The position numbers and the translations under genes were made by a program. A DNA stretch of 39,421 bases. Source: a virus. The DNA lies in IMG/VR virus record IMGVR_UViG_3300032309_000331, positions 1-39,421 of that record; one strand, 5' to 3'. The notes under the pieces were generated by a model. The model was not told the origin of the DNA. It did no database searches and saw only the letters and a list, made by a program, of their open reading frames with translations. Positions 1 through 39,421 of the stretch are shown here, in pieces; positions within the stretch are counted from its first letter, which is position 1, and each line of letters begins with the position of its first letter.

Positions 1-293
1 GTGGTGTAGACGAAGCTGGCCGTGGGCGTGGTATAGCCGGTGGTGCCCGTGGTCGTCGGGGCGTTCCAGCTAGTAATGGTGATGCCGCCCGCTGTGTAGT
101 TCGTGCCCGTCACTTCACCCGTGGTGGTGTAGACGGTGGTAGCAGCATTGATCGTCGCAGAGGCCAGATACAGCGCGGCCTTGAACGAGTCAGCGGTGTT
201 GATGGTACGGGCCGGGTTGGTTGCGCTGAAGTTGTGATATGCGTTGAGCAACTCGCCTTTGAAGGACGTTGCCATTGCTTGGGTGTTTGCCAT
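1..293 (-). CDS. Virion structural protein, 3' end beyond the left edge (partial)
   Basis: The frame opens with ATG at 293 and stays open to base 1, so only the N-terminal 97 or so codons are present. The N-terminus (MANTQAMATSFKGELLNAYH) is followed by a Thr/Gly/Ala-rich segment with the pattern ALY..SA.....T.YTTTGEV....YTAGG. The product encoded at 516-938 shows the same pattern, so the two are paralogs. That low-complexity beta-rich style is typical of phage tail or surface proteins. A purine-rich AAGGAG-like sequence lies upstream of the ATG. The exact role (tail, fibre or decoration) cannot be told from this fragment. Confidence 0.7.
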   Translation of the reverse strand, partial: MANTQAMATSFKGELLNAYHNFSATNPARTINTADSFKAALYLASATINAATTVYTTTGEVTGTNYTAGGITITSWNAPTTTGTTGYTTPTASFVYT

Positions 294-311
294 GATAGGG
301 CTCCTTGTGGG

Positions 312-506
312 TTAAGCAAGCATTGCAGCGACACCGTCTGCAAAGACATTCTTCTTGAGCGTCACGTGAACAGAGCGATGCACCAACTCGCCTTCAAGCC
401 AGTACTCGACCCACGTCGTGGTTTCGTTGTCATTGTCCACCGAGCCTTCCTTTTTTTCAAGGAGAGACTCGTCCATTTCGCCTTTGGTGGTAGTTACGAG
501 AGCCAT
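312..506 (-). CDS. Small hypothetical protein between structural paralogs
   Basis: A 64-residue protein starting MALVTTTKGEMDESLLEKKE. It has an acidic N-terminal half and a hydrophobic, basic C-terminal half (HVTLKKNVFADGVAAMLA). It lies between two paralogous structural genes on the same strand with gaps of under 20 bases, so it is probably cotranscribed with them. I do not recognise the family. It could be a small virion or chaperone-like accessory protein. Confidence 0.6.
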   Translation of the reverse strand: MALVTTTKGEMDESLLEKKEGSVDNDNETTTWVEYWLEGELVHRSVHVTLKKNVFADGVAAMLA

Positions 507-515
507 GGTGGGTCC

Positions 516-938
516 TTACGCGATTCGGATGATTGCAGAAGTGTTGGTGGCTGCGGGGAACTGCACCGTGAATGTCGTCGTGGAAGTCTTATCGCTTCCA
601 AAGTCTAGCACGCACATAGCCCCGTTAGCCCCGGGCTTGTAGATGAGCGCACCGCGTGCTGTAAGCGCTGCGGTCCACGAGACATTACTGAACGAGATGT
701 AGGCCACCGTCCCGGTGGTCCCGGTTGTGGGTAGCACAGTAACCGTCAAAGGGTTGCCACCTGCGGTGTACCCAGACGCAACCACCTCACCCGTCGTGGT
801 GTAGGCCGTGGTCGAGTAATCGAACGAGGCTGCGTTGGTGTACAGGGCGATGTAATAGGTATCGACATCGAAGTCGAAGGTGCCCTTCATCAGGCCCGTT
901 TTAAACGTGTTGCAGGCAAAGTTACCCGTGAAGGCCAT
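516..938 (-). CDS. Virion structural protein (YTAGG-type repeat family)
   Basis: A 140-residue protein rich in Thr, Gly, Ala and Tyr with no charged clusters, probably all-beta. Its central motif ALYTNAASFDYSTTAYTTTG, followed by EV..SGYTAGG, is shared with the truncated product at the left edge. This pattern recurs in phage virion proteins that I know only as unnamed structural or tail proteins. Its start codon overlaps the stop of the adaptor-like gene upstream by one base (position 938), which suggests translational coupling. A role as tail or surface protein is inferred from composition and neighbours. Confidence 0.7.
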   Translation of the reverse strand: MAFTGNFACNTFKTGLMKGTFDFDVDTYYIALYTNAASFDYSTTAYTTTGEVVASGYTAGGNPLTVTVLPTTGTTGTVAYISFSNVSWTAALTARGALIYKPGANGAMCVLDFGSDKTSTTTFTVQFPAATNTSAIIRIA

Positions 939-1648
939 CAGGCAACTCCGTTATTCTGCGGCAGGGGCATCAGACGAGCCTGACCACTGCGATACGCATC
1001 GCTGCGCTCCAGACCATCACCCAGACGCTTAGCCTGCGACAGAGCCTCGCTGTACCGCTGAGAGTACAGGGCCATCATGTCCGTCTCACCCTTCATGTAG
1101 GTGTACGCTTCCACCAGCGAACCGTAGAGCAGCACCGTGTCGAAGTTATCGCCTAGCCACGTAGTGCCGCTCGCAGCCGTCGTGATAGATGTCGGGTAGT
1201 AATAGTAGTGAAGCTCAACTACGTAGGCGGCATCTGGAGTGGGGCCAAGGATGAAGCTCAGTTCGTTGGTCGGCGTAGGGGGAGACCCTGAAGTAGTCGT
1301 AGGACCAAACAGCGCATAGTACTTGGGGATGCCTATGCTGGTGGTCGGGTTCGGGTACGCCTGACGGATGAAGCTCACATCCTTGTTCAGCAGGTACTCG
1401 TAGTTGCCAGACGCATCAACCACCGCCATGGAGTAGACGGACAGGAAGTCATCCGGACAGGACAAGTACTTGTTCGTCGTTGTCACCGCACCCGTCACGT
1501 TCTTACGCAACGAGGGAAACTGCACCGTGTTGTAGATGCGCTGCTCGGCCTGCTTGATAAACGTGTTGATGATCGACGGCGTCGTCGAGTAATCAAACGT
1601 GTTCTCAGTGTAGTCCTGAATAGCGGTGACCAACGCGGCGTAGTTCAT
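938..1648 (-). CDS. Head-tail adaptor-like protein (SU10-type)
   Basis: A 236-residue protein beginning MNYAALVTAIQDYTENTF. Its architecture matches phage head-completion or adaptor proteins: an N-terminal helical region (IINTFIKQAEQRIYNTVQFP), a beta segment with KNVTG and YLSCPDDFL, a short LFG/FILGP beta region and a C-terminal helical region (LYGSLVEAYTYMKGE). This resembles the SU10/phiEco32-type adaptor family, where the protein joins the portal to the tail. A second, longer adaptor-like protein (2449-3147) lies in the same operon. The family call rests on pattern recognition only. Confidence 0.6.
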   Translation of the reverse strand: MNYAALVTAIQDYTENTFDYSTTPSIINTFIKQAEQRIYNTVQFPSLRKNVTGAVTTTNKYLSCPDDFLSVYSMAVVDASGNYEYLLNKDVSFIRQAYPNPTTSIGIPKYYALFGPTTTSGSPPTPTNELSFILGPTPDAAYVVELHYYYYPTSITTAASGTTWLGDNFDTVLLYGSLVEAYTYMKGETDMMALYSQRYSEALSQAKRLGDGLERSDAYRSGQARLMPLPQNNGVA

Positions 1649-1655
1649 TTAAACC

Positions 1656-1853
1656 TCAGCACATAGGCCCTCTAGCCATCAAACCTTTGGTAGCCGCGCC
1701 GGTGCCACGAATCTTGATGCCCGAGGTCTTCACGCCGGGATACTCGTTCGTGCGCTCGTTAGCCACAGAGACGTTCTTCTTGAGCGCTTCCTTGACCGGC
1801 ATCTGGCCCACAACAGGAGCAGCCACCTTCTTAGGGACTTTGTAGGTTGCCAT
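1656..1853 (-). CDS. Small basic phage protein with GTGAATKG tail
   Basis: A 65-residue basic protein. The N-terminal half is Lys/Val-rich (MATYKVPKKVAAPVVG) and the C-terminus reads SGIKIRGTGAATKGLMARGP. This Gly-rich tail recurs in small proteins of metagenomic tailed phages with no assigned function. It sits inside a run of tiny genes between the tail/adaptor genes and the holin-like gene, all on one strand with very short gaps. A virion-associated role is inferred from position alone. Confidence 0.65.
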   Translation of the reverse strand: MATYKVPKKVAAPVVGQMPVKEALKKNVSVANERTNEYPGVKTSGIKIRGTGAATKGLMARGPMC

Positions 1854-1854
1854 A

Positions 1855-2049
1855 TCAGCCTCCCTTGCGACCGGTGCTGCGCTGGTTCATGACCTTAGCC
1901 ATGTTGCGCCCGTACTTGAGCATGTCGGCGTTGGTCTTGCCACCAGCCTTCATTTTGGTCAGAGGCTTGCCGGGGTGCAGAGTTTTCTCGTGCATGTGCA
2001 CAGCCTTTGCAGCCGTCTTTTTGTCCTGTGCCAAATCTTTCTTGTCCAT
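1855..2049 (-). CDS. Small basic hypothetical protein
   Basis: A 64-residue protein starting MDKKDLAQDKKTAAKAVHMH and ending in a Gly/Lys-rich tail (MNQRSTGRKGG). The internal ATG at 2049 was preferred over an upstream start at 2088 because TAAGGAG lies 6 bases before it and the longer form overlaps the upstream gene. It contains KAGGKTNADMLKYGRNMAKV, related in style to the Gly-Gly-Lys motifs of the neighbouring small proteins. Function is unknown; it is probably cotranscribed with its neighbours. Confidence 0.65.
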   Translation of the reverse strand: MDKKDLAQDKKTAAKAVHMHEKTLHPGKPLTKMKAGGKTNADMLKYGRNMAKVMNQRSTGRKGG

Positions 2050-2059
2050 GATCGACTCC

Positions 2060-2449
2060 TTATGTCGTGACAACCGTAACTGTACCAATTTGCACTGACA
2101 AAACCAAGTTATTTGGTGTCAGCGCCGCATCAAAAAACGATGCTCCCCCAACAGGATTCCACCCCCACTGAAAAACCCGACTACCCCCCGTCGTGTACCC
2201 ATCAGGCCCCGTACCAGCAATCTGATACGTGCTGTCCGGGCGAGGATTGCGCAGGCCCTGTGGATCATCTACAGGATACATACCCAACTGAAGCTGCGGA
2301 TGGTCTGGGTCCCAGCAAGAGCCGCAGACCAGCAGTTGATACCGTTTGGTCTTGATGATCTCGGTCTTGAGTTCGGTTAGCTTAAAGCGCTGCCCACACC
2401 TATCGCACATGGCGATGGCGTTTTTGCCTGAAGCAAACCGATTAGCCAT
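2060..2449 (-). CDS. Zinc-ribbon structural/accessory protein
   Basis: A 129-residue protein with an N-terminal zinc-ribbon pattern: CDRCGQRF near residues 15-22 and CGSCWDPDHP near 42-51, giving CxxC...CxxC. The rest (GMYPVDDPQGLRNPRPDSTY onward) is Gly/Thr-rich and ends in a beta-like tail. Similar small zinc-ribbon proteins sit next to adaptor genes in other phages. Its start overlaps the stop of the gene upstream by one base, so it is likely coupled to the adaptor-like gene. A head-tail joining or virion role is inferred. Confidence 0.65.
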   Translation of the reverse strand: MANRFASGKNAIAMCDRCGQRFKLTELKTEIIKTKRYQLLVCGSCWDPDHPQLQLGMYPVDDPQGLRNPRPDSTYQIAGTGPDGYTTGGSRVFQWGWNPVGGASFFDAALTPNNLVLSVQIGTVTVVTT

Positions 2450-3147
2450 TAGGTGCCGCTACCCAAGTACTGCCGACGCGGAACGAATCGCACAGCGGCC
2501 TTCTCGCGGTCTTCCTCAGCAGCCAACGCCCACGCTTCGTCGTATTGCTGCTTCAGCACGGGCATACGCGCCTCGGCCCCCGTGACTTTCATCGACAGAT
2601 AGTAGGCCAGCCCAGCCACCATGCAAGGGATGAACCGGAACGGCATGTCCATGGTGTTGGTACCGTTACCCGCGTCTTGGATGCGGCGCAGCCGCCAGTA
2701 GACGAGCTGATAGGTCTGAGAGCTGTCTGGCACCGGCCAGACAGTGAACTGGGGAGTGTTCAGGCGCTCAATCCAAATCTGGATGGGCCGAGCCTGCTGT
2801 AGTTTGTTCGGGATCGTAGCGTAGGTAGAAACACTAATACGCGTGATGGTCAGGTCAGCCTGCGTGGCGGCATTTCCAGCGCCGGTACGGATGACGTGTT
2901 CGAGGAGGTCAACGGTATCAGCAGGCAGGGGGTAGGTAGCCACCCCCGGAGTCAGGGTCTGGGTGCCCTGCTCAAACGTCCACATGTTGATACCACGGTT
3001 AGCCCAGTCAGCGAACATCAGGTTCAAAGACCGACGCGCCGTCTTCAGGTCATAGCCCGTGCGCAGTTCTGAGCCGCAACGCTCAAACGCCTCTTCAACG
3101 ATCTCGGAGAGGTCGAGGTTAAAGCTTGAGGTTCCGGAGGTTGCCAC
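2449..3147 (-). CDS. Head-tail adaptor/connector-like protein
   Basis: A 232-residue protein. The N-terminal helical region (EIVEEAFERCGSELRTGYDL) leads into KTARRSLNLMFADWANRGIN, then a beta region with LTPGVATYPLPADTVDLLE, and a helical C-terminus (GLAYYLSMKV, then LKQQYDEAWALAAEEDREK). This order and the phrase PLP-D-VDLLE are typical of phage head-tail connector proteins that bind beneath a P22-like portal, often left as hypothetical. It shares an operon with a second adaptor-like gene (938-1648). Function is inferred from architecture and context. Confidence 0.65.
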   Translation of the reverse strand: MATSGTSSFNLDLSEIVEEAFERCGSELRTGYDLKTARRSLNLMFADWANRGINMWTFEQGTQTLTPGVATYPLPADTVDLLEHVIRTGAGNAATQADLTITRISVSTYATIPNKLQQARPIQIWIERLNTPQFTVWPVPDSSQTYQLVYWRLRRIQDAGNGTNTMDMPFRFIPCMVAGLAYYLSMKVTGAEARMPVLKQQYDEAWALAAEEDREKAAVRFVPRRQYLGSGT

Positions 3148-3356
3148 TACAGTTTCCCCGCTGTTTCGTACGCTTTTAAAAGCGCTTTAAGGCGTTCAAT
3201 CTCTTTGTCGCGGGCTTCTAGTTTGTGCAACAGGCTCTCGTTCATATCAGCCCAGATCAATACCTGACTCATACGCTCTTTGTGATCGCGGCGCATCATC
3301 TCGAACAGTTGCTCACTGATATCGAGCTGCTTTTGAATGTGGCTTGCTATGGTCAT
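3147..3356 (-). CDS. Small coiled-coil hypothetical protein
   Basis: A 69-residue, almost wholly helical protein with heptad-like spacing (IQKQLDISEQLFEMMRRDHK, later LEARDKEIERLKALLKAYE). It is likely a coiled coil and could oligomerise. It overlaps the next gene downstream by one base and the gene upstream by four, in line with a tight operon. No family was recognised. Confidence 0.65.
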   Translation of the reverse strand: MTIASHIQKQLDISEQLFEMMRRDHKERMSQVLIWADMNESLLHKLEARDKEIERLKALLKAYETAGKL

Positions 3357-3586
3357 CTGTAGCTCGCTGTTTTCTTAGCTATGCCTTTGGGCTGCTTCAC
3401 AAATTGTTTTCCGGCAGCTTTACCCGCTCTTTTGGCCCGGGTTGTAGCAGCGTATTCAGACGGAGTGAGGCTTTTAATAGCAGCCTCCGGAAGGTATCGC
3501 TCACCAGTTTTACTAGACGGTTTGCCACTTTTGGTTCTCCACTTTTGAGCGGTCCAGTCCTTGAGCGATTGCTGCGGGGCCTTCAC
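3353..3586 (-). CDS. Small basic hypothetical protein
   Basis: A 77-residue, very basic protein (MKAPQQSLKDWTAQKWRTKS; later SLTPSEYAATTRAKRAGKAA and KQFVKQPKGIAKKTASYR). The central LTPSEYAATTRAK segment reads like a short helix, and the Lys/Arg content suggests nucleic acid or capsid-interior binding. It belongs to the run of tiny basic genes in this operon. No annotated family was recognised. Confidence 0.65.
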   Translation of the reverse strand: MKAPQQSLKDWTAQKWRTKSGKPSSKTGERYLPEAAIKSLTPSEYAATTRAKRAGKAAGKQFVKQPKGIAKKTASYR

Positions 3587-3588
3587 GT

Positions 3589-3864
3589 TCAGTCCTTATA
3601 CCCGCCGCCCTTGGCCTTGTACTTCTTAGCCAAAAGCTGCGCTTTTCTCGCGCTCCACTGCCCTGCCGCCGTGCCCTGCACCGCCTGAGACTTGATGGAC
3701 TCAAACAGCGACTTGCGCATACCGGGCTTGGTGTAATTCCCAGCCGCGTTGACTTTGCCACCCTCCGCATATTCCGTGAAATCCGTATCGTCTCTCCGAG
3801 ATTTACGGACCCCCTTGGGCATCTTGCTGGGGGCGATAGCGCCCATACCGCGACTGGCCATCAT
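3589..3864 (-). CDS. Small basic protein, DUF5872-like C-terminus
   Basis: A 91-residue basic protein. The C-terminal half has KPGMRKSLFESIKSQAVQGT followed by GQWSARKAQLLAKKYKAKGG and ends GYKD. This GQWSARKAQ...YK..GGGY pattern is, to my knowledge, the DUF5872 family, found in many phages and some bacteria, with unknown function. A short EGGKVNAAG segment resembles the GGKV element of the neighbouring tagged proteins. The start is uncertain between two adjacent ATGs at 3864 and 3861. It lies 2 bases downstream of a tagged gene. Confidence 0.7.
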   Translation of the reverse strand: MMASRGMGAIAPSKMPKGVRKSRRDDTDFTEYAEGGKVNAAGNYTKPGMRKSLFESIKSQAVQGTAAGQWSARKAQLLAKKYKAKGGGYKD

Positions 3865-3866
3865 GG

Positions 3867-4226
3867 TTACACCATCTTTCCACGGGTCTTACCACGCTGA
3901 GCAATGCCATCAGCGCGACGCGAAGCGGTGACCTTGCCGCCGCTTTTCATCCCACCAGTCCTAATAGGAAGGCCCGTGCCTGAAAGGATTGGTCGGTAGT
4001 CTTCAGTCCTGAGCGTGCCACGAAGGCTGGGCTCAGTGTCATAAACTCGCTTGCGGGCGGCTGTTCGCTCATCATCAGATGGGACTGGATACTCAGGTAT
4101 CCTATTCTCAAGCTCGGGCCTCGCTGCTTTGGGACCGGCGTTGAGGTCAACTCTTCCCAAATTAGCTGCAAGTGCGCCTGCCCCAAGCAAAGCGCCCAGT
4201 GCCGCTGTTTTCCTGCCTTTAGCCAT
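3867..4226 (-). CDS. Tagged small protein 1 (RADGIAQRGKTRGKMV tail)
   Basis: A 119-residue protein. The N-terminus has a hydrophobic Ala/Gly/Leu stretch (TAALGALLGAGALAANLG) that could be a membrane or amphipathic helix. The middle is charged and Pro-rich. The last 26 residues carry the shared tag: SGGKV, then SRRADGIAQRGKTRGKMV. The same tag ends the next three upstream genes and a variant occurs in a fourth. The start overlaps the stop of the upstream tagged gene by one base. The body is unrelated to the other tagged proteins, so the tag may be a common targeting or assembly signal; that is inference. Confidence 0.7.
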   Translation of the reverse strand: MAKGRKTAALGALLGAGALAANLGRVDLNAGPKAARPELENRIPEYPVPSDDERTAARKRVYDTEPSLRGTLRTEDYRPILSGTGLPIRTGGMKSGGKVTASRRADGIAQRGKTRGKMV

Positions 4227-4813
4227 TACACCATCCTGCCTTTCGTTTTGCCGCGCTTGGCAATTCCATCACCACGGCTGGATGCTGATACTTTGCCGCC
4301 TTTTTTATAAGCGGGGGAGGGACCACCACGATATTCTGGTTCAGGCTCATCCCTTTTGGCTGCCTTTTCCGCTGCAATTTGCGCATCAACTCTACGCCCA
4401 ATTGAGATGTCGTCTTCGTCTTTCAGCATCCGCTCGACGGCCCGTTCACGCGGGGAGTTCCGGCTTGCAGCTTCAACCATTTTGTCGCTGATTCCATAAC
4501 GTTTGTTAAGTTTATCGCCAGCCAACATACCAAACCCCAGTGCAACATCAGCACCACCAGCTCGAATCCCTGTCCGAATCATTGATCGGCCACCAGCATC
4601 CCTGGTAGATAAATTTCCACGGGGAGAATTGCGCCGAGCTTCTGTTTGAGCAGGGGTTTCGTCTGTCGAGAACGCCCTGCCAATACGCCGCATATCAGCG
4701 GTTTGAGATGCCATGACATCTTCCCGCAGATTGGGCATCAAGTCATTGGCATTGGTTTGCCCGGGTGACCGATAGTCGTATCCAGGTTTGGCAGGTCTGT
4801 TTAAACGTCCCAT
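4226..4813 (-). CDS. Tagged protein 2 (RGDGIAKRGKTKGRMV tail)
   Basis: A 195-residue, charged, largely helical protein. The ATG at 4813 was chosen because TAAGGAG precedes it; a longer frame extends upstream with no such site. It begins MGRLNRPAKPGYDYRSPGQT. A GGADVALGFGMLAGDKLNKR region may be a short hydrophobic helix, and an acidic/basic alternation (RMLKDEDDISIGRRVDAQIA) follows. The C-terminus is KKGGKV, then SSRGDGIAKRGKTKGRMV, the tag shared with the flanking genes. It is cotranscribed with tagged genes on both sides. Function is unknown. Confidence 0.7.
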   Translation of the reverse strand: MGRLNRPAKPGYDYRSPGQTNANDLMPNLREDVMASQTADMRRIGRAFSTDETPAQTEARRNSPRGNLSTRDAGGRSMIRTGIRAGGADVALGFGMLAGDKLNKRYGISDKMVEAASRNSPRERAVERMLKDEDDISIGRRVDAQIAAEKAAKRDEPEPEYRGGPSPAYKKGGKVSASSRGDGIAKRGKTKGRMV

Positions 4814-4823
4814 GATCTGCTCC

Positions 4824-5033
4824 TTACACCATCTTCCCGCGAGTCTTGCCACGCTGAACGCAACCATCAGCGCGACTGGATGCTGTTCCACCTTTGGCCA
4901 TTTTCTTCTCTTCAGGCGGCTTGCCCATCTTGCTCGCCATACTCATGGCTTTGGTGGTGTGCGCCATCGATGCTTTGGCCGGCTCAGTAGTGAGCTGCTC
5001 ATACATCTTTTTGGTCGTCAACATCTCAGCCAT
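4824..5033 (-). CDS. Tagged small protein 3 (RADGCVQRGKTRGKMV tail)
   Basis: A 69-residue protein starting MAEMLTTKKMYEQLTTEPAK. The start at 5033 was preferred over a longer frame because it abuts the upstream gene (stop at 5036). The N-terminal 45 residues are helical and Met/Lys-rich. The C-terminus has MAKGG and then SSRADGCVQRGKTRGKMV, the shared tag, with Cys replacing Ile at the GI position. It is one of four consecutive genes ending in this tag. Confidence 0.7.
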   Translation of the reverse strand: MAEMLTTKKMYEQLTTEPAKASMAHTTKAMSMASKMGKPPEEKKMAKGGTASSRADGCVQRGKTRGKMV

Positions 5034-5035
5034 TT

Positions 5036-5431
5036 TTAGACCATCCGACCTTTGGTGTGGCCTTTGGTGATGCACCCGTCTGCACGGGTGACGCCACCTT
5101 TTTTCATACCGGGAGAAGTACGGCTACCTTCACGTCGCTCTTCTGCGGCGGCCTCACGCCCGGCACGCAAAACATCAGCGTCGCGTGAGGTGTAACCGTC
5201 TTTGCGGAACGGAAGGTTGGGGAATTTCTCTTTGGTGGCGCGGCTACGTGCATACTCGGCACCGGGGCTAAGCTCGGTGCCGTAGTCAGACTCTCCAGTA
5301 ACCGCATTGGCCAGCATTCCGGGAAGGTTGAAGCGTGCGGATTTCTTTTTGGACATCTGCTCGATGTCCAAATCCTGCGCCTCTATATTCCGCTGTCTGC
5401 GGGCGCGTTTTTCGTTTGCGGTTTCGGCCAC
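5036..5431 (-). CDS. Tagged protein 4 (RADGCITKGHTKGRMV tail)
   Basis: A 131-residue, highly charged protein. It starts with GTG (MAETANEKRARRQRNIEAQD) 8 bases after AGGAGG. A central region (LPGMLANAVTGESDYGTELS) is followed by KEKFPNLPFRKDGYTSRDAD. The C-terminus is KKGGV, then TRADGCITKGHTKGRMV, the most diverged full copy of the tag (H for K at the GKT position). It forms part of a compact operon with the other tagged genes. Confidence 0.7.
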   Translation of the reverse strand: MAETANEKRARRQRNIEAQDLDIEQMSKKKSARFNLPGMLANAVTGESDYGTELSPGAEYARSRATKEKFPNLPFRKDGYTSRDADVLRAGREAAAEERREGSRTSPGMKKGGVTRADGCITKGHTKGRMV

Positions 5432-5445
5432 ATCAGCCTCCTAGA

Positions 5446-5802
5446 TCAGCAGGATTTGCCGCCGTAGGCCATCTTGACCATCTTGACCATCTTGCCCTCG
5501 GTCTTACCCTTGGACGCGATACCGTCTTTGCTGGGGGCGGCGGTCTTCACAGCACCCATCTTGGTCATTCCACCAGAAGCCATTTTCTTGGCGGGCATGC
5601 CTTTTTTCTTAGCCATCATCGCCATAAAGCCCGCATTCATTTTGGAAGCCATAGTGTCACCACCTTCTTTAAATTTGCGGCCCTTGTCCGCGTTGATGAA
5701 GTCTTTCCCCACGCTCGCGGGGACTCCGGCCTTCTTGGCAAACGCGGGGTTGTTGGCCACCGCCGCCATGAAATTGTGCTGCTTCTTACTTGTGCTCGGC
5801 AT
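5446..5802 (-). CDS. Tagged protein 5 (internal tag variant, KMV repeats)
   Basis: A 118-residue, Lys/Ala/Met-rich protein. The ATG at 5802 (or 5805) is chosen because AGAAGG precedes it and the N-terminus MPSTSKKQHNFMAAVANNPA is a sensible start; this start lies inside the end of the holin-like gene. The middle has MASKMNAGFMAMMAKKKGMP and MASGGMTKMG. Near the C-terminus SKDGIASKGKTEGKMV matches the shared tag, then continues KMVKMAYGGKSC. The KMV triplet repeats come from a short 9-base repeat near 5468-5490. This is the outlier of the tag family because its tag is not terminal. Confidence 0.65.
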   Translation of the reverse strand: MPSTSKKQHNFMAAVANNPAFAKKAGVPASVGKDFINADKGRKFKEGGDTMASKMNAGFMAMMAKKKGMPAKKMASGGMTKMGAVKTAAPSKDGIASKGKTEGKMVKMVKMAYGGKSC

Positions 5803-5989
5803 CATCGGCCTTCTTGCGCCAAAGCGTAGAGAACTCTTTCCCAGTAGCCATCTCGTAGATGCGCATGATGCCCACGATAGCACCAATCAAGCCAAACACC
5901 GGGGTAAGAATCTGAAGGAACGCACCAAGGGCCGTGAACACGGCCACGAAGTCCAGCACGTTTTTTACGTTGTCGGTCTGCTCAGTCAT
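5786..5989 (-). CDS. Holin-like small membrane protein
   Basis: A 67-residue protein with a short polar N-terminus (MTEQTDNVKNVLDFVAVFTA). One long or two close hydrophobic segments run from about residue 13 to 44 (ALGAFLQILTPVFGLIGAIV), followed by a charged C-terminal tail ending WRKKADDAEHK. Size and topology are those of phage holins, which make holes in the inner membrane at lysis. No endolysin was recognised in the window, so the call rests on topology only; it could instead be another small membrane protein. Confidence 0.5.
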   Translation of the reverse strand: MTEQTDNVKNVLDFVAVFTALGAFLQILTPVFGLIGAIVGIMRIYEMATGKEFSTLWRKKADDAEHK

Positions 5990-5990
5990 G

Positions 5991-6245
5991 TCAGCACTTC
6001 CACGCCCGAAGGCTTTTGTTAATCCGGGAGTTTGGGTCGTTCGCGGTCTTGGCCGAGGTCAGCTTTTTCTTCATGCCAGTCATCCGGGCGCAGAAAGAGT
6101 CGCGGCGTTTGCCGCCCTCTGGTTGAGGGGCCTTCAACCCGGGCTTGCCCGGATTGGCTGCGTTGTAGGAGGCTCGTCCCTTGGCGTTCAGGCCGCCTTT
6201 GGGGTTCTTTCCCTCTTTGCGAGTCCATGCTGCGGTCTTAGCCAT
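5991..6245 (-). CDS. DUF6321-like conserved phage protein
   Basis: An 84-residue basic protein with a strongly conserved look: AAWTRKEGKNPKGGLNAKGR, then SYNAANPGKPGLKAPQPEGG and KRRDSFCARMTGMKKKLTSA, ending NDPNSRINKSLRAWKC. I recognise this sequence type as a widespread phage family, which I believe is DUF6321, with unknown function. The high conservation of Cys, Arg and Lys positions suggests a structural or nucleic-acid-linked role. It overlaps the structural gene upstream by 8 bases. Confidence 0.75.
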   Translation of the reverse strand: MAKTAAWTRKEGKNPKGGLNAKGRASYNAANPGKPGLKAPQPEGGKRRDSFCARMTGMKKKLTSAKTANDPNSRINKSLRAWKC

Positions 6246-6711
6246 AGAACACCGTGCAGTGAATGTCTGCTGCCAAAAACACGCGGATGCCTTCAGTAAC
6301 CAAAATGCCTTCTCCGGGAATGACTAAGTTAAACGCTGTAGCGTTTGACGCGTCTGCCTGAAGCAATACCTTGTTGTACACGGTCACGTTGCCGCTTGCT
6401 GCGCCGCTGTTTGCTACAGTTACCGTGAAGACGTTGGCGTTTGTCACAGTCACTTGGTAAGGGTTGTCGGTCAAATCCCAATCCAAGTATACCCACTGAC
6501 CCGTAGACAAACCGTGGTTTGCTGCGGTCACAGTTGCGGTGGTTGTGGCGCGTGTGTACGTACCGGAAATCGAAGTGTTATCAACGAAAGCCGAATAGCC
6601 CGTAGCACCGCTAAAAGGGAATATTACAGCCCCCTTCAAGCGGGTCCGGTACGGGACCATCAGGCCAGAAGAGGCTGCGTGTTGCGACTTAACGTCGTAT
6701 TGCATCGTCAT
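6238..6711 (-). CDS. Beta-rich virion structural protein
   Basis: A 157-residue protein rich in Thr, Val, Ala and Asn, starting MTMQYDVKSQHAASSGLMVP and continuing with alternating hydrophobic segments (TATVTAANHGLSTGQWVYLD, NVFTVTVANSGAASGNVTVY) typical of beta-sandwich virion proteins. It lies between a probable structural gene and conserved small genes on the same strand. Phages often keep a small virion protein of this size and makeup near the tail genes. The specific role is unknown. Confidence 0.6.
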   Translation of the reverse strand: MTMQYDVKSQHAASSGLMVPYRTRLKGAVIFPFSGATGYSAFVDNTSISGTYTRATTTATVTAANHGLSTGQWVYLDWDLTDNPYQVTVTNANVFTVTVANSGAASGNVTVYNKVLLQADASNATAFNLVIPGEGILVTEGIRVFLAADIHCTVFYG

Positions 6712-6723
6712 GATGCGGTCCTA

Positions 6724-7263
6724 TCAAGAATCAGCAAACGGGGTAGCAACAGTGCCGGTGCCCAGAACCGTGCCCGTCACCATGTACTTGTTAGCGGCCA
6801 CAGCAACAATCTGCACCCAAGTGCCAGCCACACCGCCGGTAGTGGTGCCGTTGAAGTTGATGAAGTCGTTGGTAGAAGCGGCAGTAAAGCCAACAGCAGC
6901 ACCAGACGAGTCGGTGTCAATAGACAGAACGGAGCCAACATACTTGTCGGTGCCGTCAGTGCCGATCTTCAGCGAGCTAGTAGAAATGGTGGTGGGAACC
7001 CAGATGGTGTAAACAACACCCTCGTTGTTCAGCGTGTTGGGGTCTTGGCCGGGACCAGAGGTGATGGGGTTGGTAGAGACGTTGATCGTCGGCAGGGTCA
7101 ACGTCAATGCCGCAGCCAAAGAGCCGCCAACAGCGATGATGCGACCGCCATGGTCAACGGGATTCAGCGTGGTGCTGGCCGTGATATCGACAACAGAAGC
7201 GGGGCCTTGTTGATAAATACCGCCCAGCGAACGGATGGGACCGGAGAAAGTAGTGCGTGCCAT
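6724..7263 (-). CDS. Beta-rich virion structural protein, first gene of the leftmost block
   Basis: A 179-residue protein beginning MARTTFSGPIRSLGGIYQQG. It is Gly/Thr/Ser/Val-rich with repeated beta-like segments (GGRIIAVGGSLAAALTLTLP, GTWVQIVAVAANKYMVTGTV). The style is that of phage surface, fibre or decoration proteins. It is the most upstream gene of the leftward block, so its promoter should lie in 7264-7430, which also separates it from the rightward acetyltransferase gene. Confidence 0.6.
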   Translation of the reverse strand: MARTTFSGPIRSLGGIYQQGPASVVDITASTTLNPVDHGGRIIAVGGSLAAALTLTLPTINVSTNPITSGPGQDPNTLNNEGVVYTIWVPTTISTSSLKIGTDGTDKYVGSVLSIDTDSSGAAVGFTAASTNDFINFNGTTTGGVAGTWVQIVAVAANKYMVTGTVLGTGTVATPFADS

Positions 7264-7346
7264 TTAAATCTCACATGCGAGTTGAGGTGCTGCTGTCTGC
7301 ATGTCGTCAGGCCGGGACCTGTCAGCAACACCGGATGACCCCGGAT

Positions 7347-7373
7347 TTGAGACAATATACAGAAAATTAAAAT
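7347..7373 (+). promoter_or_regulatory. Weak candidate promoter for the acetyltransferase gene
   Basis: TTGAGA at 7347-7352 and TAAAAT at 7368-7373 match sigma70 hexamers at five of six positions each. The spacer is 15 bases, shorter than the ideal 17. The stretch is the AT-rich part of the divergent gap between the leftward structural block and the rightward GNAT gene. Matches this loose are common by chance. Confidence 0.2.
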
Positions 7374-7432
7374 AAACCGCAACAAATTTTTGCGCGATGT
7401 TCAAGCTGGCTGTCATTTTTAGGCTTAAAAAT

Positions 7433-7876
7433 ATGCTCGTGACGTACACCATCCGACAAGTAGACGGTTCTCGGCAACACTGGGAAACCGTTTTGCGGGC
7501 GCTTCAAAAGAGTTGCCTGCCGGGAGACATTGTCCTCTCACCACGCGTCGGATGGTGGTTCGTTGCAACCGCTTCCGATGGCCGCTACGCCGGGTTTGGG
7601 GCGATGTCCCCCTCCACGCGCTGGTCCGATTGCGTGTATCTCAGCCGTGCGGGAGTGCTGCCGGAGTTCCAAGGGCAGGGGCTGCAAAAACGACTTATCC
7701 GCATCCGGCTCAAAACTGCCAAGGCGATGGGGATGAACTGGGCCGTCACCGACACGTACGACAACCCAGCATCCGGCAACAACATCCTCGCCTGTGGATT
7801 TAAGTTGTTTACCCCCAGCGATCCGTGGGGTGTGGGTAAAACCCTGTACTGGCGCAAGAAGATACACCATGAGTAA
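7433..7876 (+). CDS. GNAT-family N-acetyltransferase
   Basis: A 147-residue protein with the GNAT acetyl-CoA-binding motif: a beta strand (VYLSRAGVLPEF) leading into QGQGLQKRLIRIRLKTAKAM, the Q/RxxGxG/A pyrophosphate loop and following helix. The C-terminal part (GNNILACGFKLF) matches the usual GNAT motif B region. It would acetylate a small molecule or protein amine with acetyl-CoA. A start 36 bases upstream (7397) is possible; neither start has a strong Shine-Dalgarno sequence. It overlaps the following HNH-type gene by 8 bases, so the two are coupled. This plus-strand pair lies between two minus-strand late blocks, like a moron insertion. Confidence 0.8.
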   Translation: MLVTYTIRQVDGSRQHWETVLRALQKSCLPGDIVLSPRVGWWFVATASDGRYAGFGAMSPSTRWSDCVYLSRAGVLPEFQGQGLQKRLIRIRLKTAKAMGMNWAVTDTYDNPASGNNILACGFKLFTPSDPWGVGKTLYWRKKIHHE

Positions 7877-8252
7877 AAAACTTAAAGAGGCTAAACGTAA
7901 GTACAACAGAGAGTACTACCAAAAAAATAAAGTTACTATTAAAGCTCGCGCACTCCGTAACTATTTTTATGTTCGGTCGTTGTGGGAAGAGTTTAAAAGT
8001 ATGAATGCATGCGAGTTTTGCGAAAACAGTCATCCCGCTGTGCTGGACTTCCATCACCCGCCCGGTGTTGTAAAACTGGGGCATGTTTACACTTTTATTT
8101 TAAACAGTGACATACATGGCGCACTAGCGGAAGCCGCCAAATGCATCTGCCTATGTTCCAACTGCCATCGCATACTTCACCACGAACTGCGCATGGGAGA
8201 GAGGGTCGAAAAAGAAGTGCGTAAGAAAAAGAGGAAAAGTAAGGCCCCATAA
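7869..8252 (+). CDS. HNH-type endonuclease
   Basis: A 127-residue basic protein. After a Lys/Tyr-rich helical N-terminus come CEFC (near residue 44), LDFHHPP (a His-Me finger first motif), and CICLCSNCHRILHH (near 94-107), which supplies the NCH...H part. This CxxC...DFHH...CxNCHxxxH arrangement is typical of zinc-stabilised HNH nucleases. The ATG at 7869 is chosen over one at 7794 because it overlaps the GNAT stop in the usual coupled way. It may be a free-standing homing-type nuclease that brought the gene pair in, or a phage nuclease with another role. The gene ends 1 base before a strong terminator. Confidence 0.75.
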   Translation: MSKKLKEAKRKYNREYYQKNKVTIKARALRNYFYVRSLWEEFKSMNACEFCENSHPAVLDFHHPPGVVKLGHVYTFILNSDIHGALAEAAKCICLCSNCHRILHHELRMGERVEKEVRKKKRKSKAP

Positions 8253-8276
8253 AAAAGGGGGCCGAAGCCCCCTTTT
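8253..8276. terminator. Bidirectional rho-independent terminator
   Basis: Perfect 10-bp stem: AAAAGGGGGC (8253-8262), loop CGAA, GCCCCCTTTT (8267-8276). Runs of A and T flank the GC core, so it can end transcripts from both directions: the rightward GNAT-HNH pair (stop at 8252) and the leftward capsid operon (stop at 8294). Confidence 0.9.
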
Positions 8277-8293
8277 CCGTAGTTTCCGGTCGA

Positions 8294-9223
8294 TTAGGAA
8301 CCAGAAGAACCCCACATGCCGAGGGGATCAGACCAGCCGAACGAATAACGCTCGCGGGCCTTGTAGCGGACGTTGCCGGTGTCGAAGTCGCCGTCCATAG
8401 AGGTGGTCAGCGCTGCACGCTCAAAGTTCTTCATGCCGTTAGGAACGTCCGTGGTCAGGAACCAAGCGTTCGTGTCGGTCAAAAAGTGGTTAACGGTGTA
8501 GCCGCCAGAGATGGTGCCCAGTTGCTTGATAGCGTTGATGTCGTTATCAGTAGTCGAAACACGCAGTTCGGTGTCCAGCAGGCGCTTGGCAACGAACATC
8601 AGGCTCGGCGGGATCACCAGCTTGACAGGCTTGGCGGCGATCAGCAGTCCACGCTCATCGGTCCACGCAGCGATTTGAATCGTGGCGTTTTCCAGCGAGG
8701 TTTCGTTCAGATCAACGCCAGTGGTCGGGCTGTTGAAGTTAGTACCGCCGCCAACCAGCGGGTGACCAACACGGGTGCTAGAGGAGTTCACACCGAACAG
8801 CGACACACCGTCACCACCAAGGAAAGAACCGCTGAAGCCGTTGTTCAGAACGGAAGCGGCCTTGACCTGCTTGGTGAAAGCCATAGCACGAGCCAGAGCT
8901 TTGGTGTAGCGAGCAGACAGACTGTCGTACAGGTTGTCTTCCACAGCTTCTTCCGTGATGGAGAAGCCCAGAGCAATGGTTTCGTGGGTGTAGCGAGCAG
9001 TGAAAGCTTCCTGCGCGTTGTCGTAAGCGATGGCAGAGCCTTCGTTCTTGACAGGTGCAGCACCAAAACCGGCCAGCTTGGTTTCCTCTTCAAAGGAACG
9101 CTCAGACTTTTCGATTTCGTAGATTTCTTTGTGCTCTTCGCCGTAGCGCGAGTACTCCATACCGAACAAAGCGTTCAGGCCGGGAAGGAGTTCCTTCAGC
9201 AGTTGTGCGCGAGAAATTGCCAT
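8294..9223 (-). CDS. Major capsid protein
   Basis: A 309-residue protein of typical length for an HK97-fold major capsid protein. The N-terminus (AQLLKELLPGLNALFGMEYS) is the N-arm/helix, followed by the E-loop-like region (EIEKSERSFEEETKLAGFGA). The mid part (YTHETIALGFSITEEAVEDN) and later NGFSGSFLGGDGVSLFGVN, ERGLLIAAKPVKLVIPPSLM and the beta C-terminus resemble Mu-type phage capsid subunits. It is the last gene of the head operon, downstream of scaffold-like and decoration-like genes. A good ribosome site (AAGGAGTAACAT) precedes the ATG. Confidence 0.85.
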   Translation of the reverse strand: MAISRAQLLKELLPGLNALFGMEYSRYGEEHKEIYEIEKSERSFEEETKLAGFGAAPVKNEGSAIAYDNAQEAFTARYTHETIALGFSITEEAVEDNLYDSLSARYTKALARAMAFTKQVKAASVLNNGFSGSFLGGDGVSLFGVNSSSTRVGHPLVGGGTNFNSPTTGVDLNETSLENATIQIAAWTDERGLLIAAKPVKLVIPPSLMFVAKRLLDTELRVSTTDNDINAIKQLGTISGGYTVNHFLTDTNAWFLTTDVPNGMKNFERAALTTSMDGDFDTGNVRYKARERYSFGWSDPLGMWGSSGS

Positions 9224-9236
9224 TTTATGTTACTCC

Positions 9237-9839
9237 TTAGATGCCAACAGCGTTGGTGAAGGCGTGAGCGCCCGGGTTGAACTTCACCAGCACGTCGGGG
9301 AAAGCATCACCAACCGGCGAAGCAAAACCGATGATCTTGAACGCGGCGGCAGTGGTTACAACCGTGGACTCCAGAGCGCTGGTCGAGTTACCAGTTTGGG
9401 TAGAACCCGTGCTGGTGCTCTGCACAGCGGCAAAGAAAGTGTTTGCGCCAAGAGCGGCTTGAGTAAGAGTACCGTCAACCTGAGCTTGGAACGTCACTTG
9501 CGGGTCGGTGATCACGTACGCAGTCACCACGCCGGTGGTGCCGGAGGGGTAGTACTGGCCGTAAATCTGCTGACCTTGTGCGTTGATGTAAGAGCAGCCA
9601 ACAAAGACGCCCAGAGCGCCCAGAGAACTGCCGCCGAGGTTGTTGGTCGTCAAGTCTTCGCCCGTGGCGGTAGACAAAGCGACATAGCCTGCGGCGTTAA
9701 TGATAACGACTTGGCCGTTGAAAATGTTAGAAGCCAGACCTGCGGGGTTAATCAGGAACTGACTCGTAGCGCCAGCATAAGCCATGCCGTCGTTACGGTT
9801 GACGGCACGGAGGCCGTAGGGGGAAGCAGTAGCTGCCAT
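9237..9839 (-). CDS. Capsid decoration-like structural protein
   Basis: A 200-residue protein rich in Ala, Gly, Thr and Val (MAATASPYGLRAVNRNDGMA). It has alternating beta segments (FNGQVVIINAAGYVALSTAT) and an acidic-poor, low-Lys composition, as in small head proteins that bind to the outside of the capsid. It lies 13 bases upstream of the major capsid gene, the usual place for a decoration or cement protein. No conserved family was identified with certainty. Confidence 0.6.
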   Translation of the reverse strand: MAATASPYGLRAVNRNDGMAYAGATSQFLINPAGLASNIFNGQVVIINAAGYVALSTATGEDLTTNNLGGSSLGALGVFVGCSYINAQGQQIYGQYYPSGTTGVVTAYVITDPQVTFQAQVDGTLTQAALGANTFFAAVQSTSTGSTQTGNSTSALESTVVTTAAAFKIIGFASPVGDAFPDVLVKFNPGAHAFTNAVGI

Positions 9840-9854
9840 TTATTACTCCAAAGA

Positions 9855-10313
9855 TTACTTTGAACCAGAACCAAATCCGCTTCCGCGACTGGCCGACGAC
9901 TTGCGGTCGGCGAACAGAGGCATACGCGGGTCATTATTTCGCATGAAGCTGTTATCGACAGATTCCATCTGGGCGCGATTCTGGTTTGCGTAATATTCGT
10001 CACGGGCCTGCGCACGTTCACGGGGCATCTTGCAGAGCATGAGGCCGCCGAGTTCGACGTTGCCAGTTTTCGCATTACCTTCCAGCATCAGTTCCGGATG
10101 GTCCACCGCCTTCACCGGCTCCCAACCTTCACGCATCTTGGTAGACACGTTCGTGTTCTGGGCCTCACCAAGGACGTGCGTCGCAATCCAGCGATACACA
10201 TACCCGGGCTCGGGTGTCGGATCAGGAAGCGCGTTCGGCGGGGTGTACACCAAACGAGCACTTTTGTCGCGTGACACGAGGTCACGGGGGGTCCGAGTAT
10301 TAGTTTCAGCCAT
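9855..10313 (-). CDS. Head-region hypothetical protein
   Basis: A 152-residue protein starting MAETNTRTPRDLVSRDKSAR. A central WIATHVLGEAQNTNVSTKMR segment leads to EGWEPVKAVDHPELMLEGNA and GGLMLCKMPRERAQARDEYY, ending in a Ser/Gly-rich basic tail (SASRGSGFGSGSK). This sequence type is found in the head operons of several phages, between scaffold and decoration genes. It may be an internal head protein or assembly factor. It overlaps the scaffold-like gene by 8 bases. Confidence 0.6.
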   Translation of the reverse strand: MAETNTRTPRDLVSRDKSARLVYTPPNALPDPTPEPGYVYRWIATHVLGEAQNTNVSTKMREGWEPVKAVDHPELMLEGNAKTGNVELGGLMLCKMPRERAQARDEYYANQNRAQMESVDNSFMRNNDPRMPLFADRKSSASRGSGFGSGSK

Positions 10314-11274
10314 TCGATTTCTCCAGTTTCACTACTTCAGCAGCGTATTGCTGCGGGGTCAGTCCGTACTTTTTAGCCAGCGCAAGCTGCGTAGGCGTGA
10401 GTTGAACTTTCTTTGCACCCGTCGAACGAGACGCCGGGGCAACAACCGTCGTAGGCCGTCTGGAGCCACCGCCGGATTGCGGCTTAGATTCATTTCCAAA
10501 AACTTCCGGAAACTTGTCTTTCATGCGAGAGTCGATTCTCTCGAAGTATTCATCAGAGCGAGGGTCTACCCCCGTGTTCACTAGCTTTTGGTGCAGCCCC
10601 AGTGCGAAGCTGGTAAGTTCTTCAAACCCGTTTGCGCCGAACCACTGGTTTTTTGCCTGCCAGCTCAGGGTTTTTTGATCCAGTTCGGGTTGCAGATCGG
10701 GTTGCAGATCGGGTTGACGAGTAGTTTGTACCGCAACTTTTTGTTCTTGTAAAGCAGGTGCCCTAAAAGATTTGGCCTGCTGCACTTTCATTTTAGCTTC
10801 CATCATGGCCTCTTGGGCCGCGATGATGGCGTCGGAATCAAATGACTCGGTAGCTTGGCGCAACTGACTCTTAGCTTTTTCCAGCTCAGACTCAGCAACC
10901 TGAACTTGGGACGCAGCATATTGCTTAGTGCCCGCGTTTACATACTGTTTCAGCCGCTGGTTTTCATCAACTATATGCTGTGCAAGACGCTCTAGCTCTT
11001 GCTTCTCGCGCAGAAGAGATTCTTTGGCACGGCGTTCGTCGTGACGCGCATGGGTTAGCTCTTTGATGCGCTTTTTGACGTTATCCGAGTAGCCGTCAAT
11101 CTCGTCGTCGGTCGGGTCACTTACCTCACGCTCCAGCGGCTTACGGCCACGGTCGCGCTCGGGGGTGTCATCGACGATCTCAACCTCAACTTCTTCGGCA
11201 TCAACGTCGATTTTTACTTGGTTAGCTTCGACATTGTCATCGTCTTGCTCATCGGGGAACTTATATCCAGACAT
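10306..11274 (-). CDS. Scaffolding-like head protein
   Basis: A 322-residue acidic protein. The first 60 residues are Asp/Glu-rich (SGYKFPDEQDDDNVEANQVK, then a VDVDAEEVEVEI-like stretch). A long helical coiled-coil region follows (RRAKESLLREKQELERLAQH, then SELEKAKSQLRQATESFDSD). A QPDL-type tetrapeptide repeat precedes a C-terminal domain with a basic tail ending LALAKKYGLTPQQYAAEVVK. An acidic N-terminus, coiled-coil core and basic C-terminal helix are typical of capsid scaffolds, which guide assembly then leave the head. It lies upstream of the capsid gene. No protease domain was seen. Confidence 0.65.
   Translation of the reverse strand: MSGYKFPDEQDDDNVEANQVKIDVDAEEVEVEIVDDTPERDRGRKPLEREVSDPTDDEIDGYSDNVKKRIKELTHARHDERRAKESLLREKQELERLAQHIVDENQRLKQYVNAGTKQYAASQVQVAESELEKAKSQLRQATESFDSDAIIAAQEAMMEAKMKVQQAKSFRAPALQEQKVAVQTTRQPDLQPDLQPELDQKTLSWQAKNQWFGANGFEELTSFALGLHQKLVNTGVDPRSDEYFERIDSRMKDKFPEVFGNESKPQSGGGSRRPTTVVAPASRSTGAKKVQLTPTQLALAKKYGLTPQQYAAEVVKLEKSNG
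10687..10716 (-). repeat. 12-base tandem repeat coding QPDL in the scaffold-like gene
   Basis: GGGTTGCAGATC occurs twice in tandem (10687-10698 and 10699-10710) with a partial third copy. On the coding strand it gives repeated Gln-Pro-Asp-Leu between the coiled-coil core and the C-terminal domain, likely a flexible linker of variable length. Confidence 0.8.
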
Positions 11275-11283
11275 GAACTCTCC

Positions 11284-11718
11284 TTATGCGCGGGTTAGGC
11301 CGCGAGGGTCTTGAACAACACACTCCACCTGATCGTCGTTCAGGACTCGGAATTCTTTTCCAAAAATCTTGAATCGCGTTCCGGTGTAAGTACGCACGAG
11401 AACAAAGTCACCTTCTTTGCACCACGCACCCGTGGGGAACTTAGCGGTATCTTTGTACGCGTCGGGGCCGACTCGGAGCACGAACAACACCGTGGTGGCG
11501 TGTTCTTCTACTCGCATAGTCGCAGCATCTCGAACGAGGTCGAGGGACGTGCCAGCAATCTTCTCGTCAACTTCTGGGACGATGCAAAGCAACTTGTACC
11601 CGGCAGGCGTTGGCAGCGTCGTAGCCTTGGTTTCGTTGTCTGCGTCGGCCTCGGGGGCATCGACGGATTGAATTTGTTCAGGCAACAAAATGCCCGGAGG
11701 CAAAATGATTTCACTCAT
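11284..11718 (-). CDS. GroES-like co-chaperonin (Cpn10)
   Basis: A 144-residue protein whose last 105 residues follow the Cpn10/GroES pattern: PTPAGYKLLCIVPEVDEKIAG, a mobile-loop-like segment, VLFVLRVGPDAY, then a GD-containing turn (WCKEGDFVLVRTYTG), KEFRVLNDDQVECVV and a short tail. In GroES the matching elements are the base beta barrel, the VG turn, VKVGD and the final DILAIV strand. The N-terminal 40 residues are an extra acidic extension. Phage versions such as T4 gp31 replace host GroES so that GroEL folds large capsid proteins. It lies directly upstream of the scaffold and capsid genes. The call is by alignment of motifs by eye. Confidence 0.7.
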   Translation of the reverse strand: MSEIILPPGILLPEQIQSVDAPEADADNETKATTLPTPAGYKLLCIVPEVDEKIAGTSLDLVRDAATMRVEEHATTVLFVLRVGPDAYKDTAKFPTGAWCKEGDFVLVRTYTGTRFKIFGKEFRVLNDDQVECVVQDPRGLTRA

Positions 11719-11905
11719 TAGCTTGCTCTACTTTCTCTGCAAGGTCGAGGAGATGACGCTCTGCGGTGGCTAGACCTTGGATAACACCACAAAGTTTTTG
11801 GTACTCGTCAAAAGTGCGGCACGAACCGCCGGCGAGATCGTCGGCGTAGTTGTTCATGTCGTTGCGTATCTTGTCGCGCAATACGCGTGCGAAGTCTTGG
11901 ATCAT
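11711..11905 (-). CDS. Small helical hypothetical protein
   Basis: A 64-residue, probably all-helical protein (MIQDFARVLRDKIRNDMNNY; later RTFDEYQKLCGVIQGLATAE). It overlaps the portal gene stop by 4 bases and the GroES-like gene by 8, so it is tightly coupled. Small helical proteins of this type often accompany phage portal genes, but no function is known to me. Confidence 0.65.
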   Translation of the reverse strand: MIQDFARVLRDKIRNDMNNYADDLAGGSCRTFDEYQKLCGVIQGLATAERHLLDLAEKVEQANE

Positions 11906-14382
11906 TTAGTAGGCTTAGTCCTCTGTTGAAGTGCTTGCGCACGGGCTTGCGCCGCCACTTGGGCTTTGCTCTTTGCGATATCGACGCCCATGCGGGTGCC
12001 TTCTCGTTCCTGATTGGCGGCCAGAGTCATCATGTCTTTCTGAGTCTGCACCGTGAGCTTGCGGCCTTCCAACTCCATGCGCGCATCCAGCTCCTGCTTG
12101 CGCAGTTCGAGATCGTCTGCCTTGGCAGCCGCGTCGGCCAGCACCTTCTTCTCCTTGATCTCCAAGTCCTTCTGCTGCATCTGGAGCACCGGGTCTTGGG
12201 CTTGCTGCTGGGCTTGTTGCTGCGCAGCCACGGCTTGGTTCTGCTGGAGCAACTGCTGAGCGGCTTGGGCCATCATCGACGACAGCGCCAGCTCGATCTG
12301 CGGCGGCAGTTTCTCGTCCTCGGGCGGCAGGGGCATGCCGAGCTGCTGCTCAATTTTCTGGCGGTAGCCATACCCAACGTGCTCGGCAATGTGCGCCATC
12401 ATGGCCGCTTGGATCATCGGAGCCCGGGGGTTCTGTCCCACAAGCTGCATGATGATCGGGTCCTGCATGGCCGACATGTGCACCTTGATGTGGGACTCGT
12501 GGTCTTGGTACTGGAACGCTTTCATCGGCTCGCCTTTGAGGCAGGCCATGTTCTCAGCCACCGGGTCCTTGGGCTTCTGGTCCTCCGGCAGGGGCACAAG
12601 CTTGTCGGCGTTCTTGATACCTAACACCTCCAGCATCCCACGGTGGAGTTGCGGCAGGTTGTAGATGTCCGGCGCGGTTTGCGAGAGCTGAATGACCGCT
12701 TGGTACTGCACCAGTCGCTGGGATAGCGTGGCAGCGTTGGGGTCCGAAACGGGGATGACCTCCACCATGTCGTAGTCCGACTGCTTGATCTGACGCGGTG
12801 CGTCATCCTTGGTGTCGGGGTCGTAGGCGTACGCGTCGTCCGTGTAGTCGCGGATCAGGTTCTTGATCAGTTGCAGCTCTTGCTTGAGCGCGTAGTGCAC
12901 CCGAGCCTGCACAGCCGTGAGGACTTTGAGCTGGCGCTCGATCAGTGCCAGCGTGGTACCAACGGGAGCCTGTGCGGACATGTCGGACACTTTCATGTCC
13001 GCAGTCGCTGCGAAGCGCCGGCCCTCCTCCACAACCGTGTTCAGCAGGTTGAACAGCGTAGCCGATGGCTCCTTGTAGGGCAGGGGCAGGATGTTGTCCC
13101 GCAGAGCGCCCGAGCCAATATCGACATCCCTAAATTCACCGGGCGCAATCGGGGTGTCATCTCCCTTGATCCGCAGACCACGAGACTTCAGACCGCCCGG
13201 CAAGTTAGAGAGGGTACCCGCGTCGATGAGCTGACGCATCAAGCTGGTGGCCGAGTTGGCGAAGCCACCGATCAGGTGGAAGAGACCGAAGCCATACGCC
13301 CCGAAGCCCGGGATGTACTGGTAGTGCACGAAGTGCTGGCGCTTGAGATGCAGCTCGTCGGTCTCTTTCCAGTTACGGCGGATTGACAAAACAGTGTTCG
13401 TGCCACGGATGAACGTCACCACATAGGGCAGGTTGACGCCTGCGGGCTCCCCGTCCTCGTCCCGGATGCACAGCGGGTCCTCAGGGATGCACAGATCGAC
13501 GTGGGACTCCAGCAGGTGGAACCTGTCGTCGTTCAGGTCGGTAAAGCCCGTCTCTTTATCCTTGGCCTTGTTGATCTCGTCAATGGCCTTGTCCGGCTGA
13601 CCGATGTCCTCGTCGCGGTAGAACCCCGCCATCTGCAGCTTCTTGATCTCGTCCTCAGTCTTGCGCATCTGGTGCGTGACGCGGTAGCAAGTCTGGATGT
13701 CCGAGGTGCCGTAGGGCAGGAGGATGTCTTCGGCGGGGATGAAGATCGAAACTTGGCGTCCCAAATTGGGATCGAAGTAGACCTTCTTAAAGGCCGAGCC
13801 CGTGGCCGGCAGGCTCCACAGCATGCGCTCATGCTCAGGCCGGAACTCGTGCATCTTCTCGGTGAGCTGGTAGTTCATGTCATCCTGCACGCGGATCGAC
13901 ACTTCTTGCTTCTCGGGCGTTTGCTTGCCCACCAGCTTGGTGCGCACCGGGCCCTGTGCCGGGAAGGTTTCCGTGATCGTCTCGCTCTGGAAGCGCACAA
14001 CTGCTTCTGTGATCATCGGGTGGAACACGCCCGACGCGCCATCCCACGGTTCTGTGCGTTCTTCGATCTGCAGTCCGAGTAGCTTGAGCCCCGTGACATA
14101 CGCCTTCTCCCAGTCCTTGCGGCTGTTGCGGTCGTTGTCGATGTCGCTGGCCAACTCACTGGCCATCGTGGAGATGAACCCCTCTGGCAGGTACTCAGCA
14201 AGGTTAGCGTTGAAGTCGTCGATGGACGGCTCGCCCGGCTCAATACTGATCTCAAGATCGCCTGCGCGGATGTTTACTTCTTCGGGATCGATGATCTCAA
14301 TCTCGATGGGCTCCGCGCCTTCGGCCTCGGACTCTAACCCTTGCGAGGACTGAAAAAGCGCTTTATCGATGTTCGTGGCCAT
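11902..14382 (-). CDS. Portal protein (P22-like)
   Basis: An 826-residue protein, long for a portal but usual for the P22-like group. An acidic N-terminus is followed by the clip/wing-type core: DNDRNSRKDWEKAYVTGLKL, then TEPWDGASGVFHPMITEAVV, and a central region with YLPEGF and LSIRRNWKETDELH. The C-terminal third is a Gln/Ala-rich helical barrel and coiled coil (LLQQNQAVAAQQQAQQQAQD, then KDLEIKEKKVLADAAAKADD). In P22 this barrel extends into the head interior. The protein forms the dodecameric ring through which DNA enters and leaves. It is placed between the large terminase and the scaffold and capsid genes. Confidence 0.85.
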   Translation of the reverse strand: MATNIDKALFQSSQGLESEAEGAEPIEIEIIDPEEVNIRAGDLEISIEPGEPSIDDFNANLAEYLPEGFISTMASELASDIDNDRNSRKDWEKAYVTGLKLLGLQIEERTEPWDGASGVFHPMITEAVVRFQSETITETFPAQGPVRTKLVGKQTPEKQEVSIRVQDDMNYQLTEKMHEFRPEHERMLWSLPATGSAFKKVYFDPNLGRQVSIFIPAEDILLPYGTSDIQTCYRVTHQMRKTEDEIKKLQMAGFYRDEDIGQPDKAIDEINKAKDKETGFTDLNDDRFHLLESHVDLCIPEDPLCIRDEDGEPAGVNLPYVVTFIRGTNTVLSIRRNWKETDELHLKRQHFVHYQYIPGFGAYGFGLFHLIGGFANSATSLMRQLIDAGTLSNLPGGLKSRGLRIKGDDTPIAPGEFRDVDIGSGALRDNILPLPYKEPSATLFNLLNTVVEEGRRFAATADMKVSDMSAQAPVGTTLALIERQLKVLTAVQARVHYALKQELQLIKNLIRDYTDDAYAYDPDTKDDAPRQIKQSDYDMVEVIPVSDPNAATLSQRLVQYQAVIQLSQTAPDIYNLPQLHRGMLEVLGIKNADKLVPLPEDQKPKDPVAENMACLKGEPMKAFQYQDHESHIKVHMSAMQDPIIMQLVGQNPRAPMIQAAMMAHIAEHVGYGYRQKIEQQLGMPLPPEDEKLPPQIELALSSMMAQAAQQLLQQNQAVAAQQQAQQQAQDPVLQMQQKDLEIKEKKVLADAAAKADDLELRKQELDARMELEGRKLTVQTQKDMMTLAANQEREGTRMGVDIAKSKAQVAAQARAQALQQRTKPTK

Positions 14383-14383
14383 G

Positions 14384-14650
14384 TCAGATTTTCTTTCGTA
14401 GAGTCGCCCGGTTTGTGAACGGGTCGTACTTAAATGCGGTGGTTGGTTTGCCCGTGCGCGTCCGAGCCCTGTCCAGCGCGCGTTCTTCAGCAGTCATGGC
14501 GTCGCGGCGTTTGCCCTCAGCCGTCAGGTTTCCCTTGTCGTCCACATGCCCGCGCTTGCGCAGCACGTCGAGCGCAGCTTCTCTAGAACCCATCTGGGCA
14601 GACAGTCGGTCGATCAACTGGTTGCGCCCCATAAATTTCTGCGTTTCCAT
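14384..14650 (-). CDS. Small basic hypothetical protein between terminase and portal
   Basis: An 88-residue basic protein starting METQKFMGRNQLIDRLSAQM, then GSREAALDVLRKRGHVDDKG, ending in a Lys/Arg tail. ATG at 14650 with GAGG 8 bases before it was chosen over a TTG at 14662 overlapping the terminase stop. The RLSAQMGSREAALDVLRKRGHVD segment reads like a short helical DNA-binding or HTH-like fold. This is a common place for a small packaging accessory gene. Function not recognised. Confidence 0.65.
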   Translation of the reverse strand: METQKFMGRNQLIDRLSAQMGSREAALDVLRKRGHVDDKGNLTAEGKRRDAMTAEERALDRARTRTGKPTTAFKYDPFTNRATLRKKI

Positions 14651-14658
14651 GTCCGGCC

Positions 14659-16182
14659 TCAATAGTAAGCCGCCTTGCGGCGCTGGAAGAACCGATCCTC
14701 TTTCTCGTCCGAGTCGAGAGAGATGAACCCGCCTTGGCGATAGCGCAGGAGGGCTTGCGTGGTTGTATCCACAAAGTCATCGTGCTCGCCTACCGGGAAA
14801 GATGCTACTTCCTCAATCACTTCACGCGCCCAGCGCGTGTCCGGTGCCCAAACTTTGCCAGAGCTGAACAAGTCCGCCACGGCGTTCAGACGCACCATTT
14901 TGTCATTTCCCCGGCTCGGTGAAAACTCCTGCACGGGGATGCCCATGTTGCGCAGCTCTTGGATGAGCGGCGCTCCGGCCGCCTTCTTTTCCACAATGAA
15001 CGCGTCGGGGTCCCACTCTTTGTAGTGTTTGAGCGCGATCTCTTTGAGTTCCGGGAACGCCATCCGGTCTTTGAAGGCGTCGAGCAGGATGACCTGCGGG
15101 CTGTTGCCCTCTTCCTCGTTGTAGAACACCCCCCACGTTGTGCACGCGGAGTAGTCAGAGTTGTTCTTGGTCTCAAAAGCCGTATCCCATGACTGGATCA
15201 CGTAGTCACAAGTTGGCGGGTCCTCACCTTCCCAGATGCGCCAGTGTTTGCGGCTCACGATGGCTGAGTTCTCGCTCGTGGGCTGCTGCATGTACTGGGC
15301 GTTCCAGTATCGGGGGTCTAGGCTGGCCTTTGTAGCTTTGAGCGACTCAAGGGGCCACTGCTCCGGCCACAGACTCTTCTCTTCTGGCGTGTCCTCGTTC
15401 AGGATGGCCGGCAGCTCCACGATCTCCCATGGAATGGAGTTCGGATTTTTGATCTGGTAGTCGATCAACCGCCCGGTCAGGTCCAAAAGAGACCAGCGCG
15501 TCATGATGATAATTATCGCGCCCCCCGGCATCAGACGTTGCAGCGGCCCCGTCTGAAACCACGACCACGCGGTGTCGAAGGCCAGCCGGGAATTGGTTTT
15601 TATGTCCTGCTCAGAGTGAGGATCATCAATAACAAATAGGTCAGCGCCACGACCAGCAAGAGCGCCACCTACGCCTGCGGCGTAGTATTGACCCCCCACG
15701 CTGGTACTCCACTTGCCCGCCGCCTTCTGGTCATCTGCAACCACTGTGGCTGGAAAGACCTCTTTATATTCGTCACCATCGAGCAAGTTCCTGATGCGCC
15801 GGCCAAAGTCCTCTGACAGGCCCGCAGTGTGCGTGCCCATGATGATCTTCTTCTGGGGGTATTTGCCTAAAAAATAGGCAGGAAAGAGGTAGCTGGAGAA
15901 TTCTGACTTGCCCATACGCGGCGCGATGTTGATGATCACCCGCTTTTTGCGGCCCTCGATCACGTCCGTGAAGATTTTGGCCAGCTTCCTGTGGTGGGGC
16001 CCGATCTTAAAGCCCGGATAGACCGACGTGGCAAACCCCAGCATGTTGTCCTGCGCGGCGGTCAGCCGGGTGCGCTTCTCGCGCTCCTCTAAGTCAGCCA
16101 GCAACTCCGCTTTTTCCTGCGCGCTCATGTGCGGCAGGGCTTTTTGCAGGGCTTCCAGCTCTTGCTTAGATAGGCTTGTCAC
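14659..16182 (-). CDS. terL: Terminase large subunit (TerL)
   Basis: A 507-residue packaging motor ATPase and nuclease. It starts at GTG (16182), overlapping the small terminase candidate by 4 bases. A Walker A-like motif lies at residues 87-94 (APRMGKSE), Walker B at 181-188 (DLFVIDDP) and a coupling-type MTRWS near 227-231. The RNase H-like nuclease domain begins with YVIQSWDTAFE; Asp333 is a likely catalytic acid. A later EKKAAGAPLIQELR and the C-terminal HDDFVDTTTQALL fit the same domain. It cleaves concatemeric phage DNA and drives it into the prohead through the portal. Confidence 0.95.
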   Translation of the reverse strand: MTSLSKQELEALQKALPHMSAQEKAELLADLEEREKRTRLTAAQDNMLGFATSVYPGFKIGPHHRKLAKIFTDVIEGRKKRVIINIAPRMGKSEFSSYLFPAYFLGKYPQKKIIMGTHTAGLSEDFGRRIRNLLDGDEYKEVFPATVVADDQKAAGKWSTSVGGQYYAAGVGGALAGRGADLFVIDDPHSEQDIKTNSRLAFDTAWSWFQTGPLQRLMPGGAIIIIMTRWSLLDLTGRLIDYQIKNPNSIPWEIVELPAILNEDTPEEKSLWPEQWPLESLKATKASLDPRYWNAQYMQQPTSENSAIVSRKHWRIWEGEDPPTCDYVIQSWDTAFETKNNSDYSACTTWGVFYNEEEGNSPQVILLDAFKDRMAFPELKEIALKHYKEWDPDAFIVEKKAAGAPLIQELRNMGIPVQEFSPSRGNDKMVRLNAVADLFSSGKVWAPDTRWAREVIEEVASFPVGEHDDFVDTTTQALLRYRQGGFISLDSDEKEDRFFQRRKAAYY

Positions 16183-16877
16183 TCTGCCGGGCCCTCTTTG
16201 GGCGTTGCGTCGTCGGCCGGCTCCTTACTAATCTCCAGCACGTCCACGATCCCCATGAACTTGTCGAGTTTGTCCTTGATCCGGGCGTCCAGCTCCGCGT
16301 CGCTGGCGGGAGCCGTCTTAACCTCGATCTTCTCAGTGAACAGCCCCACCTCAGTCACCTTACCCAGCAGACCGAGCGCTTTGAGGCGGATATTGGCGTT
16401 GGGATTCTCGGTTTCCTCCAAGAGCTTGGCCACGGTGTAGCCTCGAAGCTCTTTGGCCTGCTGTACAAATTCCCAGTCGTAGGCGGTCAGCATCCCCACA
16501 AGCCGCTGCACAGCGGCGGGGGTCTTCATGGTGGTCAGGGCGTTTTGGATGTTGCCCTGCGTGGTCCCGGTGGTGATGGCGGCGAAGGCTGCCCGGGCTG
16601 CGGCGGTGCCCGCTTGGTCGTCTACGTTCTTTTCTGTCAGTCCTAGCTCTTCCAACCACTGCGCTGTGGCTGACTGGGCGTCGATGAGCGTTGAGGGGTC
16701 CGCCTTATCCAAGGGGACAAAGTTCTTTGGCGGCACATCGAAGACGGCCGGGTCCAGCTCAGGACTGAGAAGGTGCTCTAACATTAATGCGTAGGTTGAA
16801 ACCTCGTTGACCGTAATGTACACTCTCTTTGGCAGTTGTCGCAAGTCATCTGCTTCTCCTCGGGCGAGGGGTCTCAT
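16179..16877 (-). CDS. Candidate terminase small subunit
   Basis: A 232-residue protein starting MRPLARGEADDLRQLPKRVY. The ATG at 16877 was chosen because GGTGAGGGG lies just before it; the longer TTG frame (16952) would translate through a terminator hairpin. It has an N-terminal helical region, a central Ala-rich helical domain (TAAARAAFAAITTGTTQGNI) and a C-terminal acidic coiled tail. Position immediately upstream of terL and length match small terminases, which recognise packaging sites. There is no clear HTH motif, so the call rests largely on position. It is the first gene of the leftward head operon. Confidence 0.55.
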   Translation of the reverse strand: MRPLARGEADDLRQLPKRVYITVNEVSTYALMLEHLLSPELDPAVFDVPPKNFVPLDKADPSTLIDAQSATAQWLEELGLTEKNVDDQAGTAAARAAFAAITTGTTQGNIQNALTTMKTPAAVQRLVGMLTAYDWEFVQQAKELRGYTVAKLLEETENPNANIRLKALGLLGKVTEVGLFTEKIEVKTAPASDAELDARIKDKLDKFMGIVDVLEISKEPADDATPKEGPAE

Positions 16878-16895
16878 TTCCCCCTCACCTGTTTC

Positions 16896-16926
16896 AAGGC
16901 CCCAGTCTGCACTGGGGCCTTTTTTT
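16896..16926 (+). terminator. Rightward rho-independent terminator in the divergent region
   Basis: Stem AAGGCCCCAG (16896-16905) and CTGGGGCCTT (16912-16921) with loop TCTGCA, then an uninterrupted T run to 16926. The T tail is on the plus strand only, so it stops rightward transcripts. It lies in the leader of the leftward operon and just upstream of a candidate early promoter, as if insulating the early region. Confidence 0.8.
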
Positions 16927-16945
16927 GTGCCTGATTGTCTAGAGT

Positions 16946-16974
16946 TTGACAAGAGGTTCTTGGAATTTTTTAAA
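16946..16974 (+). promoter_or_regulatory. Candidate early promoter
   Basis: A perfect TTGACA (-35) lies at 16946-16951, followed after 17 bases by TTTAAA (16969-16974), a four-of-six match to TATAAT in an AT-rich run. It is placed just after a rightward terminator and upstream of the rightward early gene cluster starting at 17236. The -10 match is poor, so this is tentative. Confidence 0.35.
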
Positions 16975-17235
16975 AAATTTATGGGGTGTACTAAAGGTTT
17001 ACAGGGATTTGAGGAGCGGTTACGAAACAGTGTTTATGCCGGAGCGACCATGGCCTGCCACACAAGGGGGGCCACCCCCCGGTGGGGTCGCTGCCTAGCC
17101 GAATCCCCCTCGGTAAGCCCTAGCCCTAGGGGATATCCAAACCCCCTTCCATACACTAGAGGCATCGGTTCGGGATTCGCTCGGCCGGTATTAACCCCGT
17201 GGGACACATTGTCCCCATTCATCTAGGAGCTTCAC
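16953..17235. other. Divergent control region, no convincing gene
   Basis: Between the leftward head operon and the first rightward early gene. It holds an AT-rich block (16961-16981), a G/C hairpin-forming run (near 17064-17087), a Pro/Gly-type low-complexity stretch and the dyad GGGACA-CAT-TGTCCC (17201-17215) close to the first early ribosome site. An open plus-strand frame crosses it, but its start lacks a ribosome site and its product is low in complexity. Confidence 0.6.
17201..17216. promoter_or_regulatory. Inverted repeat GGGACA-N3-TGTCCCC, copy 1
   Basis: GGGACA, spacer CAT, TGTCCCC. It lies 20 bases upstream of the first early start codon and the same dyad with the same spacer length recurs at 17653 and 19030. 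It is an operator-like element or an RNA hairpin. Confidence 0.6.
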
Positions 17236-17649
17236 ATGTCCAAGTCCACCGTTCTGGTTCACGCTGCCCTTACCGCTGCCTTCTCCTACGGGGAGAAGAT
17301 CGAGGCCCTGCGCGCCCTCTTCGAGGGCAAGACTCCCGAGGTCATCCGGGCTGCCCTTCTGCCCGATGTGGCGAGCTTCTCGAAGTACGCCGTCCCTCTC
17401 GTGGCCGGGGCAGGCAAGGCTGAGGGCACGATGGTGCTCGACGCCGAGCACCCCAAGTACGAAGCCTGCCGCAAGGCGCTGGGCCGGATGGTGAAGGACA
17501 TCGTGGGCGGCGAGTCCGCCAAGTCCGAGGAACTGGAAGTCCCGCCCGAAATTGCTGCTGCTGCTGCCAAGCTTGCGAAGCTGTGCGCCGAGTACGAGGG
17601 TGCACGCAAGCTGGCCTCCACCGCCATCGCTCAGGCGTTCGCTGGCTGA
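17236..17649 (+). CDS. Early hypothetical protein, first gene of the rightward cluster
   Basis: A 137-residue Ala/Lys/Glu-rich, mostly helical protein (MSKSTVLVHAALTAAFSYGE, then KIEALRALFEGKTPEVIRAA; C-terminal PPEIAAAAAKLAKLCAEYEG). A strong AGGAG lies 9 bases upstream. It is the first plus-strand gene after the divergent region. Very high third-position GC supports coding, and the opposite-strand 196-residue frame over the same bases is a shadow. I do not recognise the family; first-expressed phage genes are often host-takeover proteins. Confidence 0.65.
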   Translation: MSKSTVLVHAALTAAFSYGEKIEALRALFEGKTPEVIRAALLPDVASFSKYAVPLVAGAGKAEGTMVLDAEHPKYEACRKALGRMVKDIVGGESAKSEELEVPPEIAAAAAKLAKLCAEYEGARKLASTAIAQAFAG

Positions 17650-17652
17650 TTC

Positions 17653-17668
17653 GGGACAGTTTGTCCCC
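17653..17668. promoter_or_regulatory. Inverted repeat GGGACA-N3-TGTCCCC, copy 2
   Basis: GGGACA, spacer GTT, TGTCCCC, starting 4 bases after the stop of the first early gene. Same dyad and spacer length as at 17201 and 19030. Confidence 0.6.
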
Positions 17669-17754
17669 GTTCGTTTTCCCTTACGTTTTTCTCGGCGGTC
17701 GTGGTCGCGAGGCCCGGCCGCTGTTTCGTTCCCTGTCCAACCTAGGAGATTCCC

Positions 17755-17958
17755 ATGACCATCCTCACCACTCCCGACCAAATCGAGGCCGCACGCCTCC
17801 TCACCCTCCGCTCCATGCTCAAGCTCGAACTGCGCGGGATGACCCGCTCGAAGGGGCAGACCGCCTACGCCATCCTCAAAGGCATGGGCTTCAAGGGCAC
17901 CCGTGAATCCGTGCTGGCCCAGCTCGACGACATCCGCGCCGAACTCCTCGGCCTCTAA
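17755..17958 (+). CDS. Small early hypothetical protein
   Basis: A 67-residue helical protein (MTILTTPDQIEAARLLTLRS; later GQTAYAILKGMGFKGTRESV). A ribosome site (CTAGGAGATTCCC) lies just upstream. The 105-base gap before it holds the second GGGACA dyad. No family was recognised. The basic helical centre could bind DNA, but this is only a guess from composition. Confidence 0.65.
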   Translation: MTILTTPDQIEAARLLTLRSMLKLELRGMTRSKGQTAYAILKGMGFKGTRESVLAQLDDIRAELLGL

Positions 17959-17975
17959 CCCAACCCGGAAACTCT

Positions 17976-17999
17976 CTCAGCCTTGCGTGCAGGGCTGAG
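17976..17999 (+). promoter_or_regulatory. Leader hairpin before 18034
   Basis: Stem CTCAGCCTTG and CAGGGCTGAG with loop CGTG and one G-U pair. It is followed by a small GGGCA-ATCC-TGCCC hairpin (18001-18014) and then AGGAGAAGCAAATG. No T-run follows, so it is not a simple terminator; it may process, protect or attenuate mRNA. Confidence 0.5.
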
Positions 18000-18033
18000 G
18001 GGGCAATCCTGCCCGACTCAATAGGAGAAGCAA

Positions 18034-18264
18034 ATGAACCGCAACACCCGCCCCCTCTTCGTCAACACCGGCATCATGCGCATCTATGGCCGCGAGTACC
18101 GGCTCGACACCTACTACCCGATGGGCCTTGCCCGCCCTGAGTACAAGATGTTCCATGTCTGGACATCCGACGCAACCGAGACGCACACCTTCGCCAGCGA
18201 GCAGGGCTTCGAGAACTGGATCGAGACCAAGCTCGACGAGGGCGTGCAACAGCGCCTGTGCTGA
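18034..18264 (+). CDS. Small early hypothetical protein
   Basis: A 76-residue protein (MNRNTRPLFVNTGIMRIYGR; then EYRLDTYYPMGLARPEYKMF) ending in an acidic/basic helix (NWIETKLDEGVQQRLC). The ribosome site AGGAGAAGCAAATG is one of several nearly identical leaders in the early region. No known domain was recognised. Its Tyr/Arg-rich beta-like middle suggests a compact fold. Confidence 0.65.
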   Translation: MNRNTRPLFVNTGIMRIYGREYRLDTYYPMGLARPEYKMFHVWTSDATETHTFASEQGFENWIETKLDEGVQQRLC

Positions 18265-18277
18265 TTGAGGAACGGGG

Positions 18278-18297
18278 CGAGAGAGAATTCTCTCTCG
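18278..18297. repeat. Perfect 20-base palindrome containing GAGAGAGA
   Basis: CGAGAGAGAATTCTCTCTCG reads the same on both strands. A near copy (arms GAGAGAGA / TCTCTCTC) lies at 19780-19797, also in a gap before a gene. It may be an operator or a cruciform site. Confidence 0.7.
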
Positions 18298-18337
18298 TCT
18301 CACCTATGAAACTATGCAAAAAACGCATAAAAATAGA

Positions 18338-18357
18338 TGTCCAAAGACTATGCAACT
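18338..18357. repeat. Outer inverted repeat, left arm
   Basis: TGTCCAAAGACTATGCAACT here pairs with the reverse complement at 18605-18624, matching at 17 of 20 positions; the core TGCATAGTCT is identical. The two arms frame the AT-rich gap. Confidence 0.7.
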
Positions 18358-18369
18358 TTTTCAATTCCT

Positions 18370-18418
18370 TGGACGCTCGCAACCCGCATGAATCCTAGCG
18401 TCGTCCGGAATGCGTCCA
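18370..18418 (+). repeat. Direct repeat unit, left copy
   Basis: Begins TGGACGC and ends GCGTCCA, 49 bases. The right copy at 18544-18592 has the same ends at the same spacing and a similar middle (GCAACCC and following). Its final 7 bases start a 17-base inverted repeat arm (18412-18428). Confidence 0.65.
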
Positions 18419-18543
18419 TCTATCTATCTATTTCTAAATACTTTATGTATGTAGTAGTGTTTGTATGTGGGCTGAGCGAAAGACTCTCTCAAGTTTTGAC
18501 ATTTAAGCTAAGGCGTGTTCTCTTTTTAAAAACGATAGATAGT

Positions 18544-18592
18544 TGGACGCAAACGGGGCAACCCCGCGTGGATGCTGGCTCTCCAGCGTCCA
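18544..18592 (+). repeat. Direct repeat unit, right copy
   Basis: Begins TGGACGC and ends GCGTCCA, matching the left copy at 18370-18418. The internal GCAACCCCGCGTGGATGCTG resembles the left unit with several substitutions. Its start is the inner part of the inverted repeat arm 18534-18550. Confidence 0.65.
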
Positions 18593-18604
18593 GTCTTTCT
18601 GATA

Positions 18605-18624
18605 AACTGCATAGTCTCTGGACA
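18605..18624. repeat. Outer inverted repeat, right arm
   Basis: AACTGCATAGTCTCTGGACA, complementary at 17 of 20 positions to 18338-18357. It ends 22 bases before the start of the next gene. Confidence 0.7.
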
Positions 18625-18646
18625 CTTTTTACACGAGACACACACT

Positions 18647-19468
18647 ATGAATCAAAGAGTGAGATGGCAGGACATTCACAACCGCATGACCCGGCGTGGC
18701 ATCCCCGCGCAACTCGTGTCAGCCGCAGTCGAAGCGCACAAGCAGAGGGTCAGTGACGCCAAGCGCCAGCGCCTGTTCGAGCGGCAACACCGCCTGTTGT
18801 GGGCCAAGCTGATGCGTCCTCTCATGTATGAGCTGGACTCGGCACGCACTGGGCTGACCTATGCGAGGCACAACACGCCGGGCAACACGCTCAAGATCGA
18901 GGCGTTGGAGGGGTACACCCTTGTGTTGGAGGAGCTAGCCATGCGCCTGACCGAACACCGGGATGACAAGGTGCACACGCCCAGCCAACTGGCTAAGGCG
19001 TACAACAACGAGTTCAAGAAGCGGGCAAAGGGACATTTTGTCCCCAATCATGGCGAGCATTGGACGGACTGGGTGCCGAGGCACATCAAGCTACGGGTAT
19101 CCGATCTGTTTGCCTTCGCTCCCCGTGCGCCGCGTGCCAAGCCGAGGCTACCTTTCCAGCGCACAATGCCGCCTTCGATGAACAGTCGGGCCGAGTCGGC
19201 GCTACGCAAACGCATCCTCAACGAGATGGGGCCGCTGAAGTTGTTGCTGGAGACCTATCCTGACCCCGAGCATCCCGACCGGGACAAGTGGCAGGCCAAG
19301 CTGGGCCAGATGACCAAGGCCCTGACCATCCTCGACGCTATGAAACCAAGAGACTTCGTGCCCACCACATGGCAGTCGCTGGTAGGTGCACAGCTCGATG
19401 TGCCCGAGTCTGAGGAGGAGCTGGAGCAGAGCTTCCGAGATGCCCATGCGGGTAGAGATGAGGAATGA
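18647..19468 (+). CDS. Early helical hypothetical protein
   Basis: A 273-residue, basic, mostly helical protein (MNQRVRWQDIHNRMTRRGIP; then KRQRLFERQHRLLWAKLMRP). The ATG at 18647 is chosen because the longer frame from 18572 runs back into the repeat region. Its ribosome site is weak (no clear GGAG), unlike its neighbours. The N-terminal half looks like a helical DNA-contacting region; the C-terminus is acidic (PESEEELEQSFRDAHAGRDE). It adjoins the candidate origin, so an origin-binding role is an open idea but unsupported. The dyad at 19030 lies inside it. Confidence 0.65.
   Translation: MNQRVRWQDIHNRMTRRGIPAQLVSAAVEAHKQRVSDAKRQRLFERQHRLLWAKLMRPLMYELDSARTGLTYARHNTPGNTLKIEALEGYTLVLEELAMRLTEHRDDKVHTPSQLAKAYNNEFKKRAKGHFVPNHGEHWTDWVPRHIKLRVSDLFAFAPRAPRAKPRLPFQRTMPPSMNSRAESALRKRILNEMGPLKLLLETYPDPEHPDRDKWQAKLGQMTKALTILDAMKPRDFVPTTWQSLVGAQLDVPESEEELEQSFRDAHAGRDEE
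19030..19045. promoter_or_regulatory. Inverted repeat GGGACA-N3-TGTCCCC, copy 3 (inside a gene)
   Basis: GGGACA, spacer TTT, TGTCCCC, within the gene at 18647-19468, where it codes Lys-Gly-His-Phe-Val-Pro. Same dyad and 3-base spacer as the two intergenic copies. Confidence 0.45.
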
Positions 19469-19472
19469 GAAC

Positions 19473-19489
19473 GGGGGAACGGTTCCCCC
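19473..19489 (+). promoter_or_regulatory. Leader hairpin A before 19540
   Basis: GGGGGAA-CGG-TTCCCCC, a strong GC stem just after the previous stop, with no T-run. It is followed by hairpin B (19500-19518). Confidence 0.5.
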
Positions 19490-19499
19490 ATTCACCGCC

Positions 19500-19518
19500 G
19501 CCCGGTCGGTTACCGGGC
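19500..19518 (+). promoter_or_regulatory. Leader hairpin B before 19540 (CGGTT loop)
   Basis: Stem GCCCGGT / ACCGGGC with loop CGGTT, then TATTCAAG and the ribosome site. The same stem-loop style with CGGTT loop and TATTTAAG occurs at 20856-20876. Confidence 0.6.
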
Positions 19519-19539
19519 TATTCAAGCAAGGAGAAAGCA

Positions 19540-19704
19540 ATGATGAATGAGTACATGGTAGTGATCGAGACTGAGGGCGACGGGTATGTGACCCGTGAGC
19601 CTATTGAGTACAACGCCTTCTCGTCCAGCGAGGCGCAGGCTTATGCCTTCGACGACCTTGAGGACAACCAGCGTGTCATTTCTGTGTGGCAACGAGTTCT
19701 TTAA
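19540..19704 (+). CDS. Small hypothetical protein
   Basis: A 54-residue acidic protein (MMNEYMVVIETEGDGYVTRE, then PIEYNAFSSSEAQAYAFDDL) predicted as beta-alpha-beta. The ATG at 19540 follows AAGGAGAAAGCA, one of the repeated leaders in this region. Small proteins of the form EYMVVIE...A.A.E.L...YF are common in phage early regions, but no function is known. Confidence 0.65.
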   Translation: MMNEYMVVIETEGDGYVTREPIEYNAFSSSEAQAYAFDDLEDNQRVISVWQRVL

Positions 19705-19725
19705 CCAACCAAGGAGAAAGCAAAT

Positions 19726-19773
19726 GTGGTCGGTGACCACTGGCTGACCGCATACCAGCGCGTCGAGCGCTAA
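19726..19773 (+). CDS. Possible 15-codon mini-ORF (GTG start)
   Basis: A GTG start at 19726 sits behind a full copy of the region's ribosome leader (AACCAAGGAGAAAGCAAAT) and encodes MVGDHWLTAYQRVER before TAA at 19771. An overlapping ATG (19724) would give only 7 codons. Either it is a genuine tiny peptide, the remnant of a deleted gene, or a leader left behind after gene loss. Confidence 0.3.
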   Translation: MVGDHWLTAYQRVER

Positions 19774-19779
19774 GAATCC

Positions 19780-19797
19780 GAGAGAGATTTCTCTCTC
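19780..19797. repeat. Near-palindrome GAGAGAGA-TT-TCTCTCTC
   Basis: Second copy of the GAGAGAGA dyad found at 18279-18296, in the gap before the DUF932 gene. Only the central two bases differ (AT versus TT). Confidence 0.6.
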
Positions 19798-19803
19798 AGC
19801 GTG

Positions 19804-19822
19804 GGGACTGCGCTTCAGTCCC
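19804..19822 (+). promoter_or_regulatory. Leader hairpin before the DUF932 gene
   Basis: Stem GGGACTG / CAGTCCC with 5-base loop CGCTT, then TATTCAATCG ahead of the start codon. It matches the TATTCAA/TATTTAA element found after the other leader hairpins. Confidence 0.5.
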
Positions 19823-19855
19823 AGTGTGTTTATTCAATCGTTACGAAAGCAAATC

Positions 19856-20827
19856 ATGGCACATCAAATCGATACCATCTCCCGTTCCACCGCCTCCTAT
19901 GCATCCACTCAGCGTGAGTGGCATGGCCTTGGGCAACTGATGCCCGCAGGTCAGACTGTCGAGCAGTGGCAAGCCGCCGCAGGCATGGACTACCAGATCA
20001 AGCGTGGCCGCATCCGCTACGCTACCGAGGTGGTCAACCCCAACACCACGGCCAGCCAACTTCAGACTGTCGATGACAAGCTGGTGCTGTTCCGCTCGGA
20101 TACGCTGGCCCCTCTGGGTGTGGTGTCTGACTCCTACAAGGTGGTGCAACCCGCCGCCGTGCTTGAGTTCTTCCGTGAGTGGGCAGACAAGGGTGGCGTG
20201 ACCATCGAGTCTGCTGGCGTGCTGTTCGGTGGCAAGCGCTACTTCGCAACCGCCAAGCTCGGGGACGCAGTCTCTGTCGATGGTGGGCGCGACAAGATCG
20301 TGCCCTATGCCCTGCTGTCCACCTCTGCTGATGGCTCGCTCGCTACGGAATGCCGCTGGACTACTGTGCGTACTGTGTGCAACAACACGCTGAGCATTGC
20401 ACTCAAGGGCAAGTCTGCCTTCAAGGTATCGCACCGCTCTGTGTTCAAGCCTGAGGATGCACGGGATGCAGTCGAGGCAGCTAACTCTGAATTTAAATCT
20501 TTTATGGACATGGCAAGAACCCTAGCCAACATCAAGATGCAATCCGAGGAAGCCGAGTCCCTGACTGTGAACCTGCTCATGAAGACCTCGGCTGAGGTGG
20601 CGCGTGAGTCTGCGGCCTTCGACAAGATCATGGGTCTGTTCAACGGCGGCGGCAAGGGTAGCAACTTCGAGTCGGCGCACGACACCGCATGGGGCTGGCT
20701 CAACGCTGTCACCGAGTACGCCGACCATCATGTGCGTGCTCGCACGGATGAGAACCGCAAAGCTGCCGCCCTCTGGGGTGCAGGCGATGCGCTCAAGCAG
20801 AAGGCATTGTCACTTGTGACTGCGTAA
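19856..20827 (+). CDS. DUF932 / phage-plasmid-like protein
   Basis: A 323-residue protein of the DUF932 type (TIGR03299, phage/plasmid-like protein). Typical elements are the N-terminal REWHGLGQLMPAGQTVEQWQ, RIRYATEV, KLVLFRSDTLAPLGVVSDSY (LVRSDTG-like), the central FGGKRYFATAKLGDAVSV, TVRTVCNNTLSIAL and the C-terminal GKGSNFESAHDTAWGWLNAV. The start ATG at 19856 is the first within a good context; an upstream ATG adds ten residues. Family members occur on plasmids and phages beside replication or early genes; biochemical function is not established. Confidence 0.85.
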   Translation: MAHQIDTISRSTASYASTQREWHGLGQLMPAGQTVEQWQAAAGMDYQIKRGRIRYATEVVNPNTTASQLQTVDDKLVLFRSDTLAPLGVVSDSYKVVQPAAVLEFFREWADKGGVTIESAGVLFGGKRYFATAKLGDAVSVDGGRDKIVPYALLSTSADGSLATECRWTTVRTVCNNTLSIALKGKSAFKVSHRSVFKPEDARDAVEAANSEFKSFMDMARTLANIKMQSEEAESLTVNLLMKTSAEVARESAAFDKIMGLFNGGGKGSNFESAHDTAWGWLNAVTEYADHHVRARTDENRKAAALWGAGDALKQKALSLVTA

Positions 20828-20832
20828 GTATC

Positions 20833-20848
20833 GGGGAGGTTTCTCCCC
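20833..20848 (+). promoter_or_regulatory. Leader hairpin A before 20904
   Basis: GGGGAG-GTTT-CTCCCC directly after the DUF932 stop. No T-run, followed by hairpin B. Confidence 0.5.
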
Positions 20849-20855
20849 AACCGTT

Positions 20856-20876
20856 GCCGGGTGCGGTTCACCCGGC
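20856..20876 (+). promoter_or_regulatory. Leader hairpin B before 20904 (CGGTT loop)
   Basis: Stem GCCGGGTG / CACCCGGC with loop CGGTT, then TATTTAAG. Same loop and following element as 19500-19518. Confidence 0.6.
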
Positions 20877-20903
20877 TATTTAAGTAACCCAAGAAAGTAA
20901 ATC

Positions 20904-21395
20904 ATGAACGACATCATCAACGCAGATAGCACTAACCAAACCGGAACCCAAACCATCAAGGAAGCAACCATGCAACAACCTACCCCTGTCTTCGACTTCA
21001 CCGCCACCATCAACGCCGCGCTGACGCAGGCAATCCACCTCGCTACTGCCCCACTGATGGAGCGCATCGCCCTGCTGGAGCGCAGTCTTGTTGTGGCTGA
21101 CAAAGCCGCCCAAGGTAACGAGGCCGACTTGTCCTCACGCCTCGCCCTGCTCGAAGACAAGATGGACAACATCACCACCGCATCCGACGAGCGCATCAGG
21201 GAGATCGCCGAGGAGGTGGCAGAGGAGAAGATGACTGAGCACACCGATGAGTACGACCACTACGAGATCGAGTGCCAGATCGAGCGCGTGGATGACAAGA
21301 TCGAGGAGAAGGTGAACGACGCCATCAACGACTACGACTTCGAGGGCAAGGTGCGTGACATCCTGCGCCACGCCAGCGTCAACATCGACATCTAA
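20904..21395 (+). CDS. Coiled-coil hypothetical protein
   Basis: A 163-residue acidic protein. An N-terminal 65 residues (MNDIINADSTNQTGTQTIKE, then TATINAALTQAIHLATAPLM) lead into a long coiled coil (IREIAEEVAEEKMTEHTDEY, then IECQIERVDDKIEEKVNDAI). An internal ATG at 20970 with AAGGAAG upstream is an alternative start. Its heptad pattern suggests oligomerisation. It directly follows the DUF932 gene and is likely cotranscribed. Confidence 0.65.
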   Translation: MNDIINADSTNQTGTQTIKEATMQQPTPVFDFTATINAALTQAIHLATAPLMERIALLERSLVVADKAAQGNEADLSSRLALLEDKMDNITTASDERIREIAEEVAEEKMTEHTDEYDHYEIECQIERVDDKIEEKVNDAINDYDFEGKVRDILRHASVNIDI

Positions 21396-21402
21396 CCAAC
21401 CC

Positions 21403-21425
21403 GGGGGCTGCATGGTGCAGCCCCC
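21403..21425 (+). promoter_or_regulatory. Leader hairpin before 21443
   Basis: Perfect 9-bp stem GGGGGCTGC / GCAGCCCCC with loop ATGGT, followed by AACTAGGAGAAGCAAGTG. No T-run. Confidence 0.6.
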
Positions 21426-21442
21426 ATAACTAGGAGAAGCAA

Positions 21443-21535
21443 GTGAATCTCACACCCGTAGAGAAAGTCACGCGAGTAGTGTTCCTGTTGGCAGCCATCA
21501 TCGTGCTGCTTGATGTTCTCATCTGGAGGCCGTGA
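21443..21535 (+). CDS. Tiny single-pass membrane protein
   Basis: A 30-residue protein starting at GTG after AGGAGAAGCAA: a charged N-terminus (MNLTPVEKVTR) and one hydrophobic helix (VVFLLAAIIVLLDVLIWRP). Its stop overlaps the next ATG (TGATG). It is one of two tiny membrane proteins in the early region. It may alter the host membrane or be a lysis or exclusion factor; no evidence distinguishes these. Confidence 0.6.
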   Translation: MNLTPVEKVTRVVFLLAAIIVLLDVLIWRP

Positions 21536-21684
21536 TGTATCCCAACAGACGCAGACTCATCGAGGATGGGTACACATACGAGGAGGCCGATGCCGTCCTC
21601 GACAACTACGCAGAAGACCAACTGCAAGACCAGAGAGATCGAGAGGTCGAAGAGTATTTTCAACAGCAAGGAGAAGACAGATGA
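21535..21684 (+). CDS. Tiny acidic helical protein
   Basis: A 49-residue, highly charged protein (MYPNRRRLIEDGYTYEEADA, then EDQLQDQRDREVEEYFQQQG). It overlaps its neighbours at both ends by TGATG and ATGA, typical of coupled phage genes. No family was recognised. Confidence 0.6.
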   Translation: MYPNRRRLIEDGYTYEEADAVLDNYAEDQLQDQRDREVEEYFQQQGEDR

Positions 21685-21986
21685 GCCATACGAAAGAGAG
21701 ATGGGTTCTCAACGAGAACAACAACTGGAAGACCAACCCTTTCAGCATCACCGCACGCAAGCGCGGCGTGCACTCGACGACCATCGCCAACATCCCAACG
21801 CGGATGACCATCCCGCCACTAGAGCAGCAAGCCAACGCTCGCCTGATCTCGGCTGCGCCCGACTTGCTCGACGCCCTACTGAAACTACCCCAGCACCACG
21901 GGGCAACAGAGCAGGAGTGGTGGGACTGGATCGCCATCGCAAGAGCAGCCATCGACAAAGCAACCAACCAAGGAGAAAGCAAATGA
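21681..21986 (+). CDS. Early hypothetical protein (LISAAPDLLDAL motif)
   Basis: A 101-residue protein (MSHTKERWVLNENNNWKTNP) with a C-terminal helix NARLISAAPDLLDALLKLPQ and an acidic, Trp-rich segment (TEQEWWDWIAIARAAIDKAT). The ...A...ISAAPDLL.AL... helix is frequent in phage early proteins, but its function is unknown to me. It overlaps the previous and next genes by ATGA. Confidence 0.65.
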   Translation: MSHTKERWVLNENNNWKTNPFSITARKRGVHSTTIANIPTRMTIPPLEQQANARLISAAPDLLDALLKLPQHHGATEQEWWDWIAIARAAIDKATNQGESK

Positions 21987-22156
21987 AGACCTATGAAGTT
22001 GAACTGAAACGCGAGAGCTACATCGTGCTGACCATCGAGGCCGAGAACGAGGACGAGGCGCAGGAGAAAGCGTGGAAGGAGATCGAGGATCGCCCCGACT
22101 CGGACGACGCATCGTGGCTCATTGAGTCCATCGAAGAAACCAACCAAGGAGAATGA
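21983..22156 (+). CDS. Small acidic protein (EDEAQEKAW-type)
   Basis: A 57-residue protein (MKTYEVELKRESYIVLTIEA, then EDEAQEKAWKEIEDRPDSDD). Strand-helix-strand architecture with Y.V.v...s....EA.....EA...A is common in short phage proteins. ATG follows AAGGAGAAAGCAA and overlaps the previous stop. Confidence 0.65.
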   Translation: MKTYEVELKRESYIVLTIEAENEDEAQEKAWKEIEDRPDSDDASWLIESIEETNQGE

Positions 22157-22157
22157 A

Positions 22158-22871
22158 ATGCTAAGCATCGACACAAACGCCAAGACCATCAAGGGTCAGC
22201 AGTACGGATACATGACAGGCGTCCTGTATCTCGCGCCCTACAACCTGTCCGGACACAATGTGTGCGCCATGGCAGAGATCGCCAAGTGCCACGAGCCTTG
22301 CCTCAACAGCGCAGGCAGGGGCGCATTCAACAGTGTGCAGGCCGCACGCATCAAGAAGACCAAGCTGTTCTTCGAAGATCGCGACGCCTTCTTCGCGTTG
22401 CTCATCCCCTCTATTCGCTTACTCATCCGCAAGGCCAAGGCCGCTTCGCTCATTCCCTTGTGCAGGCTCGATGGCACATCGGACATCAAGTGGGAGAACG
22501 TGTCATTCACCTTCGAGGGTGTGTACTACGAGAACATCTTCACCATGTTCCCCGACCTGCAGTTCTACGACTACACCAAGATTCCCAATCGCCGGGTCGA
22601 TCACATCCCCAACTACGACCTGACCTTCTCTTACTCGGGCGTCGTGGAGTTCCAGCCCTATGTGCGGCGCGCCATCAATCAGGGGTACAGGATTGCTGTG
22701 GTCTTTCGCAAGCGAGAAGATATCCCCGCCGAATTCCTCGGTACTACTTGTGTCGATGGTGACGACTCTGATCTGCGCCATGAAGACCCGCACGGGGTGG
22801 TTGTCGCCCTGTACGCCAAAGGCAAGGCCAAGCGCGATACCTCCGGGTTCGTGGTTGACCCTGTTGCATAA
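22158..22871 (+). CDS. Conserved Cys-containing phage protein (Gp88/DUF7227-like)
   Basis: A 237-residue protein. Early residues YLAPYNLSGHNVCAMAEIAK, CHEPCLNSAGRG give three closely placed cysteines. Later LRLDGTSDIKWE-type elements (PLCRLDGTSDIKWENVSFTF), MFPDLQFYDYTKIPNR and AVVFRKREDIPAEF follow, and the C-terminus has GVVVALYAKGKAKRDTSGF. I know this combination as a widespread phage family of unknown biochemistry, sometimes called Gp88-like. The Cys triad could bind a metal. Start at 22158 chosen for its AGGAGAATGAA leader. The gene ends inside a 20-base palindrome. Confidence 0.65.
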   Translation: MLSIDTNAKTIKGQQYGYMTGVLYLAPYNLSGHNVCAMAEIAKCHEPCLNSAGRGAFNSVQAARIKKTKLFFEDRDAFFALLIPSIRLLIRKAKAASLIPLCRLDGTSDIKWENVSFTFEGVYYENIFTMFPDLQFYDYTKIPNRRVDHIPNYDLTFSYSGVVEFQPYVRRAINQGYRIAVVFRKREDIPAEFLGTTCVDGDDSDLRHEDPHGVVVALYAKGKAKRDTSGFVVDPVA

Positions 22872-22886
22872 GCCCTAGGGCTTATG
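22867..22886. repeat. Perfect 20-base palindrome over the stop codon
   Basis: CATAAGCCCTAGGGCTTATG reads identically on both strands and contains the TAA stop of the preceding gene. Stem potential without a T-run; it may be an operator, a cruciform or an mRNA end hairpin. Confidence 0.75.
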
Positions 22887-22925
22887 GTAATGTCCCGTTC
22901 CCTTTATTAATTTTCGGAGAAGCAA

Positions 22926-23489
22926 ATGACTTTCAATCTAGGTGAAGTGCTGCGTGCCAAGCTGATGTTGTCCCAGTTCAACGAGGACATGAAACAAAAA
23001 GAGGAAGTGCAACACGAGGTACCCAAGTTGGAAACAAAGCGCAAGCCTTTTCAGATCGGCAACAACCTCAACCGCACGCTGTTCGAGCAGGCACAGCTCT
23101 ACCCAACCACACGCAAGAACTTGACCGAGCGGATGGTTGCGATGGGGTTCAAGCTTGCATCTGTTAGCTCAATCCTTGGGCAGATGCTCAGGCAAGGTCT
23201 CTTGCAGGCTGACGACGAGGGCGTGTTGCATCTGACTGTGGGGCAGTACACCCCGATCAAGAGCGCGAAGATGCTGCGCAAAATGGAGGCAGCCAAGGCC
23301 AAGCCCGGGCGCAAGCAGATAAAGGTGAACGTCCGCAACCGCACAGTGGAGGAGGTGCGGGAGGAACGACCAATGTCTTCTCCTGTGGTGCAAGAGACCC
23401 GGGTCAAATCGATGCTGCGCAGCCTGTCAATACTGGAGGCGCTGGAGCTGTACGCAGAGCTGAAGAAAGTTTTTGGAGACAACAAATGA
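22926..23489 (+). CDS. Possible winged-helix DNA-binding protein
   Basis: A 187-residue basic protein. Residues about 55-105 (LYPTTRKNLTERMVAMGFKL, then LGQMLRQGLLQADDEGVLHL) look like a winged-helix fold: three helices then a beta wing ending VLHLT. A Lys/Arg-rich linker (KAKPGRKQIKVNVRNR) and a helical C-terminus (LRSLSILEALELYAELKKVF) follow. Leader GGAGAAGCAAATG. If it binds DNA it could be an early regulator. Fold inferred by eye only. Confidence 0.5.
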   Translation: MTFNLGEVLRAKLMLSQFNEDMKQKEEVQHEVPKLETKRKPFQIGNNLNRTLFEQAQLYPTTRKNLTERMVAMGFKLASVSSILGQMLRQGLLQADDEGVLHLTVGQYTPIKSAKMLRKMEAAKAKPGRKQIKVNVRNRTVEEVREERPMSSPVVQETRVKSMLRSLSILEALELYAELKKVFGDNK

Positions 23490-23668
23490 CTGTAAAGAGA
23501 ACTGACCCCAGCATCCGCATCACTGATCGGAGGTTCACCCCCACACGGGGCGCAGATGTGCAAGCAACTTGGAGAAAGTTCGGTTGGGTTCCCCCCACCG
23601 AGTACAAGCCCGCGCCTGTGTTCGTGGAGAAGGCCCGTGATTGGGAGCCTATGAGGAGGGTGAAATGA
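23486..23668 (+). CDS. Small hypothetical protein
   Basis: A 60-residue basic protein (MTVKRTDPSIRITDRRFTPT, then WRKFGWVPPTEYKPAPVFVE). Start overlaps the upstream stop by ATGA. Pro/Arg-rich and without a recognisable fold. Confidence 0.6.
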   Translation: MTVKRTDPSIRITDRRFTPTRGADVQATWRKFGWVPPTEYKPAPVFVEKARDWEPMRRVK

Positions 23669-23784
23669 TGGACATCATTGTAGGAATCATCATCGGCGTT
23701 GCCATCGGCGGCCTACTGGTGCACATGGCGCACGACTACCTAGATTCATTGCTTGACAAAGACGAGGAGGAGGAATGGAGATGA
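23665..23784 (+). CDS. Tiny Gly-rich membrane protein
   Basis: A 39-residue protein: hydrophobic, Gly-zippered N-terminal helix (MMDIIVGIIIGVAIGGLLVH) and an acidic C-terminus (DKDEEEEW). Start overlaps the previous stop, and its own end holds the GAGGAGGA ribosome site for the next gene. It resembles small phage membrane peptides of unknown function. Confidence 0.6.
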   Translation: MMDIIVGIIIGVAIGGLLVHMAHDYLDSLLDKDEEEEWR

Positions 23785-24185
23785 GCATCGAAGCAATGAA
23801 GACCGCGCTTGAGGCGATGGAGGAGCTTCACCGCACAGGGGACACGCAAGTGTTTGACCTATGCTATGCCCCAAAAGTTATCCCCGCCCTGCGCCTCGCT
23901 ATTGAGCAGGCCGAGAAGCAGGAGCCTGTGGCATGGATGGTTTACACGCAAGATGGGCAATCTGCTTATGTGACTGACATCCCCAATATTCAAAAAAACC
24001 AACGGGCGCTACCTCTCTACACCACCCCGCCCCAGCGCCAGCCGCTGACAGATGAGGAGATTAGGGAGATTGCAAAAGGTTACGCCTTGGGTCTTGCCTT
24101 CCCTTACGACGGGCCGACTACACCCGAGATGTTCGCCCGCGCTATCGAGCGCAAGCACGGGATCGGGGGGAACCATGCCGACTGA
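23781..24185 (+). CDS. Conserved early protein (EPVAWM...PLYTTPP motif)
   Basis: A 134-residue protein. N-terminal helices (MSIEAMKTALEAMEELHRTG, then ALRLAIEQAEKQ), the phrase EPVAWMVYTQDGQSAYV, PLYTTPPQRQPLTDEEIREI and a C-terminal helix. I have seen this chain of motifs in many phages infecting Burkholderiales and related bacteria, always as a hypothetical protein. The ATG at 23781 is preferred because GAGGAGGA is 7 bases upstream; ATG 23775 would be too close. Confidence 0.65.
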   Translation: MSIEAMKTALEAMEELHRTGDTQVFDLCYAPKVIPALRLAIEQAEKQEPVAWMVYTQDGQSAYVTDIPNIQKNQRALPLYTTPPQRQPLTDEEIREIAKGYALGLAFPYDGPTTPEMFARAIERKHGIGGNHAD

Positions 24186-24402
24186 GAGAGAACTACTGGC
24201 GCTGTGCCTGCGCTGGATACAAAACCCGCAAGGGGATGCCTTCGACAAAGCAATGCTTATCGAAGCTGTCCAAGCAAAGCTGGAGCCGCGCCCGTGGGTA
24301 GGGCTGACGGATGCTGAACTGGCGGGGTTTTCAGACATGCAACTTGGCTCGTATGACTTGTGTCTTGAAGTCGAAGCCAAACTAAAGGAGAAGAACACAT
24401 GA
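24175..24402 (+). CDS. Small early hypothetical protein
   Basis: A 75-residue helical protein (MPTERELLALCLRWIQNPQG, then FDKAMLIEAVQAKLEPRPWV), continuing GLTDAELAGFSDMQLGSYDL. The GLTDAE phrase resembles that in the preceding gene. It overlaps the previous gene by 11 bases and the next by ATGA. Confidence 0.6.
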   Translation: MPTERELLALCLRWIQNPQGDAFDKAMLIEAVQAKLEPRPWVGLTDAELAGFSDMQLGSYDLCLEVEAKLKEKNT

Positions 24403-24629
24403 ACAACGAGAAAGTAATTAGCCTACCCGCAAGCGTGAACTACACCCCTGAGCAGGCGCTCAAGTCCGCGCTGGATATGTGTGAGGATGGTGGCCTGACC
24501 GATGTGATGATCATTGCCTACGATTGGGAGGGCGAACTGTTTGTGCGCTCATCTAAGATGACCCGGGCCGAGGGGCTGTTCATGACGGAGAAGGCCCGTG
24601 AGTGGTCGATGCACGGAGGTTTGGAATGA
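24399..24629 (+). CDS. Small conserved phage protein
   Basis: A 76-residue protein (MNNEKVISLPASVNYTPEQA, then ALDMCEDGGLTDVMIIAYDW). It has alternating helix and strand (VMIIAYDWEGELFVRSS), then AEGLFMTEKAREWSMHGGLE. This arrangement is common among small conserved phage early proteins. No function known. Confidence 0.65.
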   Translation: MNNEKVISLPASVNYTPEQALKSALDMCEDGGLTDVMIIAYDWEGELFVRSSKMTRAEGLFMTEKAREWSMHGGLE

Positions 24630-24763
24630 GAAAAAGCCTACACCTGACTACCGAGTTCTTGCCTCGCAAGTGGCCCTGCTTTGCCATCGGGTTCGTGAGC
24701 AGTGGTAACGAGTTTGTCCTGCACCTATATTTGGTGTGCTTCCGTATTCGGTGGGGGTATTGA
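24626..24763 (+). CDS. Tiny hypothetical protein
   Basis: A 45-residue hydrophobic/basic protein (MRKSLHLTTEFLPRKWPCFA, then FVLHLYLVCFRIRWGY). It may be membrane-linked. It starts by ATGA overlap with the upstream gene and has GGAGG upstream. Confidence 0.55.
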   Translation: MRKSLHLTTEFLPRKWPCFAIGFVSSGNEFVLHLYLVCFRIRWGY

Positions 24764-24764
24764 A

Positions 24765-25022
24765 ATGACCGCTAAGAAATGCCGCTGCCCCATAGACAGC
24801 CCCTTCATGTGGAAGCACGACCACAGCCCGTCTGTGTTCGCCAAGGACTCGCACTTCCGAGGACACGGCGCGGTGATGTCGCAGAGCCAGACCCAAGTAG
24901 TCGAGCGCAACCGCGCACAGGGTGTTGCCTTCGGCACCATCTCCAATCTGTCGAACAAGGCGCAGAACATCATCAATGTGCGGCAGTTCACGGTCTACTC
25001 CAAGGCAGGCAAAGTTCTATGA
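24765..25022 (+). CDS. Small hypothetical protein with His-rich N-terminus
   Basis: An 85-residue protein (MTAKKCRCPIDSPFMWKHDH, then KDSHFRGHGAVMSQSQTQVV). Two Cys and several His residues near the N-terminus could bind metal. The C-terminal half is basic and helical. It is packed between overlapping genes. No family recognised. Confidence 0.6.
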   Translation: MTAKKCRCPIDSPFMWKHDHSPSVFAKDSHFRGHGAVMSQSQTQVVERNRAQGVAFGTISNLSNKAQNIINVRQFTVYSKAGKVL

Positions 25023-25279
25023 TGCTTTGCCCCGTCTGCAAGAAACAAACTACTGTCCTTGAAACACGCTACAACGAAAACACGAACAGTGCCTACCGAC
25101 GCCGTCAATGCGAGAGCGGGCACAGACACACGACGCTGGAGTCCGTCGCAGCAATCGGACCTAGACGCGCTCCGAAGCGGCCAGTGGTGGCCGTTCAAGC
25201 AGGCCGACATCGAGTTGTTAGCGTATTTACACGGGTGCCACCAGAGGAGCCAAAGAAATCAAGGAAGAAACCCAAGTAA
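25019..25279 (+). CDS. NrdR-like zinc-ribbon protein (C-terminus doubtful)
   Basis: An 86-residue protein. Residues 1-43 (MMLCPVCKKQTTVLETRYNE, then AYRRRQCESGHRHTTLE) match the N-terminal zinc ribbon of NrdR and phage relatives (CPxC...RRRxC...H...T.E), a DNA-binding metal fold. After residue 42 the frame becomes Arg/Lys/Pro-rich with low third-position GC, unlike its neighbours, while a second frame (25059-25301) shows the region's usual coding bias. The true C-terminus may therefore be in that frame, through a frameshift or sequencing error. Confidence 0.6.
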   Translation: MMLCPVCKKQTTVLETRYNENTNSAYRRRQCESGHRHTTLESVAAIGPRRAPKRPVVAVQAGRHRVVSVFTRVPPEEPKKSRKKPK

Positions 25280-25301
25280 CTACGAGGACGCACTACTATG
25301 A
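25059..25301 (+). CDS. Overlapping frame, possible true C-terminus of the zinc-ribbon gene
   Basis: An 80-codon open frame whose middle (DLDALRSGQWWPFKQADIEL) has high third-position GC as in neighbouring genes, and whose stop overlaps the next ATG by ATGA, the style used throughout this operon. Its start is a TTG without a good ribosome site, so it is more likely the shifted continuation of the zinc-ribbon gene than a free gene. Confidence 0.35.
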   Translation: MKHATTKTRTVPTDAVNARAGTDTRRWSPSQQSDLDALRSGQWWPFKQADIELLAYLHGCHQRSQRNQGRNPSNYEDALL

Positions 25302-25585
25302 CACCCGAATTCAAAGTCAAGCTGTCAGTCAAGAAAATTCTTGACGGTCTGGGCATCTACCACTTCTCGCCATTCATGGCGGGCATGGGACGCGCAGGCG
25401 TTCCGGACATCATTGCCTGCCACAAGGGGCGCTTCGTCGCCATCGAGTGCAAGGCCGGCAAGGGCAAGACCACTGCGCTGCAAGACCGTGAGCTAAACGC
25501 AATCGCTGACGCTGGTGGATACACATTCGTAGTGCGCGAAACCGATTTAGAAGAACTGAAAGAGAAACTACTATGTTTGATCTGA
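25298..25585 (+). CDS. VRR-NUC / PD-(D/E)XK nuclease
   Basis: A 95-residue protein of single-domain VRR-NUC type. After a helix (KVKLSVKKILDGLGIYHFSP) comes GVPDIIACHKGRFVAIECKA, the PD...ExK active-site core, then GKGKTTALQDRELNAIADAG and a final strand YTFVVRE. These enzymes cut branched DNA; stand-alone phage versions may act as Holliday junction resolvases. It precedes the DNA polymerase gene and overlaps the next gene by 13 bases. Confidence 0.85.
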   Translation: MTPEFKVKLSVKKILDGLGIYHFSPFMAGMGRAGVPDIIACHKGRFVAIECKAGKGKTTALQDRELNAIADAGGYTFVVRETDLEELKEKLLCLI

Positions 25586-25836
25586 ACACAGCACTGGAGA
25601 AGATGTCGGAGGACCAGCGCGGCCATCTGCGCATCGTCATCGCTGAGCTGATCCAATGCTATCTGGACGACGACCTGCACGGCATGGTGTTGGTGGGTAA
25701 GCCACCCTACGAGCCGTTCAAAATCATGGCGGTGAACACCAACGAGATGGACGCTGTTGGCCTGCTACGTGTGGCGCAAGAGTACATCAACTACAGCGTC
25801 ATGGAGGATGCACCCCCGAAGGAGCAGTTCAATTGA
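25573..25836 (+). CDS. Small hypothetical protein upstream of DNA polymerase
   Basis: An 87-residue acidic protein (MFDLNTALEKMSEDQRGHLR, then IVIAELIQCYLDDDLHGMVL, GKPPYEPFKIMAVNTNEMDA). The helical N-terminus and later FKIMAVNTNEMDAVGLLRVA suggest a compact alpha/beta domain. It overlaps VRR-NUC at the start and DNA polymerase at the end, so it belongs to the replication operon. No family known. Confidence 0.6.
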   Translation: MFDLNTALEKMSEDQRGHLRIVIAELIQCYLDDDLHGMVLVGKPPYEPFKIMAVNTNEMDAVGLLRVAQEYINYSVMEDAPPKEQFN

Positions 25837-27800
25837 GCGCGCCCTTCGACCGCATCATCACCATCGACTTCGAGACACGCTGGGACAAGCGCGACTACAC
25901 CCTTTCCAAAATGACAACCGAGGAGTACATACGGGATGAACGATTCACTGCATTCGGAGCTTGCCTCCACGAGTTTAATACTGATGCGCCTACTGTTTGG
26001 GTGCGCGGTGATGAGCTTGTTGATGTTCTTGGTGGCGTGGATTGGAGCCGAACAGCAGTGCTCGCACACAACGCTCAGTTCGATGTGTCTATTCTGGAGT
26101 GGCGCTATGGTGTGCGGCCTTGTTTTATTTTCGATAGCCTGTCTATGGCTCGTGCCCTGCGCGGTGTGGAGGTGGGCAACAGCCTCGCCAAACTTGCAGC
26201 AGACTTCAAACTCCCAGCCAAAGGCAAAGCGGTCAACTCCACCGACGGTCTGGAGACGATAACTCCGGAGATCGAGAAAGAGCTGGCCGACTACTGCAAG
26301 CACGACGTGTACCTGTGTGAAGAGGTGTTCAAGCGACTGAGCAAGGGCTACCCGGCCAAGGAGCTACGCCTGATCGACATGACGCTCAAGATGTACACCC
26401 GCCCGGTGTTGCAGCTCGACCAGAACATGCTGATGGATGCTATTGCAGAGGAGAAAGAAAAGCGTGAAGGACTACTACACAGGCTCGGCTTGGATGAAGC
26501 TGTACTGGCGTCGAACCCGCAGTTTGCACGAGCGCTCAAGGCGCTTGGGGTCGAGCCGCCTACGAAGGTCAGCAAGACGACTAACAAGCGCACGCTCGCA
26601 CTTGCTAAGAACGATGCGCTTTTCCAAGCGCTCCTTAATGGCGGCAACGAGGAAGTTGCAGCTCTTTGCGAGGCTCGGCTTAAGGTCAAGTCCACGACGG
26701 AGCGCACGCGTGCGCAGCGTTTTCTAGAAATCTCCAAGCGAGGGGCGCTGCCTGTGCCCCTGTCCTACTACGGTGCATCCACGGGGCGATGGACGGCGAG
26801 CAAGGGCAGCGCCATCAACATGCAGAACCTCAAGCGTGGGAGCTTCCTGCGCAAGGCAATCATGGCCCCTATCAACAATCAGTTGGCGGTGGGTGACCTG
26901 TCCCAGATCGAGCCGCGTGTGCTGGCGTGGCTGGCTGACTACGAGGAGCTGCTGGACATCTTCCGCTCAGGCGGTGACCCGTACGCCCAGTTCGGTGCGC
27001 AGATGTTTGGCATCCCGGGCATGACCAAGGACAGCCATCCGGTCGAGCGACAGTCTGCCAAGTCCGCCCTGCTGGGCGCTGGCTACGGGCTGGGGTGGGC
27101 ATCGTTCGCACAGCAGCTTCTGGTGGGGTTCCTCGGGGCACCACCACTGCGCTACACCAAGGCAGACGCCAAGAAGCTGGGCGTGACGGGCGACGCGATC
27201 AAGGCGTTCGTTGCCAACGAGGACTACGTCAAGCGGATGGAGGAGATACCCCACATCTGCACGACGCAGGAGCTGCTTGTGCACTGCATCACAGCCAAGG
27301 CCATCATCGACAAATACCGCGCTGCAGCATGGCTTGTGAAGACCTTCTGGGGTGCGATGGAGGAGATGCTGGTGCGCTGCCTTGCCGGGGGCGAGGAGAT
27401 GGTGTATAAATGTCTCACCTTCAGAAAGGAGGAGATCGTATTGCCCAACGGCATGCGAATCCTGTATCCCAATCTGCGTCAAGAGAAGGATGACAAGGGT
27501 GCGAAGCGGTGGGTGTATGGGCCGGAGGCCACGCCCCTGTATGGAGGGAAGATCACGAACAACGTGGTGCAAGGCACTGCGCGTATCGTGATGACAGACG
27601 GGATGCTGCGGGTGAACAAAAGGTACCCCGTGGTGGGAACAGTGCATGACGAGCTGATTGCTGTTGTGCCTGACGAGGAGGTTGCTGACGCGAAGACTTG
27701 GGTCCTCGCGCAGATGACCATGGAGCCGAGTTACATGCCGGGGATACCGCTGGCCGCTGACGGTGGCGTGCACCGTAGATATGGATTGGCAAAGAATTGA
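25833..27800 (+). CDS. Family A DNA polymerase with 3'-5' exonuclease
   Basis: A 655-residue DNA polymerase that copies the phage genome. It starts with TTG at 25833, supported by AAGGAG 8 bases upstream and by overlap with the previous stop. The DEDDy proofreading domain shows D12 and E14 (ITIDFET), D84 (HNAQFD) and Y154-D158 (YCKHD). The polymerase domain has motif A at D355 (GDLSQIEPRV), the O-helix R406-G419 (RQSAKSALLGAGYG) and motif C D606-E607 (VGTVHDELIAVV). There is no 5'-3' exonuclease domain, as is usual in phages. In the O-helix the position matching E. coli Phe762 is Leu414. Confidence 0.95.
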   Translation: MSAPFDRIITIDFETRWDKRDYTLSKMTTEEYIRDERFTAFGACLHEFNTDAPTVWVRGDELVDVLGGVDWSRTAVLAHNAQFDVSILEWRYGVRPCFIFDSLSMARALRGVEVGNSLAKLAADFKLPAKGKAVNSTDGLETITPEIEKELADYCKHDVYLCEEVFKRLSKGYPAKELRLIDMTLKMYTRPVLQLDQNMLMDAIAEEKEKREGLLHRLGLDEAVLASNPQFARALKALGVEPPTKVSKTTNKRTLALAKNDALFQALLNGGNEEVAALCEARLKVKSTTERTRAQRFLEISKRGALPVPLSYYGASTGRWTASKGSAINMQNLKRGSFLRKAIMAPINNQLAVGDLSQIEPRVLAWLADYEELLDIFRSGGDPYAQFGAQMFGIPGMTKDSHPVERQSAKSALLGAGYGLGWASFAQQLLVGFLGAPPLRYTKADAKKLGVTGDAIKAFVANEDYVKRMEEIPHICTTQELLVHCITAKAIIDKYRAAAWLVKTFWGAMEEMLVRCLAGGEEMVYKCLTFRKEEIVLPNGMRILYPNLRQEKDDKGAKRWVYGPEATPLYGGKITNNVVQGTARIVMTDGMLRVNKRYPVVGTVHDELIAVVPDEEVADAKTWVLAQMTMEPSYMPGIPLAADGGVHRRYGLAKN

Positions 27801-27979
27801 TGAAAGAAACCGAATTGATTGACTACGCCACGCCGCTTATGAATGTCGAGCGCATGGCCAAGGAAGTGCACGACATGTGCTTGCACACGACTCTGGCAGA
27901 GGCTGAGGAGAAATCGCTGGAGCTGGTCACTGAGGCCCGGCTATTGGTGCAGACACTCAGACTCATGCAGAACAAATAA
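27800..27979 (+). CDS. Small helical hypothetical protein
   Basis: A 59-residue, probably all-helical protein (MKETELIDYATPLMNVERMA, then MCLHTTLAEAEEKSLELVTE). ATG overlaps the polymerase stop by one base. Position suggests a replication accessory, but no function is recognised. Confidence 0.6.
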   Translation: MKETELIDYATPLMNVERMAKEVHDMCLHTTLAEAEEKSLELVTEARLLVQTLRLMQNK

Positions 27980-27994
27980 CCACAGGAGAAGCAG

Positions 27995-28300
27995 ATGCAA
28001 CTACCAAAGAAGATAAAAGTCGGAGACCGCTGGTACTCCGTCGAGATCGTCGAGACCATGCAGCGCAAGGCGCAGATGGGCCATGTGTACTACGGGGTCG
28101 GGACAATTGTGGTTGCTACTAAGAGCAACGTGACCGACAAACCGTACTCCGAAGAGGAGGTGTCCGACACCTTCTGGCACGAGTTGACTCACGCAATCCT
28201 CTACGACATGGGCAGCTCGTTGCACAGCAACGAGAAGTTCGTGACCCGTTTCGCTAACCGCCTATCTAGGGCAATCAACACGGCAAAATTCAAATGTTAA
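27995..28300 (+). CDS. HExxH zincin-like phage protein
   Basis: A 101-residue protein with a zinc-protease-type helix: DTFWHELTHAILYDMG (about residues 59-74, HELTH = HExxH) and a downstream ASN/GLU-rich helix (SLHSNEKFVTRFANRLSRAI). The N-terminus has KVGDRWYSVEIVE and MGHVYYGVGTIVVAT beta strands. Similar small zincin-like phage proteins are close to SprT or ImmA/IrrE folds. It might cleave a host or phage protein, or simply bind metal. It is cotranscribed with replication genes and has leader GGAGAAGCAGATG. Confidence 0.6.
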   Translation: MQLPKKIKVGDRWYSVEIVETMQRKAQMGHVYYGVGTIVVATKSNVTDKPYSEEEVSDTFWHELTHAILYDMGSSLHSNEKFVTRFANRLSRAINTAKFKC

Positions 28301-28533
28301 AAATTGACGGACACGATAACGCGATGGTGGGCATCGCATTTGTTTGGCGCGACAGGGCACAGGTAGCTGTGTATGTCTACGACGCTGAGATCATTTGCAA
28401 CAACCTGATGGCGCAGGGAATGACCGAAGAAGAAGCGCGAGAGTATGTTGGGTACAACATCGAAGACGCTTTTGTCGGTGATGACACGCCCATCATTGTC
28501 TGGCCCGATGACGGCGACTGGATGGAAGAATGA
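28294..28533 (+). CDS. Conserved small phage protein
   Basis: A 79-residue acidic protein (MLKIDGHDNAMVGIAFVWRD, then VAVYVYDAEIICNNLMAQGM, EEEAREYVGYNIEDAFVGDD). The YDAE.I...L...GMT.EEA.EY..FNI..A.VG..TP pattern is widespread in phage early regions with no known activity. Overlaps its neighbours by 7 and 4 bases. Confidence 0.65.
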   Translation: MLKIDGHDNAMVGIAFVWRDRAQVAVYVYDAEIICNNLMAQGMTEEEAREYVGYNIEDAFVGDDTPIIVWPDDGDWMEE

Positions 28534-29195
28534 AAAAGCCGGCATGGTCACACAGCAGCCTCAAAGACTACGAGGGCTGCGCCCGCAGATACCACGAGGT
28601 CAAGGTCCTCAAGAAGTACCCCTTCCAAGAGACAGAGGCGACGCGCTATGGCAATCAGGTGCACGAGTCGCTTGAGCTGTACATCAGAGACGGCAAGGAG
28701 ATTCCCCCGGAGCACGCGCAGTTCAAGGATGTTGCTGATGCCATGCTAGCCAAGCCCGGGCGCAAGCTCGCTGAGTATGAGATGGCGCTGACCGTGGACT
28801 TGGAGCCGTGTCATTGGAAGTCTCCCGAGGTGTGGGTGCGTGGTATTGCTGACATCCTGATCGTGGACGACGACAACCTCACGGCGTGGGTGGGCGACTG
28901 GAAGACGGGCAACAACAAGTATCCCGACCGCGACCAGCTAGTGCTGATGTCCCTCATGGTGTTCGAGCACTTCCCCCATATCCGCAAAGTGCACAGCGCT
29001 CTTCTGTTCATCGTGAAGAACGACATGGTCAAGCTGTCGATGACGCGTGATCAGAAGGACGCCTTCTGGTGGAAGTACCGTGAGCGCACTGCGCGCCTCG
29101 AAGCATCTTTCTCCAACGACGTGTGGAACCCCACACAAACCCCGTTGTGCGGCTGGTGCCAAGTGACCGGCTGCGAGTTCAACCCTAAGCATTGA
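28530..29195 (+). CDS. Cas4/RecB-like PD-(D/E)XK nuclease with Fe-S-type cysteines
   Basis: A 221-residue nuclease of the Cas4/RecB group. WSHSSLKDYEGCARRY near the start gives the first cysteine; YGNQVHESLELY is the GxxxH-type motif, WVRGIADILIVDDD and WVGDWKTGNNKYPDRDQLVL supply the D and ExK/DxK active-site strands with Q. The C-terminus LCGWCQVTGCEF adds three cysteines, so the four Cys could hold an iron-sulphur cluster as in Cas4, AddB and Dna2. Such nucleases process DNA ends in recombination and replication. It is followed by an HNH gene and a SNF2-type helicase gene. Confidence 0.8.
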   Translation: MKKPAWSHSSLKDYEGCARRYHEVKVLKKYPFQETEATRYGNQVHESLELYIRDGKEIPPEHAQFKDVADAMLAKPGRKLAEYEMALTVDLEPCHWKSPEVWVRGIADILIVDDDNLTAWVGDWKTGNNKYPDRDQLVLMSLMVFEHFPHIRKVHSALLFIVKNDMVKLSMTRDQKDAFWWKYRERTARLEASFSNDVWNPTQTPLCGWCQVTGCEFNPKH

Positions 29196-29202
29196 GGATA
29201 TC

Positions 29203-29439
29203 GTGACCCAGACCAACGGCAAACGTGACTACAAGCACGCGTACAAACTGCAAAAGCAAACGGGCGAGACCGAAGACCAGCTCGAACGCCAAAAGGCTCG
29301 CAGGCTCTACGACAAGAAGGGCGTTGACCGCGCAGGCAAGGACATCGACCACAAGACTCCGCTGCGCAAGGGAGGCAAGACAACCCCCGGCAACTTGCGA
29401 CTGAGAAGTAAGAGCGCCAATCAAGGCGACAACAAGTAA
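29203..29439 (+). CDS. Small HNH endonuclease
   Basis: A 78-residue basic protein, GTG start. The C-terminal half has DIDHKTPLRKGGKTTPGNLR followed by SKSANQGDNK, matching the HNH core (DH...GG...NL...N). Without the usual zinc cysteines it is a minimal HNH fold. It sits 7 bases after the Cas4-like nuclease and before the SNF2-type helicase, suggesting DNA processing or packaging-related cleavage. Confidence 0.7.
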   Translation: MTQTNGKRDYKHAYKLQKQTGETEDQLERQKARRLYDKKGVDRAGKDIDHKTPLRKGGKTTPGNLRLRSKSANQGDNK

Positions 29440-29454
29440 GAATTGGAGAAGCAG

Positions 29455-31011
29455 GTGCAGATCATTGAGAACAAGGCGCTGTTATTCAAGACGCGCAACC
29501 CGCACAAGTACAGCATCATCCCCAAGCACAAGGTGATGCCTGTCGAGGGTGGCTACCAAGTCGCCGTGTACTGGGGGCTGGACGAGGTGCGGGTGCTGCG
29601 CAATCTGGGCGTCAAGAACGTGCCCTCCCCAATCACCCAGCGCTACGACTGGCCCGGGCGCTACAAGCCCATGCAGCACCAGATCGACACGGCTGCGTTC
29701 CTCACCATAAACCGCAGAGCCTTCGTGTTTTCCGAGCCCGGTACCGGCAAGACGCTCTCGGCCCTGTGGGCTGCCGACTACCTGATGAAGCTGGGCAAGG
29801 TGCGGCGCGTTCTCGTCCTGTGCCCCCTGTCGATCATGCACAGCGCGTGGATGGGAGACATCAACAACAGCGTGATCCACCGCAGCGCCATCATCGCCCA
29901 CCATCCGAAAGCTGCACGGCGCATCGAGATGATCCAGCAGGACTACCAGATCGTCATCACCAACTACGAGGGGCTAGCCCTGATCGCTGACGAGGTGCGT
30001 GCCGACGGTAGGTTCGATCTGGTGATCGTCGATGAGGCCAACGCATACAAGACCAACACCACGCGCCGCTGGAAGGCGCTCAACTCCATCCTCAACCCCA
30101 ACACATACCTGTGGATGATGACCGGCACCCCGGCCTCGCAGTCCCCCACAGATGCGTATGGCCTAGCCAAGCTGGTCAACCCCGAGGGCGTGCCCAAGTT
30201 CTTCACGGCGTGGCGAGACAAGGTGATGCACAAACTCACCCTGTACAAGTGGGTAGCCAAGCCCACCGCCAAGGACGACGTGTTCGATGCGCTGCAGCCT
30301 GCGATCCGCTTCACCAAAGCTGAGTGTCTGGACCTGCCGCCCGTTATCACCATGACCCGCGAGGTGGAGATGACACCCCAGCAGGCCAAGTACTACAACA
30401 CGCTCAAGACGCAGATGCTGGTGCAGGCAGCAGGGGAGACCATCTCGGCGGTCAATGCCGCCGCTGCGATGAACAAGCTCCTCCAGATTTCTTGCGGTGC
30501 AGCATACACAGACGACCGAGAGGTGGTGGAGTTCGATTCCGCGCCGCGCTTGTCGGTACTGGAGGAGGTGCTAGAGGAGACCGACCGCAAGGTCATCATC
30601 TTCGCCCTGTACCTGAGTGTGATCGACACCATCAGCAATCACCTCACCAAGCAGGACATCGCCAACGAGCAGATTCACGGCGGTGTGTCAGCGTCCAAGC
30701 GAGCGCAGATCATCCACAGGTTCCAGAACGAGCCGTCGCCGCGTGTGCTGGTGATGCAGCCTGCGGCATCTGCCCACGGGATTACCCTAACCGCTGCCGA
30801 CACGGTGGTGTTCTACGGCCCGCTGATGAGCGTCGAGCAGTACATCCAGTGCTGCGCCCGTGCAGACCGCAAGGGACAGAACAGCGACAAGGTGACCGTG
30901 GTGCACATCCAGTCGAGCCCGGTTGAGAAACGAATGTTCAAAGCCCTCAGCCAAAAGGTTGACGACAACGGCCTGCTGACCGAGATGTTCAACAACGTGA
31001 TCAGTGAATAA
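29455..31011 (+). CDS. SNF2-type superfamily 2 helicase/translocase
   Basis: A 518-residue ATPase. GTG at 29455 was chosen over TTG 29443 because GGAGAAGCAG is just upstream. Motifs: Walker A near residues 92-100 (FSEPGTGKT), DEAN box near 191 (LVIVDEANAYKT), motif III near 222 (TGTPASQSPTD), and C-terminal helicase motifs VLVMQPAASAHGITLT and the arginine-finger region near 465-475 (QCCARADRKGQ). This group moves along double-stranded DNA or remodels protein-DNA complexes; in phages it accompanies replication and recombination genes. Confidence 0.9.
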   Translation: MQIIENKALLFKTRNPHKYSIIPKHKVMPVEGGYQVAVYWGLDEVRVLRNLGVKNVPSPITQRYDWPGRYKPMQHQIDTAAFLTINRRAFVFSEPGTGKTLSALWAADYLMKLGKVRRVLVLCPLSIMHSAWMGDINNSVIHRSAIIAHHPKAARRIEMIQQDYQIVITNYEGLALIADEVRADGRFDLVIVDEANAYKTNTTRRWKALNSILNPNTYLWMMTGTPASQSPTDAYGLAKLVNPEGVPKFFTAWRDKVMHKLTLYKWVAKPTAKDDVFDALQPAIRFTKAECLDLPPVITMTREVEMTPQQAKYYNTLKTQMLVQAAGETISAVNAAAAMNKLLQISCGAAYTDDREVVEFDSAPRLSVLEEVLEETDRKVIIFALYLSVIDTISNHLTKQDIANEQIHGGVSASKRAQIIHRFQNEPSPRVLVMQPAASAHGITLTAADTVVFYGPLMSVEQYIQCCARADRKGQNSDKVTVVHIQSSPVEKRMFKALSQKVDDNGLLTEMFNNVISE

Positions 31012-31078
31012 AAGGAGTTGCACGACGATTGAAACCATGTACACTGTCCAACCCTAGACAAATAATACGGAGAAGCAA

Positions 31079-31492
31079 ATGACCGAAACTGAAACAGAAA
31101 CGATCCCACTGGATCGGCTCGCAAAGATTTACCGCAAGATTCGCAACGAGATCACGATGCTCACCCAAGAGTACGACAGCAAGATCGAGACTCTGAAGGC
31201 GCAGCAGGAAGAGATCAAGAACGCGATGAAGGACATGATGAAGGCGATGGGCGTCACATCAGTCCGCACGGAGCAGGGCACTGTGGTGCTCTCCGTCAGC
31301 ATCCGCTACAACACGCAAGACTGGGACTCCTTCAAGAAGTTCGTGGTCGAGCATGACGCGGTGGACCTGCTGGAGAAGCGCATCGCGCAGGGCAATATGA
31401 ACCAATTTCTCGAAGAGAATCCGGGGCTCGTGCCGCCCGGGCTGAACTCCTCCTCGGAGTACAGCATTTCGGTACGCAAACCAACCAAGTGA
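31079..31492 (+). CDS. Conserved coiled-coil phage protein (Gp157-like style)
   Basis: A 137-residue protein. Residues 10-60 form a coiled coil (LDRLAKIYRKIRNEITMLTQ, then LKAQQEEIKNAMKDMMKAMG), followed by a beta region (TSVRTEQGTVVLSVSIRYNT) and a C-terminal helix and tail ending YSISVRKPTK. This coiled-coil plus small domain is common next to SSB or recombination genes in phages; similarity to Gp157-type proteins is only in style. Leader GGAGAAGCAAATG. Confidence 0.6.
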   Translation: MTETETETIPLDRLAKIYRKIRNEITMLTQEYDSKIETLKAQQEEIKNAMKDMMKAMGVTSVRTEQGTVVLSVSIRYNTQDWDSFKKFVVEHDAVDLLEKRIAQGNMNQFLEENPGLVPPGLNSSSEYSISVRKPTK

Positions 31493-31499
31493 AGCAACC

Positions 31500-32441
31500 A
31501 TGAGCAACATCACTCTTTTCAATTCCGCAAAAGCACCCGCGTTCGTAGCCAACGCTGAACTGTCTGAAACCACGCTGGCTCTGGCTGGCGGTGTCGCTGG
31601 CCCCGGCGTCAAGCGCGTCTCCATCAAAGGTGGCGTGTTTCGTCTGGTCTCTGGCGGCAAGGAGATCGCTAACATCGAAGACCGTCACCTCGATGTGATC
31701 GTCGTCAAGGCTGCCCCCAAGGTCAGCCGCATCTTCTACGCAGGTAAGTACGACAAGGACGCAGCCGCTGTGGCCCCGGATTGCTGGAGCAATGACGGCG
31801 ACAACCCCGACAAGTCCATCAAGAGCCCGCAGGCATCGGCCTGCGCTAAGTGCCCCCAGAACATCGCAGGCTCCGGCAACGGTAACTCCCGCGCTTGCCG
31901 CTACCAACAGCGTCTGGCTCTGGTGCTGGCCAACAACCCCAGCGGTGATGTGCTGCAGCTCACGCTGCCTGCTACGTCCATCTTCGGCAAGGGTGAGGGC
32001 GACAAGCTGCCGCTGCAAGCATACGCACGGTGGGCGGGTTCGCAGACTCCTCCGGTCAACCTCGACATGGTGGTGACCCGCATGAAGTTCGACACGACTG
32101 CTGAGTCTCCCAAGCTGACTTTTGCTCCCCAGCGCTGGTTGACGGAAGACGAGTACGAGACGGTGCAGGACAAGTCGCAAAGCGTTGAGGCTCAACGCGC
32201 CGTGATGATGACCCCTGCTGGCGCAGATGGTGTGACCAAGACCGCACCGATGCTGCTAGAGGGCAAGCGCCCCGACGCTAAGGTGGAGGAAGAGGAAGCA
32301 CCCAAGCCCAAGAAGAAAGCTGCCCCTGCGGTGAGCGAGGACGAGGAGCCAGAGGTGCGCAAGGCCGCGCCCAAAGCCGAGACTGTGCCTGTCAAGAAGG
32401 GCAAGCTGGCTGACATCGTCGCTGACTGGGACGACGAGTAA
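31500..32441 (+). CDS. Candidate single-stranded DNA-binding protein
   Basis: A 313-residue protein. An N-terminal beta-rich domain (GGVFRLVSGGKEIANIEDRH, then LDVIVVKAAPKVSRIFYAGK) holds a cysteine cluster (PDCWSNDG, CAKCPQN, SRACRYQ) that could bind zinc. A helical/beta core follows, then a Lys/Glu/Ala/Pro-rich flexible linker and an acidic C-terminus (KLADIVADWDDE). An OB-like core, a flexible linker and an acidic tip are typical of SSBs such as T7 gp2.5 and T4 gp32, whose acidic tail recruits partners. It lies between the helicase and primase genes. No sequence match was made. Confidence 0.5.
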   Translation: MSNITLFNSAKAPAFVANAELSETTLALAGGVAGPGVKRVSIKGGVFRLVSGGKEIANIEDRHLDVIVVKAAPKVSRIFYAGKYDKDAAAVAPDCWSNDGDNPDKSIKSPQASACAKCPQNIAGSGNGNSRACRYQQRLALVLANNPSGDVLQLTLPATSIFGKGEGDKLPLQAYARWAGSQTPPVNLDMVVTRMKFDTTAESPKLTFAPQRWLTEDEYETVQDKSQSVEAQRAVMMTPAGADGVTKTAPMLLEGKRPDAKVEEEEAPKPKKKAAPAVSEDEEPEVRKAAPKAETVPVKKGKLADIVADWDDE

Positions 32442-32445
32442 CACA

Positions 32446-32465
32446 ACGGGGGCTTCGGCCCCCGT
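32446..32465 (+). promoter_or_regulatory. Stable UUCG hairpin between replication genes
   Basis: Perfect stem ACGGGGGC / GCCCCCGT with loop TTCG just after the SSB-candidate stop. There is no T-run, so it may protect or delimit mRNA rather than terminate fully. Confidence 0.65.
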
Positions 32466-32472
32466 CAACACA

Positions 32473-32751
32473 ATGCCTTACTCACAGAAAGTTATCGATG
32501 CGGTTGCGAAGACGCCTAAGTCGCTGGGTAACCAGCTTGGGCGTTGGGCGGTCTATCACGACTTCCCCGTTACCAAAATCGCCAAAGCTCTGGGAGTAAC
32601 ACGGCAGACGGTCTACAACTGGTTCACGGGCACTGAGGTGTTCGTGGGCTATCGAGACCGTGCCGAGTTCCTCTTGGAAATCCTCAGAACATCAAGTAAC
32701 GCCGACGAGGCGTGGAGAAGAATATGCCGGGAATACAACCTCACAACCTGA
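32473..32751 (+). CDS. HTH DNA-binding protein
   Basis: A 92-residue protein with a clear helix-turn-helix: PVTKIAKALGVTRQTVYNWF, at residues about 34-53, preceded by LGNQLGRWAVYHDF. The C-terminal helix (RAEFLLEILRTSSNADEAWR) may dimerise. It is likely a small regulator, perhaps of the replication or late genes, or a packaging-site binder. It lies between the candidate SSB and the primase-helicase gene, and the next small gene overlaps its end. Confidence 0.8.
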   Translation: MPYSQKVIDAVAKTPKSLGNQLGRWAVYHDFPVTKIAKALGVTRQTVYNWFTGTEVFVGYRDRAEFLLEILRTSSNADEAWRRICREYNLTT

Positions 32752-32864
32752 GCGACGAAGAACTCCTGCAGCACATCTACATGATGGGCTACGACAAGGT
32801 TCCCGAAAACTGGGTGCGTGAGCTGGCCGAGCGCTTCATGCACATGCTGGACGACAACAAGTAA
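32724..32864 (+). CDS. Tiny acidic helical protein
   Basis: A 46-residue protein (MPGIQPHNLSDEELLQHIYM, then KVPENWVRELAERFMHMLDD). The ATG follows GGAGAAGAAT and overlaps the HTH gene by 28 bases. Probably a single helical hairpin; function unknown. Confidence 0.6.
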   Translation: MPGIQPHNLSDEELLQHIYMMGYDKVPENWVRELAERFMHMLDDNK

Positions 32865-32881
32865 CCTCACCGGGAATCTTA

Positions 32882-35815
32882 ATGACACCGCAAGAGTTCT
32901 TCGCGGTGGTTCTGCCGCCACCCGGTCACGGGTTGTATTGCGCGGTTGAACTGACCACAAAACGAAAAGAGCATAAGCACAAGGAGACGCTGGCTGAACT
33001 GCAAACACACATAGACGCTTGGGTCGAGGCCAAGTGCAACACCTACTTCGCGCTGGCGACGTTCGAGGAAGCGGGCAGCCGCGAGGCTACCAACGCACGG
33101 CACATCAAGTCGCTGTTCGTGGACATCGACTGCAACGAGGACGGCCCCAAGACCTACGGCACCAAGGAAGCCGGCATGGAAGCGTTCAACGCTTTCATGC
33201 AAAAGACGGGGCTGCACGAGCTGGGCAACCCCTACATCATCGACTCGGGCGGCGGGTACCACATCTACTGGCCGCTGACTGACACGCTGGACATCACCAC
33301 ATGGAAGCCGGTGGCCGAGAACTTCAAGCGCCTGTGCAAGCAGGAGGGGCTGAAGATCGACATGACCGTGACGGCAGATGCTGCCCGGGTTCTGCGCTGG
33401 CCAGATACGCTCAACTTCAAGGCTGCATACCCTGAGCCGCGCCCCGTGCGGATACTGCAAGAGGGTGTGCTGTTCGACTTCGAGATCATCAGCGCTGCCA
33501 TCCGTGGGCAGCTCCAAGCTGGCGGCACCCCCGCAGTCACAGCGCCCAACAACGTGGTGTCCCTGCCCGGCACCCGCCCCTCTCTTGCCCCGTCCGCGAC
33601 CAGTGTCAAGCTCTTTGAGAACAGCGTCACGCGGTTCAAAAACATCGTCAAGGCCACGCAAGCTGGCTCTGGCTGCGGCCAACTTGAGCACTTCATCGAG
33701 AACGCAGAAGACGACGGCATGGAGCCGCTGTGGCGTGGCTGGCTGAGCATCGCGCAGAAGTGCGAGGACAACGAGAAGGCCACCGTGTGGCTGAGCAAGC
33801 TGCACCCGTACGACACCGAGCGCATGAACCAGAAGCTGCGCGAGATCAAGGGCCCCTACCCCTGCGTCAAGCTCGACTCTGAGAACCCCGGCATCTGCCA
33901 CAAGTGCTCGCACTGGGGCAAGATCACCAACCCTCTGGCCTTGGGGCGCGAGGCGAACATCAACACGGAAGAGAAAGAGATCGAAGTCGAGGCGCTGGTG
34001 GACAGCCCCGTAGCTGAGCCATCACCGCTTAAGCGCCCGGTACCGCCCAAAGGCTATGCCTACGGGGACAAGGGTGGCGTGTTCCAAGAGCGTGAGGTCG
34101 AGATGGCCGACGGCTCCAAGTCCAAGAAGCATGTCATGCTGCTGCCCTACGACCTGTTCGTGGTGGACATCCTCAACGCCCACGGCGACCATACTGTGCA
34201 CATGATGGCGCTGCGGCCCGAGGGCCCGGTGGATGTGATGGTGCCGTCCAAGGCGATGGTGTCCAAGGATGAGACGACCAAGTCGCTGGCCCAGCAGAAC
34301 ATCATGGCGAGCTTCGGCCAGAACAATGACAAGAACTTGTTCGACTACGTCCGCGCCTGCGTCGAGCAGGCTGGCCTTGAGAAGCGTGCGCTGGCGGTCC
34401 CTGATCACTACGGCTGGCAGCAAGACAAGAACTACGTGTTCGCTGGCCGCATCTTTAGTAAGGGCAAGCCTCCCGTCAAGGTGCCGATGCCCGGGCTGGA
34501 GAACATCGTGTCCTTCACGGAACCCAAGGGGACGCTCGATGGCTGGCGCGCCATCGTCAGCATGCTGATCGAGAAGAAGATGTACAAGCACCTGTCCATC
34601 ATGCTGCTGGGCGCTGGCGCTCCGCTGATGCGTTACACAGGGCTGGCAGGCATGACGGTTCACTGTGCCTCTACTGAGTCCGGCACGGGCAAGTCGCTGG
34701 CACTGGAGCTGGCGGCCTCGGTTTGGGGTCATCCGGTGCGTTACCGAACGGGAAAGTCCACTTCTCCTGTTGCGATGCAGCAGCGGCTGGGTATGCTGCA
34801 CTGCCACCCCCTCATCTCCGACGAGATCACGAACAATAACCGCAAGGACTTTGAGTGGTTCCCCGGCTTCTTGCTGGACATGTCGGAGGGCAAAGGCAAG
34901 GAGCGCATGGAGTCTGGCGCTAACAAGGAGCGTCTGAACCTCTCGACGTGGTTCACCATCGCGATGCTGTCTTCCAACACGCACGGCGTGGACTGGCTGA
35001 CTGGCGTGCGCAAGCATTCATCCGAGGGCGAGCTGCGCCGGTTGCTGGAGTACATCATCGAGGACCAGCTCTCGTGGACCCCGGCTGAGGTGGAGGTCAT
35101 CAAGAGCCTGCACCACCACTACGGCGTGGTCGGCTTCAAGATGGCTGAGTACATGGTGGACAACGAGCACACGCTGTCGGAGCTGACCAATGACACCGTG
35201 CAGCGGATGTATCAGGTCTGCAACGCCACAAACGACGAGCGCTTCTGGATGGCTGGTATCGGCTGTGCCGTGGCTGCGGGCGCTTTGTGGAGCCAGAAGT
35301 ATCTGGGCATCGTCGATCTGCCGCTCAAGCAGATCATCGGGGCGTACAAGGATGTGGTCAACTTCATGCGCAAGTCCATGCGCACCAACGTCCGGACAGC
35401 GGAGAACGTGCTCAACTCTTTCATCAGCGAGAACTTTGGCAAGCTGCTGGTGATCCGTCGCCATTCCCAGAGCAACGCGCTGATGGCAGAGTTTGGTATG
35501 GGCCGGGAGGCCGACGAGAGTATCACCCGGTCATCCATATCTGGGCGTGTGGAGCACAACATCACGCCGGGCTACTGCGACTTCTTTATCGAGGAGCAGA
35601 TGATGAAGGCCCACTGCGCCGCGCACAGTTTCGGCTATGCCGCGTTCTGCAAGAAGCTAGCAGAGACAAATAACATCGTGGTCGAGTTCCTCAAGAAGGA
35701 TATGACGGCCAAGACCAAGGCCCCACCCATGCGCGTGCAGGCGATCAAGGTGCGCCGTCGGTTGGAGGATATTGGTGAACTACTCCAGAATCCGCCTGCC
35801 TTGGAAGCGGCTTGA
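32882..35815 (+). CDS. Primase-helicase fusion (AEP primase plus DUF927-type ATPase)
   Basis: A 977-residue protein joining primase and helicase. The N-terminal archaeo-eukaryotic primase (PrimPol) part shows SLFVDIDCNEDG (D81, D83), DSGGGYHIYWPL (H127) and TADAARVLRWPDTLNFK (about 164-180). A Cys/His cluster follows (GICHKCSHWGK, near residues 340-350). The C-terminal half is a P-loop ATPase of the DUF927/replicative-helicase type: ESGTGKSLALELAA (near 599), then HCHPLISDEITNN. It would synthesise primers and unwind DNA at phage forks. It is preceded by HTH and SSB-like genes. Motif assignments are by eye. Confidence 0.85.
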   Translation: MTPQEFFAVVLPPPGHGLYCAVELTTKRKEHKHKETLAELQTHIDAWVEAKCNTYFALATFEEAGSREATNARHIKSLFVDIDCNEDGPKTYGTKEAGMEAFNAFMQKTGLHELGNPYIIDSGGGYHIYWPLTDTLDITTWKPVAENFKRLCKQEGLKIDMTVTADAARVLRWPDTLNFKAAYPEPRPVRILQEGVLFDFEIISAAIRGQLQAGGTPAVTAPNNVVSLPGTRPSLAPSATSVKLFENSVTRFKNIVKATQAGSGCGQLEHFIENAEDDGMEPLWRGWLSIAQKCEDNEKATVWLSKLHPYDTERMNQKLREIKGPYPCVKLDSENPGICHKCSHWGKITNPLALGREANINTEEKEIEVEALVDSPVAEPSPLKRPVPPKGYAYGDKGGVFQEREVEMADGSKSKKHVMLLPYDLFVVDILNAHGDHTVHMMALRPEGPVDVMVPSKAMVSKDETTKSLAQQNIMASFGQNNDKNLFDYVRACVEQAGLEKRALAVPDHYGWQQDKNYVFAGRIFSKGKPPVKVPMPGLENIVSFTEPKGTLDGWRAIVSMLIEKKMYKHLSIMLLGAGAPLMRYTGLAGMTVHCASTESGTGKSLALELAASVWGHPVRYRTGKSTSPVAMQQRLGMLHCHPLISDEITNNNRKDFEWFPGFLLDMSEGKGKERMESGANKERLNLSTWFTIAMLSSNTHGVDWLTGVRKHSSEGELRRLLEYIIEDQLSWTPAEVEVIKSLHHHYGVVGFKMAEYMVDNEHTLSELTNDTVQRMYQVCNATNDERFWMAGIGCAVAAGALWSQKYLGIVDLPLKQIIGAYKDVVNFMRKSMRTNVRTAENVLNSFISENFGKLLVIRRHSQSNALMAEFGMGREADESITRSSISGRVEHNITPGYCDFFIEEQMMKAHCAAHSFGYAAFCKKLAETNNIVVEFLKKDMTAKTKAPPMRVQAIKVRRRLEDIGELLQNPPALEAA

Positions 35816-35999
35816 GAAGGGGCAGGGGTTCTTTGTCCCCTGCCTCGACTTTGAAAAGATGCGCGAGTATGGGCTGACCAAGGCGGTCAGCGAACGCATA
35901 CTTGACGCTCAAGCCATACCCGGCATCAAGGACGGGGCTGCTGGCGTGTGGTTCTTCAGGAAGCCTGTCGTTCCTCGACCTTCCGCACCGCCGCATTGA
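35775..35999 (+). CDS. Small basic hypothetical protein, overlapping the convergent gene
   Basis: A 74-residue basic protein, GTG start at 35775 with GGAGGA 6 bases upstream: MNYSRIRLPWKRLEKGQGFF, then VPCLDFEKMREYGLTKAVSE, ending RKPVVPRPSAPPH. It starts inside the primase-helicase gene and its end overlaps, in the opposite direction, the end of the large minus-strand gene (44 bases). No terminator hairpin separates the two. Family unknown. Confidence 0.6.
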   Translation: MNYSRIRLPWKRLEKGQGFFVPCLDFEKMREYGLTKAVSERILDAQAIPGIKDGAAGVWFFRKPVVPRPSAPPH

Positions 36000-38900
36000 A
36001 CTTGTTGGCCAAGTCCTGCCGCACCTTATCGAGCTGATCAAGGCGAGCGCGCTTCTCTTCTGAGTTCAAGTCCTTGCGGTTGCGCACGACATCCTCCTGC
36101 GTGCGCAGGCGGCCCAGCAGCATCTCAAAGTTGCGTGCCATGGGTGCCAGCATGATCTCGGTGCGGTGGTTGGCCAAGTACTCCTTGGCGTCTTGCGGCG
36201 TACCGTTTTTCTGGATGTCCTTCAAAGACGCAGCGCGTTGCGTGGCTTCCTTGGCAAACGCGTACATGGTGTCCGCATCTGCCCCACCGTACTGCTTCTG
36301 GAACACGGTGCCCAGTATGGGGGTCTCTGACAGTCGGCGCGCAGGCGCTTCACCTTTGGTCTCCTCACGCATGAAGCCAGAGGCCACGGACATGAGCGCC
36401 AGCGGTGCGGTACCGAAGTAGCCACGGGCGATGTGCTCGACTTGAACCGGAGACAGCGGCAACACTTTTGCCAGCATCTTGGCAGCCTCCGTAGTGGAGG
36501 CGTTGAAGCGCTCCTCCGGGCTGCGGTTCTGCATGGCGACCGACTCGATGTTCTGACCAGAGAAGAAATTCTTGTTGGTGTACACCTCCAGCAGCGGCTT
36601 GATAGCCTGCGGCATGAACTTCGAGCTGTAGCCCGGGATAGATGAGAGGAACATCTCACGCAGCGCTTGGAGCTGCTGCGCGGTATTGGTCTCCGCCTTC
36701 ATAGCATCGGCAAGCGCCACGGCAGCGCTGAAGAACCAGCCAGCTTCGTAGGGCAGCGGAACCTTCACAGCCTCGCTGACGCCCGGCAGATGCACAAAGA
36801 AGTTCGTGTACTTGTCCCGGGGCTTGGCGTTCTTGAACGTCTCGTCGTCCTCCATGGCCATGGCATACACCAGACCGACGCCGAACAACATGACCGCGTT
36901 GTTCCAGAACTTGCGCTGGATACGCTGGCGATCCTCGAAAGGCATCTTCCCGCGCATCGCTTTGATCAAGACGTTCAGGCCCTGAATCTGCGCGTTCATG
37001 AACGGGATCAAGCGGTTGGCGTACTGCACCGAGGGCGACAGGCCGCGCTTGTAGAAGTTCATGGACTCCATGGTCATCAGGTCGGCTTCTACTTCCGACA
37101 GACCATTCTTGCGTGCGTTCTCGTACACCAAGCCTCGTGTGGCAGCATCGGCACGAATCGCCGCACGGTCCAACAGACCCATCAAACGGTCAATAGCAGA
37201 ACCATCTTTGCCGCTGGCAAGCTGCGTAGCAAACGCCGACATGTCATCGGGGTCGCCGGTGAAGATGCCGCTTTGGATCAGACCCTTCTCAATCAGGTTC
37301 TTAGTCGCCGCGCTACGCCCGGCGCTGCTGCGCAGGAATTCAACACCCGCCATGACCACGGCACGGAACGGCCCGTAGTTCAAACCGCCCGTAAACGACG
37401 CGGCCATCGGGTCACGGATAAGCTGACGGAAGATGTACGGAGGCATCCGGGTCACGCCCTTGCGCAGCCAGTCGCCAGCAATACCGCCAATCTTCAAGAA
37501 CGCAGGCAGCGTCAGGTGTGCGCCTTCAAGACTCTTGACCACCATCTCGGCAGGGATGCCTTCCATCGTGGTGTTCTTGGTGCTGATGCGCAGCCAACGC
37601 TGACCGTCGTCCTTCGGGTCTTTCGGATCAGGCTCTTGCTTAAACCGAATGACATCTGTCCCTGCCGGCCCGTGCCCACGCTTGATCGGCATAGCGTTCT
37701 TGCCGTCTGCGCCCTTACCTTCACCAAACTCCTGCATGGCGTAGGCAATTTCTTTGGTGGCGTTGTTGGTCAGCGCCGCTCGGGTGATCAGCATGGTGTT
37801 GCGGATCAGCGATTCGTTGAGCGGCAGAATCTTGCTCTCACCGCCTTTGAGTTCCGCCAGATACGGCTGAGTGCGAATGTCGCCAATCGTCAGCGTCTTC
37901 TCACCACCGAACACCAGCTCAGCCGTGCCATCCGGACGCACACGGTAGTAAGGAACGTAGTCACCATCCTTGAGCCATTGCTTTGCTTCGGCCTTGGAGA
38001 TCACGCCAGCGTCGGCAAGAAGCTTGATCTGTCCTTCGTTGTAGGCGTTGTACTGGCGGCGCACTTCCTCCAGAGAACTCTTGAGTTCAGGGTCTGCGTT
38101 AACCGCTGCCATTGCCGCTGCTAGGTCAGACTCTTTCAGGCCCAGCTCGCCGATGTCCAGCTTGCTCAGCCCTTTGTTGGCCGCCCGCTGAGCGATCATG
38201 TAGGTGGACGCCAACGCAAACTTAGCTTGCGTGTTCTTGCCGGGCACGGCCTTGACGGCGTTAAAAATATCTTGTGCAGGGTTCTGGTTGCTAGACCTCA
38301 ACCCGCGCAACCCTTTATCGTCGGTGTAGAACTCCAGCGGGCCATTGGAGAGCGCCGTGTACACCAGCGGCATGTACTGATCGGCTTTGCGCACGTTGTA
38401 CATGGCCTGCGTGAACAGGTCGTCGTTACCCATCTCCTTGGCACCGCGCTTGAGAGCTTCTTGCAAACCCGCAGGCATATCCACGGCGTTCATCTCGGCC
38501 TTCAGTGCGAGATTGGATTTGTTCCTTTCAATGAAGCCCTCGGGCTGCGCAATGATTCGGTCGGCCAAATCAGTCAGCGCGTTCTCAGACTCGTACTTGG
38601 GTTTAGCAACGCGGTACAGCGGGGCGGTGGTGCCAGTCTCGGCGACACGATTGACGCCACCTTGGATCACATGACGGCGAGCGTTGGCAACGAGCTGCTG
38701 GACCTGCTTGTCCGACACGGACTGCCCGAACACACGGCGAATGAAACTACGCAGCGCGTCGTAGACCGCACGCAAAACACCCGGGCCTTTGGCGTTGGGG
38801 TCGCGCTCAGCCATGTCGGCCAACACTTCTTCCGTTGCGGTGTTCCGGTTCAGCGAAGGCGTCTCGCGCATCTTGGCGTCGGCCTTGGCTTTAACGTCGC

Positions 38901-39421
38901 GGTTGCCGTTGTAGATGCGGTTCATCTCGGCGGCATAGCCGGAGCCCAACAGGCTGCGGAGACCAAAGTGTCCGGTCACCTCGTGTGCGATGGTCGTGAA
39001 GACATCGGCAGGGTCGAACAGGTTGGAGGCAACGAGGTACACCTTGTTGCTGTTGGGATCGAATAGGCCGGGGATGCTGCCCTCGACGTTGTCAGACTTG
39101 GCCTGCGCACGGATGTAATCGGGCAGTTGGCTTTCGTTCTCGACAACCTCGATCTCCGGCGCGTTGGCAAAGTTGCCAACAACACGATCAACTAGCCCAC
39201 GGATGGTCTGCAGCTTGAGCGCCGTGCCGGTGCCCTTGGAGGTTCGATACAGCGACTTCAACGAATCGACGTTGAGCTTTTCTTCTATAGGTTCGGCTTC
39301 AGCCGTAGCTTCCTCAGCCGTAGCTTCCTCAGCCGTAGCTTCCTCAGCCGTAGCTTCCTCAGCCGTAGCTTCCTCAGCCGTAGCTTCCTCAGCCGTAGCT
39401 TCCTCAGCCGTAGCTTCCTCA
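35956..39421 (-). CDS. Large polyvalent virion protein (HExxH, LPD38-like), 5' end beyond the right edge
   Basis: At least 1,154 codons, still open at the right edge. In-frame TTG at 39261 is not necessarily the start, because the frame continues upstream as KLNVDSLK preceded by Glu/Ala/Thr repeats. Counting from that codon, residues 90-99 (TIAHEVTGHF; H93, E94, H98) form an HExxH metallopeptidase-type site. A long Ala/Lys-rich helical body follows with FLRSSAGRSAATKNLIEKGL, resembling the LPD38 domain of large polyvalent phage proteins, which are packed in the head and injected with DNA. The tail is coiled (EEKRARLDQLDKVRQDLANK). It may be an ejected enzyme or internal virion protein. Confidence 0.75.
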   Translation of the reverse strand, partial: EEATAEEATAEEATAEEATAEEATAEEATAEEATAEEATAEAEPIEEKLNVDSLKSLYRTSKGTGTALKLQTIRGLVDRVVGNFANAPEIEVVENESQLPDYIRAQAKSDNVEGSIPGLFDPNSNKVYLVASNLFDPADVFTTIAHEVTGHFGLRSLLGSGYAAEMNRIYNGNRDVKAKADAKMRETPSLNRNTATEEVLADMAERDPNAKGPGVLRAVYDALRSFIRRVFGQSVSDKQVQQLVANARRHVIQGGVNRVAETGTTAPLYRVAKPKYESENALTDLADRIIAQPEGFIERNKSNLALKAEMNAVDMPAGLQEALKRGAKEMGNDDLFTQAMYNVRKADQYMPLVYTALSNGPLEFYTDDKGLRGLRSSNQNPAQDIFNAVKAVPGKNTQAKFALASTYMIAQRAANKGLSKLDIGELGLKESDLAAAMAAVNADPELKSSLEEVRRQYNAYNEGQIKLLADAGVISKAEAKQWLKDGDYVPYYRVRPDGTAELVFGGEKTLTIGDIRTQPYLAELKGGESKILPLNESLIRNTMLITRAALTNNATKEIAYAMQEFGEGKGADGKNAMPIKRGHGPAGTDVIRFKQEPDPKDPKDDGQRWLRISTKNTTMEGIPAEMVVKSLEGAHLTLPAFLKIGGIAGDWLRKGVTRMPPYIFRQLIRDPMAASFTGGLNYGPFRAVVMAGVEFLRSSAGRSAATKNLIEKGLIQSGIFTGDPDDMSAFATQLASGKDGSAIDRLMGLLDRAAIRADAATRGLVYENARKNGLSEVEADLMTMESMNFYKRGLSPSVQYANRLIPFMNAQIQGLNVLIKAMRGKMPFEDRQRIQRKFWNNAVMLFGVGLVYAMAMEDDETFKNAKPRDKYTNFFVHLPGVSEAVKVPLPYEAGWFFSAAVALADAMKAETNTAQQLQALREMFLSSIPGYSSKFMPQAIKPLLEVYTNKNFFSGQNIESVAMQNRSPEERFNASTTEAAKMLAKVLPLSPVQVEHIARGYFGTAPLALMSVASGFMREETKGEAPARRLSETPILGTVFQKQYGGADADTMYAFAKEATQRAASLKDIQKNGTPQDAKEYLANHRTEIMLAPMARNFEMLLGRLRTQEDVVRNRKDLNSEEKRARLDQLDKVRQDLANKFNAAVRKVEERQAS
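39301..39421 (-). repeat. 15-base tandem repeat, 8 copies, coding EEATA
   Basis: AGCCGTAGCTTCCTC is repeated exactly eight times without mismatch from 39301 to 39420, and the ninth begins at the edge. On the minus strand, in the frame of the large polyvalent gene, each unit codes Glu-Glu-Ala-Thr-Ala. Exact identity suggests recent slippage or expansion and possible length variation. Confidence 0.95.

Follow-up and report, generated by a model that had tools for sequence, protein, structure and literature searches.

In phage P4, replication is initiated by a single primase-helicase protein, alpha. Helicases have also been described in other mobile elements: Cch, which carries a DUF927 domain, is related to the Rep helicase of SaPIbov1; SaPI Rep recognizes its origin via its C-terminal domain; and Cch2 binds the direct repeats of a putative origin (PMC7581432). 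Such helicases find their own origins through short repeats, and the SaPI and SCCmec origins adjoin the helicase gene (PMC7581432).

The locus considered here comes from a bacterial virus that has not been cultivated: 380 non-coding bases separate two genes, and in them matched sites are mirrored about an AT-rich center. The DNA analyzed (“the window”), 39,421 bases, makes up an entire IMG/VR virus record; as longer relatives measure 54-63 kb, the full genome is probably ~60 kb and the window only part of it. With SaPI Rep and with SCCmec Cch and Cch2, the locus shares a helicase of the same group (DUF927), non-coding short repeats, and a primase that is fused or associated. Unlike in those systems, the phage repeats are not arrays but nested inverted pairs, 14 kb separate the region from the helicase gene, the encoded helicase has a primase-polymerase-like N-terminus, and the genome encodes its own DNA polymerase.

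Other origin types offer partial parallels. As in iteron plasmid origins (e.g., pIGWZ12, of the Rep_3 type), repeats adjoin an AT-rich region, and pIGWZ12 carries, between mobC and rep, 18/20 bases of the 20-base motif described below. In contrast to iteron plasmids, the region has inverted pairs and short direct repeats but neither tandem direct iterons (~17-22 bases) nor a DnaA box, Rep_3 was not found in the window genes scanned, and the adjacent protein encoded from position 18647 matches no known initiator family. Two oppositely placed origin sites and a primase also recall RSF1010 oriV (ssiA/ssiB, RepB' primase). Identity with ssiA/ssiB was rejected, the motif being absent from RSF1010 (best match five substitutions off and outside oriV), as was an RSF1010-type primase, since homology to RepB' was not detected. 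The likeness to P4 alpha, an initiator that combines primase and helicase in a single protein (PMC7145576), is one of general description.

Here, we propose that this region is the main replication origin of the phage, bidirectional and opened by its DUF927 primase-helicase, with an overlapping promoter for the 18647 gene; we assign this reading a probability of about 0.7. Origin function, site binding, and core melting are all things that we infer from sequence comparison.

Results

Matched inverted sites are nested around an AT-rich core

The features of the region, and of the genes to which we refer below, are as follows (window coordinates).

18338..18354, + strand: left arm of the outer inverted site, TGTCCAAAGACTATGCA; lineage-specific, matching its own mate within the genome
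18370..18418, + strand: left 49-base unit (TGGACGC...GCGTCCA), enclosing the 20-base motif
18381..18400, + strand: 20-base motif AACCCGCATGAATCCTAGCG, matching AACCCGCATGAATACTAGCG at 19/20; widespread outside this phage
18412..18428, + strand: left arm of the inner inverted site, GCGTCCATCTATCTATC
18419..18543, unstranded: AT-rich core, 33% GC (76% AT in 18418-18467); proposed DNA unwinding element
18534..18550, + strand: right arm of the inner inverted site, GATAGATAGTTGGACGC
18544..18592, + strand: right 49-base unit (TGGACGC...GCGTCCA), with a second, degenerate motif copy
18600..18608, + strand: promoter-like extended -10, TGATAAACT, whose last base is also the first of the right outer site
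18608..18624, + strand: right arm of the outer inverted site, TGCATAGTCTCTGGACA, mate of 18338-18354
18647..19468, + strand: adjacent gene, 273-aa all-helical protein; ~32% identical to relatives' copies, or replaced
25833..27800: family A DNA polymerase, assigned by homology
32882..35815, + strand: 977-aa DUF927 primase-helicase, related to SCCmec Cch and SaPI Rep; proposed origin-opening initiator

From the outside inwards, the outer inverted pair is followed by the 49-base units (the left one with the motif), the inner inverted pair, and the AT-rich core. By direct reading and counting, the outer arms are complementary at 16/17 positions, and the inner arms likewise at 16/17. The best distal inverted 17-mer of the region thus scores 16/17, a level never reached in 300 dinucleotide shuffles (never >14) and reached by only one other scanned 382-base window of the genome, which overlaps the region. 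TGGAC/GTCCA occurs six times, the genome maximum, against a mean of 0.8 per 382 bases. The nested inverted repeats described in an earlier sequence-only reading are therefore real and far above chance, with the right outer arm beginning at 18608 rather than 18605. That reading's two 49-base units were recovered with their TGGACGC...GCGTCCA ends and 42-base start-to-start spacing (left unit start, 18370), as were the ATCT microrepeats of the AT-rich core at 18419-18543. Its three copies of ACTATGCA became two direct copies (18311 and 18347) and one inverted copy (18608). Its statement that no gene fills the gap also held: an in-frame ATG is present at 18572, yet the relatives' proteins align from 18647.

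The 20-base palindrome, which had been counted among the origin hallmarks, is present and perfect at 18278-18297. It is probably a separate hairpin outside the conserved unit, because relatives have a different hairpin in its place (GGGGGAACAGTTCCCCC in L003, GGGGGAGAAACCTCCCCC in G723). Short perfect hairpins lie between rightward genes at 17653-17667 as well as at 18278-18297; their sequences differ, also among relatives.

Folding bears on a further explanation, in which the region would be a structured RNA or an uncharacterized non-coding RNA gene. The hairpin of the right unit (18569-18592) is stable relative to shuffles (z = -4.0), as such an RNA would be. The left unit, however, folds no better than shuffles, Rfam has no match in the region, conservation falls on sites that recur in both orientations, and complementarity between the motif's flanks is generally weak. 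We consider an RNA very improbable.

The region lies where early and late gene blocks diverge

A leftward block extends from ~16.95 kb and comprises the terminase large subunit (14659-16182), the portal (11902-14382), and structural genes. Rightward genes start at 17.2 kb and encode a DUF932 protein, a GP88-like protein, DNA polymerase A, a PD-(D/E)XK nuclease, a SNF2-type helicase, and the primase-helicase. At the region, the late genes head left and the early genes right; the two blocks converge again just beyond the primase-helicase, so that genes would run with forks leaving the region. Polymerase, SNF2-type helicase, nuclease, and DUF927 primase-helicase are all phage-encoded, a gene content that supports the origin reading.

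The most AT-rich 60-mer of the genome lies inside the region in G001, G709, G710, and G723, and is tied for first in the window. The skew check proposed by the sequence-only reading agreed in part: the cumulative AT-skew minimum falls 0.5-1.5 kb from the region (five genomes; confounded by gene strand), whereas that of the cumulative GC skew, likewise confounded by gene orientation, lies at a distance of 1-7 kb. A DnaA box (TTWTNCACA) is absent from the region, the sole window match being at 14987. Elsewhere in the window, the 187-aa protein at 22926-23489 resembles actinobacterial integration host factor very weakly (E = 0.037), and 35956-39261 encodes a large, LPD38-containing polyvalent protein that the record end probably truncates; relatives' open frames at that locus reach 2,800-3,700 aa.

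The terminase genes, 1.3 kb to the left, raise the possibility that the region is their packaging site (cos or pac). In relatives, they neighbor the region and are highly conserved (mostly 81-88%), and contig L004 starts at the region's left border. Apart from L004, however, no contig end was seen in the region among the loci with relatives of the 18647 protein, and G001 (60,463 bases, with ends overlapping by ~225 bases), G709, G710, and G723, all long contigs, carry the region internally. Moreover, the outer arms vary between lineages while the terminase hardly does. To our knowledge, a large mirrored AT-rich structure is atypical of cos. A packaging role is, in our assessment, highly unlikely. 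In L005-L025, contig right ends seem clustered 0.6-1.5 kb beyond the point where the 18647 homologue begins, which could mark a variable region or a genome end.

Layout is constant among relatives, while paired sites vary together

Relatives of the 18647 protein were found in 43 viral loci, to which the motif scan added further loci of the same phage group, and gene order around the gap is conserved among them. The comparison with related phages suggested in the sequence-only reading bore out the repeats: in ~20 distinct relatives, the outer pair, the AACCCGCATGAAYACTRGCG motif, the inner pair, the AT-rich core, and the mirror copies occur at the same position, even beside an unrelated adjacent gene. 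In the relatives read, a TATATA or TCTATC tract adjoins the inner site, usually followed by a GGGGG-like run in mid-core and then by the mirrored sites. A second motif copy was detected in the right arm of 17/20 genomes (p < 0.05), inverted in 13 and, as in the window, L003, L040, and L053, direct in four; the inverted orientation is thus that of most relatives.

To quantify the pairing of arms, we used each genome's best inverted pair, in some genomes not the outermost site, in 19 distinct genomes with the universal motif masked. Arms of the same genome agree at 14.9/17 positions and arms of different genomes at 12.0/17 (sd 1.0), a difference reached in 0/10,000 permutations. Only 7/19 genomes beat every other partner, because related genomes share sequence. 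Two classes of site appear to be layered here: a variable class, whose halves change together as expected of a lineage-specific partner, and a constant class, comprising the motif and TCTATC.

Inverted repeats bounding an insert of 100-250 bases would also be found in an invertible or recombination segment, and the core is indeed flanked by such repeats. However, the AT-rich tract lies beside the left arm in the same orientation in the relatives read (printed reverse-strand copies aside), and an adjacent recombinase gene is absent. This explanation is scarcely credible.

The region is retained when the downstream gene is replaced

The multi-operator control region offered by the sequence-only reading as its alternative fits part of the evidence. 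Here, a phage regulator bound to the nested inverted sites would loop the DNA and repress the early rightward promoter, and the region would be no origin. The extended -10-like TGATAAACT, which overlaps the right outer site, lies 39-47 bases ahead of the 18647 start codon; a comparable element occurs 40-50 bases 5' of the start codon in 6/15 groups. Dimeric repressors suit paired inverted sites, and paired inverted sites with a promoter would also fit a looping repressor.

Several observations weigh on the other side. The region is retained beside unrelated neighbor genes in the L053, L054, and L062 types. In G723, where the helicase is 85% identical, an unrelated gene replaces 18647 and the region is present with a different, perfect 17/17 outer pair. 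An operator role for the 18647 gene alone would therefore not account for the region. Its left-hand neighbor gene is also rightward, so a divergent promoter pair does not explain the symmetry; the genome's most AT-rich point lies between the arms; no recognizable repressor is encoded among the adjoining genes; and a scan of the region found no sigma-70 -35/-10 pair. We regard control without an origin as unlikely. The overlap between the promoter-like element and the right outer site suggests that the 18647 gene could be under the control of the region as well.

The 20-base motif recurs in unrelated replicons

AACCCGCATGAAYACTRGCG was found in 38 viral stretches and 45 bacterial-genome stretches, against one or two exact matches expected by chance in 257 billion bases (hand estimate). 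A sister pattern, with GTA for ATG, occurs in two viral stretches, and the 17-base core read backwards gave 0 matches in 699 genome draws. A close form of the motif occurs twice in the jumbo phage RaK2, where perfect repeats of 36 bases enclose it and inverted GTGTCCCTAATTC arrays accompany it. Phage phiEcoM-GJ1 has it in a non-coding repeat region of 1.2 kb, and mobilizable plasmids carry it by the several hundred, most of them similar in size to pIGWZ12. Chaseviridae are among the carriers. In two bacterial loci, inverted arrays of short repeats surround the motif, with a DUF927/Toprim protein encoded nearby in L113 and a DUF5906/VapE protein in L181; in G206, a DUF927 gene is 6.9 kb away. 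Altogether, three neighbors of the DUF927/DUF5906 type were seen within 7 kb, against ~0.1 expected (rough hand estimate, 42 genomes searched).

Many copies adjoin unrelated genes: PAPS reductase, HU (assigned from the start of the protein), HD-GYP, IS605-type OrfB, integrases, and priA. Others lie at tRNA ends or at insertion-sequence-like contig ends, and in plasmid pMPC6-4K the motif is beside a recombinase, not beside rep. In an Acidovorax genome (L112, ~4018), it lies ~150 bases ahead of priA (primosomal protein N'). In L100, L124, L127, and L129, an apparent tRNA 3' end (...CGCCA) is followed directly by GTRTTCATGCGGGTT with the motif. L154, L156, L159, L161, L165, L175, and L178 contain a repeated element, GTCGGCCCTGCAAAAC...AACCCGCATGAACACTGG...GCGGGGTGAATGCCGATGG, some copies of which are near Burkholderiales contig ends; it is possibly an uncharacterized insertion sequence end.

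Three simpler identities were rejected. A fixed chromosomal site does not agree with presence in only 29/301 members of one family and 4/398 of a phylum draw, both counts including the center genome. For a universal single-stranded DNA or RNA hairpin, the advantage of matched over swapped flanks was limited to 25/30 bases (2/5000) and was not significant at 8-20 bases, so dyads are a feature of a subset only. As coding sequence, the motif falls inside an umuD-like frame in L101 and L128, which we judged to be chance, and is elsewhere mostly intergenic. Rfam matched only tRNAs in motif-bearing loci. In the texts searched, the motif's 18-mers were unmatched, and 13-mers matched a single, unrelated paper.

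The motif is real and widespread, and some copies lie in origin-like settings. Tentatively, AACCCGCATGAAYACTRGCG might be a new type of origin element that does not depend on the replicon: a conserved host factor (e.g., a primosome or strand-opening protein) would recognize it in phages, plasmids, and integrated elements that are unrelated and differ in their initiators and short repeats. We consider this conjecture doubtful.

The phage encodes a Cch- and SaPI Rep-like primase-helicase

The primase-helicase matches DUF927 at 9e-22 and, by profile, PDB 5dgk (Cch) at 1e-5 and 8tch (SaPI Rep) at 7e-5; its match to NCBIfam SCCmet_Cch1 (6.7e-7) is far below that model's own cut-off. Its N-terminus has primase-polymerase-like motifs (DID at 81-83, SGGGYHIYW at 122-130), for which profile support is weak (PriS, 0.0085; LigD_Prim-Pol, 0.09 in a relative). 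Its predicted structure (pLDDT 42) is too poor for a structure search. The 18647 protein had no match in PHROG, Pfam, NCBIfam, or PDB searches; its predicted structure, confidently all-helical, matches three unnamed phage proteins and no solved relative.

Discussion

The layout argues for the anatomy of a bidirectional origin, because layered variable and constant sites flank the AT-richest stretch at the point where the gene blocks diverge. In the sequence of events that we propose, a phage protein would bind both of the observed outer inverted sites, while the motif copies on either side of the AT-rich core would be occupied by a protein of the phage or of its host; the core would then melt. 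Two primase-helicase hexamers would load, one per arm, depart in opposite directions, and prime for the family A polymerase; for these steps, the proteins are assigned by homology and their predicted action is modeled on Cch, Cch2, and SaPI Rep. An occupied right outer site may shut the promoter that it overlaps at 18600-18608. Of the “iteron-type replication origin” put forward by the sequence-only reading, the origin is favored by the comparative evidence; the type is not supported, given the inverted pairs and the absence of a DnaA box.

Weighing against an origin are the distance to the helicase gene (14 kb in the window, 17 kb in G001), the arrangement of the repeats as inverted pairs rather than arrays, and the bacterial motif copies, most of which are not beside replication genes.

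The presence of the motif in RaK2, Chaseviridae, pIGWZ12, and DUF927/DUF5906 integrated elements could point to an unrecognized host-factor site at the origins of mobile elements. The region provides a concrete candidate origin for a group of uncultivated phages whose early and late genes form divergent blocks and whose primase-helicase is Cch/SaPI-Rep-like; its paired sites would shift their specificity between lineages while the layout stays constant.
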